64,000 bases of DNA from Sphingomonas suaedae (lineage in GTDB: Bacteria; Pseudomonadota; Alphaproteobacteria; Sphingomonadales; Sphingomonadaceae), in contig NZ_CP042239.1 of NCBI RefSeq assembly GCF_007833215.1, positions 2,602,001 to 2,666,000 of the forward strand, read 5' to 3'. This document shows, in pieces, positions 1 through 64,000 of this stretch (positions within the stretch are counted from its first letter, which is position 1; every line of letters begins with the position of its first letter). A program made the position numbers and the translations under genes. Under the pieces are notes generated by a model. That model was not told the origin of the DNA and did no database searches. It saw nothing but the letters and a program-made list of their open reading frames with translations.

Positions 1-775
1 CGAGGCAGCGGAACGGCTGGGCCAGCCACCATTGCGGGAAGGTGTTGGTCGAATAGCGCTGGTGAAAGATCGCGACGCGGCTGACGAAGCGATCGTCACG
101 CAGGTCGGGGTAGAATTCGCTGAGCGATTCGGCGAGGAACAGCCCCTTGTAGATGATCGAGCGGCACGACAGCGAGCAGATGTAGAAGCCGCTGATCTGC
201 GCGGCGATGATCCGCTTCTCGATGCGGCGACGCACGAGATAGAGGTTCTTCTCGAATTCCTCCTCCGATGCTTCGTCGGGCAGCGGCCCGGCGATCATGA
301 TCTGCTCGATCTCCGGCCGGGTCGCCTGCGCCTTCATGCCGATGACCGACACATCGACCGGCACCTGGCGCCAGCCATAGATGGTATAGCCCGCCTCGAT
401 GATCGCGCTTTCGACGATCGTGCGGCACGCCTCCTGCGCGCCGAGATCGACGCGCGGCATGAAGATCATGCCGACCGCGAGCCGGTTGGGCAGCACGCGA
501 TGGCCGCTGGCGAGCACGGCATCGTCGAAGAAGCGCAGCGGCAGATCGACATGCAGCCCCGCGCCGTCGCCGGTCTTGCCATCGGCATCGACCGCGCCGC
601 GATGCCAGACCGCCTTCAGCGCATCGATCGCGCCCTGAACCACGCGGCGCGACGGCTGACCGTCGATCGCCGCGACCATGCCGACGCCACAGGCATCGCC
701 CTCGAATTCGGGGCGGTACATGCCTTCACGGGCGAGGCGTTCGTGCTCGGTTTCAGGAGTTGCCTGATGCGTCAT
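1..775 (-). CDS. gltB: Glutamate synthase large subunit, N-terminal part (partial)
   Basis: This is the amino-terminal part of the large subunit of NADPH-dependent glutamate synthase, which makes glutamate from glutamine and 2-oxoglutarate. Reading from ATG at 775, the protein begins MTHQATPETEHERLAREG and reaches GDACGVGMVAAIDG. Cys29 in that motif matches the N-terminal nucleophile of the class II glutamine amidotransferase domain, exposed after removal of a short propeptide. Further on, the read includes FHQRYSTNTFPQWW, typical of this domain. The gene runs off the window at base 1. Its start overlaps the end of the upstream DUF2059 gene by 23 bp, so it is probably translated from the same gltD-DUF2059-DUF2059-gltB message. 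Confidence is high from the motifs; the rest of the enzyme cannot be seen. Confidence 0.93.
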   Translation of the reverse strand, partial: MTHQATPETEHERLAREGMYRPEFEGDACGVGMVAAIDGQPSRRVVQGAIDALKAVWHRGAVDADGKTGDGAGLHVDLPLRFFDDAVLASGHRVLPNRLAVGMIFMPRVDLGAQEACRTIVESAIIEAGYTIYGWRQVPVDVSVIGMKAQATRPEIEQIMIAGPLPDEASEEEFEKNLYLVRRRIEKRIIAAQISGFYICSLSCRSIIYKGLFLAESLSEFYPDLRDDRFVSRVAIFHQRYSTNTFPQWWLAQPFRCL

Positions 776-1388
776 CTTCGGATTCCAGAATGGGCTTGAG
801 GTCATCGAGCAGTCGGCGCACTTCGCTCGACTGCCGTTGTTGCGCGCGGGAGAAATGGGCCGCCTGCCATGCCGCGATCCCCGGATCGCTGAACAGCTGA
901 GTCCCCGATTGCAGGAACCGGGCGCCCGTCGGGGTGCGCACAAAGGCTTCGATCTCCGTCAGTTCGGCCAGGTTGAACCGCTTGGCATAGGCGCCCGCGA
1001 TCGCTTCGATCATCTCCGGCGCGCTGTCCTTGAGATCCTCCAGCGCAAGCGTCTTCTGACGGGTGATGAAGTCGGCGAACACGGCTGCGGCGGCGGGCTT
1101 TTCCTGAAGCACCTCCGACAGCCCCGGATTGCCCTGCATCATGCCGGACATCAGGTTCGCCATCATCGCGTCCAGCATCTGCGCGAACATCGCATCGCGC
1201 TGTTCGGTCGGCATCGTCTGTTCGACGATGTTGCGCGCCTTCACCAACCGCGCGGGATCGACCGCCTCAGTCGCCCTGGCGGTTGCCGACTGAGGCGCGG
1301 CCAATGCCGCCGGGGCGAAGAGCGCCGCCGCGGCTGCGAGCGCGAACAACATTGCGCCGCGCGATGGAGGACCAAAGCTGATCGTCAC
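753..1388 (-). CDS. DUF2059 domain protein (exported, second copy)
   Basis: This 211-residue protein has an N-terminal hydrophobic signal-like segment (about residues 12-31, ending ALAAPQ), so it is probably periplasmic. The rest fits the DUF2059 family: helical, with repeated MMANLMSGMMQ-like and FVRTPTGARFLQ segments. Start is GTG at 1388, inside the stop of the preceding DUF2059 gene (4-bp GTGA overlap), and its stop overlaps the gltB start by 23 bp. It therefore sits inside the glutamate synthase operon. The function of DUF2059 proteins is not known, and why two copies lie between gltD and gltB is unclear. Confidence 0.8.
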   Translation of the reverse strand: MTISFGPPSRGAMLFALAAAAALFAPAALAAPQSATARATEAVDPARLVKARNIVEQTMPTEQRDAMFAQMLDAMMANLMSGMMQGNPGLSEVLQEKPAAAAVFADFITRQKTLALEDLKDSAPEMIEAIAGAYAKRFNLAELTEIEAFVRTPTGARFLQSGTQLFSDPGIAAWQAAHFSRAQQRQSSEVRRLLDDLKPILESEDDASGNS

Positions 1389-1924
1389 TCCGCCGTCCCC
1401 GCATTGAGCTCGGCCTCGGCGCGGGTGATCGCTTTGGGCGTCGCGACCATGCCGACCTCGATCCCGATGCGCTGATTGGCCTTGGTCAGCTTTTCCTGGA
1501 GCATCGGTTGCTGCGCGACATATTTGGCGCCCGCGCCGCTGCCAAAGAAGCGCGCGAGCTCGTCGAGCTCGGCGGCGGTGAAGGCGATTGCATATTCGCG
1601 TGCTATTTCGCGGACCATCCGTGCCTTCTGTGCGCGAAAGGCAGCGAGATATTCCTCCGCCAGGATCGCCTTGACCCGTTCCTTGCGGGCATAGTCGCCC
1701 TTGGTCAGCGCCTCCATCATCTCGCGCGTCGTCTGACTCGCCTCAAGCTGCGCGACCGCGTTCTGCGCCATCGCCGGGGCCGAGATCACGAAAATCTGTT
1801 CGAACTGAGCCTCGACGCCCATCACCGTCATCAGTCGCTCGGCCGCAGGGAGGGCGGCGGGGTCGGTCTGGGCGGTGGCGGGCAGAGTGAACGCCAGCGT
1901 GGTGGCGAGGACGATGCGGATCAT
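1385..1924 (-). CDS. DUF2059 domain protein (exported, first copy)
   Basis: This 179-residue protein starts with a clear signal peptide (MIRIVLATTLAFTLPATAQ, cleavage likely near residue 18). The mature part has the DUF2059 pattern: a helical region with AREYAIAFTAAELDELARFF followed by a GSGAGAKYVAQQP turn, close to the pattern in its downstream neighbour. The two are probably old paralogues. The start ATG at 1924 overlaps the gltD stop by 4 bp (ATGA), so translational coupling is likely. No catalytic residues are recognisable and the role is unknown. Confidence 0.8.
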   Translation of the reverse strand: MIRIVLATTLAFTLPATAQTDPAALPAAERLMTVMGVEAQFEQIFVISAPAMAQNAVAQLEASQTTREMMEALTKGDYARKERVKAILAEEYLAAFRAQKARMVREIAREYAIAFTAAELDELARFFGSGAGAKYVAQQPMLQEKLTKANQRIGIEVGMVATPKAITRAEAELNAGTAE

Positions 1925-3391
1925 GCGGCCTCCCGTTCCCGGCGGGCGACCCCGGCGGCCTTTTGCGCCTTGAGCCAGGCGTGCATCCGTTCGCTGACGT
2001 CGCGGCCGTCGCGGATCGCCTGGACGACCAGGCTGGCGCCCTTGACGATGTCCCCCGCGCCGAACACGCCGTCGAGGTTCGACATCATCGTGCGCGAATC
2101 CGTCCGCACCGTGCCCCAGCGGGTGACGCCCAGTTCCGGCGCATCGAACAGCACCGGCAGATCCTCCGCGTCGAAGCCCAATGCCTTGATCACCAGATCG
2201 GCGGGCACGTCGAACCGCGAACCTGGATCGGGCTCGGGGGCGCGGCGGCCGCTCGCATCGGGGGCGCCAAGGCGCATACCGACCGCCTTGACCGCGCTCA
2301 CCTGCCCGCCGCCATCGCCATTGGCTTCAAATGCTTCGGGCGCGGAGAGCCAGACGAACTCGACACCCTCTTCCTCCGCATTGGCGGTCTCGCGCTGGCT
2401 GCCCGGCATATTGGCGCGGTCACGGCGATAGAGGCATTTCACGCTCGCTGCGCCCTGGCGGATCGCGGTGCGCACGCAATCCATCGCGGTGTCGCCGCCG
2501 CCGATCACGACGACATTCTTGCCCGCGGCATCGAGGCGGCCATCCTCGAATGCCGGGACGCTATCGCCGAACCCCTTGCGGTTCGACGCAATGAGATAGT
2601 CGAGCGCATCGACCACGCCCTTTGCGCCCACGCCCGGCGCCTTGATCGCGCGCGGCTTGTACACGCCGGTCGCGATCAGGATCGCGTCATGCTTCTGGCG
2701 CAGCTGCTCGAGCGTCGCGTCCTTGCCGACCTCGAAGCCGAGATGGAAGACGATGCCGCCATCGGCCAGACGCTGGGTACGGCGCGTGACGACGTGCTTT
2801 TCCAGCTTGAAGCCGGGAATGCCATAGGTGAGCAGCCCGCCCGCGCGATCGTGCCGGTCATAGACATGCACGTCATAGCCAAGCACGCGCAGATATTCCG
2901 CCGCGGTGAGCCCCGCAGGCCCGGCGCCGATCACGCCGACCGACTGCCCGCGCGCAGGCCCGGGCTGCAGTGGCTCGACCCAGCCTTTTTCCCAGGCGGT
3001 GTCGGTGATGAATTTCTCCACCGATCCGATGGTGATCGCGCCATGGCCGGAAAATTCGACCACGCAATTGCCCTCGCACAGGCGATCCTGCGGGCAGATG
3101 CGGCCGCAGATCTCGGGCATGGTCGAGGTGGCGTTGGACAGCTCATAGGCTTCGCGCAGCCGCCCCCTCCGCCGTCAGCCGCAGCCAATCGGGGATATGG
3201 TTGTGCAGCGGGCAGTGGACCGAGCAATAGGGCACGCCGCATTGCGAGCAGCGCCCCGCCTGTTCCTCCGCGCTGGGCGGGGCGTAGCGCTCCGCGATCT
3301 CGTGGAAATCCTGCGCGCGCAGATCGGGCGGGCGCTTGTCCGGAAACGCCTGCCCGCGATCGACGAATTGAAGCATCACATCCTTTGCCAT
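1921..3391 (-). pseudogene. gltD: Glutamate synthase small subunit, apparent +1 frameshift
   Basis: This gene encodes the FAD/NADPH-binding beta subunit that feeds electrons to GltB. The first segment (start 3391) reads MAKDVMLQFVDRGQAF and carries the cysteine cluster RCSQCGVPYCSVHCPLHNH. It then hits a stop at 3143 after TAEGAAARSL. The remainder is in another frame: MPEICGRICPQDRLCEGNC, then the dinucleotide fold VGVIGAGPAGLTAAEYL, a second one VVVIGGGDTAMDCVRT, and the C-terminal GVFGAGDIVKGASLVVQA. Removing one G from the five-G run at 3163-3167 restores TAEGRLREAYELSNATSTM and joins the two parts into a normal protein of about 490 residues. Either the G is an assembly or sequencing error, or the gene is disrupted. 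Because every other part is intact, an error or a very recent mutation is likely. Confidence 0.85.
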
Positions 3392-3532
3392 GCCGCGCGC
3401 ATGACAGAAATGCAGCCCGGAGTCACGCGCAAACCAGCAAATAGGGCAGCACTACTTACTTATATAATGATGGTTGGGTCGATGTCAGACAGGGATGCGC
3501 AATATCGTTACAACTATATGTCCGAAACGGCC

Positions 3533-4333
3533 TTATCGTCCCATAAGCCAGGCGAGGGCAGCGACCCCGACGATAATGCGATACCAGGCAAAGGGCGCGA
3601 AGCCGAAGCGGCCGACCACTTTGACGAACGCCTTCACCACCAGCAGCGCGACGACAAACGACACCGCCAGCCCGATGGCGATCCCCGACAGATCGTCGAA
3701 GCTGAGCAGGTCGCGGTCCTTGTAGAGCGAATAGACGGTGGCCCCGGCCATTGTCGGCACCGCGAGGAAGAAGCTGAACTCCGCCGCGGTCTTGCGCTCG
3801 ACCCCCATCAACAGCGCGCCCATGATCGTCGCACCCGAACGGCTGACCCCGGGGATCATTGCGATGCACTGGACCAGCCCGATCGCAACTGCAGTGGGGA
3901 GCGGCATCGTCTCGATCCGCTCGACCTTCACTGTCTTCACCATCCGCTCGATCAGCAGGATCGCGATGCCGCCGACGATCAGCGCGACCGCGACCGTCAT
4001 CGGCGACTGGATCAGCTGGCGGATCCCTTCATAGGCGACCGCGCCGATCAGCATCGCGGGCAGGAAACCGATCAGGATGTTGCGGGTGAACCAGATCGCC
4101 TCGCGCTCCCCACGCAGCACGCCCATGCCGACGCCCCAGAAGCGCCACCAATAGGCAACCAGCACCGCCAGGATCGCGCCCAGCTGGATCGCGACCTTGA
4201 ACGCCACCGAGCTCTCGCCGGTAAAGCCGAGCAGCTCGCCCGCCAGGATCAGATGCCCGGTCGAGGAGACGGGCAGGAACTCGGTCAGCCCCTCGATGAT
4301 GCCCAGGATGATATAGGTGACGATGTCGCTCAT
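3533..4333 (-). CDS. uppP: Undecaprenyl-diphosphate phosphatase
   Basis: This 266-residue polytopic inner membrane protein dephosphorylates undecaprenyl diphosphate to recycle the lipid carrier for peptidoglycan and other surface polymers (BacA/UppP family). The two family motifs are present: EGLTEFLPVSSTGHLIL near residues 14-30 and PGVSRSGATIMGALLMG near residues 161-177. About eight hydrophobic segments can be seen and the length is normal. It starts at ATG 4333 and is convergent with nothing; a short 59-bp gap separates it from the reductase gene upstream on the same strand, so the two could be cotranscribed. Confidence 0.95.
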   Translation of the reverse strand: MSDIVTYIILGIIEGLTEFLPVSSTGHLILAGELLGFTGESSVAFKVAIQLGAILAVLVAYWWRFWGVGMGVLRGEREAIWFTRNILIGFLPAMLIGAVAYEGIRQLIQSPMTVAVALIVGGIAILLIERMVKTVKVERIETMPLPTAVAIGLVQCIAMIPGVSRSGATIMGALLMGVERKTAAEFSFFLAVPTMAGATVYSLYKDRDLLSFDDLSGIAIGLAVSFVVALLVVKAFVKVVGRFGFAPFAWYRIIVGVAALAWLMGR

Positions 4334-4392
4334 GGCGCGGCTCCTCCGCCGGGCGCGGCCGGCCGTTCACTTGTTCCGGGAAAGAGCCGGAG

Positions 4393-5322
4393 TCAGGCGT
4401 GGCGCGCGTCGGCGAAGCGGCCATGTTTGCGATACTGGACCAGCCAGCCGGGCGCGACCGCGCCGAGCGGGGTCGGCGTGATGCCGAATGCGGCCAGCCC
4501 TTCGCCGGTCGCGACATTATCCTGCTGCAGCATCAACCACTGGTCCCAGCTGATCGGTGCGCCGGGCAGGAAGCCCAGCGTGGCGATTCCGGCGCCGACG
4601 AAGTCCGGCAGTTCGACCACCGGCTTGTCGCGCCCGATCGCGCCGAGCAGCCAGCGATGGAACTGGGTGAAGGTCAGCGCGTCGGGCCCGCCGATCTCGA
4701 TCGTCTGCCCCCCGAAGTGCTCCGGATCGGCGAGTGCACGGGTCACTGCCTGCGCGACATCGGCGACCCAGACCGGCTGGATGCGCGTGAGGCCCTTGAG
4801 CACCGGCACGAAGGGGAACGCGGCGGCCATCGCCGCGAAGCGGTTCACGAACGCGTCCTCGCGGCCGAACACGATGCTGGGGCGCAGGATCGTCGCATTC
4901 GGGAAGGCGGCACGGACCTGCGCCTCGCCCTCGCCCTTCGACCGGCCATAGGCGGAGGGGGAGTCGGGGTCGGCGCCGATCGCCGACAGCTGTACGAAGG
5001 CCGTCGCGTCCACCGCCGCAGCCGCGCGCGCGGCATTGCCGGCGCCATCCGCGTTGATCGCCTGCATTGCGCTGCCGAACACGCCGGCCAGGTTCACCAC
5101 CGAATCCGACCCGGCGAGCGCGCGTTCGAGCGATTCGGGGCGGGTCACGTCGACCGCGGCGAACTGCGTCTGGCCAAGCCCGCCCAGCGGCTTCAGGAAC
5201 CAGGCGCCGCGCGGATCGCGCTGCGCGACGCGCACCCGCGCACCAGCCTTGAGCAGCGCCTGCACGACATAGCGCCCGACAAATCCGCCGCCGCCGATCA
5301 CGCTTACCAGCCTGTCCTTCAT
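4393..5322 (-). CDS. NDUFA9-like NAD(P)-binding epimerase/reductase
   Basis: This is an atypical short-chain dehydrogenase of the complex I NDUFA9-like type. It opens with the nucleotide-binding motif VSVIGGGGFVGRYVVQALL and continues with FVQLSAIGADPDSPSAYGRSKG, where the catalytic-type YxxxK appears as YGRSK. The C-terminal ELPDFVGAGIATLGFLPGAPIS region is typical of alphaproteobacterial members. I place the start at ATG 5322 (MKDRLVSVIGG), because this puts the Rossmann motif directly at the N-terminus; a longer reading from 5418 adds 32 residues without similarity. The substrate is unknown; in related bacteria such proteins are linked to quinone or respiratory functions only by homology. 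Confidence 0.82.
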   Translation of the reverse strand: MKDRLVSVIGGGGFVGRYVVQALLKAGARVRVAQRDPRGAWFLKPLGGLGQTQFAAVDVTRPESLERALAGSDSVVNLAGVFGSAMQAINADGAGNAARAAAAVDATAFVQLSAIGADPDSPSAYGRSKGEGEAQVRAAFPNATILRPSIVFGREDAFVNRFAAMAAAFPFVPVLKGLTRIQPVWVADVAQAVTRALADPEHFGGQTIEIGGPDALTFTQFHRWLLGAIGRDKPVVELPDFVGAGIATLGFLPGAPISWDQWLMLQQDNVATGEGLAAFGITPTPLGAVAPGWLVQYRKHGRFADARHA

Positions 5323-5446
5323 CGCGCCCTCAAACCATGGTCGTATCCGGCCTCCCCCATGCCGCGCGCGCGGCCAAACCGCAACCATGCGAAACATCGG
5401 TTGACAGCCCCCGCCCACCTACCCTAGTGGCGCCCGCCTACCCCGT

Positions 5447-5533
5447 GCCCAGATGGCGGAATTGGTAGACGCACCAGCTTCAGGTGCTGGCGGTCGCAAG
5501 GCCGTGGAGGTTCGAGTCCTCTTCTGGGCACCA
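5447..5533 (+). tRNA. tRNA-Leu (anticodon CAG)
   Basis: The sequence folds as a class II tRNA. The acceptor strands GCCCAGA and TCTGGGC pair, the anticodon stem CCAGC/GCTGG encloses the loop TTCAGGT with anticodon CAG, there is a long variable arm, and the T arm has the TTCGAGT loop. CCA is encoded at 5531-5533. The 3' end is the integration site of the genomic island that follows. Confidence 0.97.
5513..5533 (+). repeat. Island attachment repeat at the tRNA side (attL)
   Basis: These 21 bases are the 3' end of the tRNA-Leu gene. A copy with one mismatch lies at 43661-43681, 38.1 kb away and in the same orientation. The last 15 bases, CTCTTCTGGGCACCA, are identical. An integrase gene follows the tRNA side by about 230 bp, the usual order for tRNA-integrated islands. 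Confidence 0.88.
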
Positions 5534-5760
5534 TTTCCCTGTCTCAGGGCATCCCAGCACATCGACAAAAACGGCAGAAATCTGCCACTTTTGCTCGGTT
5601 CTGTGCGAAAATGTCCGACCGGGTTCCAGTCGATCCCAGGGCCATAAGGGCCACAAACGGGGCCTAAAGTGGCCCGGGAAAATTGATGGCCCGGTGGGCC
5701 ATTTCGACCGAGAAAATGGTCGCCATCCGAACAGAACCGATCAAATCGGGAGTTTGGGTT

Positions 5761-7041
5761 ATGGCTCTGAAAGATATGGAAATCCGCGCTCTTCAGCCGA
5801 GGGAGCGCATCTACAAGAAGGCCGACGAACGTGGCCTGTACATCGAGGTGCATCCGAGCGGCTCGAAGCTCTGGCGCTTCAAGTACGGCTACCTTGGCAA
5901 GGACAAGCGTCTGGCGTTTGGCCGCTACCCAGAGGTCACTCTGGCGGAGGCCAGACAGAAACGCGACGAAGCCCGGCAGAAGCTGCGTGATGGCATCGAC
6001 CCGCTTGCAGAACGCAAGCGCGAGAAGCTCATGGCCCACTACAAAGCGGCCAATACCTTTGGCGACGTGGCCCGGGAATATATTCAGAAAATGGTTGCAG
6101 AAGGTCGGGCCGAGAACACGACGGCAAAGACCGAGTGGCTGCTCGAGCAGCTTCGGCCACTTTGCAGCCAACCGATCGCGGAGCTGAAGCCAATCGACGT
6201 CCTCGCCGCACTGAAGCGAATCGAAGCAAAGGGTAAGCTCGAGACGGCCCGGCGCTGTCGCTCATTTGCCGGTCGCGTCTTCCGCTTTGGCGTCGCAACT
6301 GGCCGGGCAGAGGGAGACCCGACCTCCCTGCTTCGCGGCGCACTGATTACTCCCAAGACGACACATCATGCCGCAATCCTCGATCCTGCAGCGTTTGGAG
6401 AGCTATTGCGCGCGATCGACGCCTATCCTGGCCACCGGATCACGCGGCTGGCGGCGCAGATCTCACCCCATGTGATGGCCCGCCCGGGCGAAATCCGACA
6501 GGCCGAATGGGCCGAAATCGACTTCGTCAATTCCGTCTGGCGGATTCCTGCCACGAGGATGAAGATGCGACGGCCGCATTCGATCCCCCTATCGCGTCAG
6601 GTTAAGGCGTATCTCTCGGAGTTGTACGAACTGACCGGGCCGGACGGATATATCTTCCCGGCGTTCCACACCTCTCGACGACCGCTGAGCGAGAACACGG
6701 TCAATCAGGCATTTCGGCGCATGGGCTATGCCGATGGCGAGGTCACCGCGCATGGGCTGCGCACCACCGCATCCACCCTGCTTAACGAAAGCGGCAAGTG
6801 GAACCCGGACGCGATTGAGCGCTCGCTCGCGCACGCGGACAAGGACGCGGTACGCGGCACCTATAATCGCGGCGCCTATTGGGACGAGCGTGTCGCCATG
6901 CACCAGTGGTGGAGCGACTATCTCGATGAACTGCGTGACGGACCGGCGGGAGAGCACGTCCCTGCGGCCCCCACCCCTTGCCGGGATAGCCTTCGGAGCA
7001 TCGCTTTGCGATCGTCCCGAAAGAAGGTGCGAGCGGGATGA
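5761..7041 (+). CDS. P4-type tyrosine integrase
   Basis: This 426-residue tyrosine recombinase would insert and excise the island at tRNA-Leu. The N-terminus has the DUF4102 arm-binding domain (KADERGLYIEVHPSGSKLWR, then LGKDKRLAFGRYPEVTLAEA). The core-binding domain follows, and the catalytic domain shows Arg in ARPGEIRQAEW (about residue 241), the HGLR motif (about 330) and the Tyr in GTYNRGAYW (about 366). I chose ATG 5761 (MALKDMEIRAL); the frame is open further upstream but gives residues without similarity. The C-terminal tail past YLDELRDG is unusually long. Location next to the tRNA and orientation away from it are typical. Confidence 0.93.
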   Translation: MALKDMEIRALQPRERIYKKADERGLYIEVHPSGSKLWRFKYGYLGKDKRLAFGRYPEVTLAEARQKRDEARQKLRDGIDPLAERKREKLMAHYKAANTFGDVAREYIQKMVAEGRAENTTAKTEWLLEQLRPLCSQPIAELKPIDVLAALKRIEAKGKLETARRCRSFAGRVFRFGVATGRAEGDPTSLLRGALITPKTTHHAAILDPAAFGELLRAIDAYPGHRITRLAAQISPHVMARPGEIRQAEWAEIDFVNSVWRIPATRMKMRRPHSIPLSRQVKAYLSELYELTGPDGYIFPAFHTSRRPLSENTVNQAFRRMGYADGEVTAHGLRTTASTLLNESGKWNPDAIERSLAHADKDAVRGTYNRGAYWDERVAMHQWWSDYLDELRDGPAGEHVPAAPTPCRDSLRSIALRSSRKKVRAG

Positions 7042-7328
7042 GCGATCCGGTGGAGATAGGGTTACAAAGCGCTTCGGACTGTCATTGATCCCCTCTGAGC
7101 CTTTGGATACCCAGTCGGAAGCTACGACCCCCGTAGCATAAACGGCCGGAACTGGGCCGTCAGGCGACGGTCTGGCCACGGGCGAACCACGCGGAAAGCA
7201 GACATTCCGATGAGCAAATAGCTTTGCCGGGTCTCGATCAGAGCCGGTCGTTTACGGCTCAAGGCGGATGTTGCCGGTTTTGAGGCTCTTGCCGTCCAAG
7301 TTATTGAAGGACTGCCGGGTCAGAAGGG

Positions 7329-7481
7329 TCAGTCCCGTCTTCGACATCGTGCGTCAGGATTCCAGGCAATCGATACTTGTGCCCTTGGAAGCAGCGCCGT
7401 GTCACTGAACAGGTCGAGTGCTAACCGCTTGGGGCACTGGACGAGGTTATAAAGCGTCGAGGCGCTGATAGGCTGTTGCAT
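7329..7481 (-). pseudogene. N-terminal remnant of a RecB/Cas4-like nuclease gene
   Basis: A 50-codon reading frame starts at ATG 7481 with MQQPISASTLYNLVQCPKRL and continues ALDLFSD before losing similarity and stopping at 7329. The segment ISASTLYNLVQCPKR..LDLF resembles the N-terminus of TM0106-type RecB-like nucleases, including the CPKR cysteine. The nuclease core (GIDxL, QxxxY) is absent in the following sequence, so this is a truncated gene. It begins only 15 bp after the stop of the Hsp70-like gene on the same strand, suggesting that the two once formed an operon. The similarity is from memory of the family and is short. Confidence 0.5.
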
Positions 7482-7496
7482 GCGAGAATTGTCCGC

Positions 7497-10229
7497 TCAG
7501 GGATTATGAGAGGTCAGGGTTAAGCCTTCGATCAGATGGCCGTCTTGATCGCTGGCGCGCATGACAGACACGTGCTCATGAATCTCTCCGTATTCGCCGT
7601 CAGGTGTGATGGTCAGGCCTTGGGAGATCTGTGTCGATTTGAACGAGAAGAGGCCGCGCTTGTCGGTGTCAAATTCGAACATGTCTATGGCCAGAGTGTC
7701 GAGCGGATTTCGCTGGAGACCCCAAAAATACAGGGGGCTGAGCAGCAACGCACGGCCACCTGCCGGATCAACCAGATAAACCAGCTCATCAGAAAAGGAG
7801 ACTGGGCCTTCATAGGCTAGGACGTCGACAAACGTCTGGGAAGCGCCGTGCAATACTCTGAAGATGCCGGCGTAGGAACCGGAACGGAATCGCTTTGCGA
7901 CGACCCCTTCAAAGACGCCCAGGTGCTTGCCCGCAAAGATGCGGGCAACATGGTTTGCCAGCAGGCCGAGAAAGCTGACCCAATCCACATTCTGCTGCCG
8001 ACCATGCTTGTCAGAATTCAGGCCCTCGATGCATTGGTCAATTTGCTCAACGTTTTCCGGCTTGAGCAGACCTTGCAACGGCGCCGAGAAGTTCAGGTTT
8101 GCAGCTTTTCCGCCGAGGCAGCCCTTGATCAATGCCCAGAGCGGGCCGGCCGAGCGTTGCGTATATCCCTTGAACACCGCGCCAGTGGTTGCCTTACATG
8201 AGCATGCATCCATATAAGCGACATAGGCCGCGAGGGTAAGCAATGCCTCAGCAGCCTCGCGCCCCTTCTGAGGACGACGATGTGAATCGATCTCCGAAAT
8301 GAAGCGGGCCAGCGGAGCAGCGGCAGGATAGGGCAACTCGGACAGGAGTTCGCTGAGCTCACGCCATTCGGCTGATCGGGCCCTTTCCTGGATCATTTGT
8401 ACGTCGTTTGAATCGACGATCGAGCACGCCGAGGCGCTGGTCCCGAAGTCGAAACCCAGATAGGTCGAACCGCCAACCTCGTCAGATGCAAAGGTCATGT
8501 CGATGTGGAATGGTCGGCCTTCGGCAGTCACACCGCCGGAGCGGTCGTTTCGGCCGTAAATGAAGCGTGGTGTCGCGGTGCCGTCCGCTCGCACCGTGAG
8601 TTCTACTTCAATTGCGCTCTGAAACCGAGCGTTCTTCGGCGTCGACGCCCGCGTGTCGACAATGTTGTGACGCGCTTCGAGATCATCGGGGTCGAATGAC
8701 GAGCGCATGAAGAAATATTCTAGCAACTGGCGCGGAGGATGGCCGAGCCTGACCTTCCAGAGCAAGGGTTTGTCGACCAGTCCGCGCAAGCTTCTGGCTG
8801 AGGGCAGCAGTACACCATCATCGAATTGCGCCTGACCGCCGGCAGCCAGAATGGACGTGACCGGCTTTGCGGGTTTGACTTCCAGCTCGCCGCCGTCAGA
8901 GCGCAGAGCGAGGCACAGACGATTGTAAGTCACTGCGCGAAAATCGCCCTGGCCCTCGGTGTAGAAGCGGCGCGCACATTCGGTTGCCAGGCCCTTGGCA
9001 ACGATTTCCTGGAAGTTTTCGCTCAGCTGAAGGATCTCGGCATGGGGAAGATCGCTCTTCCCGAGGTCGCGGTCGAGCAGCTTCGCCAGCCAGCGAATGT
9101 TCGATGATCCTCCGGACAGCAGGACCACGGATATTTCCTGTCCCTTGAGGTCCTTGGCCGCGCGATCGATGGTCTTCTTGATCGCATCACGCAGCTTGTT
9201 CCTCCACACCTCGTTCTCAAAGGTCTGGCGCAGCATTCCGGCATCGAGCTTGAGGCTGGCCATGCTCGAGCTCGGGTCGTATGGGTTCGTCGGCACGGAA
9301 AGCGGAAACGGGGCCAGCCCCGAGAGGTTGGCCTCCAGACTCCAGTTGGCGATCGAATTGCACACGGAAAGCTTGGCGCTTTCAACTGCGCTGAGCAGCC
9401 GCTTGTAATGCCGGTAAAACGTCTGCTGCTTTTCAGCCAACTGAGCGAGGGCGTCGGGAGCTTTAGTCCGGTCAGCCAGCTCTAGTGATTTGCGGACATC
9501 CGCCCTGATGTCCTTGTTGACAGCGGTCATAAGGAGTTGGGCTGCGATCAAGCGATTGATGAAGAACCCGCCGATCTGAATGGACTTGGCGCTGAGGGGA
9601 CGCGAATTCGTCCCGCTTTGACTGACATCGCCTGACTTAGCGGTCTCGATAACCGAGATGTCAAAGGTGCCGCCCCCGAAATCGAGGACGAGGGCAATGT
9701 GTTTACGCTGCTCGGCAATTGCAGGATGGCGCAGGCCGTATCGGTAGTACTGGAAGACGGCGAACGGTTCGGGGAGGAAGTCAATCTGCTCGAAACGGCC
9801 ATGCAGGACCCGGCGAATGGCGCGGCGATAATTCGAAAGCCAGCTTTCTTCGGCCATGTTGCTCCCGCTGAGTGCCAACGGTTCTGCGATGAGGATAGAC
9901 TTGGGCAGGGGCCTGCCCTGCTGCTCCAGTCCCTGATTCACCTTGGCAAGAAATTCGCGAAAGAAATCCTGCACAATGCCCGCCACAGTTGATCTGGGGG
10001 CATGGAACGACTGTGTGGTGCGCTTGGTCACGGCATCCGGATCGTGCTGCCCGAGCTCGATCTTAAAATCTTCAAGCAAATGTTCAGGAGAATGGCAGAG
10101 TTCGCGTGCTTCGTGACCGATGTGTGCGCGCCGCTCGCTGTCGTAATAAATCGCGGTCGGAACGACATTGCGGCCGTCGATCTGGACAAGACCGACTGAC
10201 GAAATGAACGGCAGCTTCTTGGTCGACAA
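7497..10229 (-). CDS. Hsp70-like ATPase with displaced phosphate-1 motif
   Basis: This protein of about 910 residues belongs to the Hsp70/actin ATPase superfamily but is rearranged. Near residues 180-195 it has the phosphate-2 motif LVLDFGGGTFDIS and near 370 the adenosine motif VVLLSGGSS. The N-terminus lacks the usual phosphate-1 motif: it begins STKKLPFISSVGLVQIDGRN and goes straight to VVPTAIYYD. Instead, a phosphate-1-like motif, YLGFDFGTSASA, occurs near residue 590, followed by about 300 residues without a recognised domain. I chose TTG at 10229 because GAGGGGG lies 8 nt upstream; GTG at 10262 is the alternative. A truncated RecB-like gene follows after 15 bp. The role is unknown; its setting in a defence-rich island suggests a defence sensor or regulator (inference). 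Confidence 0.72.
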   Translation of the reverse strand: MSTKKLPFISSVGLVQIDGRNVVPTAIYYDSERRAHIGHEARELCHSPEHLLEDFKIELGQHDPDAVTKRTTQSFHAPRSTVAGIVQDFFREFLAKVNQGLEQQGRPLPKSILIAEPLALSGSNMAEESWLSNYRRAIRRVLHGRFEQIDFLPEPFAVFQYYRYGLRHPAIAEQRKHIALVLDFGGGTFDISVIETAKSGDVSQSGTNSRPLSAKSIQIGGFFINRLIAAQLLMTAVNKDIRADVRKSLELADRTKAPDALAQLAEKQQTFYRHYKRLLSAVESAKLSVCNSIANWSLEANLSGLAPFPLSVPTNPYDPSSSMASLKLDAGMLRQTFENEVWRNKLRDAIKKTIDRAAKDLKGQEISVVLLSGGSSNIRWLAKLLDRDLGKSDLPHAEILQLSENFQEIVAKGLATECARRFYTEGQGDFRAVTYNRLCLALRSDGGELEVKPAKPVTSILAAGGQAQFDDGVLLPSARSLRGLVDKPLLWKVRLGHPPRQLLEYFFMRSSFDPDDLEARHNIVDTRASTPKNARFQSAIEVELTVRADGTATPRFIYGRNDRSGGVTAEGRPFHIDMTFASDEVGGSTYLGFDFGTSASACSIVDSNDVQMIQERARSAEWRELSELLSELPYPAAAPLARFISEIDSHRRPQKGREAAEALLTLAAYVAYMDACSCKATTGAVFKGYTQRSAGPLWALIKGCLGGKAANLNFSAPLQGLLKPENVEQIDQCIEGLNSDKHGRQQNVDWVSFLGLLANHVARIFAGKHLGVFEGVVAKRFRSGSYAGIFRVLHGASQTFVDVLAYEGPVSFSDELVYLVDPAGGRALLLSPLYFWGLQRNPLDTLAIDMFEFDTDKRGLFSFKSTQISQGLTITPDGEYGEIHEHVSVMRASDQDGHLIEGLTLTSHNP

Positions 10230-10262
10230 AGAAAATTCCCCCTCGCTGCAGGCATTCAGCAC

Positions 10263-10758
10263 GAGAGGGGGTGACGAGTCTACATTTCCAGCGTTCGTAC
10301 CTACTCAGAGAAGATGCGAGGTGGCAGATGGTAAATACGTTGCCGCGCAAAGCCTTGCATTCTGCTGTAGCTTGTTCGCCATCTTCAAGCCCCAGTCCCG
10401 CAAGGTTTGCCCTTCCCACGATCGATGCTGAAGTGGCCAAGTCGCAGAAGCCATTCGAAAGTGAGGATGATCACTGGAATCCTGATGTTGAGATCACCTG
10501 GATCCAGCCGCCCCGCGAGATCGACGGAATAGATGTCTGGGCACTGGATGGCGCGGAGTCGCCCAGCTGCTGACCGCTCGTGGGCCAGGTGCGGACTGAC
10601 AGCTTCCGGCCACTTCAAAGCGAAAGTAGACATGCTCGCCATCTTCAAACGCAGTCCCAAAATTCAGTTGTAAGCGAGCGGGTGGAGCTGGGCGGCAGAC
10701 CATGGGCAGCGGCCGTGGCAAGCAGAACTTTGGCGGAAACTATCTCCGCCACAACGAC
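10263..10758. other. Intergenic, no gene supported
   Basis: About 500 bp without a convincing gene on either strand. Short open frames exist, including one on the plus strand ending DDHWNPDVEITWIQPP near 10570, but they have no good start and no recognised similarity. Two similar stretches, around 10375-10402 and 10635-10662 (sharing CGCCATCTTCAA and CAGTCCC), may be a decayed duplication. The region must contain the promoter of the Hsp70-like gene. Confidence 0.4.
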
Positions 10759-11289
10759 CTATTCGGGACTGTCGCGGTATTCCTTTTGGAACAGCGCATG
10801 GGACCGCTTCACGATCATCACGAATGTCAGGATGAAGTGAGAGTAGAGCGCCACCGCAACTGCTGGCCCAATCCCTTCCCTCAGTTCTGCGACGTAGAAG
10901 ATCAAGAACGCGATGAGGGCGACGCAGCTAACGATCGTGAGATAGGAGATATTCGAGTTCAGTTCGCCCAGCAGCTTACGGCGATCCTCCAATTCTACCT
11001 TTTGCGCGTCGGCTTGGCGCTTGTCCGAAGGTGCGTCCCATTTGCGCTGGAATATGGCGAATATCGCAACCTGAATGTTCAGCAGCAGCGCTAGAAAGAT
11101 GCCGAAGAAAGTAATGGAGACGTTATAGCCTTCGGGCTTCACCTTGAAGCAAAACGCATAGGCAGCAGCGCCCACCACGATCGGTAGGGCGTAGAACACG
11201 ATCACATCGACATAGTTCGTCCGGTTCGATTGAGCATCGTACAGCGTTGCCCAATGATCGCGAACAATCGAGGCGACGTTGATCTTCAC
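10759..11289 (-). CDS. Small integral membrane protein of a two-gene module
   Basis: This 176-residue protein has four predicted membrane segments: YVDVIVFYALPIVVGAAAY, ITFFGIFLALLLNIQVAIF, LTIVSCVALIAFLIFYVA and VAVALYSHFILTFVMIV. A charged cytoplasmic-type stretch (QRKWDAPSDKRQADAQKVELEDRRK) separates the second and third. Its ATG at 11289 overlaps the stop of the 308-residue upstream gene by 4 bp, so the pair is translationally coupled. Soluble sensor plus small membrane protein is a common build of abortive-infection systems, but I do not recognise this family and the function is inferred only from context. Confidence 0.7.
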   Translation of the reverse strand: MKINVASIVRDHWATLYDAQSNRTNYVDVIVFYALPIVVGAAAYAFCFKVKPEGYNVSITFFGIFLALLLNIQVAIFAIFQRKWDAPSDKRQADAQKVELEDRRKLLGELNSNISYLTIVSCVALIAFLIFYVAELREGIGPAVAVALYSHFILTFVMIVKRSHALFQKEYRDSPE

Positions 11290-12212
11290 TCCTTCGAACC
11301 CTCCATCGTGTCGTAAAAGTCGCGCAGGATCGTATCGGATTCCTTCTTCAGCGACTCGAACGTGGGATGCCCATCGGAACCGCGAACGATCACATCGGTA
11401 ACGTCGATTACACCCGCATCGCCAGTGAAACCTAGCACGCCAACGCGCCGCGTCCGATTTCCGACGCGAATTTCCGCAACAGCCTCGGGGAAGTCGATCC
11501 CATCATGCGTGATGACGCTTTTCGCACCCCCGCTTTTGACTGAATTTAGCAGCGAAGTGAGATCACCGAGATTCCTACGTCGCCGCGCGGACATGATAAT
11601 TTCGAAGTCGATCGGCTCGGGCGAAGGGTTATCAAAATAGCGATCCGCAATGTCACTCGGCGCCTTCCGCTTGATAAGTCGAAGCTGCTTCACCGGGGCC
11701 GAATAATAGGCGCTTCCTTTCGCATCGTTCGGCAACAGCTTCTTGAAGCTTAGAATATGGTTGGGATTCGCGTTCTCGAACGCCTCCTTCATTTTCGTCA
11801 TAACCAAGCCGATACAGGACCGCCCTTGGAATGACTGGAACGCTGCGAAGCCGAACGAGCTGTTCTCCGGACACCAAAATTCGTAGAAAAGCGGGATTTC
11901 CTCGATATCGGTCGTTTTGCGCCGATAGTTGTGTTCCTTGGTCTTGGTGTCGATGAAATTGCTCTCGAAGCCGAAGGTGCCGTAATGGACATAGCCCTGG
12001 CTGTTCCCCGGACCATCCTCGTCCTTTTCCTCGAAATACCAGCTGCGCTCCAAGGCGTCGTTCTGCACAACGGTGCTATGCAGCTTCATGAACGCGGCGA
12101 TGAAATCGGGGACGGACTGGCTTAGGTCGTCGTCATCGAAGGCAACAAGCGACGGGTTCCCGCGTGCGTGAACACCAATCCGGTAAACTCGCAGTCCGAT
12201 AGCACTTGCCAT
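11286..12212 (-). CDS. Uncharacterised protein coupled to the membrane protein
   Basis: This 308-residue soluble protein begins MASAIGLRVYRIGVHARG. It shows no catalytic motif I can name. Recognisable stretches are an aromatic-rich middle (SQGYVHYGTFGFESNFIDTK, then FWCPENSSFGFAAFQSFQGR) and a basic patch IIMSARRRRNLGDL. The fold looks alpha/beta with a C-terminal helix. It overlaps the downstream membrane protein gene by 4 bp and is flanked by an HNH restriction gene and an Hsp70-like gene. I treat it as the sensor or effector partner of an unnamed two-gene defence candidate (inference). Confidence 0.65.
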   Translation of the reverse strand: MASAIGLRVYRIGVHARGNPSLVAFDDDDLSQSVPDFIAAFMKLHSTVVQNDALERSWYFEEKDEDGPGNSQGYVHYGTFGFESNFIDTKTKEHNYRRKTTDIEEIPLFYEFWCPENSSFGFAAFQSFQGRSCIGLVMTKMKEAFENANPNHILSFKKLLPNDAKGSAYYSAPVKQLRLIKRKAPSDIADRYFDNPSPEPIDFEIIMSARRRRNLGDLTSLLNSVKSGGAKSVITHDGIDFPEAVAEIRVGNRTRRVGVLGFTGDAGVIDVTDVIVRGSDGHPTFESLKKESDTILRDFYDTMEGSKE

Positions 12213-12311
12213 AGTATGCCCTGTTCCTTACCCGAAACAGGTTTGGCAGATAAGTACTGATGTACGCAAATGCTAATAACCAGCCGGAATGGACGAAAAA
12301 GCAGCGTCGAA

Positions 12312-13316
12312 CTACCCACCGATCTCAAGTTTGAAGGCCGCCTTTAGTTCGGCAAGGGTGAGCGGAACACGGCGACGATGGGCCATGCGATGACAGTTCG
12401 CGCATAGCAACGCCAAGTCGGACAGCTTCGTCTTGGCGCCTGGATTCATCATGTGGACAGGGTTGACGTGATGGACTTCGATAAACTCCGCGCCTAGCGC
12501 CCCATAAGCTGCTTCAAAATCAAAGCCGCAGACTTCGCAGGAAAAATCACCAGCTAGTTTCGCGGCCTTTCGCTTTTCCGCCACTAGGCGAGGATCGCGC
12601 TCATACCGCTTGTGGAGTCGAACGATCACGCCGCCTTCCTCGCCTTCGTATGGCTCCACTGTGGGCAACTTCGCGACTGCGGCTTCGTTCGCGCTCGATA
12701 CGGCATCGCGGATCGCTTTTGCATCGGCGGCGAGTTCGGCGCGGCGCTCGGCATATTCTGCCCACACTATCTTTTCGAGCGAACCGCCCGACTTCATGCC
12801 TACCTTGCCCTGCGCCGTATATGTCGGATCGAGCGCCCGAAGGTTCATCATCTTCAGATAGACGCCATCGGTATTGCGAAAGGTCGCGCTCGCGGTGCCG
12901 CCCGCAATCCGGTGCATCTTGTTCAGTAAGTTGGACAGTGTCGCAACCGCCGCACTCGTTTTGCCGGGCGGGTTCGCGGGGTTGGTGAAATATAGGTCGA
13001 GCGCCAGTGTCAGTTCGTCACGAATCCAGTCCGGATTTCGGCCCGGTGTTTCAACTTCAAAGCCAAGTTGCCGCAGCTTCCGGACTACGTGACCTTCGCC
13101 GCCGCTGAAGGCCGGTGCCGATAAGGGGTGTCCATCGATATGCTTATGGGCTGCGCTCGCGATGGCCTTTGACGGGTAGCGCTGCCCATCCTGTATGATC
13201 CAGTACCGCTTCGCATCTGCAAAGCCGTAGTTCGCTAGGAATGCCGCTTTGCCGATATCATCGTATTCGGCGATTGCCTTCAAGACTGCTTCGGAAGTCA
13301 AATTCGCTAGGCTCAT
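12312..13316 (-). CDS. ScoMcrA-like HNH restriction endonuclease
   Basis: This 334-residue protein matches the layout of HNH enzymes of the ScoMcrA type, which cut modified DNA. The N-terminal head domain (LTSEAVLKAIAEYDDIGKAA, FLANYGF, RYPSKAIASAAHKHIDG, FSGGEGHVVRKLRQLGFEVE) is followed by a middle helical region and a C-terminal HNH domain. The zinc ligands and catalytic histidine are visible in CEVCGFDFEAAYG, EVHHVNPV and LALLCANCHRMAHR. Substrate specificity (5-methylcytosine, phosphorothioate or other) cannot be read from the sequence. It is transcribed as a single gene, about 100 bp upstream of the two-gene module and on the same strand. Confidence 0.85.
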   Translation of the reverse strand: MSLANLTSEAVLKAIAEYDDIGKAAFLANYGFADAKRYWIIQDGQRYPSKAIASAAHKHIDGHPLSAPAFSGGEGHVVRKLRQLGFEVETPGRNPDWIRDELTLALDLYFTNPANPPGKTSAAVATLSNLLNKMHRIAGGTASATFRNTDGVYLKMMNLRALDPTYTAQGKVGMKSGGSLEKIVWAEYAERRAELAADAKAIRDAVSSANEAAVAKLPTVEPYEGEEGGVIVRLHKRYERDPRLVAEKRKAAKLAGDFSCEVCGFDFEAAYGALGAEFIEVHHVNPVHMMNPGAKTKLSDLALLCANCHRMAHRRRVPLTLAELKAAFKLEIGG

Positions 13317-13637
13317 GGTCTAACCATCGCAAAAAAGCTGGGCGAATCAACTGGCGATCCCATGCGGGCATTTTAGGTGGGGCGGCCAAGATCTCTGCCA
13401 ACATATCTAATAAAAAACAGTTCACCACGGCTTTTGGACCATTCAGTCCGTCTGCTGAACGACCGATATTAGGGCGCTAAGCGGGCGAGATTCCTACAGC
13501 GCTGTCGCCTGGGTGTTCGCGGGGCGCGTGTTCACAGATCGATAAGCAGCCAACCCTATTCATGAACCGATGCAGGCGGTGATCACCCTTGAGCGATTTC
13601 AACAGATCGCGAGAGTTCGCGCCATGGGAGCGCTGTG
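13317..13637. other. Intergenic, no gene supported
   Basis: This 320-bp stretch lies between the divergently arranged HNH gene and the small plus-strand gene at 13638. It contains an AT-richer segment around 13390-13440 that could hold promoters. I see no coding frame or RNA structure that I can support. Confidence 0.4.
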
Positions 13638-13940
13638 ATGTCGCTCAAAAATGCGGATGAGTTTCGCTCGAGCCTGAAGCAACGGGCGGAGGCAGCGAAG
13701 GGGCTCGAGAAGGACCTGCTGACCGAGGTGCCGCAGCTTTACGGTTCGCCTGACTGCCTTGCACCACATGGCGATCCCGGGATCTCGTTAGCGAAGATCC
13801 ATCGCGACGAGTTGAAGCGGCGCAATGGTGGGGGCGTTCCCGAATCCGCGACAAAGCGTTCAGATGTGCAGCTTCCGTTTGAGCGTGCTCTCCCCATCTT
13901 TGCGCTGATCGCGATCGCGCTGCTATTCTTCTCTGACTAG
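13638..13940 (+). CDS. Small hypothetical protein with C-terminal membrane segment
   Basis: This 100-residue protein starts MSLKNADEFRSSLKQRAEA and has a charged helical N-terminus, a Pro/Gly-containing middle and one hydrophobic segment at the very end (LPIFALIAIALLFFSD), so it is probably tail-anchored in the membrane. I used ATG 13638; GTG at 13635 is immediately upstream. The stop is only 12 bp from the convergent AlpA-like gene. I do not recognise the family. Confidence 0.6.
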   Translation: MSLKNADEFRSSLKQRAEAAKGLEKDLLTEVPQLYGSPDCLAPHGDPGISLAKIHRDELKRRNGGGVPESATKRSDVQLPFERALPIFALIAIALLFFSD

Positions 13941-13952
13941 CGAGTCCGGCGT

Positions 13953-14156
13953 TCAATCTTCGACGTGATAGAACATCGGATTGCGGAGCCAGGCGTCGAT
14001 CGCGGACTCCCGCCAACCGGCGCAGCGCGTGCTAATCTGGAGGTTCTTCGGGAACGTGCCGTTCTGCATCTTGCGGTACATTGTGGAGCGGCTGAGCCCG
14101 GTACGGTCGAGAACCGTGTTGATGCGGAGAATGCGGTCAGGGGTGTCGGTTTGCAT
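13953..14156 (-). CDS. AlpA-family excisionase/regulator
   Basis: This 67-residue protein is a MerR-like helix-turn-helix of the AlpA type. The pattern ILRINTVLDRTGLSRSTMYR, then KMQNGTFPKNLQIS, then GWRESAIDAWL is diagnostic. Such proteins regulate integrase genes or act as excisionases of P4-like islands. It is transcribed toward the island's integrase end and lies 9 kb from it. Length and motif are complete. Confidence 0.9.
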   Translation of the reverse strand: MQTDTPDRILRINTVLDRTGLSRSTMYRKMQNGTFPKNLQISTRCAGWRESAIDAWLRNPMFYHVED

Positions 14157-14900
14157 TGCTATATCCTTGCACTGTCTGCGTCTGACTGGTGCCCCCGGAG
14201 CTAATTTGGGCGGAAATCCGCGCCTCTGAACAGACCCTCTCAGGTGTCAGGAGGGGTCTGTGCGGTGTCTGCGCGCACAAACGTGCCCTGGCGTGGGTTG
14301 GCTGTTCGAGGGGTGAAGTCTCAAGGCGTCTCACGCGTGGCGTGACCGCGCTCTACGCCGCTTTCGCGACGCCGAGTCGCTCTGCGGCGTCTCGGCCCTC
14401 CGGGTGACGATCGCGTGACGCGGGCGGCCGGTGCCGGGAAGTGGAACGCGATAGCTGATGAGCGTGCGCTGGCGGACTTCTGCGAAGCCGCCAGGGTCCG
14501 CAGCGCCTTTGTTCGTCGCGTGGCACACTCGATCCGGTCGGAGGGCGCGGCGGCGGCTGGCGCACAGCTGCGCGCGCACGCCGCCGCGACGGCCGTCCGG
14601 CTTCGAGAGTGCGTGATTGTGCAGCTCTTTGGAGCTGAGCAGCGCTGCGCGCTGATTGCTGCGGTCACCGCGCCGCGGCGCGGTGGCGTTGGCCTGCGGC
14701 ACGCGATCTGGCGGAGGTGGGCGTCGCTACCCTTTGAACCCGCCGCGGCGTGCCGCAACCCCGGCTTCGCCGGGGTCCTACACTTCGTTTCGGCCCTCCG
14801 GGTGCGGCCCGCCTCGATCGGCGGGATCGCCGGTCCGCTCCTGCCGCCCACCCCCGCCATTCCGGCACCGGTTGCGGTGGTTTTGAAGGAGTGAGAGGCG
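14157..14900. other. GC-rich intergenic region before the ArdC-like gene
   Basis: About 740 bp with no supported gene. It is very GC-rich with many short repeats of GCCGC and CGGCC type, so long open frames occur by chance. A perfect hairpin with arms CCCCGGC and GCCGGGG lies at 14759-14775; no T run follows it, so it is not a standard terminator. The ribosome-binding sequence AAGGAG is at 14886-14891, in front of the gene at 14901. Confidence 0.45.
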
Positions 14901-15800
14901 ATGAAGACCGGGAACGAGCGCGCGAGCCTTTATGCCGAGGTGACGGCGCGGGTGATTGCCGAGCTGGAGCAAGGGCGGCTGCCATGGGTGCAGCCTTGGG
15001 ATGCGGCGTCGTGCGCGTGCACCATGCCCGCAAATGCCGTGACCGGGCGGCGTTATTCGGGGATCAATGTACTGGTCCTGTGGGCTGCTGTGATTGAAGG
15101 CGGCTATGCGTCGCAGCGCTGGCTGACCTTCAAGCAGGCACAGGCAGCGGGCGGCAATGTCCGTAAGGGCGAGCGCGGAACGACCGTCTGTTATGCCGAT
15201 CGTTTCACCCCGAAGGACGAGGCGGAACGCGCGCGCGACGAGGATCGCGAGGCGCGGCAGCTGGCGTTCCTGAAGCGGTTCACAGTGTTCAACGTTGCGC
15301 AGTGTGAGGGATTGCCGGAGCAGCTTGTCGAGTTGCCCGAACTTCCGGCCGAGGCCGATATTGTGCCGCAGGTTCGCAGCCTGATCGAGGCCAGCGGTGC
15401 GGACTTCCGGGTTGGCGGGGGCGAGGCCTATTATTCGCCGGGTGGCGACTATGTCGCAGTGCCGCCGCAGTCAGCCTTCGGCGAGCCAATCAACTGGTAT
15501 CGGACCGCGTTGCATGAGCTTGGGCATTGGACCGGACACAGCAGCCGGTTGGACCGCAACCAGCGCGGCGGGTTCGGCAGTGCCGATTATGCCCGTGAGG
15601 AGCTTGTCGCCGAGATGGCGAGCGCATTCGCTTGTGCGTCGCTGGCGATCGCGCCGACCGTTCGGCATGCTGATTACATCGGATCGTGGCTTACCGTGCT
15701 GCGCGACGACGAGCGCGCGATCTTCCGCGCGGCGAGTGCAGCCAGCAAGGCGGCGGACTATCTGCTCGCCTTTGCGCCTTCCGGGGAGGCGCTGTCATGA
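14901..15800 (+). CDS. ArdC-like antirestriction protein
   Basis: This 299-residue protein has the two-part ArdC structure. The N-terminal ssDNA-binding domain (RASLYAEVTARVIAELEQGR, GRRYSGINVLVLW, QRWLTFKQAQAAGG, VRKGERGTTV) is followed by a metalloprotease-like domain with the zinc motif HELGHWTGH near residue 205 and YAREELVAEMASAF as the third-ligand helix. ArdC proteins on mobile elements protect incoming DNA from host restriction. The 3' end overlaps the next gene by 4 bp (ATGA). It is encoded beside the mobilisation genes, as on many sphingomonad plasmids. Confidence 0.88.
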   Translation: MKTGNERASLYAEVTARVIAELEQGRLPWVQPWDAASCACTMPANAVTGRRYSGINVLVLWAAVIEGGYASQRWLTFKQAQAAGGNVRKGERGTTVCYADRFTPKDEAERARDEDREARQLAFLKRFTVFNVAQCEGLPEQLVELPELPAEADIVPQVRSLIEASGADFRVGGGEAYYSPGGDYVAVPPQSAFGEPINWYRTALHELGHWTGHSSRLDRNQRGGFGSADYAREELVAEMASAFACASLAIAPTVRHADYIGSWLTVLRDDERAIFRAASAASKAADYLLAFAPSGEALS

Positions 15801-16069
15801 GCGAGCGCCCTACCGAAGCTGAGATCATCGAACGGCTGGAGGCCGGGTTGCAGCGCATGCCGAAGCGGCAGCGCGAAATCTTCCTCGCGATCCGGTTGGA
15901 CGACCTGTCCTATGCCGAAATCGCCGAGCGGACCGGGCTCAGCGCCGAACAGGTCGAGCAGCATTTCGCCCAGAGCATGCTCGCACTTCGCGACGTGCTC
16001 GACGGAAGTCCGCCTGTCTCGTGGTGGCAGCGCATCCTGCGGCGGGTCGCCGAAAGGCAAAGGCGATGA
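15797..16069 (+). CDS. Sigma-70 region 4-like DNA-binding protein
   Basis: This 90-residue protein consists of little more than a sigma region 4 helix-turn-helix: MPKRQREIFLAIRLDDLSYA then EIAERTGLSAEQVEQHFAQ. A region 2 is missing, so it is not a full sigma factor. It starts inside the stop of the ArdC-like gene (ATGA overlap) and is probably co-translated with it. It may regulate transfer or antirestriction genes (inference from position). Confidence 0.72.
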   Translation: MSERPTEAEIIERLEAGLQRMPKRQREIFLAIRLDDLSYAEIAERTGLSAEQVEQHFAQSMLALRDVLDGSPPVSWWQRILRRVAERQRR

Positions 16070-16139
16070 CGATCACGCAGTCTCGCCGACCAAGTCGGCG
16101 AGGCTGTCCCAAGCAACTTCCTGCCGTTAGGATGCCCGC

Positions 16140-17042
16140 ATGCAAACCAGCGTCGACCATCTTCCATCGACCAAGCAGCGCGAGCTGGAGCGCATCGTCC
16201 AGATTTTGTTTGCCGAGTTCGAGGACGCGACCGCGCTCGCTACGCAGAAGTGGAAGAAGCAGGGACGCATCCTCAAGGTTATCCTGTACGGCTCCTACGC
16301 GCGGGGCGACTGGGTCGAGGATCCGGTCGGGGGCTATTATTCCGACTATGATATTCTGGTCGTTGTCAGCGACGACCGGCTCACCGACCCGGTAGAATAT
16401 TGGGCAAAGGCGGATGATCATTTTGTCCGCGAGGTGACCATCTCCAAGCGGATCAGCGCGCCGGTCGCGTTCATCGTTCACAGCCTTGCGGATGTGAACG
16501 ATCAGCTGATGCGCGGTCGCCCGTTTTTCATCGACGCGATCGAGCAAGGCGTCGTGCTCTACGAGGCAGACGGCTATCCCTTTGCGACGCCCCAACCGCT
16601 CACCGAAGAAGCGGCCAGAGCCGAGGCGCAAAAGTACTTTGATGAGTGGTTTCCCGCCGCAACGAAGCGCTTCGAGGGCGCCCGCTTCTATATGGAGAAG
16701 GGCTACTTCAAGGACGCTGCATTCGATCTCCACCAGACCGCTGAGCGTCTTTACCACTGCGTGCTGCTGACCCTAACGCTGTACAGCCCCAAATCGCACA
16801 AGCTGAACTTTTTGCGCGCGCAGGCAGAGCCGCTCATCCACGAGCTGATCGCCGTCTGGCCGCGCGACACCAAGTTTGCGCGGCGTTGCTTTGAACTACT
16901 TCAGCAGGCCTATGTGAATGCGCGCTATTCGCCGCACTACAAGATAGCGCCGGAGGAGCTGGATTGGCTCGCGGAACGCGTAGAGCTTTTGCAGAAGACC
17001 GTTCGCGACGTTTGCGAACGGCGGCTCGCGCCGCGCGACTGA
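16140..17042 (+). CDS. Nucleotidyltransferase-HEPN fusion protein
   Basis: This 300-residue protein joins two domains that usually form a toxin-antitoxin pair. The N-terminal minimal nucleotidyltransferase has GSYARGDW at residues 51-58 and the metal-binding SDYDILVV at 68-75. The C-terminal HEPN domain spans about 150-290 (FEGARFYMEKGYFKDAAFDL, then HQTAERLYHCVL, later AYVNARYSPHYKI). The usual HEPN RNase motif Rx4-6H is not clearly present; the closest is RYSPH. Fused forms of this type are known and may be self-neutralising. It is a single gene, 70 bp after the sigma-like gene. Confidence 0.78.
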   Translation: MQTSVDHLPSTKQRELERIVQILFAEFEDATALATQKWKKQGRILKVILYGSYARGDWVEDPVGGYYSDYDILVVVSDDRLTDPVEYWAKADDHFVREVTISKRISAPVAFIVHSLADVNDQLMRGRPFFIDAIEQGVVLYEADGYPFATPQPLTEEAARAEAQKYFDEWFPAATKRFEGARFYMEKGYFKDAAFDLHQTAERLYHCVLLTLTLYSPKSHKLNFLRAQAEPLIHELIAVWPRDTKFARRCFELLQQAYVNARYSPHYKIAPEELDWLAERVELLQKTVRDVCERRLAPRD

Positions 17043-17068
17043 TCGCGCGGCGCTCGCGTTTCAGCCCT

Positions 17069-17227
17069 TCAGGACCCCGCCCGTCGCAGCGCGTCCGCCA
17101 GCATTGCGGCGAACGCTTCCTCTGCCTGTGTGCGGGCGCTCTGGTCCTTCGCTGTCAGGTCGCGGCGGACCCATTCCGGCGCGCGCTTGAGAAAGGCGAG
17201 GATCGTCGCTTCGAGGTCTTCGGTCAT
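17069..17227 (-). CDS. Small hypothetical protein downstream of traD
   Basis: This 52-residue acidic helical protein reads MTEDLEATILAFLKRAPEWV and then RRDLTAKDQSARTQAEEAF. It starts 7 bp after the TraD-like stop, on the same strand, so it is the last gene of the traC-traD group. No family is recognised. The start at ATG 17227 was chosen because the frame upstream reads through non-conserved sequence. Confidence 0.55.
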   Translation of the reverse strand: MTEDLEATILAFLKRAPEWVRRDLTAKDQSARTQAEEAFAAMLADALRRAGS

Positions 17228-17234
17228 CGGCGGG

Positions 17235-17516
17235 CTATGCGCGGGGTTCGCGCTCGGGAGCAAGTGTGTCGAACGCCCGCTTGCCGCGCCGCCACCAAAG
17301 CAGCAGCGCTTTGTCCCGATCCTCGCTGCGCAACCTGGCTGCCGCATCAACGAGCAATCCGAAGATCACTGCGCGATCGTCATCAGTAAGCTCGATCAGC
17401 CCGGCCTTGGCGACGAGCCCGCCAAGTTCGATCAGCTGACGCGTTCGCTCGCGGCGCTTCACCACCCAGTCCCGCTTGTCATCGCGCGCGATCCTGGCGC
17501 TGCGGCGGTTGCGCAT
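17235..17516 (-). CDS. traD: TraD-like conjugal transfer protein
   Basis: This 93-residue basic protein resembles the small TraD of Ti-type transfer systems (unrelated to the F-plasmid coupling protein TraD). The characteristic segment is KRRERTRQLIELGGLVAKAG followed by LIELTDDDRAVIFGLLVDAA. Start ATG 17516 lies inside the TraC-like gene (38-bp overlap). Position divergent from traA and next to the candidate oriT matches the Ti-plasmid arrangement. Confidence 0.75.
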   Translation of the reverse strand: MRNRRSARIARDDKRDWVVKRRERTRQLIELGGLVAKAGLIELTDDDRAVIFGLLVDAAARLRSEDRDKALLLWWRRGKRAFDTLAPEREPRA

Positions 17517-17802
17517 CGCTGTGGTTCGTCGAAGCGCCGCGCGTGTCGCTGCCAGCGCTCCCGCGAGCCTTGCGCGATCCTTGAAAGAAGGTCGCGCCGC
17601 GCTTGCGCCAGCCCTCCTTTGTAGTCGCATCGTTGGACTCCACAGCGGCGAGCAGAACGCCTGCCAGTTGCTCGACCGGCAGGCTGTCGGCACCGGTCGC
17701 CACTACCAGCTCGCCGAGTTGGTGCAGGCGCCGCTCCTTGAGCAGCTTCGTCTTCTCGTCGAGCGCCTTCAGTTCCGAATCATAGTCGCGGGGTTTGCGC
17801 AT
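17479..17802 (-). CDS. traC: TraC-like conjugal transfer protein
   Basis: This 107-residue protein begins MRKPRDYDSELKALDEKTKL and continues LKERRLHQLGELVVATGADS, a pattern shared with the small TraC proteins of Ti-type relaxosomes, with a coiled-coil-like N-terminus. I chose ATG 17802 because GAGGAGG lies 5 nt upstream; the frame could also start at 17823. It is divergent from traA across the candidate oriT, and overlaps traD. The C-terminus is rich in Ser, Gln and Arg and looks disordered. Confidence 0.75.
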   Translation of the reverse strand: MRKPRDYDSELKALDEKTKLLKERRLHQLGELVVATGADSLPVEQLAGVLLAAVESNDATTKEGWRKRGATFFQGSRKARGSAGSDTRGASTNHSDAQPPQRQDRAR

Positions 17803-17910
17803 CACACCCTCCTCAATTGTCATTGTGGAATGCCTCAGTTAGGTACTGTGTCGATCATCGCAAACGTCGTGAAATATCTTGGGACAACTATTTCCCGAGA
17901 AAGATGAATT

Positions 17911-17950
17911 CTTTCGAGGGCGCGCTTATACGTTGTACCAACGTCGCTTA
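17911..17950 (+). other. Candidate origin of transfer (Ti/MOBQ type)
   Basis: Between the divergent traC and traA genes, the sequence GGGCGCGCTTATACGTTG (17918-17935) resembles the nic region of Ti-plasmid oriTs. It is followed by TACCAACGTCGC, giving a perfect inverted repeat ACGTTG-TAC-CAACGT at 17930-17944. Position and sequence both fit a MOBQ oriT. The nick site is inferred, not shown. Confidence 0.7.
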
Positions 17951-17973
17951 TTTAGTGTATGTGGATTGCCGTC

Positions 17974-20790
17974 ATGGCGATCTACCATTTCTCGGCCAAG
18001 GTCATCTCGCGCGCTGCCGGATCATCGGCGCTGGCGTCTGCGGCGTATCGCTCGGCTTCGCGGCTGCACGACCAGCGGCTCGATCGGCACCATGACTTCT
18101 CGAACAAGGCTGGCGTCGTCCATTCCGAGGTGATGCTGCCCGATGGCGCGCCGGAGCACCTCTCCGACCGCGAGCAGCTGTGGAACGCGGTCGAGGTCGC
18201 CGAGCTGCGCAAGGACGCGCAGCTTGCCCGCGAGATCGAGTTCGCGATTCCTCGAGAGATGTCCAAGGAACAGGGCATTAAACTCGCCCGCGACTTCGTC
18301 CGTGACGAGTTCGTTGATCGCGGGATGATCGCCGATCTCAATGTGCATTGGGATATCGGTGCCGACGGCCTCGCCAAGCCACATGCGCACGTAATGCTCA
18401 CCATGCGCGAGGTGGGCGAGGAAGGGTTCGGCAAGAAGAACCGCGACTGGAACCGCACCGATCTGCTCGAGAAATGGCGCGAGCGCTGGAGCGAGCACGT
18501 TAACGAACGGCTCGCCCAGTTGGATATCGACGCGCGGATCGATCATCGGTCCTTGGAAGCGCAGGGCATCGACCTTGAGCCACAGCACAAGATCGGCCCG
18601 GCAGCGTCGCGGATGGCGGCGCAGGACCTGGAGTCCGAGCGCGCCGCCGAGCATCTCGAAATCGCGCGCTCCAATGGCGACAAGATCATCGCCCACCCGG
18701 GCCTGGCGCTCGACGCGATCACGCGCACACAGGCAACCTTCACGACGCGTGACCTCGCGATGTTCGCGCATCGGCATAGCGACGGGAAAGACCAGTTCGA
18801 CCGCGTGATGGCTGCTGTGCGCGGCGCGCCTGAGCTGGTCGCACTCGGCAAGGACGGGCGTGGTGAGGATCGCTTCACCAGCCGCGACATGATCGAGACC
18901 GAGCAGCGGCTCGAACGCGCGACCAGCGTCCTGGCAAATCGCGACCGGCACACCGTCGCCGAGCGCCATCGCGATATAGCTATGGCGCGCGCAGCGGCGC
19001 GTGGCATGTTCCTGTCGCCCGAGCAGCGCAGCGCGTTCGAGCACGTCACCGATGCGAAGGGGTTGGGTGTCGTCGTTGGGTGCGCGGGCACGGGCAAATC
19101 TGCGATGCTCGGCGTCGCGCGCGAGGCTTGGGAAAGCGCGGGCTATTCGGTGCACGGCATCGCGCTATCCGGCATTGCTACTGAGAATCTGGAAAGCGGA
19201 TCGGGCATCGCGTCACGCACCATCGCGGGCCTGGAACATCAATGGGCGCAGGATCGCGAGCTGCTTACCAGCCGCGACGTGCTGGTGATCGACGAAGCCG
19301 GGATGATCGGTACGCGGCAGATGGAGCGTGTTATCTCCGAGGCCGAGAAGCGGGGTGCCAAGGTCGTGCTGGTCGGCGATCCGGAGCAGCTCCAGGCGAT
19401 CGAGGCGGGCGCGGCGTTCCGCGCCACTGCCGAGCGGCACGGCAGCGTTGAGATCACCCAGATCCGCCGCCAGCGCGAGGACTGGCAGCGCGATGCCACC
19501 CGGCAGCTGGCGACCGGGCGAACCGCCGAAGCGATCGAGGCGTACGACCAGCATGGCAACATTTATGTTGCCGAGAGTCGCGACGAAGCGCGTAGCAATC
19601 TGGTCGATCGCTGGGATCGGGATCGTGCCGCGTCACCAGGTGCGACGCGCATCATTCTCACCCACACCAATGACGAGGTCCGCGAACTCAACATCGCTGC
19701 GCGCGAGCGGCTTCGCGCTGGTGGTGAACTCGGCGAGGACGTCGCTATCCGCACCGAGCGCGGCGGACGGGAATTCGCCACCGGTGACCGGGTGATGTTC
19801 CTCAAGAATGAGCGCGGCGTTGGCGTGAAGAACGGCACGCTCGGAACCGTTGAGACGGTAACGCGAAGCAGAATGGCGGTGATGCTGGACGATGGGCGCT
19901 CGGTCGCATTTGACGTGAAGGACTATGCGGATATCGATCACGGCTACGCCGCGACTGTGCATAAGGCGCAGGGTGTGACGGTCGATCGCGTGCATGTGCT
20001 GGCGACGCCAGGACTAGACCGGCACGCCGCCTATGTCGCGCTATCGAGGCATCGCGATCACGTCGATTTTCACTACGGGCGCGACGACTTCGCCGATCGC
20101 GGAAAGCTGGTCCGCGCGCTGTCGCGAGAACGCGGGAAAGACATGGCTTCGGACTACACCCGAGCGCCCGAACCGGCGGCGGCAAAGCCGGTGCTATCGC
20201 GCAGCCGGTTCGCTGGCTTGAAGCTCAAGCCGATCTCAGTTGAGCGGCAGGTGACGCCGCTCGAAATGGCGGTCGAAAGATATGGGCGGGCCGCCGCAGA
20301 TATCGTGCGGATGCGCCGGATGAACCTTGGCGTGCTGGAGCATCAGAAGCTCGCGTTCACCGAGGCGGGACGCGCACTCGATTCTATCCAGCGCGATGGC
20401 GCGAAGGATTTGCGCAGCGCGATGAACGCCAAACCTGAGCTGATCGAACAGGTGGCTAACGGAAAGACCGCTGCTGCGATCCGCGCCATGGCACTCGAAG
20501 CGGAAATCCGGATCGACACCGCGCAGCGTGCCGACCGTTTTGTCGCGGAGTGGCAGCAGAAGAGCCGAAAGCTTCAGGCCTTTAATCGCACCGGCGATTA
20601 CGAAGCGCTCCGTCGCACCCAGGACAGCATGGTTGGTATGGCGAAGAGCCTGCAACGCGACCCGCAGCTCGAGTCGCTGCTCCGAAATCGGGTCAAGGAC
20701 CTCGGAATCAGAAGCCCCAGCGGGGCTTCATTGTCTCATGATCTCCAGGGAATTCCCAGCCTCTGGCGCGGTCGGGGATTGGGGAGATAG
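17974..20790 (+). CDS. traA: MOBQ relaxase/helicase of Ti type
   Basis: This protein of about 938 residues nicks and unwinds DNA for conjugative transfer. The N-terminal MobA/MobL relaxase starts AIYHFSAKVISRAAGSSALA with a candidate nucleophile in SAAYRSA, and has the histidine motif KPHAHVML near residue 135. The helicase part is RecD/TraI-like, with Walker A GCAGTGKSAML near 370, Walker B VIDEAGMIG near 438, and the C-terminal GYAATVHKAQGVTVDRVHV near 655. I chose ATG 17974 (MAIYHF), 15 bp inside the longer frame. It is divergent from traC/traD and followed by a DUF6118 gene after 10 bp. It appears intact. Confidence 0.94.
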   Translation: MAIYHFSAKVISRAAGSSALASAAYRSASRLHDQRLDRHHDFSNKAGVVHSEVMLPDGAPEHLSDREQLWNAVEVAELRKDAQLAREIEFAIPREMSKEQGIKLARDFVRDEFVDRGMIADLNVHWDIGADGLAKPHAHVMLTMREVGEEGFGKKNRDWNRTDLLEKWRERWSEHVNERLAQLDIDARIDHRSLEAQGIDLEPQHKIGPAASRMAAQDLESERAAEHLEIARSNGDKIIAHPGLALDAITRTQATFTTRDLAMFAHRHSDGKDQFDRVMAAVRGAPELVALGKDGRGEDRFTSRDMIETEQRLERATSVLANRDRHTVAERHRDIAMARAAARGMFLSPEQRSAFEHVTDAKGLGVVVGCAGTGKSAMLGVAREAWESAGYSVHGIALSGIATENLESGSGIASRTIAGLEHQWAQDRELLTSRDVLVIDEAGMIGTRQMERVISEAEKRGAKVVLVGDPEQLQAIEAGAAFRATAERHGSVEITQIRRQREDWQRDATRQLATGRTAEAIEAYDQHGNIYVAESRDEARSNLVDRWDRDRAASPGATRIILTHTNDEVRELNIAARERLRAGGELGEDVAIRTERGGREFATGDRVMFLKNERGVGVKNGTLGTVETVTRSRMAVMLDDGRSVAFDVKDYADIDHGYAATVHKAQGVTVDRVHVLATPGLDRHAAYVALSRHRDHVDFHYGRDDFADRGKLVRALSRERGKDMASDYTRAPEPAAAKPVLSRSRFAGLKLKPISVERQVTPLEMAVERYGRAAADIVRMRRMNLGVLEHQKLAFTEAGRALDSIQRDGAKDLRSAMNAKPELIEQVANGKTAAAIRAMALEAEIRIDTAQRADRFVAEWQQKSRKLQAFNRTGDYEALRRTQDSMVGMAKSLQRDPQLESLLRNRVKDLGIRSPSGASLSHDLQGIPSLWRGRGLGR

Positions 20791-20800
20791 GCATGCAACT

Positions 20801-21382
20801 ATGACCGACCATCTCCCAGAATCCGCTCCGCCAGATGACATCGCAGAAGCCTTCGAAGCGTTGCGCGGCGAGGTCAGCCTCACGCGCCGCGCGGTTGAAG
20901 GTCTGACCGCAGCACGTGAGCGTGTGCCGGACTATGGCCCGACGCTGGGGCAAATGGCCCAGGCGCTGAAGCAGGCCACCGAGGGGATCGATCGCATCGA
21001 GCGGAGTCCTGCTGCCCGGCTATCACCTGCGGCGCTGGCCGACGAAATCCGCAAGGCGAGTGTTGAAGCGCGAGCCGAGGATCGCGCGCTGTTGCGTGAG
21101 GCGCGGGATGGGCTGACCCGATCCATCGGGCGCATCGATGGGGTCATCGACCGTGGGCAGGCGGCGGACCGCCAGCTGCGGCGGCTTATCTGGAGCGGTG
21201 TGGGCGGCGCACTGGGCGGCATCTTGTTGATGATGATCTTGCCAGGTGCGGTCGCGCGGTCGCTTCCTGCCAGCTGGCATGTACCCGAGTGGATGGCTGC
21301 CCGCACGATCGGGCTGGACCAACGAGCGGCGGGCGAGCGGATGATCGCCACCTCTGAAAAGTCAGACGCTGAAGGCAATTAG
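20801..21382 (+). CDS. DUF6118-like membrane protein downstream of traA
   Basis: This 193-residue protein has a helical, coiled-coil-prone N-terminal two-thirds (SLTRRAVEGLTAARERV, LGQMAQALKQATEGIDRIER) and one membrane segment near residues 128-150 (LIWSGVGGALGGILLMMILP). This fits the DUF6118 family found after traA in sphingomonad mobile elements. Start ATG 20801 is preceded by GGGGAGAT. A role in transfer is likely from position only. Confidence 0.72.
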   Translation: MTDHLPESAPPDDIAEAFEALRGEVSLTRRAVEGLTAARERVPDYGPTLGQMAQALKQATEGIDRIERSPAARLSPAALADEIRKASVEARAEDRALLREARDGLTRSIGRIDGVIDRGQAADRQLRRLIWSGVGGALGGILLMMILPGAVARSLPASWHVPEWMAARTIGLDQRAAGERMIATSEKSDAEGN

Positions 21383-21723
21383 GCGTCCTAATCTCAGCCG
21401 TTCAGCTTGACTCTGCCCGATCCTGAAACCTGCCGTCCGCTCGCCCGCCCTGACCGCCCGCCGGAGTGGCCGGCTTTGGGACTTAGCGCGCTGTCCGGTG
21501 TTGAACGTTGGGCCGAGGAAAACACACGTTCCGAGTTTGGTCTAACGGCAGCTTTGGCAGCAGCGGATGGGACATACCGACTGTTGCTTTCGCAAACAGA
21601 AGCCAGGGAATCGCTGTATTCGTAACATCTAGGCCACCAGCGCTCCCCCCACATCGGTTAAGCTGGATCAGGCTGGCCACAATATTGCGCGACTATCTGG
21701 AGCTTGAGATACGCGCTAGACAG
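21383..21723. other. Intergenic, no gene supported
   Basis: About 340 bp between the end of the mobilisation genes and the defence genes. A 72-codon plus-strand frame at 21407 has no recognised similarity or good start and I do not call it. The stretch marks the change from the transfer module to the defence cargo. Confidence 0.4.
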
Positions 21724-22845
21724 CTACATGCCCCCGGTGGAAACGTTGAGCACGAAATCAGCACGCTGCTGGTCTTCGGCAGAGATCACATATTGCGCAA
21801 AAGCCGGGCACTCGTCCGTCGACCGGTCAAGCAAACGCGAAAGCAGCTTCAGGCTGCGACGCTGCCGATCGGACAGCTCAGCCATGTCCTCAGCCAACTC
21901 GTCGAGCGGGGTTCGATTCACATAAGTGAAAAGCTTGCCCAAAAGGCCGGCGACCAGGTCCGAAAGCTGGACCCCTTCTTCTGATTGGGAATTGGCAAAT
22001 CGATAGTGGCGAAGCGGTACAGCGCCGTCACACAGGCCCAGCGCCTCAAGATAGGCCTCAATCTGCTTCTCATCGTCGAGGATATGGCGGGCATTCTTGA
22101 ACAGGCAGAGCCGGTTCGAGAAGAATGTCCCGAACCCGTCGATCAGGACATTCGGCGTTTCATCTTCTAGATACGGTAGGGCGTCAAGACCACGCGCTGC
22201 CTGCAACACGCCCTTCAGCATGTAGAAGGGGAAGTGCTCGAGCATATGTTCGCGATATTCCACGAGGTCGAGCAATTCGGCGACAAAGGCCGCTCGTCGC
22301 TCGCGCCCCACATCGGGGTAACTGTATCGCCCCAGAAGCTCGGCAGTCCCATCAACATCGTCGCGAAGCACCGTGTAGAGGCTGTCCTTGATCGGCAAAT
22401 GCATCGCGATGAGCCGTGGTTTGCCCATCTCCGTCAGGATAGAGTCCACGATATCGACGGTCGACCAATAAAGGACATCGGTCACCTGATAGTGGACGAG
22501 AAACCCCTGCGCCGTGAGCCAATCCAGAAATAGCTCGACCTTCTCGCACCCCAACAGCTCGCGAAACTCGCCCCCACCCAAATGCTTCAGCTTGATCTCC
22601 CTCGCTGACGGCTGAAGCCGAAAGACACGGCGCAGCTCTCCAAGATCGATGGGCCTGGGCAATCCGGGATGGACGATGCCGCCGAGCACGAAGCAGTCCG
22701 GCCTGCGAATGTTCATGCCGTCAGGCGTCAGGTGCAATTTGCGGACATTGTTCGTCTCGTCATAGTAGAACGTATAGACCTCATCGACATTCGAGAGGTC
22801 GTGAGCCGCAAGAATGGCGTCACGCAGGGGATTTACGTCGATCAT
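21724..22845 (-). CDS. DUF3800 protein (RNase H-like fold)
   Basis: This 373-residue protein matches DUF3800, a family with an RNase H-like fold. It has an acidic motif near the start, VYTFYYDETNN (residues 23-33), and the C-terminal motif EEGVQLSDLVAGLLGK near residue 300; these two ends bring together the usual acidic residues. The large middle contains IREIKLKHLGG-type basic segments. DUF3800 genes occur often in defence islands, but their substrate is not established. It is divergent from the NucS-like gene with only about 40 bp between starts, so the two probably share a control region. Confidence 0.8.
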   Translation of the reverse strand: MIDVNPLRDAILAAHDLSNVDEVYTFYYDETNNVRKLHLTPDGMNIRRPDCFVLGGIVHPGLPRPIDLGELRRVFRLQPSAREIKLKHLGGGEFRELLGCEKVELFLDWLTAQGFLVHYQVTDVLYWSTVDIVDSILTEMGKPRLIAMHLPIKDSLYTVLRDDVDGTAELLGRYSYPDVGRERRAAFVAELLDLVEYREHMLEHFPFYMLKGVLQAARGLDALPYLEDETPNVLIDGFGTFFSNRLCLFKNARHILDDEKQIEAYLEALGLCDGAVPLRHYRFANSQSEEGVQLSDLVAGLLGKLFTYVNRTPLDELAEDMAELSDRQRRSLKLLSRLLDRSTDECPAFAQYVISAEDQQRADFVLNVSTGGM

Positions 22846-22883
22846 CCTCTCTCGATAACGCTTTGTGCGCTAAGCACCGAGTC

Positions 22884-24464
22884 ATGACAGTCTCCCCCCC
22901 GGAGCATGATACGAAACCGGTCCTCGGGCTCTTCGCCAACGAGGCCGAGTTCCGCGATCATCTCGCTAGCCATCTCGATCTTGTCGCAGCCAGCCTGACG
23001 CTGCTCCAAACCGAATATGGCCTCGACAATCCGAACGGTACGGGCGGGCGTATCGACATCCTGGCGCGCGACGCCTTCGATCACGTCATCTGCATTGAGA
23101 TCAAGCGCAGCGACAACAGCGCACGCAGCACGCTCAACGAACTCGGCAAATATGTGACCCTCCTCGTCGAGCGTGACCGCGTGCCAAAGGAAATGATCCG
23201 CTGCATCGTTGTCTCGACCCATTGGAGTGAACTCCTCCTTCCGCTCTCCTATTTTGCCTATGCGAGCGGTGTCGATGTCACGGCGCTTCACGCAGTGGTC
23301 GAGGGTGATGCCATCATTCTGCGGCCCGTCGCACTCAAACCCCTGCAGTTTCTTCCTCAGCTCAGCCCGGACATGGATCTGATCCGTTTCGAAGCGGCCG
23401 ATCCGCGCCAGCGCTATGCCGATTTCATAGTGGCCCGCGCCGTGCAGATGCCGTTCGTGCGGCTCGCGCTTTTCCTCTTCGCAGCCAAGCCGACCTTGCC
23501 CGAAGGACGCCCGGCCTTTCCAATGGTCGTCTGCGTCTGGAGAGTGCCCGACGGACTGCATGAACGCATCGAGGCCGTGACGGGCAAGAAGATCGGGTCG
23601 CACTTCCCCTACGCAGCGCCGGGCTGGGAGCCCGAAGCCGATGCGAAAGACTGGATCGGTGACGTCCCCCACGAAGACTTGCCGGAATTCGCCCATGCCT
23701 GGACGCATGGCACCCCCGAAAAGCTGCAATCGCTCGACACGCACTATACGCTCGACCGGGTTATTCGGGTCGGAGACTGGCCTAGGATCGAGGCGATCAA
23801 CGACGACGCGAGATTGCTGAAAGCCGCCTTGGCTGTGTCGCCGCTCGGAGGGAGCGGACGCGCCAATCGCAACAGCTATCGCGTGATCGTCTCGCCGACC
23901 GTCGCAACATCATGGGCAATGGCGGTCGAGGGATTTCTCGACTTCATCGCATTTGAACCGCGCTGGCTGGCGGCGGCCCGCACCTATCTGGAGCAGCTTG
24001 TCGGGGCGAACATCAGCGTCGAACTGCACGCGTTCGACAAAAAGCATTTCCTCTATGCCGTCCATCAGGCGCGCTTCCACCCTGATGCGATGCTCGGCTA
24101 TTTTGAGATCGTCTGCCGCGCAGGCGATACCGTGTTTAACGGCTTGCATGGCTATTACACCTGGGATGGCAGCACATGCCCCGACGATGCAGAGGCCGCA
24201 GTCTACCGGACCTATGGCGACGAAGCCCGGGCTATGTTCGCGATCTGGAGTGCCGTCGATGTTGAGCGCTACGAGATCGCCAACGCCATCCACGGGTTCA
24301 TACCCGTGATCGACTGGCTCGACGAAACTGGCACCCTCAACGCAGGCCGGCCGGCCTTCCGACACACGTTGCAGGACTTTGTCAGGGCAAATCCGGACTA
24401 TTGCGCGCAGATTTCTGCGGTTCTCGGGCGCTGCGGCGAATTACCAACCGACTCATCCGCTTGA
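22884..24464 (+). CDS. NucS/DUF91-like endonuclease domain protein
   Basis: This protein of about 526 residues carries an N-terminal PD-(D/E)XK nuclease of the NucS (DUF91) type. The motif reads GGRIDILARD, then VICIEIKRSDNSARSTLNEL and GKYV, giving the acidic residue, the ExK pair and the trailing helix. The remaining 400 residues have no recognised domain; a similar layout appears in large NucS-domain proteins of unknown function. I chose ATG 22884 (MTVSPPEHDTKP); the frame can open at TTG 22863. It is divergent from the DUF3800 gene. The stop is 12 bp from the convergent nuclease-like gene. Defence function is inferred from position. Confidence 0.72.
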   Translation: MTVSPPEHDTKPVLGLFANEAEFRDHLASHLDLVAASLTLLQTEYGLDNPNGTGGRIDILARDAFDHVICIEIKRSDNSARSTLNELGKYVTLLVERDRVPKEMIRCIVVSTHWSELLLPLSYFAYASGVDVTALHAVVEGDAIILRPVALKPLQFLPQLSPDMDLIRFEAADPRQRYADFIVARAVQMPFVRLALFLFAAKPTLPEGRPAFPMVVCVWRVPDGLHERIEAVTGKKIGSHFPYAAPGWEPEADAKDWIGDVPHEDLPEFAHAWTHGTPEKLQSLDTHYTLDRVIRVGDWPRIEAINDDARLLKAALAVSPLGGSGRANRNSYRVIVSPTVATSWAMAVEGFLDFIAFEPRWLAAARTYLEQLVGANISVELHAFDKKHFLYAVHQARFHPDAMLGYFEIVCRAGDTVFNGLHGYYTWDGSTCPDDAEAAVYRTYGDEARAMFAIWSAVDVERYEIANAIHGFIPVIDWLDETGTLNAGRPAFRHTLQDFVRANPDYCAQISAVLGRCGELPTDSSA

Positions 24465-24476
24465 CGCCGATTGGGA

Positions 24477-25865
24477 TCAGGATTCCGGCCGGATGAGCGG
24501 ATATTGGCTTGCCGGATCCCAGTGCACCCCGTGATTGGTTTTCGCTTCCGGGGTCAGGAGCATGTGATAGGGCAAGGGCTCGCGCGTATTGTGCTGGCCG
24601 ACCTTGTAGGATGCCGACGTTTCCTCGATCGCCCAGCTTTCATCCGACCGCGTCGTCACCTCAGGCGCTAAATATTCGCCATAGACCCAGCGCAGCCGCG
24701 TATCGTCCGGATCGAAATCCATCATCTCGAGCTTGTTGAGGAAGTGACGGACTCCATCGGTGACACTGCCCGACCAGGTCTCGACACCGACATGGACCAC
24801 ACCTGGTCGGTCCTTCGGAAGCTGAGCCGAAGCTTTTGCGACGGTCGCCCGGAAATGCTTTGCTTTCTTCCGCGTGGCGGCAGCTGAACCGTTTCGCCAC
24901 CTCACCACGCTCGCCTGATAAACGGCGCTCGCCCAGAACGGCCGCGCCCGGCTTGGCCGCCATTTGCCGGTCATTGAATGCGCAAAATCATGATCATAGC
25001 GGCCGATCAGCAGCTCGATCATACGGCTCGAACCGAAATAGACATCGTCCTCGTCCAGCACATCATGTGCCAGCGACCAATCAATGTCGCTGATCGTGCC
25101 GATCCCGAACGCGTCACGCCAATAGTTCGGCCCTGACCCGGAGAAGCAAGCGGTGACATGCCCGGCAAGATAGTCGTCGGGAATCGTGTCGAGCTCGGCG
25201 TCGAACGCGATTTGCATGTGGATCGAGCGGCCGGCCTCTAGCGCCAGGGCATGAACTGGCCGCGCAAGAAATTCGCCCCGCGCCCGTTCCTTCGCCTCAT
25301 AGCTCGACCGATCCATGCGCTTGCATTCTACCGCCCATTTGCTCCGTCCCTTCTGGACGTTGAGGTCATGGGTTTTGGCAACGCCTGGGCGTTCAGGAAC
25401 GAACACGGTATCCCAGCCATCGCGATGATAAGCGAGGGCGACCAGAAGCTCGAACAATCCGCCGTCGGGTTGGCTTCGATCCGCGTTCATCAACCGTGCC
25501 GCACGATCCTCCGCGCCCGCGATCGAAAGCACACCAGGCAGCTCCTCGCCGAGACGCGTAAAGGTCGGTACTGCGCGCACGGCCTCTTCCGGAACCCAAT
25601 TCATTCGGTCCGTCGCGTAGGCGTTGGCCTGAAAAATGTACCACGCGGCCGTGTCAGCCGGATCATAGAAGGGTACGGGCTTGCCCCGCGCCCAGCTCTC
25701 CTTCGCCCCGAGAAACCGGTCGCGGGTCGCCGCGAGCCTTTTCGCCCACGTGCGCCGGTTCGCGAGCTCAGCGAGCCAGGCGCATGCGAGCAGCACCCTG
25801 TCGTCGCGCCAGTCCCAGCCTGTCTCAGGGGCGGTCCATGAAGGATCTTCCGGGCTTATCCGCAT
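24477..25865 (-). CDS. Putative PD-(D/E)XK nuclease downstream of pAgo
   Basis: This 462-residue protein is unrecognised as a family but contains a nuclease-like core: GGLFELLVALAYHRDGW (residues about 136-152), then KTHDLNVQKGRSKWAVECKR (about 164-183). Together these give the Glu, Asp and ExK pattern of PD-(D/E)XK enzymes. The rest is alpha/beta with many Trp residues. It follows the short Argonaute gene by 85 bp on the same strand, so it could be the third gene of that operon. Whether it works with the Argonaute pair or is an independent cargo gene is open. Confidence 0.6.
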   Translation of the reverse strand: MRISPEDPSWTAPETGWDWRDDRVLLACAWLAELANRRTWAKRLAATRDRFLGAKESWARGKPVPFYDPADTAAWYIFQANAYATDRMNWVPEEAVRAVPTFTRLGEELPGVLSIAGAEDRAARLMNADRSQPDGGLFELLVALAYHRDGWDTVFVPERPGVAKTHDLNVQKGRSKWAVECKRMDRSSYEAKERARGEFLARPVHALALEAGRSIHMQIAFDAELDTIPDDYLAGHVTACFSGSGPNYWRDAFGIGTISDIDWSLAHDVLDEDDVYFGSSRMIELLIGRYDHDFAHSMTGKWRPSRARPFWASAVYQASVVRWRNGSAAATRKKAKHFRATVAKASAQLPKDRPGVVHVGVETWSGSVTDGVRHFLNKLEMMDFDPDDTRLRWVYGEYLAPEVTTRSDESWAIEETSASYKVGQHNTREPLPYHMLLTPEAKTNHGVHWDPASQYPLIRPES

Positions 25866-25950
25866 TCTTGTCCTGCAAGCTCACCGATTGATCGCTTCTG
25901 CCGAGGGGGGAACTGACACCTGCCGGCAGCGGCAGCCTTATCCGAGATCC

Positions 25951-27411
25951 TCAGATATATTTGCGATAGTCAGTGCTCTCGACTTGCCCTTCCTCCAAAT
26001 ATTTCAGCACTTCGCCGACCATGCGAGCGGCGCGGATCGGGATCGGTAATCGCTGGTTCATTTGGGTCGAATTCCAGTTGATCTTTGTCAACGAAAACAC
26101 CTCTTCGGCGAGCTGCGCGATGGTGCTGTCGCAACTCTTGTGCGGGCAAAGCAGCAACGGGCGCGGATCGTAGAGGCCGGGATAGGTGCCATAATAAGGC
26201 ATGCTGCCATTAGTGTAGAGCAGTCCATTACCGGCAAGATCGACGAACGTGCCCCGTAAGACGGGGTAGTTGCCATCGCGGAGCAGCTTCACCGAGTAGG
26301 ATTCCTGCACCCACACCAGATCGCGCAGCTCGGTTCCGGCCGCGTTCAACGCCTCCAGAATGCCTTCAGCCTCCTCGTCCTTGAACCGCGAGGTCTTGAG
26401 GACGATGACCCGTGCCGGCAGCGTCTTATGGTGCGTTTTGTAGGCGGCGAGCACATTCTCGATGATCTCGCGCGCGTCATCCCGTGTCATATACGGGTGA
26501 CGCCCGCGGCTCTCGGTATGCGCGCGTTTCCCCTTGAGGACGAAGCCACGCCCGCGTTCGTCGAACATTTGCGCGGCGCTCGTGAAAAGCTGTTGGCCGC
26601 CCGCTTCGCGATAGAAGCTGATCCCGACATAGCAGGAGGTGAACTCACCCTCACGCGGCATTCGCCGCCACGGTATCCGGCCGCTACCCTTGTAATAGAG
26701 CGTAGTCATCAGGTTCCAACTGCGGCCCGCCATGTCCTGAATCTTGCGCGCGCTGCTCTCTTTGATCTTCTGCGAGATCGCGACCTTGTCATCAATCACG
26801 TCCTCCCAGACGATCTGAATGGGAAAATTGAGGCCCATCGCACGCGCCTTCAGCATCCCGCGGAAATTGGGTGCGTCCGACCCGCTGCTATCGTCCTTCT
26901 CTGTCGTGCCGCCTGCATCTACCTTGGCGTTCCAGACGCGCTCGAGAAGCCGGACCGGAAGCGCGATGATTGCGACGTCCGGCCGGTGCCCGCCGTCATC
27001 GAGCGCCTGAAGCTCGGCCATGATCTCGTCGACGGCGATTTCGACAGCCCGCTGATGATCCGGCTCCTTGGCGATCTTGTCGAGCTTGCTCTGCGAAAGC
27101 GCCGCGGTCGCGCCATCCTCGACCTCGAAACGGCAGCGATAGGGGCTCTGATTGCCCAGGCCCGGGAAGGCCGGATGCATGTTGGGATGCTTTTCGGACT
27201 TGCCGTCGATACCCGCCGATGCCGTCTCCAAAAACCGCTTCGTGTCCTCGATTGTCTTGGCGCTACCCACGACTCCGATCTTGATCACGTCGCCGACAAA
27301 GGGCTGCAGCGGCCCGGCCTCGAACAGGCCTAGTCGCGGGTCGGGATGGTGATGGCGATCGCCGAACTCCAGTTCGGGCTCTTCCAGGATGCGGGTCTGG
27401 AACGTCGTCAT
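25951..27411 (-). CDS. Short prokaryotic Argonaute (MID-PIWI, catalytically inactive)
   Basis: This 486-residue protein has the size and order of a short pAgo: a MID domain (about 140-245, including [18 protein letters not shown] and [17 protein letters not shown]) and a PIWI domain ending in [20 protein letters not shown], a PIWI signature. The catalytic DEDX residues are not kept: the first Asp position is Ser in [10 protein letters not shown] (about 262-268) and the final position is Asn in NWNST. It would therefore bind guide and target but not cut, as known for short pAgos. ATG 27411 overlaps the stop of the DREN-APAZ gene by 4 bp. The pairing with a DUF4365-APAZ protein identifies it as the SPARDA type. 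Confidence 0.87.
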
Positions 27412-28742
27412 GCGAACAGACCTTCCGGCTCTTCGGTCTGTTCGGCCTTCTTCTTGCCGCCGCCCCAACCATCCTCGGGCACGCGGATCTCAAGCTGCAC
27501 TGCCGGTGGTTCGCCAAACCGAAGGCGCGGCTCGGCCTCGACCACGGTCCCGAAGAGGTTGCTGGCCTCGCGTTCGTCAGAGCGGTCGGCTTCCGTCAGA
27601 TACCGATGCCACATGATGACCTGGCCCCGCAGCGCCGCACTCTTGTCGAGCCGCTTCTTGCCGGAGAGCAGGCCGGCCGGGTGTGGATGGGGCGTAAAGC
27701 CGTTGGTCGTGAAGTAATAGGTCGGTGTGATGATCAGATACCATTGATCGCCCATCAGCTCGAAGCGCGGCTCAAATGCATGATGGCGGACGAAGGAAAC
27801 CCGGCCTTCGTCCTTGTCGCTCATCGTGACATTCACGACATCGGCATCGGTCCTCTTCTTTGACGCCTCGTACGCAAAATTGCGGGGTGTGTCGGCCACT
27901 AGTGCCCGAAAATAGAGGATTTCCTGCGCCTTGCTCCAGTTCAGGCCTTGGCGGGTCTGGTGCCGCAATGTCTGCCGCAGCAAGTGGATGAACTTGTTCT
28001 GCTCATCCACATCGTCGTGAAGAGCCAGACTGGACGTCTCGATGGCCTCGACTTGGTCCAGGTCGACAATTTCGCTGCAGCACGACGTGCGCGGATCGTG
28101 AAACGACCAGAAGGTGCCGCCTCGTATGATCCAGTCAAATCGGACTGGCTCATCACCGTCCAGCAGCACCGCCGTCGCTTTGCGGCCGTCATAAGGAGTC
28201 GACGCAATGAACAGCTCGGCCGGCAGGTCGATCGGCAGCATGTTCACCAGGGCCTCTTCGCCGCCGCTAAGCGCGGGGACATAATAGCCAAAGCCGGCCT
28301 TAGGCACGGTGAGTGCGGCGAGGCGGTTGATGGAGCTGCTGTCCAACACATCGGCGGACTTATCGATTTGCAGGCGGCGCTCCGCCTGATCGGTGTCGCG
28401 GGCAACTTCCTTCCAGTAGAAGCTGTCGTCAACGCGGCGGTAAAATACCACAATCACCGGAAGATTGGATCCCCGCCAATATTCCAGATCCTGCTTTCGC
28501 AGCAGGTAGGTAAAGCCATCGTCGGTTTCGGAAGCGTAGCGCCCCTCATCCTTGGACTTAACTTGGACCGCAATCATTCGGGCCATTGGTTGACCCTTGT
28601 CCATCACCTCCGCGATGCCATCGATCCCTGCTTCCAGTCGGGATCGGCCGTCAAACTGAAAGCCCATTGTCAGGAACCGTCCCCTGACTGCGTTCTCACC
28701 GATCTCTCCGAGAATCTGGTTCGCTGTGAGGTGCTTTGCCAT
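27408..28742 (-). CDS. DREN-APAZ effector nuclease (DUF4365) of SPARDA
   Basis: This 444-residue protein joins an N-terminal DUF4365 PD-(D/E)XK nuclease with a C-terminal APAZ-like part. The nuclease shows [19 protein letters not shown] (Glu13/Glu16), [10 protein letters not shown] (Asp41) and [12 protein letters not shown] (QxK at 60-62). The remainder, about 190-430, is the size expected for APAZ and precedes the short Argonaute gene with a 4-bp overlap. In published SPARDA systems this nuclease forms a complex with the pAgo and degrades DNA and RNA without specificity when a guide finds its target, stopping phage or plasmid spread by killing the cell. The APAZ assignment rests on position and length rather than on a motif I can show. 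Confidence 0.82.
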
Positions 28743-28859
28743 AGCTCAGATTTAGAACATTTGACGAACCTGCAGCAAGTCCCTTAGGGAGCCATCAACA
28801 AGGAATCTATGAAATCGCATCAGTTCAGTATCTGACGAGGTAGCTTTCTCCTTTACTAT

Positions 28860-30689
28860 TCAAATGGAGGCGTCGGCCCAGCCTATCAGATCACCTCCAG
28901 TCGATCGAGCCGACAGCCGGGCCGCGTGCATCAAGGTGTCGAGCTGCTTCATTCTGATAAGCCGATCGCCCTTGGCCGTCTTCTTGGGCCCCCAGCAGTC
29001 ATCCCACTCTCTTTTTGTAAGCTGTGGCTGGAATATGATCACCCGCTTTTGATAATTCTCGCCAAGATCACGGGCCGCTTTGATCATACCGCTTCGATCG
29101 GGCTGCGGCTTGCCCTCGTGCCAGACTGCTCCGGCGATCTTCTTTCCCTTTCCTGTTTCCAGCGCATCGCTCAGCAAGGTGCGATCGAGATGGCGGAGGT
29201 TCTTAATCGCCTGCCCGACTACCACTTCATACTGAGCCACTGAAACGTGCCGATGGTCCTCATTGGATTTTGACGCCTTGGCATGGATGAGGCTAACCAT
29301 CTGCGCCTTGGGGTCGATATGGATGAAGTCGGCGAGTTCCATCGATCCGTCGTCGCTTGCGAGCCAGCCGGTCGTAAAGGCTTTGCGAACGACATAGCCA
29401 AAGAGCGAGTTGTCAAGCGTGCCATCTTCCTTCGCTGTGCCGATGCATTCGGCCAGTGTCTTTTCGTTATATCTGGCAGGCTTTTCCTCGCCGACCTCGT
29501 AGCCGGTGAGATCTTGGAAATCCCACTCGAAAGGCTGATCACGCCACGCCATTTTGTAGGCATCGGTGCCGACGAGAGTGACGCCGCCCTTGTAGTAAAT
29601 CTTCAGCCAGTTCTTTGACACGGCCTTTTCAAACTCGACCCGGCGGCTCTCGCCTTCTGCAGGGGGTGAGGGCCATTTGATTTCGATTTTGATCTTCTCG
29701 ATATATGAGATGGTGAGCTTGGCGCGGCCGATGAAGATGCCCTCGACCCAGATATCGAGATCAAGCGAGGCGCCGATGGTCGGCATCACTTCAAAGCGGC
29801 AGTCATAGGCCCAGATCTGGGCGAGGTCGCGCTCCTCCTCGTCCGAGTCGGACAGCAGTGCGAATGGGACCATGGCGGCGTCATAGGCCTCCTCGACGCC
29901 ATCAAGCCCTTCCAGGCGCTGTGCCAGAGCTTTGAATGGGGGCTGTGCCGGCGCGGGCGGGCTCAATGCCCGGTCGAGTATAGCTTCGAGATCAGAACAG
30001 AAGCTGAGCCAGCTGGACGGGCGATTGAGCCAAATCCGACTGCTTGATGGCGCGGCCCCGACGGGGCTTTCAGTTTGAGGCTTTTTGCGTAATAGTCGGT
30101 CTGTTTGAGACATTGTTACTGTCGATCGAACCGCGCTGTAAAAATAGCTCTGATCTCCCAGTGGATCGAGCGCGTCCTCAAGTGCTGGACCAATCAGCGA
30201 TTTTGCTGTTGGCTTGGATGCCGTAGGAACATGGGCGCCGCGCAGCCACATCGCGGTTGCAGCGGTTCCAACGAATGCGTCCTCGATCACCTTGTGGGGA
30301 AGAGCGCATGCGCATTTGAGATGGGTTGAGACCCAATCGCGTATTGCCGCCTCGCTAGCACATATGGCGGCCATTGCCCCCTTCACGGCGACCACTATGA
30401 TATGGTGGCTGCAATCAACGAGCTTCGAATTTGGCGCCCAAGCCGGCGTCGTGGTGCATTCGATCATAAGTGTCGCCAACGATAAACCACCTTCGGTGCT
30501 GGTAGTGCTGGAAAGAAGTTTCCGATTGACGGTGCTTGCCAAATTCAGTCGATCGAGAATCTCGTCGCAGATGCTATTTGCGAGCGCCACATCGGCTTCG
30601 CTGGCATTGGACTTCAGAAGCACAGGCCCCAGAAATGGCCGTGTACCGCTGACTGCCGGAGTTTGCTTGGCAAGAGGTCTCTTCGCCAT
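28860..30689 (-). CDS. Large uncharacterised protein with nuclease-like C-terminal core
   Basis: This 609-residue protein lies 117 bp upstream of the SPARDA pair on the same strand. The N-terminal part contains SKLVDCSHHIIVVAVKGAM; the middle is beta-rich (FEVMPTIGASLDLDIWVEGI). Near residues 440-500 there is a candidate PD-(D/E)XK core: ELADFIHIDPKAQMVSLIHA with KAS, followed by VAQYEVVVGQAIKNLRHLD. The pattern of D, a beta strand and xHAK resembles nuclease cores, but I do not recognise the family. It may be part of the defence cluster or even of the SPARDA transcription unit (inference). Confidence 0.55.
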   Translation of the reverse strand: MAKRPLAKQTPAVSGTRPFLGPVLLKSNASEADVALANSICDEILDRLNLASTVNRKLLSSTTSTEGGLSLATLMIECTTTPAWAPNSKLVDCSHHIIVVAVKGAMAAICASEAAIRDWVSTHLKCACALPHKVIEDAFVGTAATAMWLRGAHVPTASKPTAKSLIGPALEDALDPLGDQSYFYSAVRSTVTMSQTDRLLRKKPQTESPVGAAPSSSRIWLNRPSSWLSFCSDLEAILDRALSPPAPAQPPFKALAQRLEGLDGVEEAYDAAMVPFALLSDSDEEERDLAQIWAYDCRFEVMPTIGASLDLDIWVEGIFIGRAKLTISYIEKIKIEIKWPSPPAEGESRRVEFEKAVSKNWLKIYYKGGVTLVGTDAYKMAWRDQPFEWDFQDLTGYEVGEEKPARYNEKTLAECIGTAKEDGTLDNSLFGYVVRKAFTTGWLASDDGSMELADFIHIDPKAQMVSLIHAKASKSNEDHRHVSVAQYEVVVGQAIKNLRHLDRTLLSDALETGKGKKIAGAVWHEGKPQPDRSGMIKAARDLGENYQKRVIIFQPQLTKREWDDCWGPKKTAKGDRLIRMKQLDTLMHAARLSARSTGGDLIGWADASI

Positions 30690-30825
30690 CTATCGCTGTC
30701 TCGTCTGTTTGAGGTCTCGGGGTTGCTAGCTATTGCCAATTGCGTCCGCAATTCTAGAGGCTTGCTCGCAAAATGCGTTTCCGATGAACACCAAATAATG
30801 CGTCGTTCAACGGACTTCATCGCCG

Positions 30826-31179
30826 TTACGAAGGACGAGAGCCGCCCGATTGATCTAGGGCCGTCGCAATCTCGGTGAGCAACGCCGGCCGTTGTTCGAG
30901 CATGGTTCGCGATAACAAGTCCGGTCTCGCCCAGTCGAACCGCTCGAACAGCCCCCGGTCGGAGAACAGGGTCTCATGGGCTTCGGAAGATACCTGCGCG
31001 GCACGCAAGGCATCCGGCCAATAGGGCTGACCGTGTGCCGACCTGGCGGCGATTTCTACCGTTATGCGAGCCTCAAGCGCCTCGATCGACTGCCTTAGCC
31101 GCGCGCGGTCATCCACTGGATAACGCCCAGCATGAGCGACATGCCGGTTGGGAGTGGCGTCACTGGCCATGCTGATCAT
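30826..31179 (-). CDS. Small hypothetical protein
   Basis: This 117-residue protein reads RARLRQSIEALEARITVEI and GLFERFDWARPDLLSRTML; it is helical and has no recognised motif, signal or membrane segment. Start is at 31179 or the second Met at 31170. It is a single gene between the 609-residue gene and the IS110 element. It may be a real island gene or a remnant. Confidence 0.45.
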   Translation of the reverse strand: MISMASDATPNRHVAHAGRYPVDDRARLRQSIEALEARITVEIAARSAHGQPYWPDALRAAQVSSEAHETLFSDRGLFERFDWARPDLLSRTMLEQRPALLTEIATALDQSGGSRPS

Positions 31180-31496
31180 CCATGAGAACCAGACACGCGA
31201 TATCCGATACCGCAGTACTGCACAGTCCCTTTCAGTTGGCCAGCCACTGCCGACTGCGAAATGACTTCAGTTGGTCGACGGCTGCCGGAATAGCGGACGG
31301 TCGGCACCTAGCGAGCGAAAACTAGCCGCTGGGCGTCTGATTATGGTCGTGACCTGCCATGAGGGCGTGATCGGCGGGGGACGGCAGCTATGCTGAGTCG
31401 AGCGCCGGTAAGCTGCCTGTCCGCAACTGATGCTGTGGACGGCTCTCCACCACGCCTGCGGTAACATCGCGGGGTTGAGCTGGAAGGAGAGTCGCC
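31180..31496. other. Non-coding stretch including the left part of the IS110 element
   Basis: About 315 bp upstream of the transposase. The last 190 bases before the start are probably element sequence, but I cannot place the end because IS110-type elements often lack clear terminal inverted repeats. AAGGAGAG precedes the transposase ATG. No other gene is seen. Confidence 0.4.
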
Positions 31497-32525
31497 ATGG
31501 AGAAGGTCAAAACGATCGGTCTGGATATCGCGAAGTCGGTGTTTCAGGTGCATGGTGTGAGTGCTGATGGTGAGGTCGTGATCCGCCGCCAGCTGACGCG
31601 AGCGAGGATGCTGCCATTCTTCGCGAAGCTGCCGCGCTGCCTTGTCGGCATCGAGGCGTGCAACAACTCGCATTACTGGGCGCGCGAACTGACCAAGCTG
31701 GGTCACGATGTGAAGCTGATGCCGGCGCAGTATGTGAAGCCCTACGTCAAGCGCGGGAAGAACGACGCTGCCGATGCCGAGGCGATCTGCGAGGCGGTGA
31801 CACGCCCGACGATGCGCTTCGTTGCGGTGAAGAGCCCAGAGCAGCAGAGCCTGATGATGTTACATCGAGTGCGGCTGATGCTGAACCGCCAGCGCACGCA
31901 GATATCAAACGCGATCCGGGCCCACATCTCGGAGTTTGGCGTCGTGGCTCCCGTTGGCAGGCTCGGCGTTGATCGGCTGCTAGAAGTCGTTGCTGATGAA
32001 AGCGACGATCGCGTTCCGCAGGATGCCCGTCTCTGTTTGCAGATGCTGGCAGCGCAGCTCGAAGTCGTGAAGCAGCAGATCCTCGAGAACGACCGGCGCG
32101 TGCTAGCCAGCGCGCGGCGAACAGAGCTGGGCCGCAGGCTGATGGATATTCCCGGTGTCGGGCCGCTCCTGGCAAGTGCGTTCGTCGCGTCGGTCGCTGA
32201 CCCCACCATGTTCAAGACAGGTCGCGATCTAGCGGCGTGGATCGGCCTCGTACCCAAGCAGAACTCGTCAGGCGGTAAGGATCGGCTCGGCAGCATCACG
32301 CGTGCTGGCAACCGCTATCTCAGGCAGATGCTCGTTGTCGGTGCCATGGCGGTAATCCGCTACGCCCAACGGCACGGCACAAAACGACCTTGGCTCGTGC
32401 GGCTGCTCGCTCGCCGGCCTGCCAAGGTTGCCGCGGTGGCGCTCGCCAACAAGAACGCGAGGATGGTCTGGGCGCTGATGACCAGTGGCGAACGCTATCG
32501 AGAACCGATGCCGATGGCGGCGTAG
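31497..32525 (+). mobile_element. IS110-family insertion element, transposase gene
   Basis: The 342-residue transposase is intact. It has the N-terminal DEDD domain starting KTIGLDIAKSVFQVHGV, with GIEACNNSHYWAREL, KRGKNDAADAEAICEAV as later acidic motifs, and the C-terminal Tnp20 domain RLMDIPGVGPLLASAFVAS with the serine motif QNSSGGKDRLGSITRAGNRY. These enzymes use a structured RNA encoded in a non-coding end of the element to choose donor and target. The element ends are not determined. It separates the SPARDA-side cargo from the type I restriction genes. Confidence 0.9.
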
Positions 32526-32934
32526 AACTTTAGCGCGAGGCCGCGCACACGAGGTTGGGAAGGGCAATGAGGAGTTGATGCACAAAGCCGGTTGAAACCG
32601 CCGGATCGGGAAAACCCATTTTGGGCCGTGGCGCTTCGAGCGCGAGCTATAGGTCGGGACCCGGTTCGCGCGAAAGGCATCATGGCCAGCGGCGCATGAC
32701 AAAGCCGCATCGAAAGGCCGGACACATGGCCGCCTCGACCAGCGGATGCAGAGCTTCGAAAACCCCTTGCCAACGGAGGGCCGTCCACACACGGCCCAGA
32801 ACCTGCCACCCTTCGGGTGATTGGCTCTCGCCTTCTCAATCCGGGGTTTCGGCAGCGGGCGATAGAAAGTGCGAGCGGAAGGAGTTCGTCTTGAGCGAGT
32901 TGCATCGCGATCAACTCAAGCTAACATCCTCGAA
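32526..32934. other. Non-coding stretch after the IS110 transposase
   Basis: About 410 bp between the transposase stop and the hsdR start. The first 250 bases contain several possible hairpins, for example around GGTTGAAACCGCCGG (32590-32604), and may include the element's right end and its guide RNA. No coding frame is convincing. The hsdR promoter should lie in the last part. Confidence 0.4.
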
Positions 32935-35900
32935 ATGGGGGTTCCGACCAGCAATTTCTGGTTTCTGGCTGAACATGGCCAACAGCTTGCTGGGCTCGGG
33001 GCGCTGGCTGAGCGTTATTTCGCCGATGATCCGCCTGGCGCGCTCATCAAGTTGCGGCAGCTCGGCGAGTTTCTCGCCAAGGAAGTCGCGGCCTCGCACG
33101 GGTTGCTGCCGGTCGGAGGCGCGTCTTTTGACGACGTTCTACGCACGCTCAAGGTGCGCGCGATCCTGCCGCGTGAGATTTCTGAATTCCTGTATCATCT
33201 GAAGCGGATCGGGAACGCGGCTGCCCATGAAAATGTCGGGAGCGCCGGTGATGCACTAACCGCGCTGAAGCTCGCGCGGAACACGGCGGTATGGTTCCAC
33301 CAGACCTACGGCAACGCGCCCGGGTTCAAAGCGGGGCCGTTCGTACCACCCGCGCCTCCAGCTGACCCCGCGGCAGAACTTCGGGCAGAGATCGAACGCC
33401 TCAAAAAGGCCGTTGCAGCGAGCAGTGATCAGGAGGCGAAGGCGCGCCTTCTGGAGCAACAGGCAGCCGAAAAGGACAGCGAACGCGCCTTCTGGCAGGA
33501 TTATGCCACCGAGGTCGAAGCATCGCTCAAGGCAGTCGAGGCCGAACTCGCCGCCACTCAAGCGGCAGCACAGGCCGCCCCACCCCAGCAGCTCGATCTC
33601 CTCGCCGATCTCGGTGCGCGCAACGCCCAGGCGATCGAGCTCGACGAAGCAACAACCCGGGTTCTTATCGACGAGCAGCTGCGCGCAGCCGGGTGGGAAG
33701 TCGACACCGCGGTTCTGCGCTACTCAGCGGGAGTCCGGCCCCAATATGGGAAGGCGATGGCGATTGCCGAATGGCCAACCGCCAACGGCCCTGTCGATTA
33801 TGCCCTGTTCGTCGACGGGCGCTGCGTCGGCGTGGTGGAGGCCAAGCGTGGGGCGAGCGATGTCCCCGGCCGGATCGGACAGGCGAAACGCTATGCGCGC
33901 GACATCACGCTCACCTCCGATGAACTCCCCGGCGGAGGGCCGTGGCAGGACGGCGACGACCGCTTCCGCGTCCCGTTTCTCTTCGCCACCAACGGCCGGC
34001 CATATGTAAAGCAGCTCGCGACCAAATCGGGGATCTGGTTCTGGGACGCCCGCCCCGGTGGCGGCGAACCGCGCGCGTTGCCGGAGTGGTTCTCGCCGCG
34101 CGACCTGATCGAGCGGCTGGAGCAGCAGACCGAGGATGTATCCGGCGTTGCCGATCGCGAACTGGGCGTCACCGGCCTGCGCCCCTATCAGCGCGACGCG
34201 ATCAAGGCGGTCGAAGACGGGGTCGAGCGCGGCCAGCGCAACATCCTCCTCTCGATGGCGACCGGCACGGGCAAGACGCGCCTCGCCATTGCGCTGATGT
34301 ACGAACTGCTGCGCCGCAAGCGGTTCCGGCGCATCCTGTTCCTCGTCGATCGCAACGCACTCGGGCGGCAGACGCTCGACGCGATGAGCACGACCGACAC
34401 GAGTGGCTTCCTCAAATTCGATCAGGTGTTCCCGGTCGCGGACATGGCGACCAAGTTCCCGGAGGCGACCGATCGGGTTCAGGTCGCGACGGTCCAAGCG
34501 ATGATCCGCCGTATTTTCGACGATCCGGCAGCCGAGCGCCCCACCCCGGGCACCTATGACCTGATCATCGTCGATGAAGCGCATCGCGGCTACACCCTGG
34601 ACGCAGAGCTGCGCGAGGATGATCTCGGCTTCCGCAATCTCGACGACTATCTGTCGGCCTATCGGCGGGTGCTCGATTATTTCGATGCGACCAAAGTGGC
34701 CCTTACGGCGACGCCGGCGCTGCACACCCGCGAGATTTTCGGCGCCGCTGTCTTCCATTACGGATATCGCCAGGCGGTGGTCGACGGCTATTTGATCGAC
34801 CATCGCCCGCCGCGGCGCATCGTTACCGCGCTCAGCCAGACCGGCATCCATTTCGACCAGGACGAAGAGGTCCATATCGTCGATCCGCGCACCGGGCAGA
34901 TCGACCTGTTCAACCTGGACGACGAGGTCGATTTCGAAGTCTCCGAGTTCAACAAGAAGGTCTACACCCGCGCGTTCAATCGCGCGGTGGCGCAGGCGAT
35001 CGCGCTGGAGTGCCCACCCGATCAGCCGGGCAAGACCCTGTTGTTCGCTGCGCGCGACGACCATGCGGACATTCTGGTCGAGGAGCTGCGCGCCGCGCTG
35101 GCCGAGGAATATGGCCCGCAGGCACACGATCTGGTCGAGAAGATCACGGGCAAAATCGATAAGCCGCTCGACCGGATCAAGGCGTTCAAGAACGACCCGC
35201 GCCCCAAATATGTGGTGACGGTCGACTTGCTCAGCACCGGCATTGACGTCCCGTCGATCGTCAATCTGGTGTTCGTCCGCCGGGTCAACAGCCGCATCCT
35301 GTACGACCAGATGATCGGCCGCGCGACACGCCGCTGCGACGAGATCGGGAAGGAGTATTTCCGCATCTTCGACGCCGTCGACATCTACGCCAATCTGCAG
35401 GAGGTGAGCGACATGCGCCCGGTGGTCGTCGACCCGGCGCTTTCATTCGCTGTCCTGACCGCCGATCTCGAGCGCGCGACGAGTGAGGAGGACCGCGTCT
35501 TCGTCCGCGACCAGATCGTCTTGAAGCTGCGCCAGCGGATCAAGTACATCGACGAGGAACGGCGCCAGCGGCTTGAGGAAGTGCTCGGCCCGCTCCCCGA
35601 CCTTGCCGACCGGTTGCGCGCCGCGCCTCCAGCAGAGACCATCGCGCTGTTCCGCGACCATCCCTCGCTGGCTGCCGCGCTCGATGCCGCCAACCCTGCG
35701 CGGCACGGCGACGGTATCCTCATCTCCGAACATGACGATGAGCTGATCGAGGTGATCGACGACTATGGGGACAAGGCCAGCCCCGCCGATTATATCGAAA
35801 GCTTCGAAACCTTCGTCCGCACCAATATGAATGCGGTGCCGGCGATGATCGCCGCGACCCAACGCCCCCGCGAGCTGACCCGCGCCGAGCTCAAGGAGCT

Positions 35901-36291
35901 CGCGATCCTGCTCGACGGCAACGGCTTTTCCGAAGCGACGCTGCGCCGTGCCTATGGCAGCGCGCGCAATGCAGATATCGCCGCCCACATCATCGGCTTC
36001 ATCCGCCAGGCCGCGCTGGGCGATCCGCTCGTGCCCTATGAAACGCGGGTCGAGAATGGCGTACAGCGCATCCTCGCCAGCCGCGACTGGACGACGAAGC
36101 AGCGCCAATGGCTCACCCGCATCGGCCGCGCGCTGAAGGCGCAGCCGGTTGGCGACCCCGAAATGCTCCAGGAACCGCTCTTCGCCCAGGCGGGAGGGTT
36201 CGAAATGGTCGACCGCGAGTTCGACTCTGGTCTAGGCGATGTCCTCAAGGATCTGAACGCCGCCATCTGGGGCGACGATCGGGCCGCGTAA
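32935..36291 (+). CDS. hsdR: Type I restriction enzyme, R subunit
   Basis: This protein of about 1118 residues is the ATP-dependent motor and nuclease of a type I restriction-modification system. It starts with a DUF4145-like helical domain (LIKLRQLGEFLAKEVAASHG) and a coiled-coil stretch (about 160-220). The nuclease core is VDYALFVDGRC..GVVEAKRG (about 285-305), and the helicase has SMATGTGKTRLAIALMYEL (about 440), VDEAHRGYT (about 545), LTATPAL and LLSTGIDVPS, IGRATRRC. I chose ATG 32935 (MGVPTSNFWFLAEHG), where similarity begins; a GTG 66 bp upstream is possible. The gene is 13 bp from hsdM. Confidence 0.92.
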   Translation: MGVPTSNFWFLAEHGQQLAGLGALAERYFADDPPGALIKLRQLGEFLAKEVAASHGLLPVGGASFDDVLRTLKVRAILPREISEFLYHLKRIGNAAAHENVGSAGDALTALKLARNTAVWFHQTYGNAPGFKAGPFVPPAPPADPAAELRAEIERLKKAVAASSDQEAKARLLEQQAAEKDSERAFWQDYATEVEASLKAVEAELAATQAAAQAAPPQQLDLLADLGARNAQAIELDEATTRVLIDEQLRAAGWEVDTAVLRYSAGVRPQYGKAMAIAEWPTANGPVDYALFVDGRCVGVVEAKRGASDVPGRIGQAKRYARDITLTSDELPGGGPWQDGDDRFRVPFLFATNGRPYVKQLATKSGIWFWDARPGGGEPRALPEWFSPRDLIERLEQQTEDVSGVADRELGVTGLRPYQRDAIKAVEDGVERGQRNILLSMATGTGKTRLAIALMYELLRRKRFRRILFLVDRNALGRQTLDAMSTTDTSGFLKFDQVFPVADMATKFPEATDRVQVATVQAMIRRIFDDPAAERPTPGTYDLIIVDEAHRGYTLDAELREDDLGFRNLDDYLSAYRRVLDYFDATKVALTATPALHTREIFGAAVFHYGYRQAVVDGYLIDHRPPRRIVTALSQTGIHFDQDEEVHIVDPRTGQIDLFNLDDEVDFEVSEFNKKVYTRAFNRAVAQAIALECPPDQPGKTLLFAARDDHADILVEELRAALAEEYGPQAHDLVEKITGKIDKPLDRIKAFKNDPRPKYVVTVDLLSTGIDVPSIVNLVFVRRVNSRILYDQMIGRATRRCDEIGKEYFRIFDAVDIYANLQEVSDMRPVVVDPALSFAVLTADLERATSEEDRVFVRDQIVLKLRQRIKYIDEERRQRLEEVLGPLPDLADRLRAAPPAETIALFRDHPSLAAALDAANPARHGDGILISEHDDELIEVIDDYGDKASPADYIESFETFVRTNMNAVPAMIAATQRPRELTRAELKELAILLDGNGFSEATLRRAYGSARNADIAAHIIGFIRQAALGDPLVPYETRVENGVQRILASRDWTTKQRQWLTRIGRALKAQPVGDPEMLQEPLFAQAGGFEMVDREFDSGLGDVLKDLNAAIWGDDRAA

Positions 36292-36304
36292 TGAAAGCAA
36301 AGCG

Positions 36305-37786
36305 ATGAACCCCTCCGCCGATCTGGTGAACAAGCTCTGGCGCCTGTGCGCGCTGCTCCGCAAGGACGGTGTGACGTACCAGCAGTACGTCACCGAACTC
36401 ACCTATCTGCTCTTCCTCAAGATGGCGTCGGAGCAGAAGGATGAGAGCCGCATTCCAGAGGCCTATCGCTGGGGCGCGCTCAAATCGGCGAGCCAGACCG
36501 AGGTGCTTCAGCGCTACAAGCAGGCGCTGATGGACTTAGGCGACGGCACCAAGGTGGCCGATCGTTCGGTCGTCGCAATCTTTCAGAATGCTGCCACGAT
36601 CATCCGCACCCCCGCCAACCTCCGCCAGCTGGTCGACGCGATCGACGGGCTGCACTGGTACAGCGCCGATCGCGATGCGTTTGGTGACGCCTATGAAGGT
36701 CTGCTCCAGAAGATGGCGGAGGAGACCAAGCGCGGTGCGGGCCAGTATTTCACCCCGCGCACGCTGATCGAGGTGATGGTCGCCCTGATGCAGCCGCGTC
36801 CCGGTGAGGTCATTCAGGACCCGGCAGCAGGAACCGGCGGTTTCCTGATCGCCGCCAACAGCTTCATGAAGGCGGCGAGCGACGATTATTTCGAGCTCAG
36901 CCCGAAGCAACAGGCGTTCCAGCTGCAACAGGCGTTACGCGGCGTTGAGAATGTGCCCGACACCTTCCGCCTGCTGCTGATGAACCTGCATCTGCATGCG
37001 ATCGACCCGGACAATCTCGACCTCGCCGACACGCTGAGTCCGGCGGGCCAGCGTCCGCAGTTCAAGAATGCCGACCTGATCCTGACCAACCCGCCCTTTG
37101 GCCCGGCGGGTGGACCGCCGACGCGCGATGACCTGACCATCACCGATCGGGTGTCGTCTTATCAGCTGCCCTTTGTCGAACATTGCATCCGCGCGCTTCG
37201 GCTCGGCGGGCGAGCCGCGATCGTGGTGCCGGACAATGTCCTGTTCGATGACGGACGCGGCAAGCTGCTGCGCCAGCGGTTGATGAGCTGGTGCAACCTC
37301 CACACCATCCTGCGCCTGCCGACCGGCATTTTCTATGCCCAGGGGGTCAAGACCAACGTCCTGTTCTTCACCCGCGCGGATGAAGAGGCACCGACGCAGG
37401 ATGCCACGCGCGAAGTGTGGATTTACGACGCCCGGTCCGGCGCGCCATCCTATGGCAAGACCAACCCGTTCAAGGCCGAAGACCTGGCCGATTTCGTCTC
37501 CGCGTTCGGCGACGATCCCTTCGGCGGTGCACCCCGCACCGATCAGGGACCGGAAGGCCGCTTCCGCCGCTTCACCCGTGAGGAGATTGCCGCGCGCGCT
37601 GACAATCTCGACATCGCCTGGCTCAAGGACACCAGCGCCGACGCCGAAGACGGCCTCGACACGCCGGAGGATATCGCTGCCGCAATCGAGGGGCATTTGA
37701 AGGTGGCGCTGGAGGAGATTGCGGCGCTGGTGGCGGAATTGGAGAGTGATGTTAGCGGGCCTGCGATGGTGGAGGCAGCAGAGTGA
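36305..37786 (+). CDS. hsdM: Type I restriction-modification methyltransferase, M subunit
   Basis: This 493-residue N6-adenine methyltransferase modifies the host's target sites. The N-terminal domain reads NPSADLVNKLWRLCALLRKD; the catalytic domain has motif I IQDPAAGTGGFLIAANSF (about residue 170) and motif IV LILTNPPFGPAGG (about 260). All parts are intact. It overlaps hsdS by 4 bp (ATGA), as is usual. Confidence 0.95.
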   Translation: MNPSADLVNKLWRLCALLRKDGVTYQQYVTELTYLLFLKMASEQKDESRIPEAYRWGALKSASQTEVLQRYKQALMDLGDGTKVADRSVVAIFQNAATIIRTPANLRQLVDAIDGLHWYSADRDAFGDAYEGLLQKMAEETKRGAGQYFTPRTLIEVMVALMQPRPGEVIQDPAAGTGGFLIAANSFMKAASDDYFELSPKQQAFQLQQALRGVENVPDTFRLLLMNLHLHAIDPDNLDLADTLSPAGQRPQFKNADLILTNPPFGPAGGPPTRDDLTITDRVSSYQLPFVEHCIRALRLGGRAAIVVPDNVLFDDGRGKLLRQRLMSWCNLHTILRLPTGIFYAQGVKTNVLFFTRADEEAPTQDATREVWIYDARSGAPSYGKTNPFKAEDLADFVSAFGDDPFGGAPRTDQGPEGRFRRFTREEIAARADNLDIAWLKDTSADAEDGLDTPEDIAAAIEGHLKVALEEIAALVAELESDVSGPAMVEAAE

Positions 37787-39081
37787 CGCTGCCGGAAAGC
37801 TGGGAAACGATCCAACTCGCTGAGTGCCAAGCTAGAACCACTACTGTTGATCCACGGAAAGAGCCGCTCACAAAGTTCGACTTGTTCAGCGTCCCGTCCT
37901 ACTCTGACGCTACGCCGGACCAAGTGACGGGCGCGGATATCGGGAGCGCCAAGCAGGAGGTCGAGCCGGGCGACGTGCTCTTGTGCAAGATCGTACCGCA
38001 TATCCGCCGCGGTTGGGTCGTACCTCCCCCCTCGGGGCGAGCGCAGATCGCCTCAGGGGAGTGGATCGTATTTCGTGACACGCCGCTCGAACCTAATTTT
38101 CTGCGCCGTTTCGTCCTGTCTGACGAGTTCCATGATCAGTTCATGCGAACTGTTTCGGGGGTCGGTGGGTCGCTGATGCGGGCGCGCCCGGCGGAGGCAG
38201 GAAAGATCAAGGTCCCAGTGCCGCCTTTGGCCGAACAGCGCCGCATCGTCGCTAAGTTGGACGCGCTGACAGCCCGCCTCGCGCGCGCGCGGGCAGAACT
38301 GGACCGGGTACCGGTCCTGGTGAGGGATTTTCGAAAAAGGACACTCGGCCAAATGTTTGCCGGCGACTGGGCGAACGTGGTCGACCTAGGTTCGCTCACC
38401 CTGCCAAGCGCACCAATACGCTATGGCGTCCTTCAACCTGGAGGCGAAAAGGGCTCCGGTGTCCAGATGATCCGGGTCTGCGATCTTCACGATATGCAAG
38501 TTGCATGGCCTAGTCTTCGGCGGATAGCGCCCGAAATTGACAGGCAGTTTTCCAGCGCCCGCGTGCAAGATGGCGACGTTCTAATCTCTGTGGTCGGAAC
38601 CATTGGTCGTATCGCCGTGGTTTTTGGAATGAAAGAGCCCACCAATATCGCGCGAGCTGTCGCCAGGCTACGGCCGGATACGAGTAAGGTCCACCCTATG
38701 TGGCTCGCCTTGCGATTGGCGGCGGAAGATTGTCAGAAGATGTTCGCCGCGGATGCTCGCGAGGTAGCTCGCAAGACTCTGAATGTCTCGTTGATCAAGG
38801 CGACACCCATCGCGCTGCCCCCGTTATCTGTCCAAGCTGCGGCGGTCCGAACGCTCACCATCGCTTTCGCCCGCGCCGACCGTCTAGAAGCCGAAGCTGC
38901 GCGCGCCCGGGCGCTGATCGACCAGCTCGAGGCCGCCATCCTCGCGAGGGCGTTCCGCGGCGAGCTGGTCCCGCAAGACCCGAATGACGAGCCCGCCAGC
39001 GTCCTGCTCGACCGCATCCGCGCCGAACGCGCCGCTGCGCCCAAGGCGAAACGGGGACGACGCGCAAAGGCGGACGCATGA
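37783..39081 (+). CDS. hsdS: Type I restriction-modification specificity subunit
   Basis: This 432-residue subunit holds two target-recognition domains, each followed by a conserved helical spacer. The first spacer is PPLAEQRRIVAKLDALTARL (about residue 146) and the second is PPLSVQAAAVRTLTIAFARA (about 346), ending ILARAFRGELVPQDPNDEPA. The recognition sequence cannot be deduced. It starts in the hsdM stop and is followed by mcrB after 56 bp. Confidence 0.93.
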   Translation: MTLPESWETIQLAECQARTTTVDPRKEPLTKFDLFSVPSYSDATPDQVTGADIGSAKQEVEPGDVLLCKIVPHIRRGWVVPPPSGRAQIASGEWIVFRDTPLEPNFLRRFVLSDEFHDQFMRTVSGVGGSLMRARPAEAGKIKVPVPPLAEQRRIVAKLDALTARLARARAELDRVPVLVRDFRKRTLGQMFAGDWANVVDLGSLTLPSAPIRYGVLQPGGEKGSGVQMIRVCDLHDMQVAWPSLRRIAPEIDRQFSSARVQDGDVLISVVGTIGRIAVVFGMKEPTNIARAVARLRPDTSKVHPMWLALRLAAEDCQKMFAADAREVARKTLNVSLIKATPIALPPLSVQAAAVRTLTIAFARADRLEAEAARARALIDQLEAAILARAFRGELVPQDPNDEPASVLLDRIRAERAAAPKAKRGRRAKADA

Positions 39082-39137
39082 CGATCGTTAGGCGAGTGGG
39101 ACGCACGGGATAAGGTCGGCAAAGGGGGACAGAGAGG

Positions 39138-42053
39138 ATGCGTGACCGGGAGTTCCGCCAGTGGCTGGCGCGACGCGAGTATCAGGGGACACCGCTTACC
39201 GCGAAGGGCGTCAACAATCGCGCGCGCAAGGCACCCCGGATCGAACGCGCGCTGGCGGAGCTTGGCTTTGCCGAACGCGATCTGGACACACTCCACGCCA
39301 ATGGCCGCTGGCCCGCGCTGGTCGATGCGGTGCGGCGGGTCGCAGCGGACTGGCACGCGAACGAGGCCGCTGCGCGCAAGATGGCGCCCCAGGCACCGGA
39401 CCCGACGCGCCAGCTGACCAACCTGATCAACGTCGCGCGCCAATATGGCCATTTCGCCGATGGCAAGGACCCCAACTATGACGCCGGGGCCGACGCACCG
39501 GAAACGGACGAGATCGATCCCGCTGCGCTCGCGGCGTTGAAGGCCCGCTTCATCGCGGCCTATCCCAACTTCGAGCAGGAGGGTGGCTTTGGCGGTGATG
39601 GGGCGTATTTCCGGGATGAGGACGGCTACAAACGCGCGCTGGTAGCCAAGGTCGCGCCGCTGATCGCAGACCCCGCGCAAGATGAAGCCGCGCTGGGCGC
39701 TGCGCTGCTCGATCACGTCCTCGACAAGGATGTGAACCTGGTCGGGGACTATCGACGGCGCGGCCATATCGAAGCGGTTCGGGCGCGGTCGGGCGGCGCG
39801 CTGGAAGCGGCTGTTGGCGCGCTGGCGCGATCGAAAGCCCCGCCCCCGGAAGCGGCAGAGTCGTTCGTCAGCGCGGCGTGGGACCTGATCAAGCAGGGCA
39901 GCGAGCAGAGCATGCCCTATGCCGACATCCGGGTTCTCGCCACGCTGTTCCAGGCGCTTGCCCGCCCGTCCGAAGCAATCGCCGTCAACCATACCCGCTT
40001 CTACCATCTCGGCCTGGCGCTCTGGGGTAAGTCGATTTTCGGCAACAATCCGCTGACGGCCGCAGAATATGAAGCGGTGCTCGACCTCTCCGACAGCCTG
40101 TTCGACGCGATGGAGCAATGGGGCTGGGCGCCGCGCGACCTGTGGGACGCGCAGGGTTTCGTCTGGGTCACCTGCAAGGAGAAGCCAGACATGGATGGTG
40201 GACGGGACGCGGATCGAGTCCGTGACCATGCGCTCAAGACCTACATCGAGCCCGCACGTGCGCGCGGCGACGATCGCGTTTCGATCCGATGCGGCGACGT
40301 CCACAGCGCGCTGGGGCTTTCCGCCGCGCATGCGAATGTGTGCCAGGCGCTGCGCGGTCAGAAGTTTCAGAAGATGGCTGGCACGGGCGTTCCGACCTAC
40401 ACCGGCCCAGATAACAGTTCGACGACCACCTTCACTTACGAGTTAGGCGGCGCGTCTTTGGAAAGAACTGACGGTCCAGCGCCTACCAATCTGATCCTCT
40501 ATGGCCCGCCGGGTACCGGCAAGACCTACGCGACCGCTGCCGAAGCGGTGAAGCTGTGCGATGGTGAGGCACCGGATGGTCGCGCGGCGCTGATGGCGCG
40601 TTATCGCGAGCTCGAGACCGAGAAGCGGATCGTGTTCGTCACCTTCCACCAGAATTACGACTACGAAACCTTCGTTGAGGGCCTCCGCCCCGAAACGGGC
40701 GCGAGCGACGCCGAGGGCGCGTCCGCCGGGTTCCGGCTTGAACCGAGACCCGGCATATTCCGCGAGATCTGCGCTCTCGCCGAACAGGCACGCACGCGGT
40801 CGGCACCCTCGTCAGGTTCGATCAGCTACGATTTCTCCGGCCGGCGCTTTTGGAAGATGGGCCAAGGCGCAATCGGCAGCGAAGATGACGTCTATGACGC
40901 TGCAATTGCCAACAACTACATCGCGCTGGGTTGGGGTGGCTCCATCGACTGGAGCCCAGAGAGGTTTGCGTCGTTCGATGCGATCAAGGCAGAGTGGCTT
41001 GAACAAAACCCTGACGACCCAACGCCAAGCAACTGGACGCAGACCTGGCCTTTCCGTTCGGAGATGAAGGTCGGCGACATCGTCATCGTGCCCTATGGGA
41101 ACACCGCGTTTCGCGCGATTGCCGAGGTCACTGGCGAGTATCGCTACGAGCCGTCAGCCGAAGGCTATTATGCGCACCGCCGCGACGTTCGCTGGCTCCT
41201 CACGCTAGACGAGCCGCTGCCCCTTGATACGATCGTCGAGGGGAACTTCACCATGCGGACGTTGTATGCGCTCGCCAAGAAGCGGGTGAACCTACCGGCA
41301 TTGGGAAGGTTGATTGCTGGGGATAGCGACACCCCAGCGGAGACGGGGAGCGTCGCAACGCCGGAGCAATTCGTCCTCGTCATCGATGAGATCAACCGTG
41401 CGAACATCTCCAAGGTCTTTGGCGAATTGATCACGCTGATCGAGCGGGACAAACGTCTCGGCATGGGCAACGCGCTCACCCTGACGCTTCCCTACTCCAA
41501 AAAGCGCGATTTCGGCGTGCCCGCGAACCTTCACATCATCGGCACGATGAACACCGCCGATCGCTCGATTGCACTGCTCGACACGGCACTGCGGCGGCGG
41601 TTCCGGTTCAAGGAGCTGGCTCCGGACGAGACGCTTTTGCCTCAGAGCTCAGAGGGCATCCCGCTTCGCCAAGTCCTGCGGACGATCAACGACCGGATCG
41701 AGTACCTCATCGATCGCGAGCACCGCGTCGGCCACGCCTTCTTCATCGGCTGTGAGGACAAAGACGCTGTCGATGCTGTCATGCGCGACAAGGTGATCCC
41801 GCTGCTTCAGGAGTATTTCTTCGAGGACTGGAGCCGTGTGGCTGCGGTGCTCGGTGAGCCGAAGGGCAAGGGAGGCGGGTTCCTCGATTGCCGCAAGATC
41901 AAAGACCCGACCGGCGAAGGCGGCGAGGATCGTGAGAGCTGGAGTGTCCGTAAGACATTCGAGCTTGATGCCTATCGTCGCCTCGTCGGCAAGCCGGTCG
42001 AAGATGTGCCCGCGGAGGCGGACGAACTCGATGGCGCCGAGGACGAAGCATGA
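39138..42053 (+). CDS. mcrB: McrB-like AAA+ GTPase with inserted EVE/PUA-like domain
   Basis: This 971-residue protein is the motor of an McrBC-type modification-dependent restriction system. The N-terminal 440 residues are of unknown type. The AAA+ domain has Walker A LILYGPPGTGKTYATA (about 452) and FVTFHQNYDYETFVEGLRP. It is then interrupted by about 160 residues (about 559-717) beginning SISYDFSGRRFWKMGQG and including NNYIALGWGG and VGDIVIVPYGNTAFRAIAEV, which looks like an EVE/PUA-like base-reading domain. The AAA+ domain resumes with Walker B VLVIDEINRANISKVFGEL (about 750) and GTMNTADRSIALLDTALRRR. Start ATG 39138 has AGAGAGG upstream. It overlaps mcrC by 4 bp. Confidence 0.88.
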   Translation: MRDREFRQWLARREYQGTPLTAKGVNNRARKAPRIERALAELGFAERDLDTLHANGRWPALVDAVRRVAADWHANEAAARKMAPQAPDPTRQLTNLINVARQYGHFADGKDPNYDAGADAPETDEIDPAALAALKARFIAAYPNFEQEGGFGGDGAYFRDEDGYKRALVAKVAPLIADPAQDEAALGAALLDHVLDKDVNLVGDYRRRGHIEAVRARSGGALEAAVGALARSKAPPPEAAESFVSAAWDLIKQGSEQSMPYADIRVLATLFQALARPSEAIAVNHTRFYHLGLALWGKSIFGNNPLTAAEYEAVLDLSDSLFDAMEQWGWAPRDLWDAQGFVWVTCKEKPDMDGGRDADRVRDHALKTYIEPARARGDDRVSIRCGDVHSALGLSAAHANVCQALRGQKFQKMAGTGVPTYTGPDNSSTTTFTYELGGASLERTDGPAPTNLILYGPPGTGKTYATAAEAVKLCDGEAPDGRAALMARYRELETEKRIVFVTFHQNYDYETFVEGLRPETGASDAEGASAGFRLEPRPGIFREICALAEQARTRSAPSSGSISYDFSGRRFWKMGQGAIGSEDDVYDAAIANNYIALGWGGSIDWSPERFASFDAIKAEWLEQNPDDPTPSNWTQTWPFRSEMKVGDIVIVPYGNTAFRAIAEVTGEYRYEPSAEGYYAHRRDVRWLLTLDEPLPLDTIVEGNFTMRTLYALAKKRVNLPALGRLIAGDSDTPAETGSVATPEQFVLVIDEINRANISKVFGELITLIERDKRLGMGNALTLTLPYSKKRDFGVPANLHIIGTMNTADRSIALLDTALRRRFRFKELAPDETLLPQSSEGIPLRQVLRTINDRIEYLIDREHRVGHAFFIGCEDKDAVDAVMRDKVIPLLQEYFFEDWSRVAAVLGEPKGKGGGFLDCRKIKDPTGEGGEDRESWSVRKTFELDAYRRLVGKPVEDVPAEADELDGAEDEA

Positions 42054-43390
42054 CCCATCGCACGGTCCTTGAATGGGGCCGTGTCGAGGTCGGCGAGAGC
42101 GGGTTCAGTCGTCCTCAGGCCGATGCTCTTCTGGCCGCTGCACGGAGCCATGTGCTGGGCGGGAATGACGGGACGGATATTCTGTGCGACCACCATCGCT
42201 ACCTGCGCGCACGACAGGCGGTTGGCGTCATCGCTGCGCGCGGGTGCAGCCTCGAAATCCTGCCTAAGGTCGATGCCGGTCTGGAGCTGGCCGATCCGGC
42301 GGCAGTGCGGGCGCGGCTGGTGCACATGCTTGATGTCGCGCACGGTCTGAACCTCTCTTCCGGTGAAGCGACGGCGATGGCGCGTCGCGCCAACTCGCTG
42401 CTCGACATCTTCATCGCGCTGTTCGCAGACCGATTGCTGGCCGAAGTGCGGCGCGGATTACCCCGCCAGTATCGCTCAGAAGAGGACGATCTACGCGCGC
42501 TGCGCGGCAAGCTCGATGTGGTGCGCCAATTCACGGTCCATGCGGTGCGCCCGGACCGGTTGGCGTGCCGGTTCGACGCGCTCGATGGCGATACACCGCT
42601 GATGCGCATCATGAAGGCGTGCGTTCTGCTGCTGACGCGCCACGCGAAGGCGAGCAGCACCCAGAGGAAGCTTGCCGAGCTTCGCTTCCGGATGGCAGAT
42701 ATCAGCGACGTTCCGCGCGGATCGCTCCCGTGGAAGCAGGTTCGGATCGACCGATCCAGCCAACGATGGCGCGCACTGCTTCAACTTGCGCGCCTACTCG
42801 TCGGGTCGAGCTGGCAGCAAACGCATGCAGGAGCGGGCACGCCCGACGGCATCACGCTACTGTTCGCGATGAATGATCTGTTTGAGCGCTATGTGGCGGT
42901 CCAACTGCGTAAGGCGCTCGGCGACACGGATCTGACGGTCGATGCGCAAGGGGGCGGCGCCTATTGCGTCGGCCCGTGGATCGAGGGTGAAACCGTCGTC
43001 GGGAACAGCCACCCGACCCGGCCCGACATTCTCGTGAAGCACGAAGGACGGATCGTGGCCATCCTCGACACGAAGTGGAAGCCGGCCGAAAGGGGCGTGT
43101 CGCACGCCGACATCTATCAGATGATGGCCTACGCTCGGCTCTATGACTGTCAGCGTCTTGTCCTGCTGTACCCCGCCTCGGTTGGCGGCACGGGCGGAGC
43201 GATGACACATGGGCTAGCTGCCGGCGAAGACCGGCTCGACGTGGCAAACGTCGCGCTGAACATCTCCTCGTCGACTATCCGACAGGGGCTCCGCGAGCTG
43301 GTTATGACAATAGTCCCTCACGGGACCGGTGCGCCTTCGCAAGGCTATCGGTGGATTAACGCCGCTCCGCTTCCATCACCCGGACTCTGA
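42050..43390 (+). CDS. mcrC: McrC-like nuclease subunit
   Basis: This 446-residue protein is the nuclease partner of McrB. The N-terminal region contains RQAVGVIAARGCSLEILPKV, and the C-terminal PD-(D/E)XK core is TRPDILVKHEG..AILDTKWK (about residues 322-343), followed by DIYQMMAYARLYDC. It is intact, overlaps mcrB by 4 bp, and is the last gene of the island. The hsdRMS-mcrBC order suggests that all five are one defence block. Confidence 0.92.
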   Translation: MTHRTVLEWGRVEVGESGFSRPQADALLAAARSHVLGGNDGTDILCDHHRYLRARQAVGVIAARGCSLEILPKVDAGLELADPAAVRARLVHMLDVAHGLNLSSGEATAMARRANSLLDIFIALFADRLLAEVRRGLPRQYRSEEDDLRALRGKLDVVRQFTVHAVRPDRLACRFDALDGDTPLMRIMKACVLLLTRHAKASSTQRKLAELRFRMADISDVPRGSLPWKQVRIDRSSQRWRALLQLARLLVGSSWQQTHAGAGTPDGITLLFAMNDLFERYVAVQLRKALGDTDLTVDAQGGGAYCVGPWIEGETVVGNSHPTRPDILVKHEGRIVAILDTKWKPAERGVSHADIYQMMAYARLYDCQRLVLLYPASVGGTGGAMTHGLAAGEDRLDVANVALNISSSTIRQGLRELVMTIVPHGTGAPSQGYRWINAAPLPSPGL

Positions 43391-43660
43391 TTGGAATGCA
43401 CAAGAGTGTGAGTTTAGCGAACTCGGCGCGTCTGCTCCAAACACTCCCTACTGCCAATGGCTCCCAAGACAAATTTCGGAACGTATTTCGGCAATTTCGA
43501 AAGCCGAATCACATGAGACATCTTGACACGCTTTGAGTAAAATCGTAATCAAATCATCCCTTGGATCAAAAGTATCGCAGTTGTAGGGCAATAATTAGGG
43601 GAATATCTGATTATCTACCTTAGTTTGTTTTAATTATTTCAATTGTTTATTTAATATCAT
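43391..43660. other. AT-rich terminal segment of the island
   Basis: This 270-bp stretch before attR is much richer in A and T than the rest, for example TTTAATTATTTCAATTGTTT near 43628. It has no gene. Such segments at island ends often hold arm-type integrase or IHF sites, but I cannot define any here. Confidence 0.5.
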
Positions 43661-43681
43661 CGAGTTCTCTTCTGGGCACCA
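43661..43681 (+). repeat. Island attachment repeat, distal side (attR)
   Basis: This copy of the tRNA-Leu 3' end has a single C-to-T change at its sixth base relative to 5513-5533 and includes the encoded CCA. Beyond it the sequence returns to chromosomal composition and the rtc operon begins about 200 bp away. Confidence 0.88.
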
Positions 43682-43887
43682 ATACTGGCTCTGGATACGT
43701 CCAGCAGCGTCCAGTAAGCGGCTGGTTTCACAGCATTTTTAGACCGAGAATCGCCAGACACCGTCCGGCGAAATCCGGCTAAGAGCACCAGCAGCGACCC
43801 CAATTGTTGCTCTTTTTGTTGTCCTGGGATCGACCCGGCCTTGCTGGGATTTGCCATCTGCGCGCCCCCCGCAAGGAGGATTCTGAA

Positions 43888-44901
43888 CTAGCGCCATTCG
43901 ACGCGATGTGTTCCGTCCGGCTGATCGCGGAACACGCCGCGGCGGCCGATGAAGCGTTCGATCACGTCGCGCGCGGTCAGGCTGTGCTGGCTTGGCTTGA
44001 CGGTGGTGAAGGCGCCCCCGCCCGCAAGCGCGAACGGCAGCAGGAGCTGGTCCTGCAGATACGGTCCGGCAAAGGCGTTCGACGCCAGATATCCGGCCAT
44101 GCGCCCTGCCGCCATCTTCGCCACGCGCTCGGCCGGGACGCCGAGCTGGCCAAAGCCGCTGACAATCTCGGTGACATGCTCGAACGCCGCCTCGATCAGC
44201 ACGATGTTGCCCGGCCCCTGCTCCTCGGGGAGCTGCCGCACCGCGAAACTCTCTTCCGGCCAATCCAGCGCCTTGCGTGCGGCGCCGATCTCCCGATCGG
44301 CGATCTCGAACGGCAGCGCGGCGAACATCGCCGTCACGCTGCGCTCATGCAGCGCCCCCCGCTCGACGCACGCGATCGGGGTAAGCGGCGCCGGGGTGAT
44401 CTCCACCTCGATCCGCCCGCCACCGCGCGGGTAGAAGCCGTGGCGGATCAACCGCGCCTCGACGGTCGGCCCCATGCGGTTGACGATCGGCAGGAACGTC
44501 TTCGCGATGAACTCGAACGGCGGGGCGAGCATGTTGTGCGTGCCGCCCTCCAGGATCAGGCGCGAGGGCGCATCGGAGAGCACGAGCGGCATCAGCAACG
44601 TCTGGAGCACAAGCCCCGTGCTCCCCGCCGTGCCGACCGCAAAGCGATATTCGCCGGGCACCACCTTGCCCGGCGTGAAGGTTATCTCGGACGCGCCGAC
44701 CGCAAGGTCTTCGCACGTCGCGTTGCCCAGCGCGCACGCGGCCTCGACCGCGGTGACATGCTGGCGCATCAGCCCTGGCTTGGACCGCTTGCCGCGCGCA
44801 TTGGTGATGCGGAACGGCTGGCCGGTGATCAGCGACAGCGCGCACGCATTGCGCACCACCTGTCCGCCGCCTTCGCCTTCCGATCCGTCGATGATGATCA
44901 T
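43888..44901 (-). CDS. rtcA: RNA 3'-terminal phosphate cyclase
   Basis: This 337-residue enzyme converts RNA 3'-phosphate ends to 2',3'-cyclic phosphates using ATP. It starts MIIIDGSEGEGGGQVVRNAC, the family's N-terminal signature, and continues with HVTAVEAACALG and GFYPRGGGRIEVEI. The catalytic His lies in TVKPSQHSLTARDVIERF near the C-terminus. ATG 44901 overlaps the stop of the upstream nucleotidyltransferase gene by 4 bp. It is the last gene of the rsr-RNA-rtcB-nucleotidyltransferase-rtcA transcription unit and lies about 200 bp from the island's right end. Confidence 0.94.
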   Translation of the reverse strand: MIIIDGSEGEGGGQVVRNACALSLITGQPFRITNARGKRSKPGLMRQHVTAVEAACALGNATCEDLAVGASEITFTPGKVVPGEYRFAVGTAGSTGLVLQTLLMPLVLSDAPSRLILEGGTHNMLAPPFEFIAKTFLPIVNRMGPTVEARLIRHGFYPRGGGRIEVEITPAPLTPIACVERGALHERSVTAMFAALPFEIADREIGAARKALDWPEESFAVRQLPEEQGPGNIVLIEAAFEHVTEIVSGFGQLGVPAERVAKMAAGRMAGYLASNAFAGPYLQDQLLLPFALAGGGAFTTVKPSQHSLTARDVIERFIGRRGVFRDQPDGTHRVEWR

Positions 44902-45698
44902 TGATTTACCAGTTCCAGAAAAAGGTCGTTGGCACGCGCCGCCCATATTGGGGACGGGGTGCGCACCGCGAGTTCGGCGGCGCGCCCCAGCTCGTCGGCG
45001 ATCAGCGCGTCGAGCAGCGGCACACGCGTGCCATTGCTGCGCTCGTTGGTCCGCGCCTTGGCCGCGACCAGCTCGGCGATCGCCGCCTCGGCTTGTGCCG
45101 ACAGATCCGCCAGCGCGACCAGCGCTTGAAGGTTCATCGGCGGACGCCGGTCGGGGTGGCGTCGCAGCACGCGAATCGCGAGTGCCGGACGCAGCGCATA
45201 GAAATACTTCTTCACCGCGACGTCGCCATCGCCGTCGAGCCAGCGGTCCGCCGCGGTCCGCCCCAGCCGCGCATAGTGATGCGCTAGTGCGCGGGCATCG
45301 AGCATCGCGTCGGCGAGCGCCGCGAACTTCGCCACGAACGGATCGTCGGGGCGATAGCGGATCGGCGATTCGATCCATTCGCTGACCACCGCGTTCGACT
45401 TAAGCAGCAGCCCGAACGCCTTGCGGATGTCCCAGCCGTTGAGGTCGATCTCATCGACGATCGGCCGCTCGATCACGTCGCGGCCCGGCGCCAGCGACAG
45501 ATACCAGTCGCGCGGGCGGACATAGATGAAGCGGATGTCGTAATCGCTGTCGGGCGAGGGAAAGCCCCAGGCGCGCGAGCCGGATTCGACCGCCATCAGC
45601 ACGCGCACGCCCTCCTCCGCCTCGATCGCGGACAGGCGATGCTCGATCTCGCGGCGCACGTCAGGTGCGATGCTGGGGTTCAGTTCCACGGTAATCAT
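44898..45698 (-). CDS. Nucleotidyltransferase-domain protein within the rtc operon
   Basis: This 266-residue protein has a DNA polymerase beta-like minimal nucleotidyltransferase at its N-terminus: AVESGSRAWGFPSPDSDYDI with RFIYV gives the GS and DxD motifs near residues 41-60. The C-terminal part is helical (RALAHHYARLGRTAADRWL, KKYFYALRPALAIRVL). It lies between rtcB and rtcA, overlaps rtcA by 4 bp, and so probably acts in the same RNA repair response. I chose ATG 45698 (MITVELNPS), since the longer frame runs into the REP-like repeat. Whether it adds nucleotides to RNA ends or modifies a protein is unknown. Confidence 0.8.
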   Translation of the reverse strand: MITVELNPSIAPDVRREIEHRLSAIEAEEGVRVLMAVESGSRAWGFPSPDSDYDIRFIYVRPRDWYLSLAPGRDVIERPIVDEIDLNGWDIRKAFGLLLKSNAVVSEWIESPIRYRPDDPFVAKFAALADAMLDARALAHHYARLGRTAADRWLDGDGDVAVKKYFYALRPALAIRVLRRHPDRRPPMNLQALVALADLSAQAEAAIAELVAAKARTNERSNGTRVPLLDALIADELGRAAELAVRTPSPIWAARANDLFLELVNQ

Positions 45699-45714
45699 CT
45701 CGTTTCTTCCTACC

Positions 45715-45804
45715 GTCATCCCCGCGAAAGCGGGGACCCATCTCCTCACCGCGCCAATTGGACGACAGTTCGGGAGATGGGCCCCCGCGTTCGCGGGGGT
45801 GACG
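45715..45804. repeat. REP-like inverted repeat pair
   Basis: Two hairpins in opposite orientation: CCCCGCGAAAGCGGGG at 45720-45735 and CCCCCGCGTTCGCGGGGG near 45782-45799, flanked by GTCATC and GTGAC and by the inverted pair CCCATCTCC / GGAGATGGG. This type of intergenic element is common in sphingomonads. It sits between rtcB and the nucleotidyltransferase gene, where it could stabilise or attenuate the transcript (inference). Confidence 0.8.
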
Positions 45805-45824
45805 AGATGAGTGCGCGCAAAGGG

Positions 45825-47054
45825 TCACCCCTTGACGCACACCACCTGCTTCAGCGTGTGGACGATCTCCACCAGATCGGCCTGGGCGGCCATCACGGCT
45901 TCGATCGGCTTGTAGGCGCGCGGCGTTTCGTCGATCACGCCTTCGTCCTTGCGGCACTCCACGCCCATCGTGTCGGCGATATGCTCGTCGAGGCTCACCA
46001 GCTTCTTCGCCTCGGTGCGCGACATCACGCGCCCCGCACCGTGCGAACAGCTGTCGAAGCTCTCGGCATTGCCAAGGCCACGGACGATGAACGATTTCGC
46101 GCCCATCGACCCCGGGATGATCCCCATCACGCCCTTCGCCGCACGCACCGCGCCCTTGCGGGTCACGAGCACATTCTCACCGAAGTGGTTCTCGCGCTGG
46201 ACGTAGTTGTGGTGGCAGTTGACCGCCTCCATCTCCGCGTCGAACGGCTTGGCGATCTGGAGCCGCAGCGCCGCGATCACGTTCGCCATCATCACGCGCC
46301 GGTTCAGCGCGGCAAAGTCCTGCGCCCAGCCCACCGCCTCGACATAATCGTCGAAATGGTCGGTCCCTTCCGGGAAGTACGCCAGGTCCTCGTCGGGCAG
46401 GTTGATGTGCCATTTGCGCATATCCTGCTTCGCCAATTCGATGAAGAAGGTGCCGATGGCATTGCCGACGCCGCGCGATCCCGAATGGAGCATCACCCAC
46501 ACCCGCGCCTCCTGATCGAGACACAGCTCGATAAAGTGGTTGCCGGTGCCGAGCGTTCCGAGATGGACGAGGTTGTTCGTCTTCTCGAGCCGCGGATATT
46601 TGTCGGTGATCCGCTTGAACCGCGCGGCGAGCGTGGACCAGGCTTCGACGATGTGCGCCTGGGGATCGCCCCACGCGCCCTTGTCGCCGCGCCCGCCACG
46701 GCCGGTGGTGCGTCCGTGCGGAACCGCACGCTCGATCGCGCTCCGGATGCCCTCCAGATTGTCGGGCAAGTCATGCGCCATCAGCGAGGTGCGCGCCGCC
46801 ATCATGCCACAGCCGATGTCGACGCCGACCGCCGCCGGGATCACCGCGCCCTTGGTCGGGATGACCGAACCCACGGTCGCGCCGATTCCGACATGGACGT
46901 CGGGCATCGCCGCGACATGCTTGAAGATGAACGGCATCCTGGCCGCGCGCGCCAGCTGTTCGCGCGCCTTGTCGTCGACCGGCACGCCCCGGGTCCAGCT
47001 CTTGATCGGCACGCCGCCGTCGACGTGGCTGTATTCGAAACGCGTCTGGGTCAT
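45825..47054 (-). CDS. rtcB: RNA-splicing ligase RtcB
   Basis: This 409-residue GTP- and Mn-dependent ligase joins RNA 2',3'-cyclic phosphate or 3'-phosphate ends to 5'-hydroxyl ends. Family motifs are MPDVHVGIGATVGSVIPTKG, VGVDIGCGMMAARTSL with the metal-binding Asp and Cys, LHSGSRGVGN, and the guanylylated-His motif CSHGAGRVMSR. It is full length. ATG 47054 has GCAGGAG 7 nt upstream and lies 26 nt after the last Y-RNA-like gene, so it is on the same transcript as rsr and the RNAs. Confidence 0.96.
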   Translation of the reverse strand: MTQTRFEYSHVDGGVPIKSWTRGVPVDDKAREQLARAARMPFIFKHVAAMPDVHVGIGATVGSVIPTKGAVIPAAVGVDIGCGMMAARTSLMAHDLPDNLEGIRSAIERAVPHGRTTGRGGRGDKGAWGDPQAHIVEAWSTLAARFKRITDKYPRLEKTNNLVHLGTLGTGNHFIELCLDQEARVWVMLHSGSRGVGNAIGTFFIELAKQDMRKWHINLPDEDLAYFPEGTDHFDDYVEAVGWAQDFAALNRRVMMANVIAALRLQIAKPFDAEMEAVNCHHNYVQRENHFGENVLVTRKGAVRAAKGVMGIIPGSMGAKSFIVRGLGNAESFDSCSHGAGRVMSRTEAKKLVSLDEHIADTMGVECRKDEGVIDETPRAYKPIEAVMAAQADLVEIVHTLKQVVCVKG

Positions 47055-47080
47055 CGTGAACTCCTGCTTGCAATCATGGT

Positions 47081-47184
47081 GCCGGCGACGAGGGTTGGCG
47101 AGACATTCCGGGCGAACCCGGGGTGGAGTCGAACCACCTGAGCCTTTCGGCCTTACCGATGTAGTCCCGCCGGCATTCGCCAGC
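47081..47184 (-). ncRNA. Y-RNA-like RNA D (shortest, T arm plus UUCG hairpin)
   Basis: This is the fourth and last RNA of the array, 104 nt. The closing stem is GCTGGCGA (47184-47177) with TCGCCGGC (47088-47081), including one G-U pair. The shared block GGCGAATGCCG-GCG-GGACTACAT follows at 47181-47159. The tRNA-like part has a T arm GGTGG-TTCGACT-CCACC, and where the others have a D arm it has a compact hairpin CCGGG-TTCG-CCCGG. It lies 26 nt before rtcB. Confidence 0.72.
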
Positions 47185-47195
47185 TTGTTTGATGG

Positions 47196-47332
47196 TCACG
47201 GCGACGAAGGGTGACCGGACGGTTACGCGCTCTGCCGCTGAGCTACGGGCCCCCAATGGTGGACCCGGCGGGATTCGAACCCGCGACCTCGGGATTAGCA
47301 GTTCCATGTAGTCCGGTCGGCATTCGCCGTGA
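47196..47332 (-). ncRNA. Y-RNA-like RNA C with circularly permuted tRNA
   Basis: This RNA is 137 nt. A perfect 9-bp closing stem pairs TCACGGCGA (47332-47324) with TCGCCGTGA (47204-47196), and the shared block is at 47328-47306. Inside, the halves of a tRNA are in swapped order: first an anticodon-like hairpin with loop CTGCTAA, a T arm GCGGG-TTCGAAT-CCCGC, the 3' acceptor strand CGGGTCC and CACCA; then the 5' acceptor strand GGGCCCG and a D arm GCTC-AGCGGCA-GAGC. The acceptor strands pair over 7 bp with one G-U. This is the clearest tRNA mimic of the four. Confidence 0.82.
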
Positions 47333-47340
47333 TGTTCGTG

Positions 47341-47431
47341 GGGCGACGAGGGAATGGTGGACATGCTCTACCGCTGAGGCAGGGCGGGATTCGAACCCGC
47401 GACACCCATGTAGTCCAACCGGCATTCGCCC
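47341..47431 (-). ncRNA. Y-RNA-like RNA B
   Basis: This RNA is 91 nt. The closing stem is GGGCGA with TCGCCC (6 bp), and the shared block GGCGAATGCCG-GTT-GGACTACAT is at 47430-47408. The tRNA-like part has the T arm GCGGG-TTCGAAT-CCCGC and directly after it a D-arm-like GCCTCAGCGGTAGAGC. It is separated from RNA A by 12 nt and from RNA C by 8 nt. Confidence 0.78.
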
Positions 47432-47443
47432 TGTGAATAGGTT

Positions 47444-47602
47444 GGCCGTGGCGACGAGAATCGGTGAGACAGCGCGTCCTTAAGCTACCTCCAGCGGGCG
47501 GGATTCGAACCCGCATCTCCCCGGTGCCTTGCAGCAGTCGGGGCGCTTTGCCCATAGGGACTCTCTGTGGTGGATGTAGTCCCACCGGCATTCGCCACGG
47601 CC
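47444..47602 (-). ncRNA. Y-RNA-like RNA A (longest)
   Basis: This is the first RNA after rsr, 159 nt, starting 4 nt past the rsr stop. The closing stem is a perfect 11-bp pairing of GGCCGTGGCGA (47602-47592) and TCGCCACGGCC (47454-47444). The shared block is at 47596-47574, and its last part can form a hairpin GGTGG-GACTACAT-CCACC. A T arm GCGGG-TTCGAAT-CCCGC is followed by a weak D-arm-like GGTAGCTTAAGGACGCGC. Confidence 0.8.
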
Positions 47603-47606
47603 TTGT

Positions 47607-49157
47607 TCAAACCTCCGTCTGCTTGACGGTGCTGACCCAGTCGCGCGTCTCGCCACGGGCGAAGCGTGCGACGGTGTCGAACACCGCGTCGGAGAAGCCC
47701 CCGACATTGAGAATGTCCGCCCGACCGGAAGCCTGGGTGGTTCCATAGGGCTGGATGTCGATGCACACGAGCTTTGCGCTCGGGTTGCGCCGCTTGATCT
47801 TGTCCCACTGGCGCATCGTCTCGGTCGCGCCGCGGCGGTTCTGGTCCACCCACGACTCATTGTCCGACACGATCACCACCAGGTCGACCGCCGCATTCTC
47901 CGCCACCAGCTGCGCCAGCGGTGCCGACACGCTCGTGCCGCCGCCGCCAACCGCCGCCAGCTTTGCCGCGTTGACGGCAAGCCGCGCACGCGGATCAAGG
48001 TTCAGGCGCACCACGCGCTGCTCGAACGGCAGCACCCGGGCCTTCGCATTGGTCCGCAGCATCGCCGAAGCGACCAGAGCGGCAATGTCGATGCAACGCA
48101 TTTTGGTCGTGGCGCCCTTGCGGACCCCGGTGACCGGCGAGCTCATCGACCCCGACACATCGGGGCAGACGACCACATTGCCGCGGATCGCGGGCACGTT
48201 GCGCAGCGACGCTTCCAGCGCATCCTCCAGCGCCCCCTGAACCTTCAGCGGCACGCCGTCCCCGGCCGCGTTGAGCGCCATCAGCACCTGATAGGGCAGC
48301 ACGCGCGCCTTGGTCAGCGCTTCGGCATCGGCGAGCCGTTCGGCGACGCGCTCGGTCACCCCCTTCACCCCGAACGCGCCATTGCGCGCCAGCGTGTTGA
48401 GGTTGATCCGCAGCGCCTGCCACCCCATCCGCCCGGCCAGCTCGCCCCACTGCACATCGCGCAGCGGAAAGGCGGTGAGCCATTCGAACGGCACCGGCGG
48501 CAGCGCGATCCCGCGTGGGTTGCGCTTCCACGTCTCGAACGCGGCGATCTCGGCCGGGAGCGCGGCGACATCATAGGGCTTGCCGATCAGCCAGCCATAA
48601 AATGCGCGCCGCTCCGCGTCCGCAGGCTTGGGGTGCACCATCCGCACGATGTCGGCGAGCGAGGGCGCATTGCCCGTCGCAGCCGCCATCAGATCGCGCA
48701 TCGACGCCTGCTCCAGCCAGCGCTGGACCAGCCGCTTCGGACGCGACCCGAGCGAGGTGCGCCCGACCTGACCCGAGCGCAGGATCTGCACGAAGTTGCG
48801 CAGCATCCGGCCATTGTCGATCACGCGGCCAAAGACGCGGACCGACAGATCGGGATCCGCGACCGTCAGCCATGCGGCAATCAGCGCCGGCATGTCCTTC
48901 ATTGCCCCCGACTTGCGGGCATAGACCGCGACCTGCGCCGCATAGAACGGGTCGACCGCGTTAAGCGCGTCGAGCATCTGCTTCAGCTGCGCTTCGGCGG
49001 ATGCGTAATAGGCGTCACCCATCGTGCCGGTCGCCGCAAGCTGCGCGAGCAGCGCTTCCGGCCCATAGGCATAGGCCGGCGCGTCCTCCCGGTTCACCGT
49101 GTCCGGTGCCGGAAGCAGCTTTGCGATCGCCGAAGCGAACAGTCCCTTGTTGGCCAT
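47607..49157 (-). CDS. rsr: Ro60/Rsr TROVE-domain RNA-binding protein
   Basis: This 516-residue protein is a bacterial Ro60. The N-terminal TROVE domain of helical repeats (about residues 15-300) would form the ring that binds Y RNA and misfolded RNA ends; typical segments are YGPEALLAQLAATGTMGDAYY and RDLMAAATGNAPSLADIVRM. The C-terminal von Willebrand A domain has an intact MIDAS motif, CPDVSGSMSS, near residue 330. I chose ATG 49157 (MANKGLFAS) with AGGGAG upstream; the longer frame has no similarity. It is the first gene after the sigma-54 promoter and is followed by four Y-RNA-like genes and rtcB, as in known rsr-yrl-rtcBA loci. Confidence 0.93.
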   Translation of the reverse strand: MANKGLFASAIAKLLPAPDTVNREDAPAYAYGPEALLAQLAATGTMGDAYYASAEAQLKQMLDALNAVDPFYAAQVAVYARKSGAMKDMPALIAAWLTVADPDLSVRVFGRVIDNGRMLRNFVQILRSGQVGRTSLGSRPKRLVQRWLEQASMRDLMAAATGNAPSLADIVRMVHPKPADAERRAFYGWLIGKPYDVAALPAEIAAFETWKRNPRGIALPPVPFEWLTAFPLRDVQWGELAGRMGWQALRINLNTLARNGAFGVKGVTERVAERLADAEALTKARVLPYQVLMALNAAGDGVPLKVQGALEDALEASLRNVPAIRGNVVVCPDVSGSMSSPVTGVRKGATTKMRCIDIAALVASAMLRTNAKARVLPFEQRVVRLNLDPRARLAVNAAKLAAVGGGGTSVSAPLAQLVAENAAVDLVVIVSDNESWVDQNRRGATETMRQWDKIKRRNPSAKLVCIDIQPYGTTQASGRADILNVGGFSDAVFDTVARFARGETRDWVSTVKQTEV

Positions 49158-49291
49158 CGTCCAACTCCCTTGGTCAGACACCCATTGGCGCCCGTTTGAA
49201 ATTCCTCGGGGGCGACCAGCCCATTCCGGTCGCCCCGCGTTCCGCGTGCCGGGTGGAAGGTTCGACCGCTTCCATTCGACACGGATAGCTT

Positions 49292-49307
49292 TGCAGGAGC
49301 CGTGCCA
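49292..49307 (-). promoter_or_regulatory. Sigma-54 promoter for rsr-RNA-rtcBA
   Basis: On the minus strand the sequence TGGCACGGCTCCTGCA matches the -24/-12 consensus (TGGCAC, then TGC) with correct spacing. It lies about 135 bp upstream of the rsr start and is divergent from rtcR, a sigma-54 activator. Transcription would start near 49281. An AT-rich stretch at about 49340-49365 could provide DNA bending. Confidence 0.85.
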
Positions 49308-49437
49308 GTTTGGTGACATAATGACGCGAGATCATTGAACATACTGATATATAATGATTTAAAGTCGCCAAACGAGGGATGGTGGGCGACGAGCGGCATT
49401 CACAAGTGCTGAAGATTCATATCGCTATGGATCGCAT

Positions 49438-49455
49438 CTTATCCTACAGGATAAG
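49438..49455. promoter_or_regulatory. Palindrome, candidate RtcR binding site
   Basis: A perfect inverted repeat, CTTATCC-TACA-GGATAAG, lies directly before the rtcR start and about 130 bp upstream of the sigma-54 promoter. That is the usual distance for an enhancer site of a sigma-54 activator, and its overlap with the rtcR ribosome-binding region suggests autoregulation. RtcR as the binder is inference. Confidence 0.5.
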
Positions 49456-49456
49456 C

Positions 49457-51055
49457 ATGAAACCACTGGTAGTGATCGGCTTTCTCGGCTCCACGCTCGA
49501 TGCCAGCAAGTTCGGGCCATCGCGTTGGGGCAAATGGCGTCCCTCGGTCGCGCTGACGATGCATGAGGATCTGCGCGTCGACCGCTTCGTGCTGCTCCAC
49601 GGCAGCAAGCATGGCCGCCTCGCCGACTATGTCGCGGAGGATATCGCGTCGGTCTCTCCCGAAACGCGGGTCGAGCCGCAGCGGATCGAGTTCACCGACC
49701 CGTGGGATTTCGAGGAGGTGTACGGCAAGCTGCTCGATTTCGTGCGCGGCTATCCGTTCGATCCGGAGGCCGAGGATTATCTGATCCACATCACCACCGG
49801 CACGCACGTCGCGCAAATCTGTCTCTTCCTGCTGACCGAGGCGCGCTATCTGCCGGGCCGATTGCTGCAGACCCAGCCTGCGGCCAAGCTGGAGAGCGGG
49901 AGCGCGCCGGGGCGCTGGACGGTGATCGACCTCGATTTGTCGCGATATGACAGCATCGCGACCCGCTTTGCGGCGGTCAGTGCGGAGAGCGCCTCGTTCC
50001 TCAAATCCGGGATCGAGACGCGCAACGCAGCCTTCAACCGCATGATCGACGAGATCGAGCGCGTCGCGCTGCGGTCCAAGGCGCCGATCCTGCTGATGGG
50101 GCCGACCGGGGCCGGCAAGAGCCAGCTGGCGCGGCGCATCTATCAGCTCAAGCGACTCAAGCACCAGGTCGCCGGACCGTTCGTCGAGGTCAACTGCGCG
50201 ACGCTCAAGGGTGACGGCGCGATGTCGGCGCTGTTCGGCCACCGCAAGGGCGCGTTCACCGGCGCGGTCGCCGACCGTCCGGGCCTGTTGCGATCGGCCG
50301 ACAAGGGCATGTTGTTCCTCGACGAGATCGGCGAACTGGGCCTCGACGAGCAGGCGATGATCCTGCGCGCGATTGAGGACAAGCGCTTCCTGCCGGTCGG
50401 TGCAGACAAGGAGGCGGCTTCGGAGTTCCAGCTGATCGCGGGGACGAACCGTGACCTGGGCGAAGCGGTGGCGAAGGGTGCATTTCGCGACGATCTCTAC
50501 GCGCGTCTCAACCTGTGGACCTTTCGCCTGCCCGGACTTGCCGACCGGCGCGAGGATATCGAACCCAATCTCGACTATGAGCTCGACCGCTTTGCCGAAC
50601 GCGAAGGGGACCGCGCCAGCTTCAATCGCGAGGCGCGGCAGCGCTACCTTGCCTTTGCCACCGGACCCGATGCGCACTGGCCGGGCAATTTCCGCGACCT
50701 CGCCGCGAGTATCACCCGCATGGCGACGCTGAGCCCCAAGGGACGCATCGACAGCGAATGCGTCGACGCGGAGATCGATCGGCTGAGACGCCTGTGGTCG
50801 GGACAAGCCGGAGCCGATACCGACCCGCTGACAGGCCTGCTGCCCCCGGAAGCGCTGGACGCGATCGACCCGTTCGACCGCGTGCAGCTGGCCGAAACCG
50901 TGCGCGTCTGCCGTCGCAGCCGATCGCTCTCCGAAGCTGGCCGCGCACTCTTTGCCGCGTCCCGTGCACGGCGCAGTTCCGCAAACGATGCCGATCGGCT
51001 GCGAAAGTACTTGGCACGGTTCGGGTTGGATTGGGCCAGCGTCCGATCCAACTGA
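49457..51055 (+). CDS. rtcR: RtcR, sigma-54-dependent activator with CARF domain
   Basis: This 532-residue regulator turns on RNA repair genes. The N-terminal CARF-type domain (about 1-180) starts VVIGFLGSTLDASKFGPSRW and includes DYLIHITTGTHVAQICLFLL; in known RtcR proteins it senses RNA ends such as cyclic-phosphate tRNA fragments. The AAA+ domain has Walker A MGPTGAGKSQLARRIYQLKR (about 213), the sigma-54-contact loop GAFTGA (about 264) and Walker B MLFLDEIGELG (about 284). A short helix-turn-helix ends the protein. I chose ATG 49457 (MKPLVVIGF), the usual RtcR start, over 49379. It is divergent from rsr. Confidence 0.94.
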   Translation: MKPLVVIGFLGSTLDASKFGPSRWGKWRPSVALTMHEDLRVDRFVLLHGSKHGRLADYVAEDIASVSPETRVEPQRIEFTDPWDFEEVYGKLLDFVRGYPFDPEAEDYLIHITTGTHVAQICLFLLTEARYLPGRLLQTQPAAKLESGSAPGRWTVIDLDLSRYDSIATRFAAVSAESASFLKSGIETRNAAFNRMIDEIERVALRSKAPILLMGPTGAGKSQLARRIYQLKRLKHQVAGPFVEVNCATLKGDGAMSALFGHRKGAFTGAVADRPGLLRSADKGMLFLDEIGELGLDEQAMILRAIEDKRFLPVGADKEAASEFQLIAGTNRDLGEAVAKGAFRDDLYARLNLWTFRLPGLADRREDIEPNLDYELDRFAEREGDRASFNREARQRYLAFATGPDAHWPGNFRDLAASITRMATLSPKGRIDSECVDAEIDRLRRLWSGQAGADTDPLTGLLPPEALDAIDPFDRVQLAETVRVCRRSRSLSEAGRALFAASRARRSSANDADRLRKYLARFGLDWASVRSN

Positions 51056-51275
51056 TGCCTTCCCTTGAACTTGGGGTTTAATGCGCAACCGCTCGCGGAC
51101 CGAAGGACCGCTAGTGGGGCGCTTTTCTGACAAGCCGCCAATGCCAAAGCCAGCCCCGCAGCTCGCGGCCGGTTCCGGACTGTCCACTTTCGAGTGCGCA
51201 CGCTTGTGAAACGGACTTCGAGCTTGCGACCGATTCGCACCCCGATTGCCGGGGGCAGTGGCAGATATCCGCCCC

Positions 51276-51479
51276 TCAATCCCCCGGTCTGCGCTCTTGC
51301 GCAGCATTGGGAAGCCAGCCGACGCGCTCGACAAACCAGGTCTGGAAGGTGGACGGGTCTTCGTTGAACAGTTCCTGCGCGCCCGCGTCACGCATGAAGC
51401 GCGGCACACGCCCCGCCTTCGGCCAGTTAATTAGCCCGAAAACATATGGCGGGGTGCGGATATGGCGCGCCCGCGGCGT
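51276..51479 (-). other. Possible gene remnant (C-terminal fragment)
   Basis: An open frame without a good start reads IRTPPYVFGLINWPKAGRVP then RFMRDAGAQELFNEDPSTF and QTWFVERVGWLPN before stopping at 51276. It has the composition of a real protein end, but the upstream side is closed by a TAG at 51480-51482. It might be the tail of a gene lost during rearrangement. I do not recognise the family. The rest of the 51056-51512 interval shows nothing else. Confidence 0.3.
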
Positions 51480-51512
51480 CTAGCGGGCCTTACCAACGAA
51501 CAAGGCCCGGGA

Positions 51513-52451
51513 ATGCCCGATCAAACGCTCGCGCTTGCGCCCACGGGGAGGTTCTCGTTCGAACCGCAGGATCGCAAGGCGATGGCGGCTCTGGGCGGCG
51601 TTCTGGGTACAAGCGTTTCACTGATCATCGTCGGAGCGGCGATCTACCAGGCGCGAAACCTCGATCTTGCGAAGATAGTCGGGATGATGCCGGCTTCGCC
51701 GACATTCTGGGGTCTGTTTGCCATCACCTATCTGGCCGGTCCGGCAGGCGACTGGTTCATTTTCCGACGTCTCTGGGGCGTTGGAGCCAACGCCTTCGGC
51801 GCCCTGGTCCGCAAGTTCATCTATAATGAGCTGCTCCTGAGCTATCTCGGAGAGGTCTATTTCTACGGCTGGGCACGTCGAAACCTCAAATTCGAAACCA
51901 CACCGTTCGGAGCAGTCAAGGACGTGGCGGTGCTGTCGGCCGTGGCGGGCAATGTGGCCAGCCTTCTCTTTCTCGCTGCGGCGTTCCCCTTCGTAAGGCT
52001 GCTGCCGCTGCATGACCATGCCGCTGCGATCGGCTGGTCCCTCGCAGTCGTCATCGGAACCTCGCTCGCGGTCATGTTGCTGCGCCGTTCGCTTTTCTCG
52101 CTCGATCGGAAAGAGCTCAGGATGGTCTTCTCGGTCCACCTCCTCCGGACCCTCGCGACGACCCTTTTTTCAGCGGCGCTGTGGCACCTGGTGTTGCCGG
52201 ACGTCGAACTTGGCTGGTGGCTCATCCTGGCGGCCATGCGCCTTTTGATCTTTCGACTGCCCTTCGTGCCGAACAAGGAGCTTCTGTTCGCCGGAATAGC
52301 CGTACTCGCCCTTGGCGGCGACGTGGAAATTTCGGGGCTTATGGCGCTCATGGCGGGGCTGTCCCTCGCGTCACATGTGCTTGCCGGAGCCGGCTTCGCC
52401 TTGGCAGACCTGCTTTCGAGGGGGAGGCGCAATGACGCGGCTGCTCTTTAG
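51513..52451 (+). CDS. Polytopic membrane protein (flippase-like, uncharacterised)
   Basis: This protein of about 312 residues has seven or eight hydrophobic segments, such as LGTSVSLIIVGAAIYQ, TFWGLFAITYLAGPAGDWFI, VAVLSAVAGNVASLLFLAAA and SLAVVIGTSLAVMLLRR. The pattern recalls the membrane domain of lysylphosphatidylglycerol synthase or AglD-like proteins, but no signature is certain. I chose ATG 51513 (MPDQTLALAPTG); ATG 51462 is possible. It overlaps the DUF2141 gene by 20 bp and leads a run of tightly packed glycan-related genes. Confidence 0.6.
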   Translation: MPDQTLALAPTGRFSFEPQDRKAMAALGGVLGTSVSLIIVGAAIYQARNLDLAKIVGMMPASPTFWGLFAITYLAGPAGDWFIFRRLWGVGANAFGALVRKFIYNELLLSYLGEVYFYGWARRNLKFETTPFGAVKDVAVLSAVAGNVASLLFLAAAFPFVRLLPLHDHAAAIGWSLAVVIGTSLAVMLLRRSLFSLDRKELRMVFSVHLLRTLATTLFSAALWHLVLPDVELGWWLILAAMRLLIFRLPFVPNKELLFAGIAVLALGGDVEISGLMALMAGLSLASHVLAGAGFALADLLSRGRRNDAAAL

Positions 52452-52977
52452 CCTCATGGCTGGTGCCCTGTTGGAAAACGCCAGCGTCCCCTCGACGCCG
52501 GACCTCGGGACGGCTGAAGGCAGATGCCGATCCAATGAATTCGGACCTTCATTTCTTGTCGACGTCGACGGCCTCAAGGACCGCCGCGGGAAGCTCAAGC
52601 TCGAAGTTTATCCGGCAAACGACGCGGACTTCCTGGAAGACGACAATATTTTGATTTCGGCGGGAAAGACGTTCCGCAGGGTTGAACAGCCAGTCCCCGC
52701 TACGGGCCCAGTGCAGCTCTGCGTACGGGTTCCATCGGCGGGCCGCTATGCGGTCAGCCTGCTGCATGACCGGGACGGTAACCGGAAATTCGGCTGGCGC
52801 GTCGATGGGATAGGGTTTGCGGGCAATCCGAGGCTGGGATGGGGCAAGCCCCGCGCTTCCGATGCCAGCGCGGCAGCCCGCACAGGCCCGACACGGCTCG
52901 AGATCGTCATGAACTATCATCGCGGCCTGGGAATGCGCCCGCTGCGACGACGGGAAAACACCCATGAAAATCGTTGA
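52432..52977 (+). CDS. DUF2141 domain exported protein
   Basis: This 181-residue protein fits DUF2141: RRGKLKLEVYPANDADFLED and GRYAVSLLHDRDGNRKFGWR are typical, with the HDxDGNxK-like motif. The N-terminus (MTRLLFSLMAGALLENASV) may be a signal peptide. GGGGGAGG precedes the ATG at 52432. It overlaps the glycosyltransferase gene by 14 bp. DUF2141 proteins are periplasmic or secreted, with unknown role. Confidence 0.75.
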   Translation: MTRLLFSLMAGALLENASVPSTPDLGTAEGRCRSNEFGPSFLVDVDGLKDRRGKLKLEVYPANDADFLEDDNILISAGKTFRRVEQPVPATGPVQLCVRVPSAGRYAVSLLHDRDGNRKFGWRVDGIGFAGNPRLGWGKPRASDASAAARTGPTRLEIVMNYHRGLGMRPLRRRENTHENR

Positions 52978-54124
52978 TGTCTGCGCGTTCTATTCTCCGC
53001 GGGGCGGCGGCGTGAAAACCTATGTCGGCCAGAAGCTGGCGCTGGCAGAGCGGATGGGTCAGGACATCACGATCCTGGCGCCTGCCGACCAGGATATAGT
53101 GGTCGAGTTCGGACCGTGCGCCCGTATTCAGACGATCGCCTCCCCACGCTTCCCGCTGGACCGGAAATACTGGTATTTCGGCGATGAGCGAGCGCTCCAT
53201 GCGGCGCTGGACAAATTGGCGCCGGATTTCGTCGAAGCCTCGTCGCCATGGCGAAGTCCGCTCATGGTGGCAAATTGGCGACCGGAAATACCCAAGGCGC
53301 TCATCATGCATGCCGATCCGCTCTCGGCCTATGCCTATCGCTGGCTGGAACCCATTGTCAGTCGCGAGACGATCGACCGCCGCTTCGCGCGGTACTGGGA
53401 TCATTTGCGGCAGCTGGGGCGGCTTTACGATGCGGTCGTCTGCGCCAGCGAAAATCTGTCTTCGCGCATGAAGGCAGGCGGCGTCGCCAATGTCGTGACC
53501 GTCCCGATGGGTGTCGAGCCCCGACTTTTTTCGGCCCGCAGACGCGATCCGGACCTGCGCGCCAGCCTTCTTGCAGAATGTGGTCTCGGCACCGACGCCA
53601 CCCTGCTCGTGGCCGCGGGCAGACTAGCGCCGGAGAAGCGTTTGCCGATGCTGGTCGAGGCGGTGACGATCGCTGGTCGGCATCGCGAGCTGGGCCTTGC
53701 GATCTTTGGCGAAGGCCGGGACGATATGCATATCCTGCGGTCGATCGGCGGGAACCCCCATATCCGGCTGTTCCGCCCCGAACGCGATCGGGAGCGATTT
53801 GCCAGCATCCTGGCGAGCGCCGATGCCTTCCTGCATGGCTGTGAAGCCGAAACCTTTTGCATGACGGCAGCGGAAGCGAGCGCCAGCGGCATACCGGTGA
53901 TCGTACCCGATCGCGGCGGTGCGGCCGACTTTGCCAAGGACCGGATCGAACTGGCCTATCGCGCCGCGGATCCTGGGGATCTGGTGCGCGCGATCCTTGC
54001 GTTGCCAGGCAGCTTTGCTGTGCGCCCGAGCGATCGGACGGTGCGCGCGATGGACGATCACTTCGCAGCGCTGTTTGGGATGTACCGGAACCTGACCCTG
54101 GGTGGGCTCTCCTCGGCGGCGTGA
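52964..54124 (+). CDS. Glycosyltransferase (GT4-like, GT-B fold)
   Basis: This 386-residue enzyme has the GT-B organisation: the N-terminal acceptor half begins VDVCAFYSPRGGGVKTYVGQ, and the donor half has VAAGRLAPEKRLPMLVEAV and LHGCEAETFCMTAAEASASG followed by IPVIVPDRGG, where the glutamates of the E-x7-E region are visible. No membrane segment is seen, so it is probably cytoplasmic. Substrates are unknown. It overlaps the DUF2141 gene upstream and is 8 bp from the permease gene. Confidence 0.88.
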   Translation: MKIVDVCAFYSPRGGGVKTYVGQKLALAERMGQDITILAPADQDIVVEFGPCARIQTIASPRFPLDRKYWYFGDERALHAALDKLAPDFVEASSPWRSPLMVANWRPEIPKALIMHADPLSAYAYRWLEPIVSRETIDRRFARYWDHLRQLGRLYDAVVCASENLSSRMKAGGVANVVTVPMGVEPRLFSARRRDPDLRASLLAECGLGTDATLLVAAGRLAPEKRLPMLVEAVTIAGRHRELGLAIFGEGRDDMHILRSIGGNPHIRLFRPERDRERFASILASADAFLHGCEAETFCMTAAEASASGIPVIVPDRGGAADFAKDRIELAYRAADPGDLVRAILALPGSFAVRPSDRTVRAMDDHFAALFGMYRNLTLGGLSSAA

Positions 54125-54132
54125 GCGCGGCA

Positions 54133-55239
54133 ATGTCTTTTCGTGTCGCGATCCTCGATCGCTATATTCTGGGCCAGATACTCGGCACGATGGGCAGTGT
54201 GCTGGCCATTGTCATGTCGCTGATGATGCTCGAAAATCTTCCCCGCCTCCTGGAAATGACCGGTCATTCGGGGCGCCGTGGATATATCGTGGCGCATATT
54301 GTGGCGAGCCTCCTTCCGGAATATGGCGGCATCGGCTTACCGGTCGGGCTGTTTCTCGGCATCGCCTTGACCATCCGAAAGCTTGCCCTTCGCGGCGAGC
54401 TGGACGCGATCGAGGCGTGCGGAATTTCGTCGGTCCGCTGGATGCGCTATCCGCTCGCACTGGCTGTGATGGTCAGTGTTCTGACCCTGTTGAACCAGGG
54501 CTGGCTGGTGCCTGCCGGCGAAACCAAAATTGCGGAAATCGCCAGGCGCATGGAGAATGGTGAATTCGGCTATCGGCTACAGGCCGGCCAATTCATCGAT
54601 CTTGGATCCGACAGCATGTTGCTGTTCGAAAAGATCGATCCGAACAATGGACAGCTTGTCGGGCTTTTTCTCCGCGCGGAAGACAATGTGTTTACCGCAA
54701 GGCAGGGACATTTCTGGCAACTGCCCTCCGGGGCGATGGCGATCGAATTGCGCGACGGACAGGTCGTACAAGAACACGGCGCGAGGGTCGTCGACTTTGC
54801 CCGTTTTGCTTACCGCATCAGTGAAAGAGAAGACGCGCGACGCGGAACGTCAGCGCAACCTCTCAAGCGGATCGAGATCGGGAGGCTTTGGGAAATCGGC
54901 ACGGCGTCCAGTCGCTCGGCTGTCTATGGGCGATGTCTCTGGGCGGCACTCATACTGATCCTGCCGTCACTGGCGCTGGTCCTGGGCAGGCCCCCCAGGC
55001 GACAGTCGGGAGCGGTGGGAATCCTTGCCGGCGTCGTCTCGCTGGTGGCGGGTTTGAAGATGTTGGCCCCGCTGATGGACGGTCACTCGACCCAGCCTGA
55101 ACTGCTGGCAGCCGGTATTCTCATGATCTGGGGCTTGTTCGTCTCCGGGCTGACCAGGGCCGAGACCGTCTTCGGCCGGGGCTTTGTCGATCTTTGGGCA
55201 AGCAGGGTCGTTCAAAACGTTCGTCGGTCGCGCAACTAG
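54133..55239 (+). CDS. LptF/LptG-family permease-like protein
   Basis: This 368-residue protein resembles the permease subunits that extract lipopolysaccharide from the inner membrane. It has N-terminal membrane segments (ILDRYILGQILGTMGSVLAI, LLPEYGGIGLPVGLFLGIAL), the cytoplasmic loop RGELDAIEACGISSVRWMRY, a periplasmic beta-rich domain (about 130-260) and C-terminal membrane segments. A housekeeping lptFG pair would normally be two adjacent genes; this lone copy sits in a glycan cluster and may serve another lipid-linked glycan (inference). The start could also be GTG 54121. Confidence 0.78.
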   Translation: MSFRVAILDRYILGQILGTMGSVLAIVMSLMMLENLPRLLEMTGHSGRRGYIVAHIVASLLPEYGGIGLPVGLFLGIALTIRKLALRGELDAIEACGISSVRWMRYPLALAVMVSVLTLLNQGWLVPAGETKIAEIARRMENGEFGYRLQAGQFIDLGSDSMLLFEKIDPNNGQLVGLFLRAEDNVFTARQGHFWQLPSGAMAIELRDGQVVQEHGARVVDFARFAYRISEREDARRGTSAQPLKRIEIGRLWEIGTASSRSAVYGRCLWAALILILPSLALVLGRPPRRQSGAVGILAGVVSLVAGLKMLAPLMDGHSTQPELLAAGILMIWGLFVSGLTRAETVFGRGFVDLWASRVVQNVRRSRN

Positions 55240-55600
55240 CAGATGCGTGGCCCCCAGATTCCGTTTCGATCCGCGCGTCGCGCCTTAGGCAGCGATCGTC
55301 TCCTTGCGTGTGCGGTTCAGCACGATCCGCGGCGTCTAACGCACTACACACGAAACGACTCGCCAGGGAATCAGGCATGGGCAGCATCGACCCGATTGGC
55401 GGATTTGCACCAAGGCCGCTCCATGCCTTGGGAACGTCACGACATGCGCCTGGGGCAGGCGCCGGGCCTGCCGCCGCAAGGTCGGAAACCTGGAGGCCCC
55501 TCATCTGGAAGGACCGCCCCTGATGTCGAAAGCCGCCCAAAAGCGTGCGTCATTGCCTAATGCGTTGCCCGGGTGGCGGCGCGCCCCTTATGGGAGTCCT
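55240..55600. other. Intergenic region before the ECF sigma gene
   Basis: About 360 bp with no supported gene. Short frames occur on both strands but none has a start or similarity that I can defend. This interval should carry the promoter of the sigma-fecR-receptor group. Confidence 0.4.
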
Positions 55601-56188
55601 ATGTCACCACGTGGCGAAGAGTCGATCACAGGCGAAACGGGCCTTGCTCAACTGCTGGGCGAAATGCGGCCGGATTTGCTGCGCTTCCTGCTTGCGCGCC
55701 AATGTGACCCTGCCGAAGTGGAAGATCTGTTGCAGGAGCTGTATGTAAAACTGACCAGTGTCGGCACCGGTCCCATCAGCCACCCACGGGCATATCTTTA
55801 TCAGATGGCGAACAACCTCTTGCACGACCATCGGCGGAGGCGTCGGCGGCAGCAGGAGCGAGATGATCACTGGACGCGCAATCGGACGGGCCCCGACCTT
55901 GAGACCGACGCCGCGCCCTCGCCCGAGCAGAGTGCGATCGCGCGCGATGAACTTGCGCGGGTCGATCGGGTCATTGCGTCGATGCCGGGCCGGACGGCGC
56001 AAATTTTGAGGATGTATCGGCTCGACGGCCTGTCCCAAAGAGCCATTGCCGACCGCTTCGGTCTCAGCTTGAGCGCGGTCGAGAAGCATCTCCAACGGGC
56101 GTATCGCAAGCTTCTGCTTTTGCGCGAGGAACTGGATGACACCCCGCGGGTCCCGCGAACGGAGGCCGACGATGTCCGTTCTTCCTGA
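55601..56188 (+). CDS. ECF sigma factor, FecI-like
   Basis: This protein of about 195 residues has sigma region 2 (MRPDLLRFLLARQCDPAEVE then DLLQELYVKLT) and region 4 (MPGRTAQILRMYRLDGLSQR then AIADRFGLSLSAVEKHLQRA). It is of the FecI type by its partners: fecR overlaps its end by 17 bp and a TonB receptor follows. I chose ATG 55601 (MSPRGEES) because GGGAG lies just upstream; ATG 55523 is the alternative. It would direct transcription of the receptor gene when the ligand signal arrives. Confidence 0.88.
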   Translation: MSPRGEESITGETGLAQLLGEMRPDLLRFLLARQCDPAEVEDLLQELYVKLTSVGTGPISHPRAYLYQMANNLLHDHRRRRRRQQERDDHWTRNRTGPDLETDAAPSPEQSAIARDELARVDRVIASMPGRTAQILRMYRLDGLSQRAIADRFGLSLSAVEKHLQRAYRKLLLLREELDDTPRVPRTEADDVRSS

Positions 56189-57158
56189 TCGTGCGATGAT
56201 CGAGCAGGCAATCGCCTGGCACGTGCGGCTCAAGGATGCCGACGAGGATGCATGGATCGACTTCGCAGCGTGGCTGGAAGCCGATCCCGCGCACAATGAC
56301 GCCTATGAGGCTGTCGCGGACGGGGACGCACGGATGTCGCTCCTGCTTGAAAGCGCGCGTTTTCCGTCCGACGATGAACCAGGGCACAGGCCGGAATTCA
56401 GCAATGACGAGGATGTTGTCGCTTATGATGGGAGCGGCGAACCAGTGCGCCGGCCCCAATGGCGCTGGGGTGCGCTCGCAGCTTCGATAGTCGTGGCTGG
56501 CCTGCTGGGGGTCCAGATGCTGCCCGATCGGGATTCGCGCTATTCGGTCGAGACCCCGGCGGGCGAGACGCGAAGCGTTTCACTTGCGGACGGGAGCGCG
56601 ATCCTGCTCAATGGCGGCACCCAGGTTATCCTCGACAAGAACGACGCCCGGTCTGTCGAGATCACCCGAGGTGAAGCGCGATTTGTCGTAAAACACGATA
56701 AGTCTGATCCGTTCATCGTTGTCGCAGGCGAGCAACGCCTGGTTGATTTGGGGACGGTGTTCAACGTCGTCCGCACGGATCGACAGCTTCGCGTCGCGGT
56801 ATCGGAGGGCGCGGTCCGCTACGAGGGGATGGCGCGGACGGTCGATCTTCGACCAGGGGACAGTCTTGCCGCGGATGATGGCGGCCGGATTCGGGTTTCG
56901 CAGAGGCCCATCGCATCGATCGGAAGCTGGGCCGACGGCAAACTCGTTTATGATCAGGCTCCTTTGGAACAGGTCGCCGACGACCTGTCGAGGTCGGTCG
57001 GCATATCGCTCGAACTTCCGCAAACGCTGCGCTCGAGGCGTTTTTCGGGTGTGATTCAGACCGATGGAAACCGGAATGCACTGCGCGAGCGCCTGGAGGA
57101 ACTGATCGGCGAGAAAATTGTCGCTGACGGGGCGCGCTGGTCCGTCGAAGCTCGGTGA
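56172..57158 (+). CDS. FecR-type anti-sigma/sigma regulator
   Basis: This 328-residue inner membrane protein passes the signal from the TonB receptor to the ECF sigma factor. The N-terminal cytoplasmic part has AIAWHVRLKDADEDAWIDFA and WLEADPAHNDAYEAV (DUF4880), then a membrane segment WGALAASIVVAGLLGVQML (about residues 97-115), the periplasmic FecR domain (VETPAGETRSVSLADGSAIL) and an STN-like C-terminus (PLEQVADDLSRSVGISLEL). ATG 56172 is inside the sigma gene; the stop overlaps the receptor start (GTGA). Confidence 0.92.
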   Translation: MSVLPDRAMIEQAIAWHVRLKDADEDAWIDFAAWLEADPAHNDAYEAVADGDARMSLLLESARFPSDDEPGHRPEFSNDEDVVAYDGSGEPVRRPQWRWGALAASIVVAGLLGVQMLPDRDSRYSVETPAGETRSVSLADGSAILLNGGTQVILDKNDARSVEITRGEARFVVKHDKSDPFIVVAGEQRLVDLGTVFNVVRTDRQLRVAVSEGAVRYEGMARTVDLRPGDSLAADDGGRIRVSQRPIASIGSWADGKLVYDQAPLEQVADDLSRSVGISLELPQTLRSRRFSGVIQTDGNRNALRERLEELIGEKIVADGARWSVEAR

Positions 57159-59530
57159 TCAGCAGATTGCTTCTGGCGAGCGCACCGTTTGTCTGTGCAG
57201 CGGTCACGTTGCCAGCATATGCAGCCCAGGAAATCGCGTTCGATGTTCCCGCCGGTCCATTGAACATAGCATTGATAGCGCTGGCCACACAGGCGGGCGT
57301 TTCGATCGACACCAGCGATCCGGCATTAAGGTCGGTCCGGGTCGGCGCTCTCAAGGGAAGATATACGCTTCGCGAAGGCTTGCGCAGACTGCTCCAAGGT
57401 ACGGGGTATGATTTTCGAATTTCGCGGGGGGATGTGGTGAGGTTGTTTCGCCAGCCCGTCCGACGCGATCGTGGAGCGGTTCGCGACCAGCGGAAGCCCG
57501 TCATAGCCCCTTCACCCCCGCCCCTGGCCGATCTTCCGCCGGAAGAGGTCGTCGTTACGGCAAGCAAACAGAATGTCGCGCGCGCCGACTATCCGGGTGC
57601 CTTTCATTCCGTCCCCTTCGACGACGCACAAAGCCTTCATTCCGGCAGCAGGGGCAGCGAGGTCCTGCTTCGAGATCTTCCAAACCTCGCCTCGACCAAT
57701 CTTGGGTCGGGCCGCAACAAGATCTTCGTCCGGGGAATTGCCGACAGCAGCTTCAATGGGCAGTTGCAGTCGACGGTCAGCCAGTATTTCGGAGAAAGCA
57801 GGCTCACCTATAGCGCTCCCGATCCCGACCTCGCGCTGTACGACATCGAGAAGGTCCAGGTGGTAGAAGGCCCGCAGGGGACTCTCTATGGCGCAGGGTC
57901 ACTGGGCGGCGTCATCCATATCGTACCCCGCCGACCTGCTTTCGGCGCGTTCGAGATCAGCGGAACCGCAGCGGTTGCGATGACCGGCAACCGGTTTGGC
58001 GGAGACGGCGCCATTGTCGCCAATATCCCGATCGGGGGCCGCGCCGCGGCCCGGATTGTCGGATATCGTATTATCCGACCAGGCTATATCGACGATCTCG
58101 GGCGCGGCCTGTCCGACGTCAATCGCACGAGCGTGTTGGGAGTGCGGGCAACCTTCCGAATGGCGTTCGACGCCGGATTGAGCTTCGAGGCCGGACTCGT
58201 TTCCCAGGACACGGGCAGCGCCGATGGGCAATACACCGATGCTCCGCGCTCATCCGCGCTCACGCGTCGATCCTTTTTCGCGCAACCCTTCGACAATGAC
58301 TATCGCCTGGGTTTCGCGACCGTCCGGGCAGACCTCGGCTTCGCCAGTCTCGTGTCGAACACTTCCTATACCTATCATTCGATCAACACCGTATTCGACG
58401 CCACGGCCGCCACCGCACAGATCCCGACGCTATTCGATGAGGACATGGAGGTCAGGCTGCTGACCCATGAGACGCGGATTTCGGGATCGACGAACCGGAT
58501 TTCCAACTGGGTCTCGGGGCTTTCGATTGCCCACAACGTCAATCGCATCGACCGATTTCTCGGTCCTGCCGATGCGCTCGCGCCGATCTCCAAGGTTCGG
58601 TCGGAAACTCTGGACGTTGCAGTGTTCGGCGAGGCGACGCTGCCCCTCGGGGGTAATGTCTCGATCACGGGCGGGGGGCGGCTGTCCCTATTCGTGCGGT
58701 TCGATGATTTCGATACCGCAGCCGGCGAAGCTGCTGCTGAACCAGCCCGTCCTTTGATGCGGTTTCTACCGACTGCGGCTCTGTCGTGGAAACCATGGCA
58801 CGGCGTGATTGGCTATCTGCGCTATCAGGAAGGCTTCCGGCCGGGAGCGCAGCAGTTGATCGGAAGCGGCGATCAGGCCGAGGTGACCAGCTTCGCGCCC
58901 GACGAGGTACGCACATCGGAGGTAGGCATGCGCTTTGGCACCGACGCAGGGTCGCGGCTGTCGGGCGGACTTTCCTATGCCTATTCAAGATGGGACAGGG
59001 TGCAAGCCGATCTCGTGACAAATGCGGGCTTTCCCTATGTCGCCAATCTCGGCTCGGCGCAGGTGCGCTATGTATCGGCCAATCTCGCCTGGCAGGCCAC
59101 ATCGACGCTCAGCCTTGAAGTGTCGGCGTTCAACACGACCAGCAAGCTGGATCGGCCCACACCCGAATTCCAGGGCAACACGGAAGCGAACCTGCCCAAT
59201 GTCGCCGACAGCGGGGGGCGGCTTACCGCGCGTTTCGAGCCCTGGATCAGCAATAGGAAAATCACGCTGGACGGATCGGTCGGATATATCGGCACCTCGT
59301 ATCTGGGTGTGCGCGCTCCGTTCGATCTTTCGCAGGGAGACTATTTCGACACGGCTGTTGGAGCACGGGCCGATTTTGGACGCTGGGGCCTTTCACTGGA
59401 CATCCAGAACCTGATGGACAGCCGGGCCAATCGCTTCTCCTATGGCAATCCATTTTCCGTGGCCGAGGGGAATCAGCGCACGCCGTTGCGGCCGAGAACG
59501 GTGAGGATGGGGATCAATGCCCGTTTCTGA
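57155..59530 (+). CDS. TonB-dependent receptor with signalling (STN) domain
   Basis: This 791-residue outer membrane receptor has a signal peptide (1-24, LPAYAA), an STN domain (about 27-100, VPAGPLNIALIALATQAGVS) that signals to FecR, a plug domain starting EEVVVTASKQNVARADYPGA with YDIEKVQVVEGPQGTLYGAG and SLGGVIHIVPRRP, and a beta-barrel ending in Phe (INARF). The start is GTG 57155. The ligand cannot be read from sequence; in FecIR systems it is often an iron chelate, but the surrounding glycan genes make other ligands possible. It overlaps the deacetylase gene by 14 bp. Confidence 0.93.
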   Translation: MISRLLLASAPFVCAAVTLPAYAAQEIAFDVPAGPLNIALIALATQAGVSIDTSDPALRSVRVGALKGRYTLREGLRRLLQGTGYDFRISRGDVVRLFRQPVRRDRGAVRDQRKPVIAPSPPPLADLPPEEVVVTASKQNVARADYPGAFHSVPFDDAQSLHSGSRGSEVLLRDLPNLASTNLGSGRNKIFVRGIADSSFNGQLQSTVSQYFGESRLTYSAPDPDLALYDIEKVQVVEGPQGTLYGAGSLGGVIHIVPRRPAFGAFEISGTAAVAMTGNRFGGDGAIVANIPIGGRAAARIVGYRIIRPGYIDDLGRGLSDVNRTSVLGVRATFRMAFDAGLSFEAGLVSQDTGSADGQYTDAPRSSALTRRSFFAQPFDNDYRLGFATVRADLGFASLVSNTSYTYHSINTVFDATAATAQIPTLFDEDMEVRLLTHETRISGSTNRISNWVSGLSIAHNVNRIDRFLGPADALAPISKVRSETLDVAVFGEATLPLGGNVSITGGGRLSLFVRFDDFDTAAGEAAAEPARPLMRFLPTAALSWKPWHGVIGYLRYQEGFRPGAQQLIGSGDQAEVTSFAPDEVRTSEVGMRFGTDAGSRLSGGLSYAYSRWDRVQADLVTNAGFPYVANLGSAQVRYVSANLAWQATSTLSLEVSAFNTTSKLDRPTPEFQGNTEANLPNVADSGGRLTARFEPWISNRKITLDGSVGYIGTSYLGVRAPFDLSQGDYFDTAVGARADFGRWGLSLDIQNLMDSRANRFSYGNPFSVAEGNQRTPLRPRTVRMGINARF

Positions 59531-60272
59531 GGGGCGCAGACTCCTTGCATCGATTCACGATGTCGGGCCGGGGTCGGAACGGGAGGTGGACAAGCTCGCC
59601 GGACTGCTGACCGATACGCTCCGATGTTCGCGCTTCGCCATGCTCGTCGTGCCGGATCATTGGGGGCGTCACCCGATCCGCCCCGGCACTCCCTTCGCCA
59701 ATCGCCTCAAGGCCTGGTCCGACAGCGGCATCGAGATGTTCGTCCATGGCTGGTATCACAGGGACACCGCCGAACATCACGGTCTCGCCGGCCTGAAGGC
59801 CAGATACATGACGGCGAGCGAGGGCGAATTTCTCGGCCTGTCCTACACTGAGGCTGCACGCAGGATGGAGGACGGACGAGCGCTCGTCGAGGATATCATC
59901 GGTCGCAAAAGCGCCGGGTTCATCGCACCCGCATGGCTCTATGGGCCGGGAGCAATACATGCCTTGCGCGACAGCAGCTTCGATATCGTCGAGGACCATA
60001 TGAAGGTGTGGATCCCACAGACGGGTAGGGTCGTGGCACGCGGACCGGTGATCACCTGGGCCAGCAGATCGACAGCGCGGACGGCGTCGTCGCTGGCCTT
60101 CGCAGCGCTCGCCCGCCAGGCGCTTCACCCGTTGCGGACGGTCCGGGTGGCGGTGCATCCCGGCGACGTGTCCAAGGAGGAGATCCTATCCAGCATCGAA
60201 AAGACGCTGAGATGCTTCGCCGGTCGTCGCGCGGCCGGAAGTTATCGGTCACTTCTGGACCAGAGAATTTAA
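59517..60272 (+). CDS. Polysaccharide deacetylase-family protein
   Basis: This 251-residue protein belongs to the NodB/DUF2334-like deacetylase group. The metal site is visible as LASIHDVGPGSE (HD), EMFVHGWYHRD (HGxxH) and the later FIAPAWLYGPGAIHAL and VRVAVHPGD. No signal peptide is seen, so it may act in the cytoplasm or at the inner face. It overlaps the receptor gene and its stop overlaps the convergent LysR gene by 4 bp. It is the last gene of the plus-strand cluster. Confidence 0.82.
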   Translation: MPVSEGRRLLASIHDVGPGSEREVDKLAGLLTDTLRCSRFAMLVVPDHWGRHPIRPGTPFANRLKAWSDSGIEMFVHGWYHRDTAEHHGLAGLKARYMTASEGEFLGLSYTEAARRMEDGRALVEDIIGRKSAGFIAPAWLYGPGAIHALRDSSFDIVEDHMKVWIPQTGRVVARGPVITWASRSTARTASSLAFAALARQALHPLRTVRVAVHPGDVSKEEILSSIEKTLRCFAGRRAAGSYRSLLDQRI

Positions 60273-61135
60273 CTGCAAGCAGGCTCATCCATTGCGACTT
60301 CGCGCAGCCAATCTCGGAACAGCCGTGCAGCGCGGCTGCGCATTGCCACAGGCTCGACCAGGAAAAAGCTGCGTTCCGATCGCAGACGGGCGGTCTCCAG
60401 CGCCTTGAGACGCCCCTCGGCCAACAGCCCAGCGACAAGGGGCCCGATGCCGATTGCAACGCCAACCCCGCCCAGGACGCGCTCGTACAGAAGATGCGAG
60501 TCAATCCCGCGCGGCACGATGTCCCGATCCTCCAGTCCGAAAGCCCGAATCCATTCCTGCCAGAACTCCGGCCGATGGTCTGGTCCCAAGATCATATGAT
60601 CGAGGACGTCAGCGGGGCAGTGAATGGATCGTGGGTGCGCCGCGCTCCAGACCGGCATGAGGTGGACGGGCAACAAAGGATCGTTCATCATCTCCCGATC
60701 GGGTGCCAGCCTGATGGCAAGATCATATTCGCCCGCATCCATCCGCTCGAAGATGAACGATGTCCGTACATCGACCTCGATATCCGGATGACGTGCGTTA
60801 AATGCTGGCAGGCGTGGCAGAAGCCAGCGTGTCGCAAACGCCGGTATCGTCGTCACGCGCACGACCGCAGCGTTCTGGCGCAACGTTGACGCCGCAACCT
60901 GGAGGCGATCGATAACGGCCTCCGCGTGCGCAAGGTAGCGATGGCCAGCAGGGGTCAGGATCACACCGCGAGGCACGCGTTCAAGAAGCTTGACGCCCAG
61001 CTCCTGTTCGAGACTGGCGATCCGCCGCGACAGCGCCGGCACCGACATGGCGACCCTGGCACTGGCCGCCGCAAGACTGCCCAATTGCGCCGCGGCAATG
61101 AACGCCCGAAGCGTGCGCGTGGCGGGCAAGTGCAT
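60269..61135 (-). CDS. LysR-family transcriptional regulator
   Basis: This 288-residue regulator has the LysR N-terminal helix-turn-helix (TRTLRAFIAAAQLGSLAAAS, then MSVPALSRRIASLEQELGVK and LLERVPRGVILTPAGHRYL) and a C-terminal ligand-binding domain of the GcvA type (FARTSFIFERMDAGEYDLAI-like region, near VRTSFIFERMDAGEYDLAIR). I chose ATG 61135 (MHLPATRTL), where the family begins. It is divergent from the small monooxygenase-like gene at 61284, a likely target. Confidence 0.9.
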   Translation of the reverse strand: MHLPATRTLRAFIAAAQLGSLAAASARVAMSVPALSRRIASLEQELGVKLLERVPRGVILTPAGHRYLAHAEAVIDRLQVAASTLRQNAAVVRVTTIPAFATRWLLPRLPAFNARHPDIEVDVRTSFIFERMDAGEYDLAIRLAPDREMMNDPLLPVHLMPVWSAAHPRSIHCPADVLDHMILGPDHRPEFWQEWIRAFGLEDRDIVPRGIDSHLLYERVLGGVGVAIGIGPLVAGLLAEGRLKALETARLRSERSFFLVEPVAMRSRAARLFRDWLREVAMDEPACS

Positions 61136-61283
61136 GGGAACTCCGATAGCATCGCGGCCGTGTTGCAAAAAGTGAAAGCTGGGACCGAAATGCTCAATGG
61201 CGCCTGCCGCCCACGGGCCTAGAATTCGTCCTGGCATCAGGGCCGGGCTTCGACCGCTCAGACGCATTTTTGAGGAAATGACG

Positions 61284-61742
61284 ATGACCAAAGGCACCCC
61301 GCCATCCACCCGACCGGAGAATCTGGCGACCGGGCCTGGTCCTATTCCAGAGCCTGAGCGACCTTCGCCTGAACGACACTCGGACGTGGCTCATCGGGGC
61401 GTTTTGGTCACCGGCGAAAATGGCGAGGACGGACCCAAGGCATTCTACATTCATATCGAAGCCAGACCGGGGAAGGAGGCAGAGGTCGAACGGATGCTGC
61501 GCGATATTTACGGCTGCGTCCTGGACGAACCCGCTACCGGCCCGTGGTTCGGCGTGCGCTATTCCGCCACGACGTTCGGCATTTTCGAAGCGTTTCCGAA
61601 CATTGCGGGCCGCGACGCACATGTGGCGGGCGGCGGCGGCGACATTTTTCGCGACAAGGATCGCATGAATGCGATTCTTGCCTATCCCGCTCATGTCTAT
61701 CGGCTGGATGTACTCTTGAACAAAATGACGGCGGGAAAGTAG
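61284..61742 (+). CDS. ABM-type monooxygenase-like small protein
   Basis: This 152-residue protein has a disordered, Pro-rich first 50 residues and then an antibiotic-biosynthesis-monooxygenase-like dimeric barrel: AFYIHIEARPGKEAEVERML and GPWFGVRYSATTFGIFEAFP. Start ATG 61284 is 6 nt after GAGGAA; ATG 61278 is also in frame. It is divergent from the LysR gene and probably controlled by it. The substrate is unknown and enzymatic activity is not assured. Confidence 0.72.
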   Translation: MTKGTPPSTRPENLATGPGPIPEPERPSPERHSDVAHRGVLVTGENGEDGPKAFYIHIEARPGKEAEVERMLRDIYGCVLDEPATGPWFGVRYSATTFGIFEAFPNIAGRDAHVAGGGGDIFRDKDRMNAILAYPAHVYRLDVLLNKMTAGK

Positions 61743-61902
61743 CTCGCTATCAGCCTCTGCCGGTCTCGCGTTCGGCAGAGGCTACCGCCCAGTGGTGTGA
61801 CCGCGATCTGAGATCATCTGCGCACCCGTGCCACCGGTGAAGAGGCGCCACGCGGCTGCCAGGTCGCCCCGCATGGGCCACGACGATGCGGTCTCCTTCG
61901 CC

Positions 61903-63564
61903 TCACCGGTCGGACGGTGTCTCGCACCGGAAGCTGCTCACCGCGGCCGTCGATCCGATTCCGCGATACACCGCCCGCTGCGGATAGGGGCAGAGCGGCC
62001 GCTGCATGTCGATCCTGCCCGGTTCCTCCGTATCGAATTTGGTTGCGACGACACGATCGGGTGCCTCGCCCTTGTCGGCCCAGGCGATCAGCGCAGAGAA
62101 CAGATCGTGCCGCGCATCGTCGGACGGCGGCCTTGGCGGGATGCCGAGCGTGGTGTTGAACGCGTCGGGGCCGGTGCCGCCGCCGCAATGCATCATGCCC
62201 GGCGCGAGGAACAGGCGCGCGCTGTCCGAGAGTTTGCTGGCGTCGCCCATCTGCGCGGCTTTGCGGTCAAAGAACGCGACCGACTGACCCGGCGGGACAA
62301 GGGTGTCGGCAAGTCCGTGAAAGACGATCAGCTTGCCGCCACGTGCCGCGAAGGGCGCGAGGCTGCCGCGTGTGGCGTCGTTGACGATTGCGCCGAGCCG
62401 CGCATCGACGAGCGGCATGTCGCGGTCGAAATCGAAGCCCTTCCAGTCCCAATTGGGGCCGAATACCCATTTGAACAGCGCGCCGAAGGGCGGCTGGTCG
62501 GCGATCGGCTTTTGCAGGAAGGACCAGCCGAAGGTATCGGGCATCTCGCTGCCCGGCAGCCAGCCATGATAGCTGGGCTTACCATCGCGGTCGGTCGGCC
62601 CGGAATAGAAGGCGCGCGCGGTCGCGACCTCGCCTGGCGTCAGGCAACTGTCCGACACTGCGCCGGTACACTGTAGAACCTGCGGATCGAACGTGCACCT
62701 CATCGGGTCGGAGATGAAGCGATCGCCCGCCAACGCGTGACCCTGCCGCCAGCACGTCGCGATCGCGGCGTTGTTGAGCAGCTTGAGCTTGGCTTCGGAA
62801 AGCAGGCGGCCGGGCGCGCGGTTCGCGGCGGCATAGTTCCACAGCACGGCGGCGTGGCCCCAGGTTCGGTTCATGACCGGCGCGCCCACCAGAATGCCGT
62901 CATAATCCTCGGGGTAATGGAACGCTTCGATCAGCCCCATCTGGCCGCCGGTCGAGCAGCCCGTGTAATAGGAGCGCCTGGGATCCTGCCCGTAAAATGC
63001 CCGGGTGATCGCCTTGCCGGTCGTGGTCATCACATGAGTCGAGAGGCGTCCCCAGTCTCGCCATTTGCGCGGCTGACCGATCAGCGCATCGCCTTCAAGT
63101 GGCGTGGCGGGGGCGGTTCCCGCATCGGTCGTGGCGGTCGCAAAGCCACGCCGCAGCCCCTCCACCATGCCCGAATAGCCGAGCGCAAAGGTGCCGGCGA
63201 ACCCGCCGCTGCCATTGCCGTGGAACACGCCGGTCCAGCCCTGCACCGGCAGCCACAGCTCGACGCCGATGTCGGAGCCGGGCTCGGACCGCACGCGCGC
63301 GACGACGCGACAGAAGCTGCGATAGCCGGGAACATCCCCCGCGATCGTTGCTTCTGCGGGCTTGGCGGGCACCAGCACCGCGCTGGCGATGGTCGTATCG
63401 CGCAGATTCAGGCCCGCGAGCGCGGCGCAGCGCGCGGCGGCGTCAGGGGCCGGTTTGCGCGCCTGGGCGTGCGCCACATTCGGAACGGTCCAGAGCGCAG
63501 TCGCGGCGAGCACGGCGATGCAAGGGGTGCCCTTCATGATCCTTTTCACCATCTTTCCAGCCAT
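61903..63564 (-). CDS. Tannase/feruloyl esterase-family protein
   Basis: This protein of about 553 residues has a signal peptide (LAATALWTVPNVAHA) and the tannase family's CS-D-HC arrangement: nucleophile in YYTGCSTGGQMGLIEAF, Asp in VFHGLADTLVPPG and His-Cys in LAPGMMHCGGGTGPD. It would cleave ester bonds of plant phenolics such as feruloyl or galloyl esters in the periplasm or outside. Starts are possible at 63564, 63552 and 63537; I give the first because it follows the transporter stop by 2 bp, suggesting coupling. It forms an operon with the MFS transporter. Confidence 0.88.
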   Translation of the reverse strand: MAGKMVKRIMKGTPCIAVLAATALWTVPNVAHAQARKPAPDAAARCAALAGLNLRDTTIASAVLVPAKPAEATIAGDVPGYRSFCRVVARVRSEPGSDIGVELWLPVQGWTGVFHGNGSGGFAGTFALGYSGMVEGLRRGFATATTDAGTAPATPLEGDALIGQPRKWRDWGRLSTHVMTTTGKAITRAFYGQDPRRSYYTGCSTGGQMGLIEAFHYPEDYDGILVGAPVMNRTWGHAAVLWNYAAANRAPGRLLSEAKLKLLNNAAIATCWRQGHALAGDRFISDPMRCTFDPQVLQCTGAVSDSCLTPGEVATARAFYSGPTDRDGKPSYHGWLPGSEMPDTFGWSFLQKPIADQPPFGALFKWVFGPNWDWKGFDFDRDMPLVDARLGAIVNDATRGSLAPFAARGGKLIVFHGLADTLVPPGQSVAFFDRKAAQMGDASKLSDSARLFLAPGMMHCGGGTGPDAFNTTLGIPPRPPSDDARHDLFSALIAWADKGEAPDRVVATKFDTEEPGRIDMQRPLCPYPQRAVYRGIGSTAAVSSFRCETPSDR

Positions 63565-63566
63565 GT

Positions 63567-64000
63567 TCACGCCACGCCGGTCGCCGACGATCGCTTGATC
63601 AGCCGGGCGAGCCACAGGAAGAGCAGGGCGGCGATGAGATACATCGGCGCCAGCGCGTAAAAGGCCATCCGCAGCGAATGGCCGCCATAATCGGCGCGGA
63701 AGAAGTCGCTCGCGATGCCGACAAAGGTCGGGCCAAGGCCGAGGCCGACAAGGTTCATGACGAGCAACAGCAAGGCGCCGGAGATCACCCGTGCGTCCGG
63801 CGCCACCTCGCTCTGGACGAAGGTGACCGTCGCGGGGAGGAAAAAAGAATTGAGGAACAGCGGGACGAACAGAAGCGCGAGCGCCACCTCCCACCGGTCC
63901 GCCGCTGCGAAGCCGAGGAAGAAGGGCAGCGCGAGCACGAGCGACAGCGCCGGTATGGTGGCATAGGCCGCCTTGTTCCGGACGGCGAAGCGATCGATCA
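63567..64000 (-). CDS. MFS transporter, C-terminal part (partial)
   Basis: The last 144 codons of a major facilitator transporter are present; the gene begins beyond the window. Membrane segments include PALSLVLALPFFLGF, VALALLFVPLFLNSFFLPAT, GALLLLVMNLVGLGLGP and LAPMYLIAALLFLWLARLI, with AFYALAPMYL near the end. The stop is 2 bp before the tannase gene, so it may import the aromatic ester or its product (inference). Confidence 0.85.
   Translation of the reverse strand, partial: IDRFAVRNKAAYATIPALSLVLALPFFLGFAAADRWEVALALLFVPLFLNSFFLPATVTFVQSEVAPDARVISGALLLLVMNLVGLGLGPTFVGIASDFFRADYGGHSLRMAFYALAPMYLIAALLFLWLARLIKRSSATGVA

Follow-up and report, generated by a model that had tools for sequence, protein, structure and literature searches.

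Four predicted tandem Y RNAs in a Sphingomonas RNA-repair operon and the tRNA imitations on their common Ro stem

The tRNA mimicry of bacterial Y RNAs is known in a single layout, and arrays like those described here make it testable why one cell has several such RNAs. At least one Y RNA per species is said, in Chen et al. 2014, to have a tRNA-like domain. As far as the excerpts of the sources cited here go, YrlA is laid out as a circularly permuted tRNA (PMC11472068), it is modified by DusA and TruB (PMC8394870) and PNPase is bound by Rsr and YrlA (PMC9879122). The rsr-yrlBA-rtcBA operon of Salmonella is turned on by 5′ tRNA halves with a cyclic phosphate that bind RtcR; in the same excerpt, fragments of YrlA are described as undetected and the authors suggest that YrlA may inhibit an anticodon nuclease (PMC7790460). 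The literature that we found, again in excerpts and with the central survey by Chen et al. 2014 outside its scope, names no more than two Y RNAs in an operon and shows the anticodon-arm layout only. Multi-unit arrays may already be in print; what is new here is what the constant stem is predicted to carry, that is, different tRNA imitations and an alternative graft into the D loop.

The operon and its four units

The genome under study has 4.15 Mb in one contig. The window, that is, the whole 64-kb stretch of DNA that was analysed, holds a minus-strand operon in the order rsr, four Y RNA units, rtcB, rlaP and rtcA, with rtcR divergent. rsr (Ro60; 47607..49157, minus strand) was identified by Pfam PF25045 and PF05731 (vWA_Ro60, TROVE); its start was set at the ATG at 49157 in keeping with the alignment of relatives, and the open frame extends to 49319. 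The RNA ligase gene rtcB (45825..47054, minus; PF01139, E 4.8e-128) is followed by the nucleotidyltransferase gene rlaP (44898..45749, minus; PF10127, E 5.5e-80) and the RNA 3′-phosphate cyclase gene rtcA (43888..45378, minus; PF01137, E 3.6e-69); the bounds of the last two are those of the open frames, and the RtcA domain begins only at residue 168 of its frame. The divergent activator gene rtcR (49379..51055, plus; PF06956 and PF00158) completes, with rtcB and rtcA, the set that marks an RtcR-controlled RNA-repair operon. The consensus of sigma54 promoters is TGGCAC-N5-TTGC, and a site with one mismatch, TGGCAC-N5-CTGC, lies at 49293..49307 on the minus strand; a site of the same kind was found at 28 of 36 loci. 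At 49209..49236 (minus) the rsr leader has a conserved, GC-rich hairpin with a GGAATGGGC-type loop, which recurs in 22 of the 36 leaders searched, with two matches elsewhere. Paired changes occur in loci L024, L025 and L043, such a hairpin is also present in L014, and Rfam gave nothing above cut-off at the hairpin of the window. Beyond rtcA, a likely defence island borders the operon (37783-43390, plus) with McrC (Pfam McrBC) and two genes named by eye, one for type I restriction specificity and one for a McrB-like GTPase.

An earlier note, made from the letters of this DNA, had placed four copies of a block, GGCGAATGCCG-N3-GGACTACAT, on the minus strand at 47596-47574, 47430-47408, 47328-47306 and 47181-47159. 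All four are indeed perfect over 23 bases; the pattern was absent from every one of 100 dinucleotide shuffles, and a fifth block is absent from the 64-kb window even with three mismatches allowed. The unit bounds, lengths, closing stems and distances given in that note were reproduced: the array begins 4 nt past the stop codon of rsr, the Ro60 orthologue expected to adjoin Y RNAs, its spacers are 12, 8 and 11 nt, and it ends 26 nt before the ATG of rtcB. The T arm that had been claimed for every unit was found in four of four.

Unit 1 (47602-47444, minus; 159 nt; class A) is closed by a perfect 11-bp stem and scores 27.0 bits with the Rfam YrlA model; it has the Ro stem within a split D stem, an extra helix, a hairpin and the T arm (row 1 of alignment A2). 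Unit 2 (47431-47341, minus; 91 nt; 6-bp closing stem; 46.3 bits) is a damaged class I unit: its acceptor and D arm are impaired and it is 12 nt shorter than unit 2 of the sister strain Sphingomonas sp. R647. Unit 3 (47332-47196, minus; 137 nt; perfect 9-bp stem; 68.2 bits) is of class I, with a T arm, a 7-bp acceptor and a complete D arm, and its Ro stem stands where a tRNA has the anticodon arm (row 1 of alignment A3). Unit 4 (47184-47081, minus; 104 nt; 8-bp stem with one G-U; 35.8 bits) is of class III, in which two hairpins flank the T arm and a D arm is lacking (15-row alignment A4).

The covariance search proposed earlier gave a divided answer. The YrlA model matched all four units (E 0.015 to 1.9e-14), but all scores are below the 69-bit cut-off, so that the units are not filed as members of RF02553; searched against the whole genome, the model gave three matches, all within the array and unit 1 not among them. 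Single-sequence folds are weak, with z = −1.43, −0.57, −1.43 and −2.12 in the order of the units, and for units 1 and 3 the fold of lowest energy departs from the tRNA-like model. Such folds are not usable as proof of structure, and the case therefore rests on covariation among relatives. The exact blocks and the two-sided changes in the Ro stem agree with the core expected of Y RNAs. Judged by the YrlA matches and the covariation sets described below, the four units are predicted to be bacterial Y RNAs in a tandem array; as had been proposed, their stem on the Ro side, which has a bulge, is constant and their insides vary.

Related arrays and the place of the Ro stem

Matches to Ro60 are patchy: they were found in 16 of 298 genomes of the family, 8 of 385 of the class, 12 of 398 of the phylum and 5 of 369 of a second class, in overlapping sets that also count the genome of the window itself, distant homologues and pieces. 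Ro60 is also encoded on plasmids (63 of 72,556 records, for example in Novosphingobium, Methylosinus and Rhizobium). Forty-six Ro60-bearing loci were sampled, the plasmid and phage loci being four picked from 63 and 334 records. In the 38 loci with an array, RtcR is divergent in 36 and RtcB is next in 31; in the seven without RtcB the sequence covers at most 1,500 nt past rsr. The gene for Ro60 in phage Mx1 (L046) has no block beside it, and the locus gives one weak match to the class II model described below, overlapping a tRNA-Ile gene. A metagenomic viral contig (L042:6546-7009) encodes a Ro60 50% identical to that of the window, and two Y-type blocks come after it, together with a tRNA-Asn gene.

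Units were counted in 36 loci, after omission of L017, which repeats the units of L006; L026, whose contig breaks off within rsr; L046, which has no block; L010 and L093, which have pieces of rsr but no array; the distant homologues L033, L040 and L041, likewise with no array; and L091 and L092, which have two and four blocks. Two units were found in two arrays, three in five, four in 15, five in 11, six in one and seven in two. Four is thus the commonest number in this group, and the suspicion that an array of four is unusual was not borne out. A fuzzy form of the block matched 154 times within the arrays, which span 41,184 nt, and four times in 403,888 nt elsewhere. A mechanical rule sorted the 154 units into 52 of class I, 39 of class III, 24 without a T arm, 20 of class A and 19 of class II, with some misfiled: unit 2 of the window went to class III, and unit 7 of both L036 and L037 to class I, although by eye these two are D-loop grafts of a Leu-type tRNA. 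Class I stands alongside class A or II in 26 of the 36 loci. Conservation in related genomes is seen in the 154 units of 36 loci, with covariation in three classes.

In class I the T arm is followed by loop-joined acceptor strands and a complete D arm, and the Ro stem sits where the anticodon arm would be. This is, on the predicted structure, the known YrlA layout, a permuted tRNA whose anticodon arm has given way to the Ro stem. In an alignment of 21 units (20 distinct), picked by eye for similar length from 46 listed units, 98.3% of the cells are paired and two-sided changes are found at 11 of 24 pairs. Six of these belong to the seven acceptor pairs, and the 7-bp acceptor played no part in choosing the rows.

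Class II is arranged differently. After the Ro stem comes the D stem's 3′ strand, with a short hairpin at the anticodon position, the variable stretch and the T arm behind it; an acceptor with a small closing loop, the D stem's 5′ strand and the closing Ro strand complete the unit. The two D strands flank the Ro stem, which therefore sits inside the D loop. The alignment comprises 17 of the 19 units filed by rule (unit 5 of L020 and unit 5 of L031 were omitted); 98.6% of its cells are paired and 15 of 30 pairs show two-sided changes, including pairs of the hairpin and the T arm. The 100% pairing of the split D stem is not independent, since the selection rule required that stem, and the acceptor was left uncounted because MAFFT moves it by one column in some rows. 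The columns of U8 and A14 are invariant, as are most bases of the D stem, and all 17 units have GG directly ahead of the 3′ strand of that stem. The window has no copy of class II; the sister strain has one, its unit 5.

Class A also has the D stem split by the Ro stem, as AAGC/GCTT or, in L024 and L025, ATGC/GCAT, and contains an extra helix GGTCC/GGACC with the variant GGCCC/GGGCC. All 20 units were aligned; 94.5% of the cells are paired and two-sided changes occur in 17 of 34 pairs. For classes I, II and A, none of 500 shuffles scored as high on any measure; shuffles ignore relatedness, whereas slid controls keep it and score far lower. In class A, signs of a crossing acceptor helix of four bases are no more than suggestive: the helix is paired in only 72.5% of cells, and in a swap test the value of 72.5 compares with a mean of 50.3 (none of 2000 as high), with relatedness uncontrolled. 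Based on these alignments, the Ro stem is predicted to join the imitated tRNA at the anticodon arm in class I and within the D loop in classes II and A.

The D-loop grafts probably cause an underestimation of Y RNA numbers per genome, since they fall under the Rfam cut-off in the loci tested: of 72 units in 15 related loci, nine pass the YrlA cut-off, all of class I, and none of the 24 units of classes A and II does. A covariance model of class II (R1), from which the acceptor is absent for the reason given, scored at least 44.9 bits in 15 of 16 rsr-bearing genomes of the family, the sixteenth having a contig that ends in rsr, and in one of 282 genomes without rsr. It also gives 42.7 bits to tRNA-Phe genes of two other genomes, which adds to the support for the tRNA likeness of class II, and matches with E ≤ 0.001 (rough E-values; 11 candidates scored per genome) occur in 150 of 298 genomes. 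Three matches outside rsr genomes were inspected; two were tRNA-Phe genes and the third was a single YrlA-type unit in genome G011 (L104:4868-4992; 72.8 bits with YrlA). It lies between rtcR and rtcB in an operon of the order rtcR, Y unit, rtcB, rlaP and rtcA, with RtcR and RtcB named by eye from open frames, and the genome has no match to rsr. This may be a Y RNA that works without Ro60, or a remnant.

Two phage-labelled records that resemble enterobacterial host DNA (L107 and L108) carry YrlB (105.5 bits), YrlA (70.9 bits) and a third Y-type unit (L107:923-1035; L108:1076-1188) with 31.7 bits for YrlA, below the cut-off, 44.8 bits for R1 and a fold z of −2.92. The statement in the earlier note that known loci have one or two Yrl RNAs does not hold for these fragments. 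The three-unit stretch had no match in E. coli genomes (near mode) or plasmids (distant mode).

A tRNA gene stands just upstream of rsr, on the same strand, in five loci (ARAGORN; L006:4917-4993, L014:2762-2839, L016:3062-3139, L018:1430-1507 and L024:1404-1479). It was called tRNA-Pro(UGG) in four and left untyped in L006; the best match of all five among the tRNAs of the window genome is tRNA-Pro(UGG), at 68 to 83% identity. The D loop lacks the usual GG in L006, L016 and L018, and the anticodon loop of L006 is shortened. In L013 a tRNA-Pro gene (831-908; ARAGORN) lies between the last Y unit and rtcB, with 77% identity to tRNA-Asp and 73% to tRNA-Pro of the window genome. The window has no tRNA gene of either kind. 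Possibly, such a gene near rsr provides an inducible spare or bait tRNA.

Turnover of units and their tRNA types

The nearest named relative by Ro60 is the sister strain R647 (L004; 96% identical). Over the last 1,500 nt of rsr the DNA of the two is 95.3% identical. Unit 3 agrees at all 135 bases compared, and unit 4 has been rewritten but still has its hairpins. Unit 1 of the sister retains the Ro stem but not the inside, and the fifth unit of the sister is missing from the window. Units change singly while the Ro stem stays. The damage in unit 2 and the loss of whole insides between sisters indicate that not every inside is strongly constrained.

It could be argued from this that only the Ro stem matters, that more units simply mean more of a gate or stabiliser for Ro60, and that the insides are drifting leftovers. 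The inside lost from the sister's unit 1 around a retained Ro stem, the damaged unit 2 and the 24 of 154 units without a T arm by rule would all be expected then. However, the insides covary, at six of seven acceptor pairs in class I and on both sides of the hairpin and the T arm in class II, and the complete identity of unit 3 contrasts with the divergence of rsr. We consider this explanation unlikely.

The imitated tRNAs appear to be of different types. Among the matches listed, tRNA-Phe of the window genome is the best match for nine of 17 class II units, and tRNA-Leu for unit 7 of L036, unit 7 of L037 and unit 2 of L015; Leu also ranked first for several class III units among the matches listed, with scores near the shuffled level. 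Unit 3, compared with host tRNAs in permuted order, scored 60 (tRNA-Ala), 59 (Val), 54 (Lys) and 51 (Ala), and 33 to 37 in linear order. An origin of unit 3 as a recent copy of one host tRNA is not supported by these scores against the tRNAs of the window genome.

Possible function and comparison with known systems

On balance we favour the view that one Ro60 dock presents several tRNA-shaped adaptors or decoys during tRNA damage. The earlier note had suggested one binding site with several decoys or adaptors; the predicted anatomy fits this, and the graft points and tRNA types sharpen it. The units would be cut out of the operon transcript and bound by Rsr via the common stem, in which case one Ro60 ring could present several tRNA-shaped adaptors. 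Points against this view are the weak single-sequence folds, the YrlA scores below the cut-off, the uneven constraint on the insides and the Y RNA of G011 in a genome with no rsr match. No unit ends in CCA, and the layouts of classes I, II and A keep no normal anticodon arm; such RNAs should escape both charging and cutting by anticodon nucleases. They might dock enzymes that read the tRNA elbow, such as modification enzymes, PNPase and perhaps RtcB. Alternatively, while tRNAs are being damaged and RtcR is activated, they could serve as decoys that enzymes attacking tRNA are unable to cut.

It is tempting to speculate further that the Ro60/repair operons of Pseudomonadota form a library of tRNA decoys, with one handle, two graft points and Phe-like, Leu-like and other types, whose units are gained, lost and rewritten one by one as in an arms race with nucleases; the tRNA-Pro-like gene upstream of rsr in some relatives, which has an anticodon loop, would possibly be a cuttable bait that feeds the RtcR signal. 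This extension is rather doubtful.

A different role would follow if the units were a set of tethers that tie PNPase to Ro60, with insides that tune which structured RNA is degraded and a tRNA resemblance whose only use lies in stability or modification. Joint roles of PNPase with Rsr and Y RNAs are indeed described, in the excerpts at hand, for the complexes of Deinococcus and Salmonella (PMC4726728, PMC8394870, PMC9879122). Tethering alone, however, leaves the two graft points and the differences in tRNA type unexplained, as well as the linkage to RtcR (36 of 38 loci) and RtcB (31 of 38), and we regard it as improbable. That the units are real or decayed tRNA or tmRNA genes is very improbable: Rfam gave 32.3 bits for tmRNA over units 2 and 3 and 31.3 bits for permuted tmRNA, but both are under the 47-bit cut-offs, the first straddles two units and the pieces sit within covarying Ro stems. 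ARAGORN found no tRNA or tmRNA gene at the array, and the acceptor strands are joined by a loop, with no free CCA end.

If one Ro60 dock does present several tRNA-shaped RNAs, the shared handle with its varied graft point and tRNA type would be a useful tool, since single swaps could reveal the tRNA enzyme of each RNA.

The closest described RNA is YrlA (RF02553; YrlA of S. Typhimurium, PDB 6CU1). The array resembles it in the Ro stem with its GCGAATGC core, in the position next to rsr and rtcB and, in unit 3, in the T arm, acceptor and D arm in circularly permuted order. Unit 3 comes closest and has the YrlA layout, unit 2 has it in damaged form, and units 1 and 4 are laid out otherwise. In contrast to YrlA, classes A and II have the Ro stem in the D loop, and unit 4 lacks a D arm. 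YrlB (RF02565) is a short Ro-stem RNA without a T arm that stands beside YrlA; units like it are found in many arrays, whereas none of the four units of the window is of this kind, all carrying a T arm. The rsr-yrlBA-rtcBA operon of Salmonella, as excerpted from the published descriptions (PMC7790460, PMC9879122), shares the divergent rtcR, a sigma54-type site, here a candidate with one mismatch, and the succession of rsr, Y RNAs, rtcB and rtcA. The operon of the window differs from it in the number of Y RNAs, which is four against two named there, and in the presence of rlaP between rtcB and rtcA.
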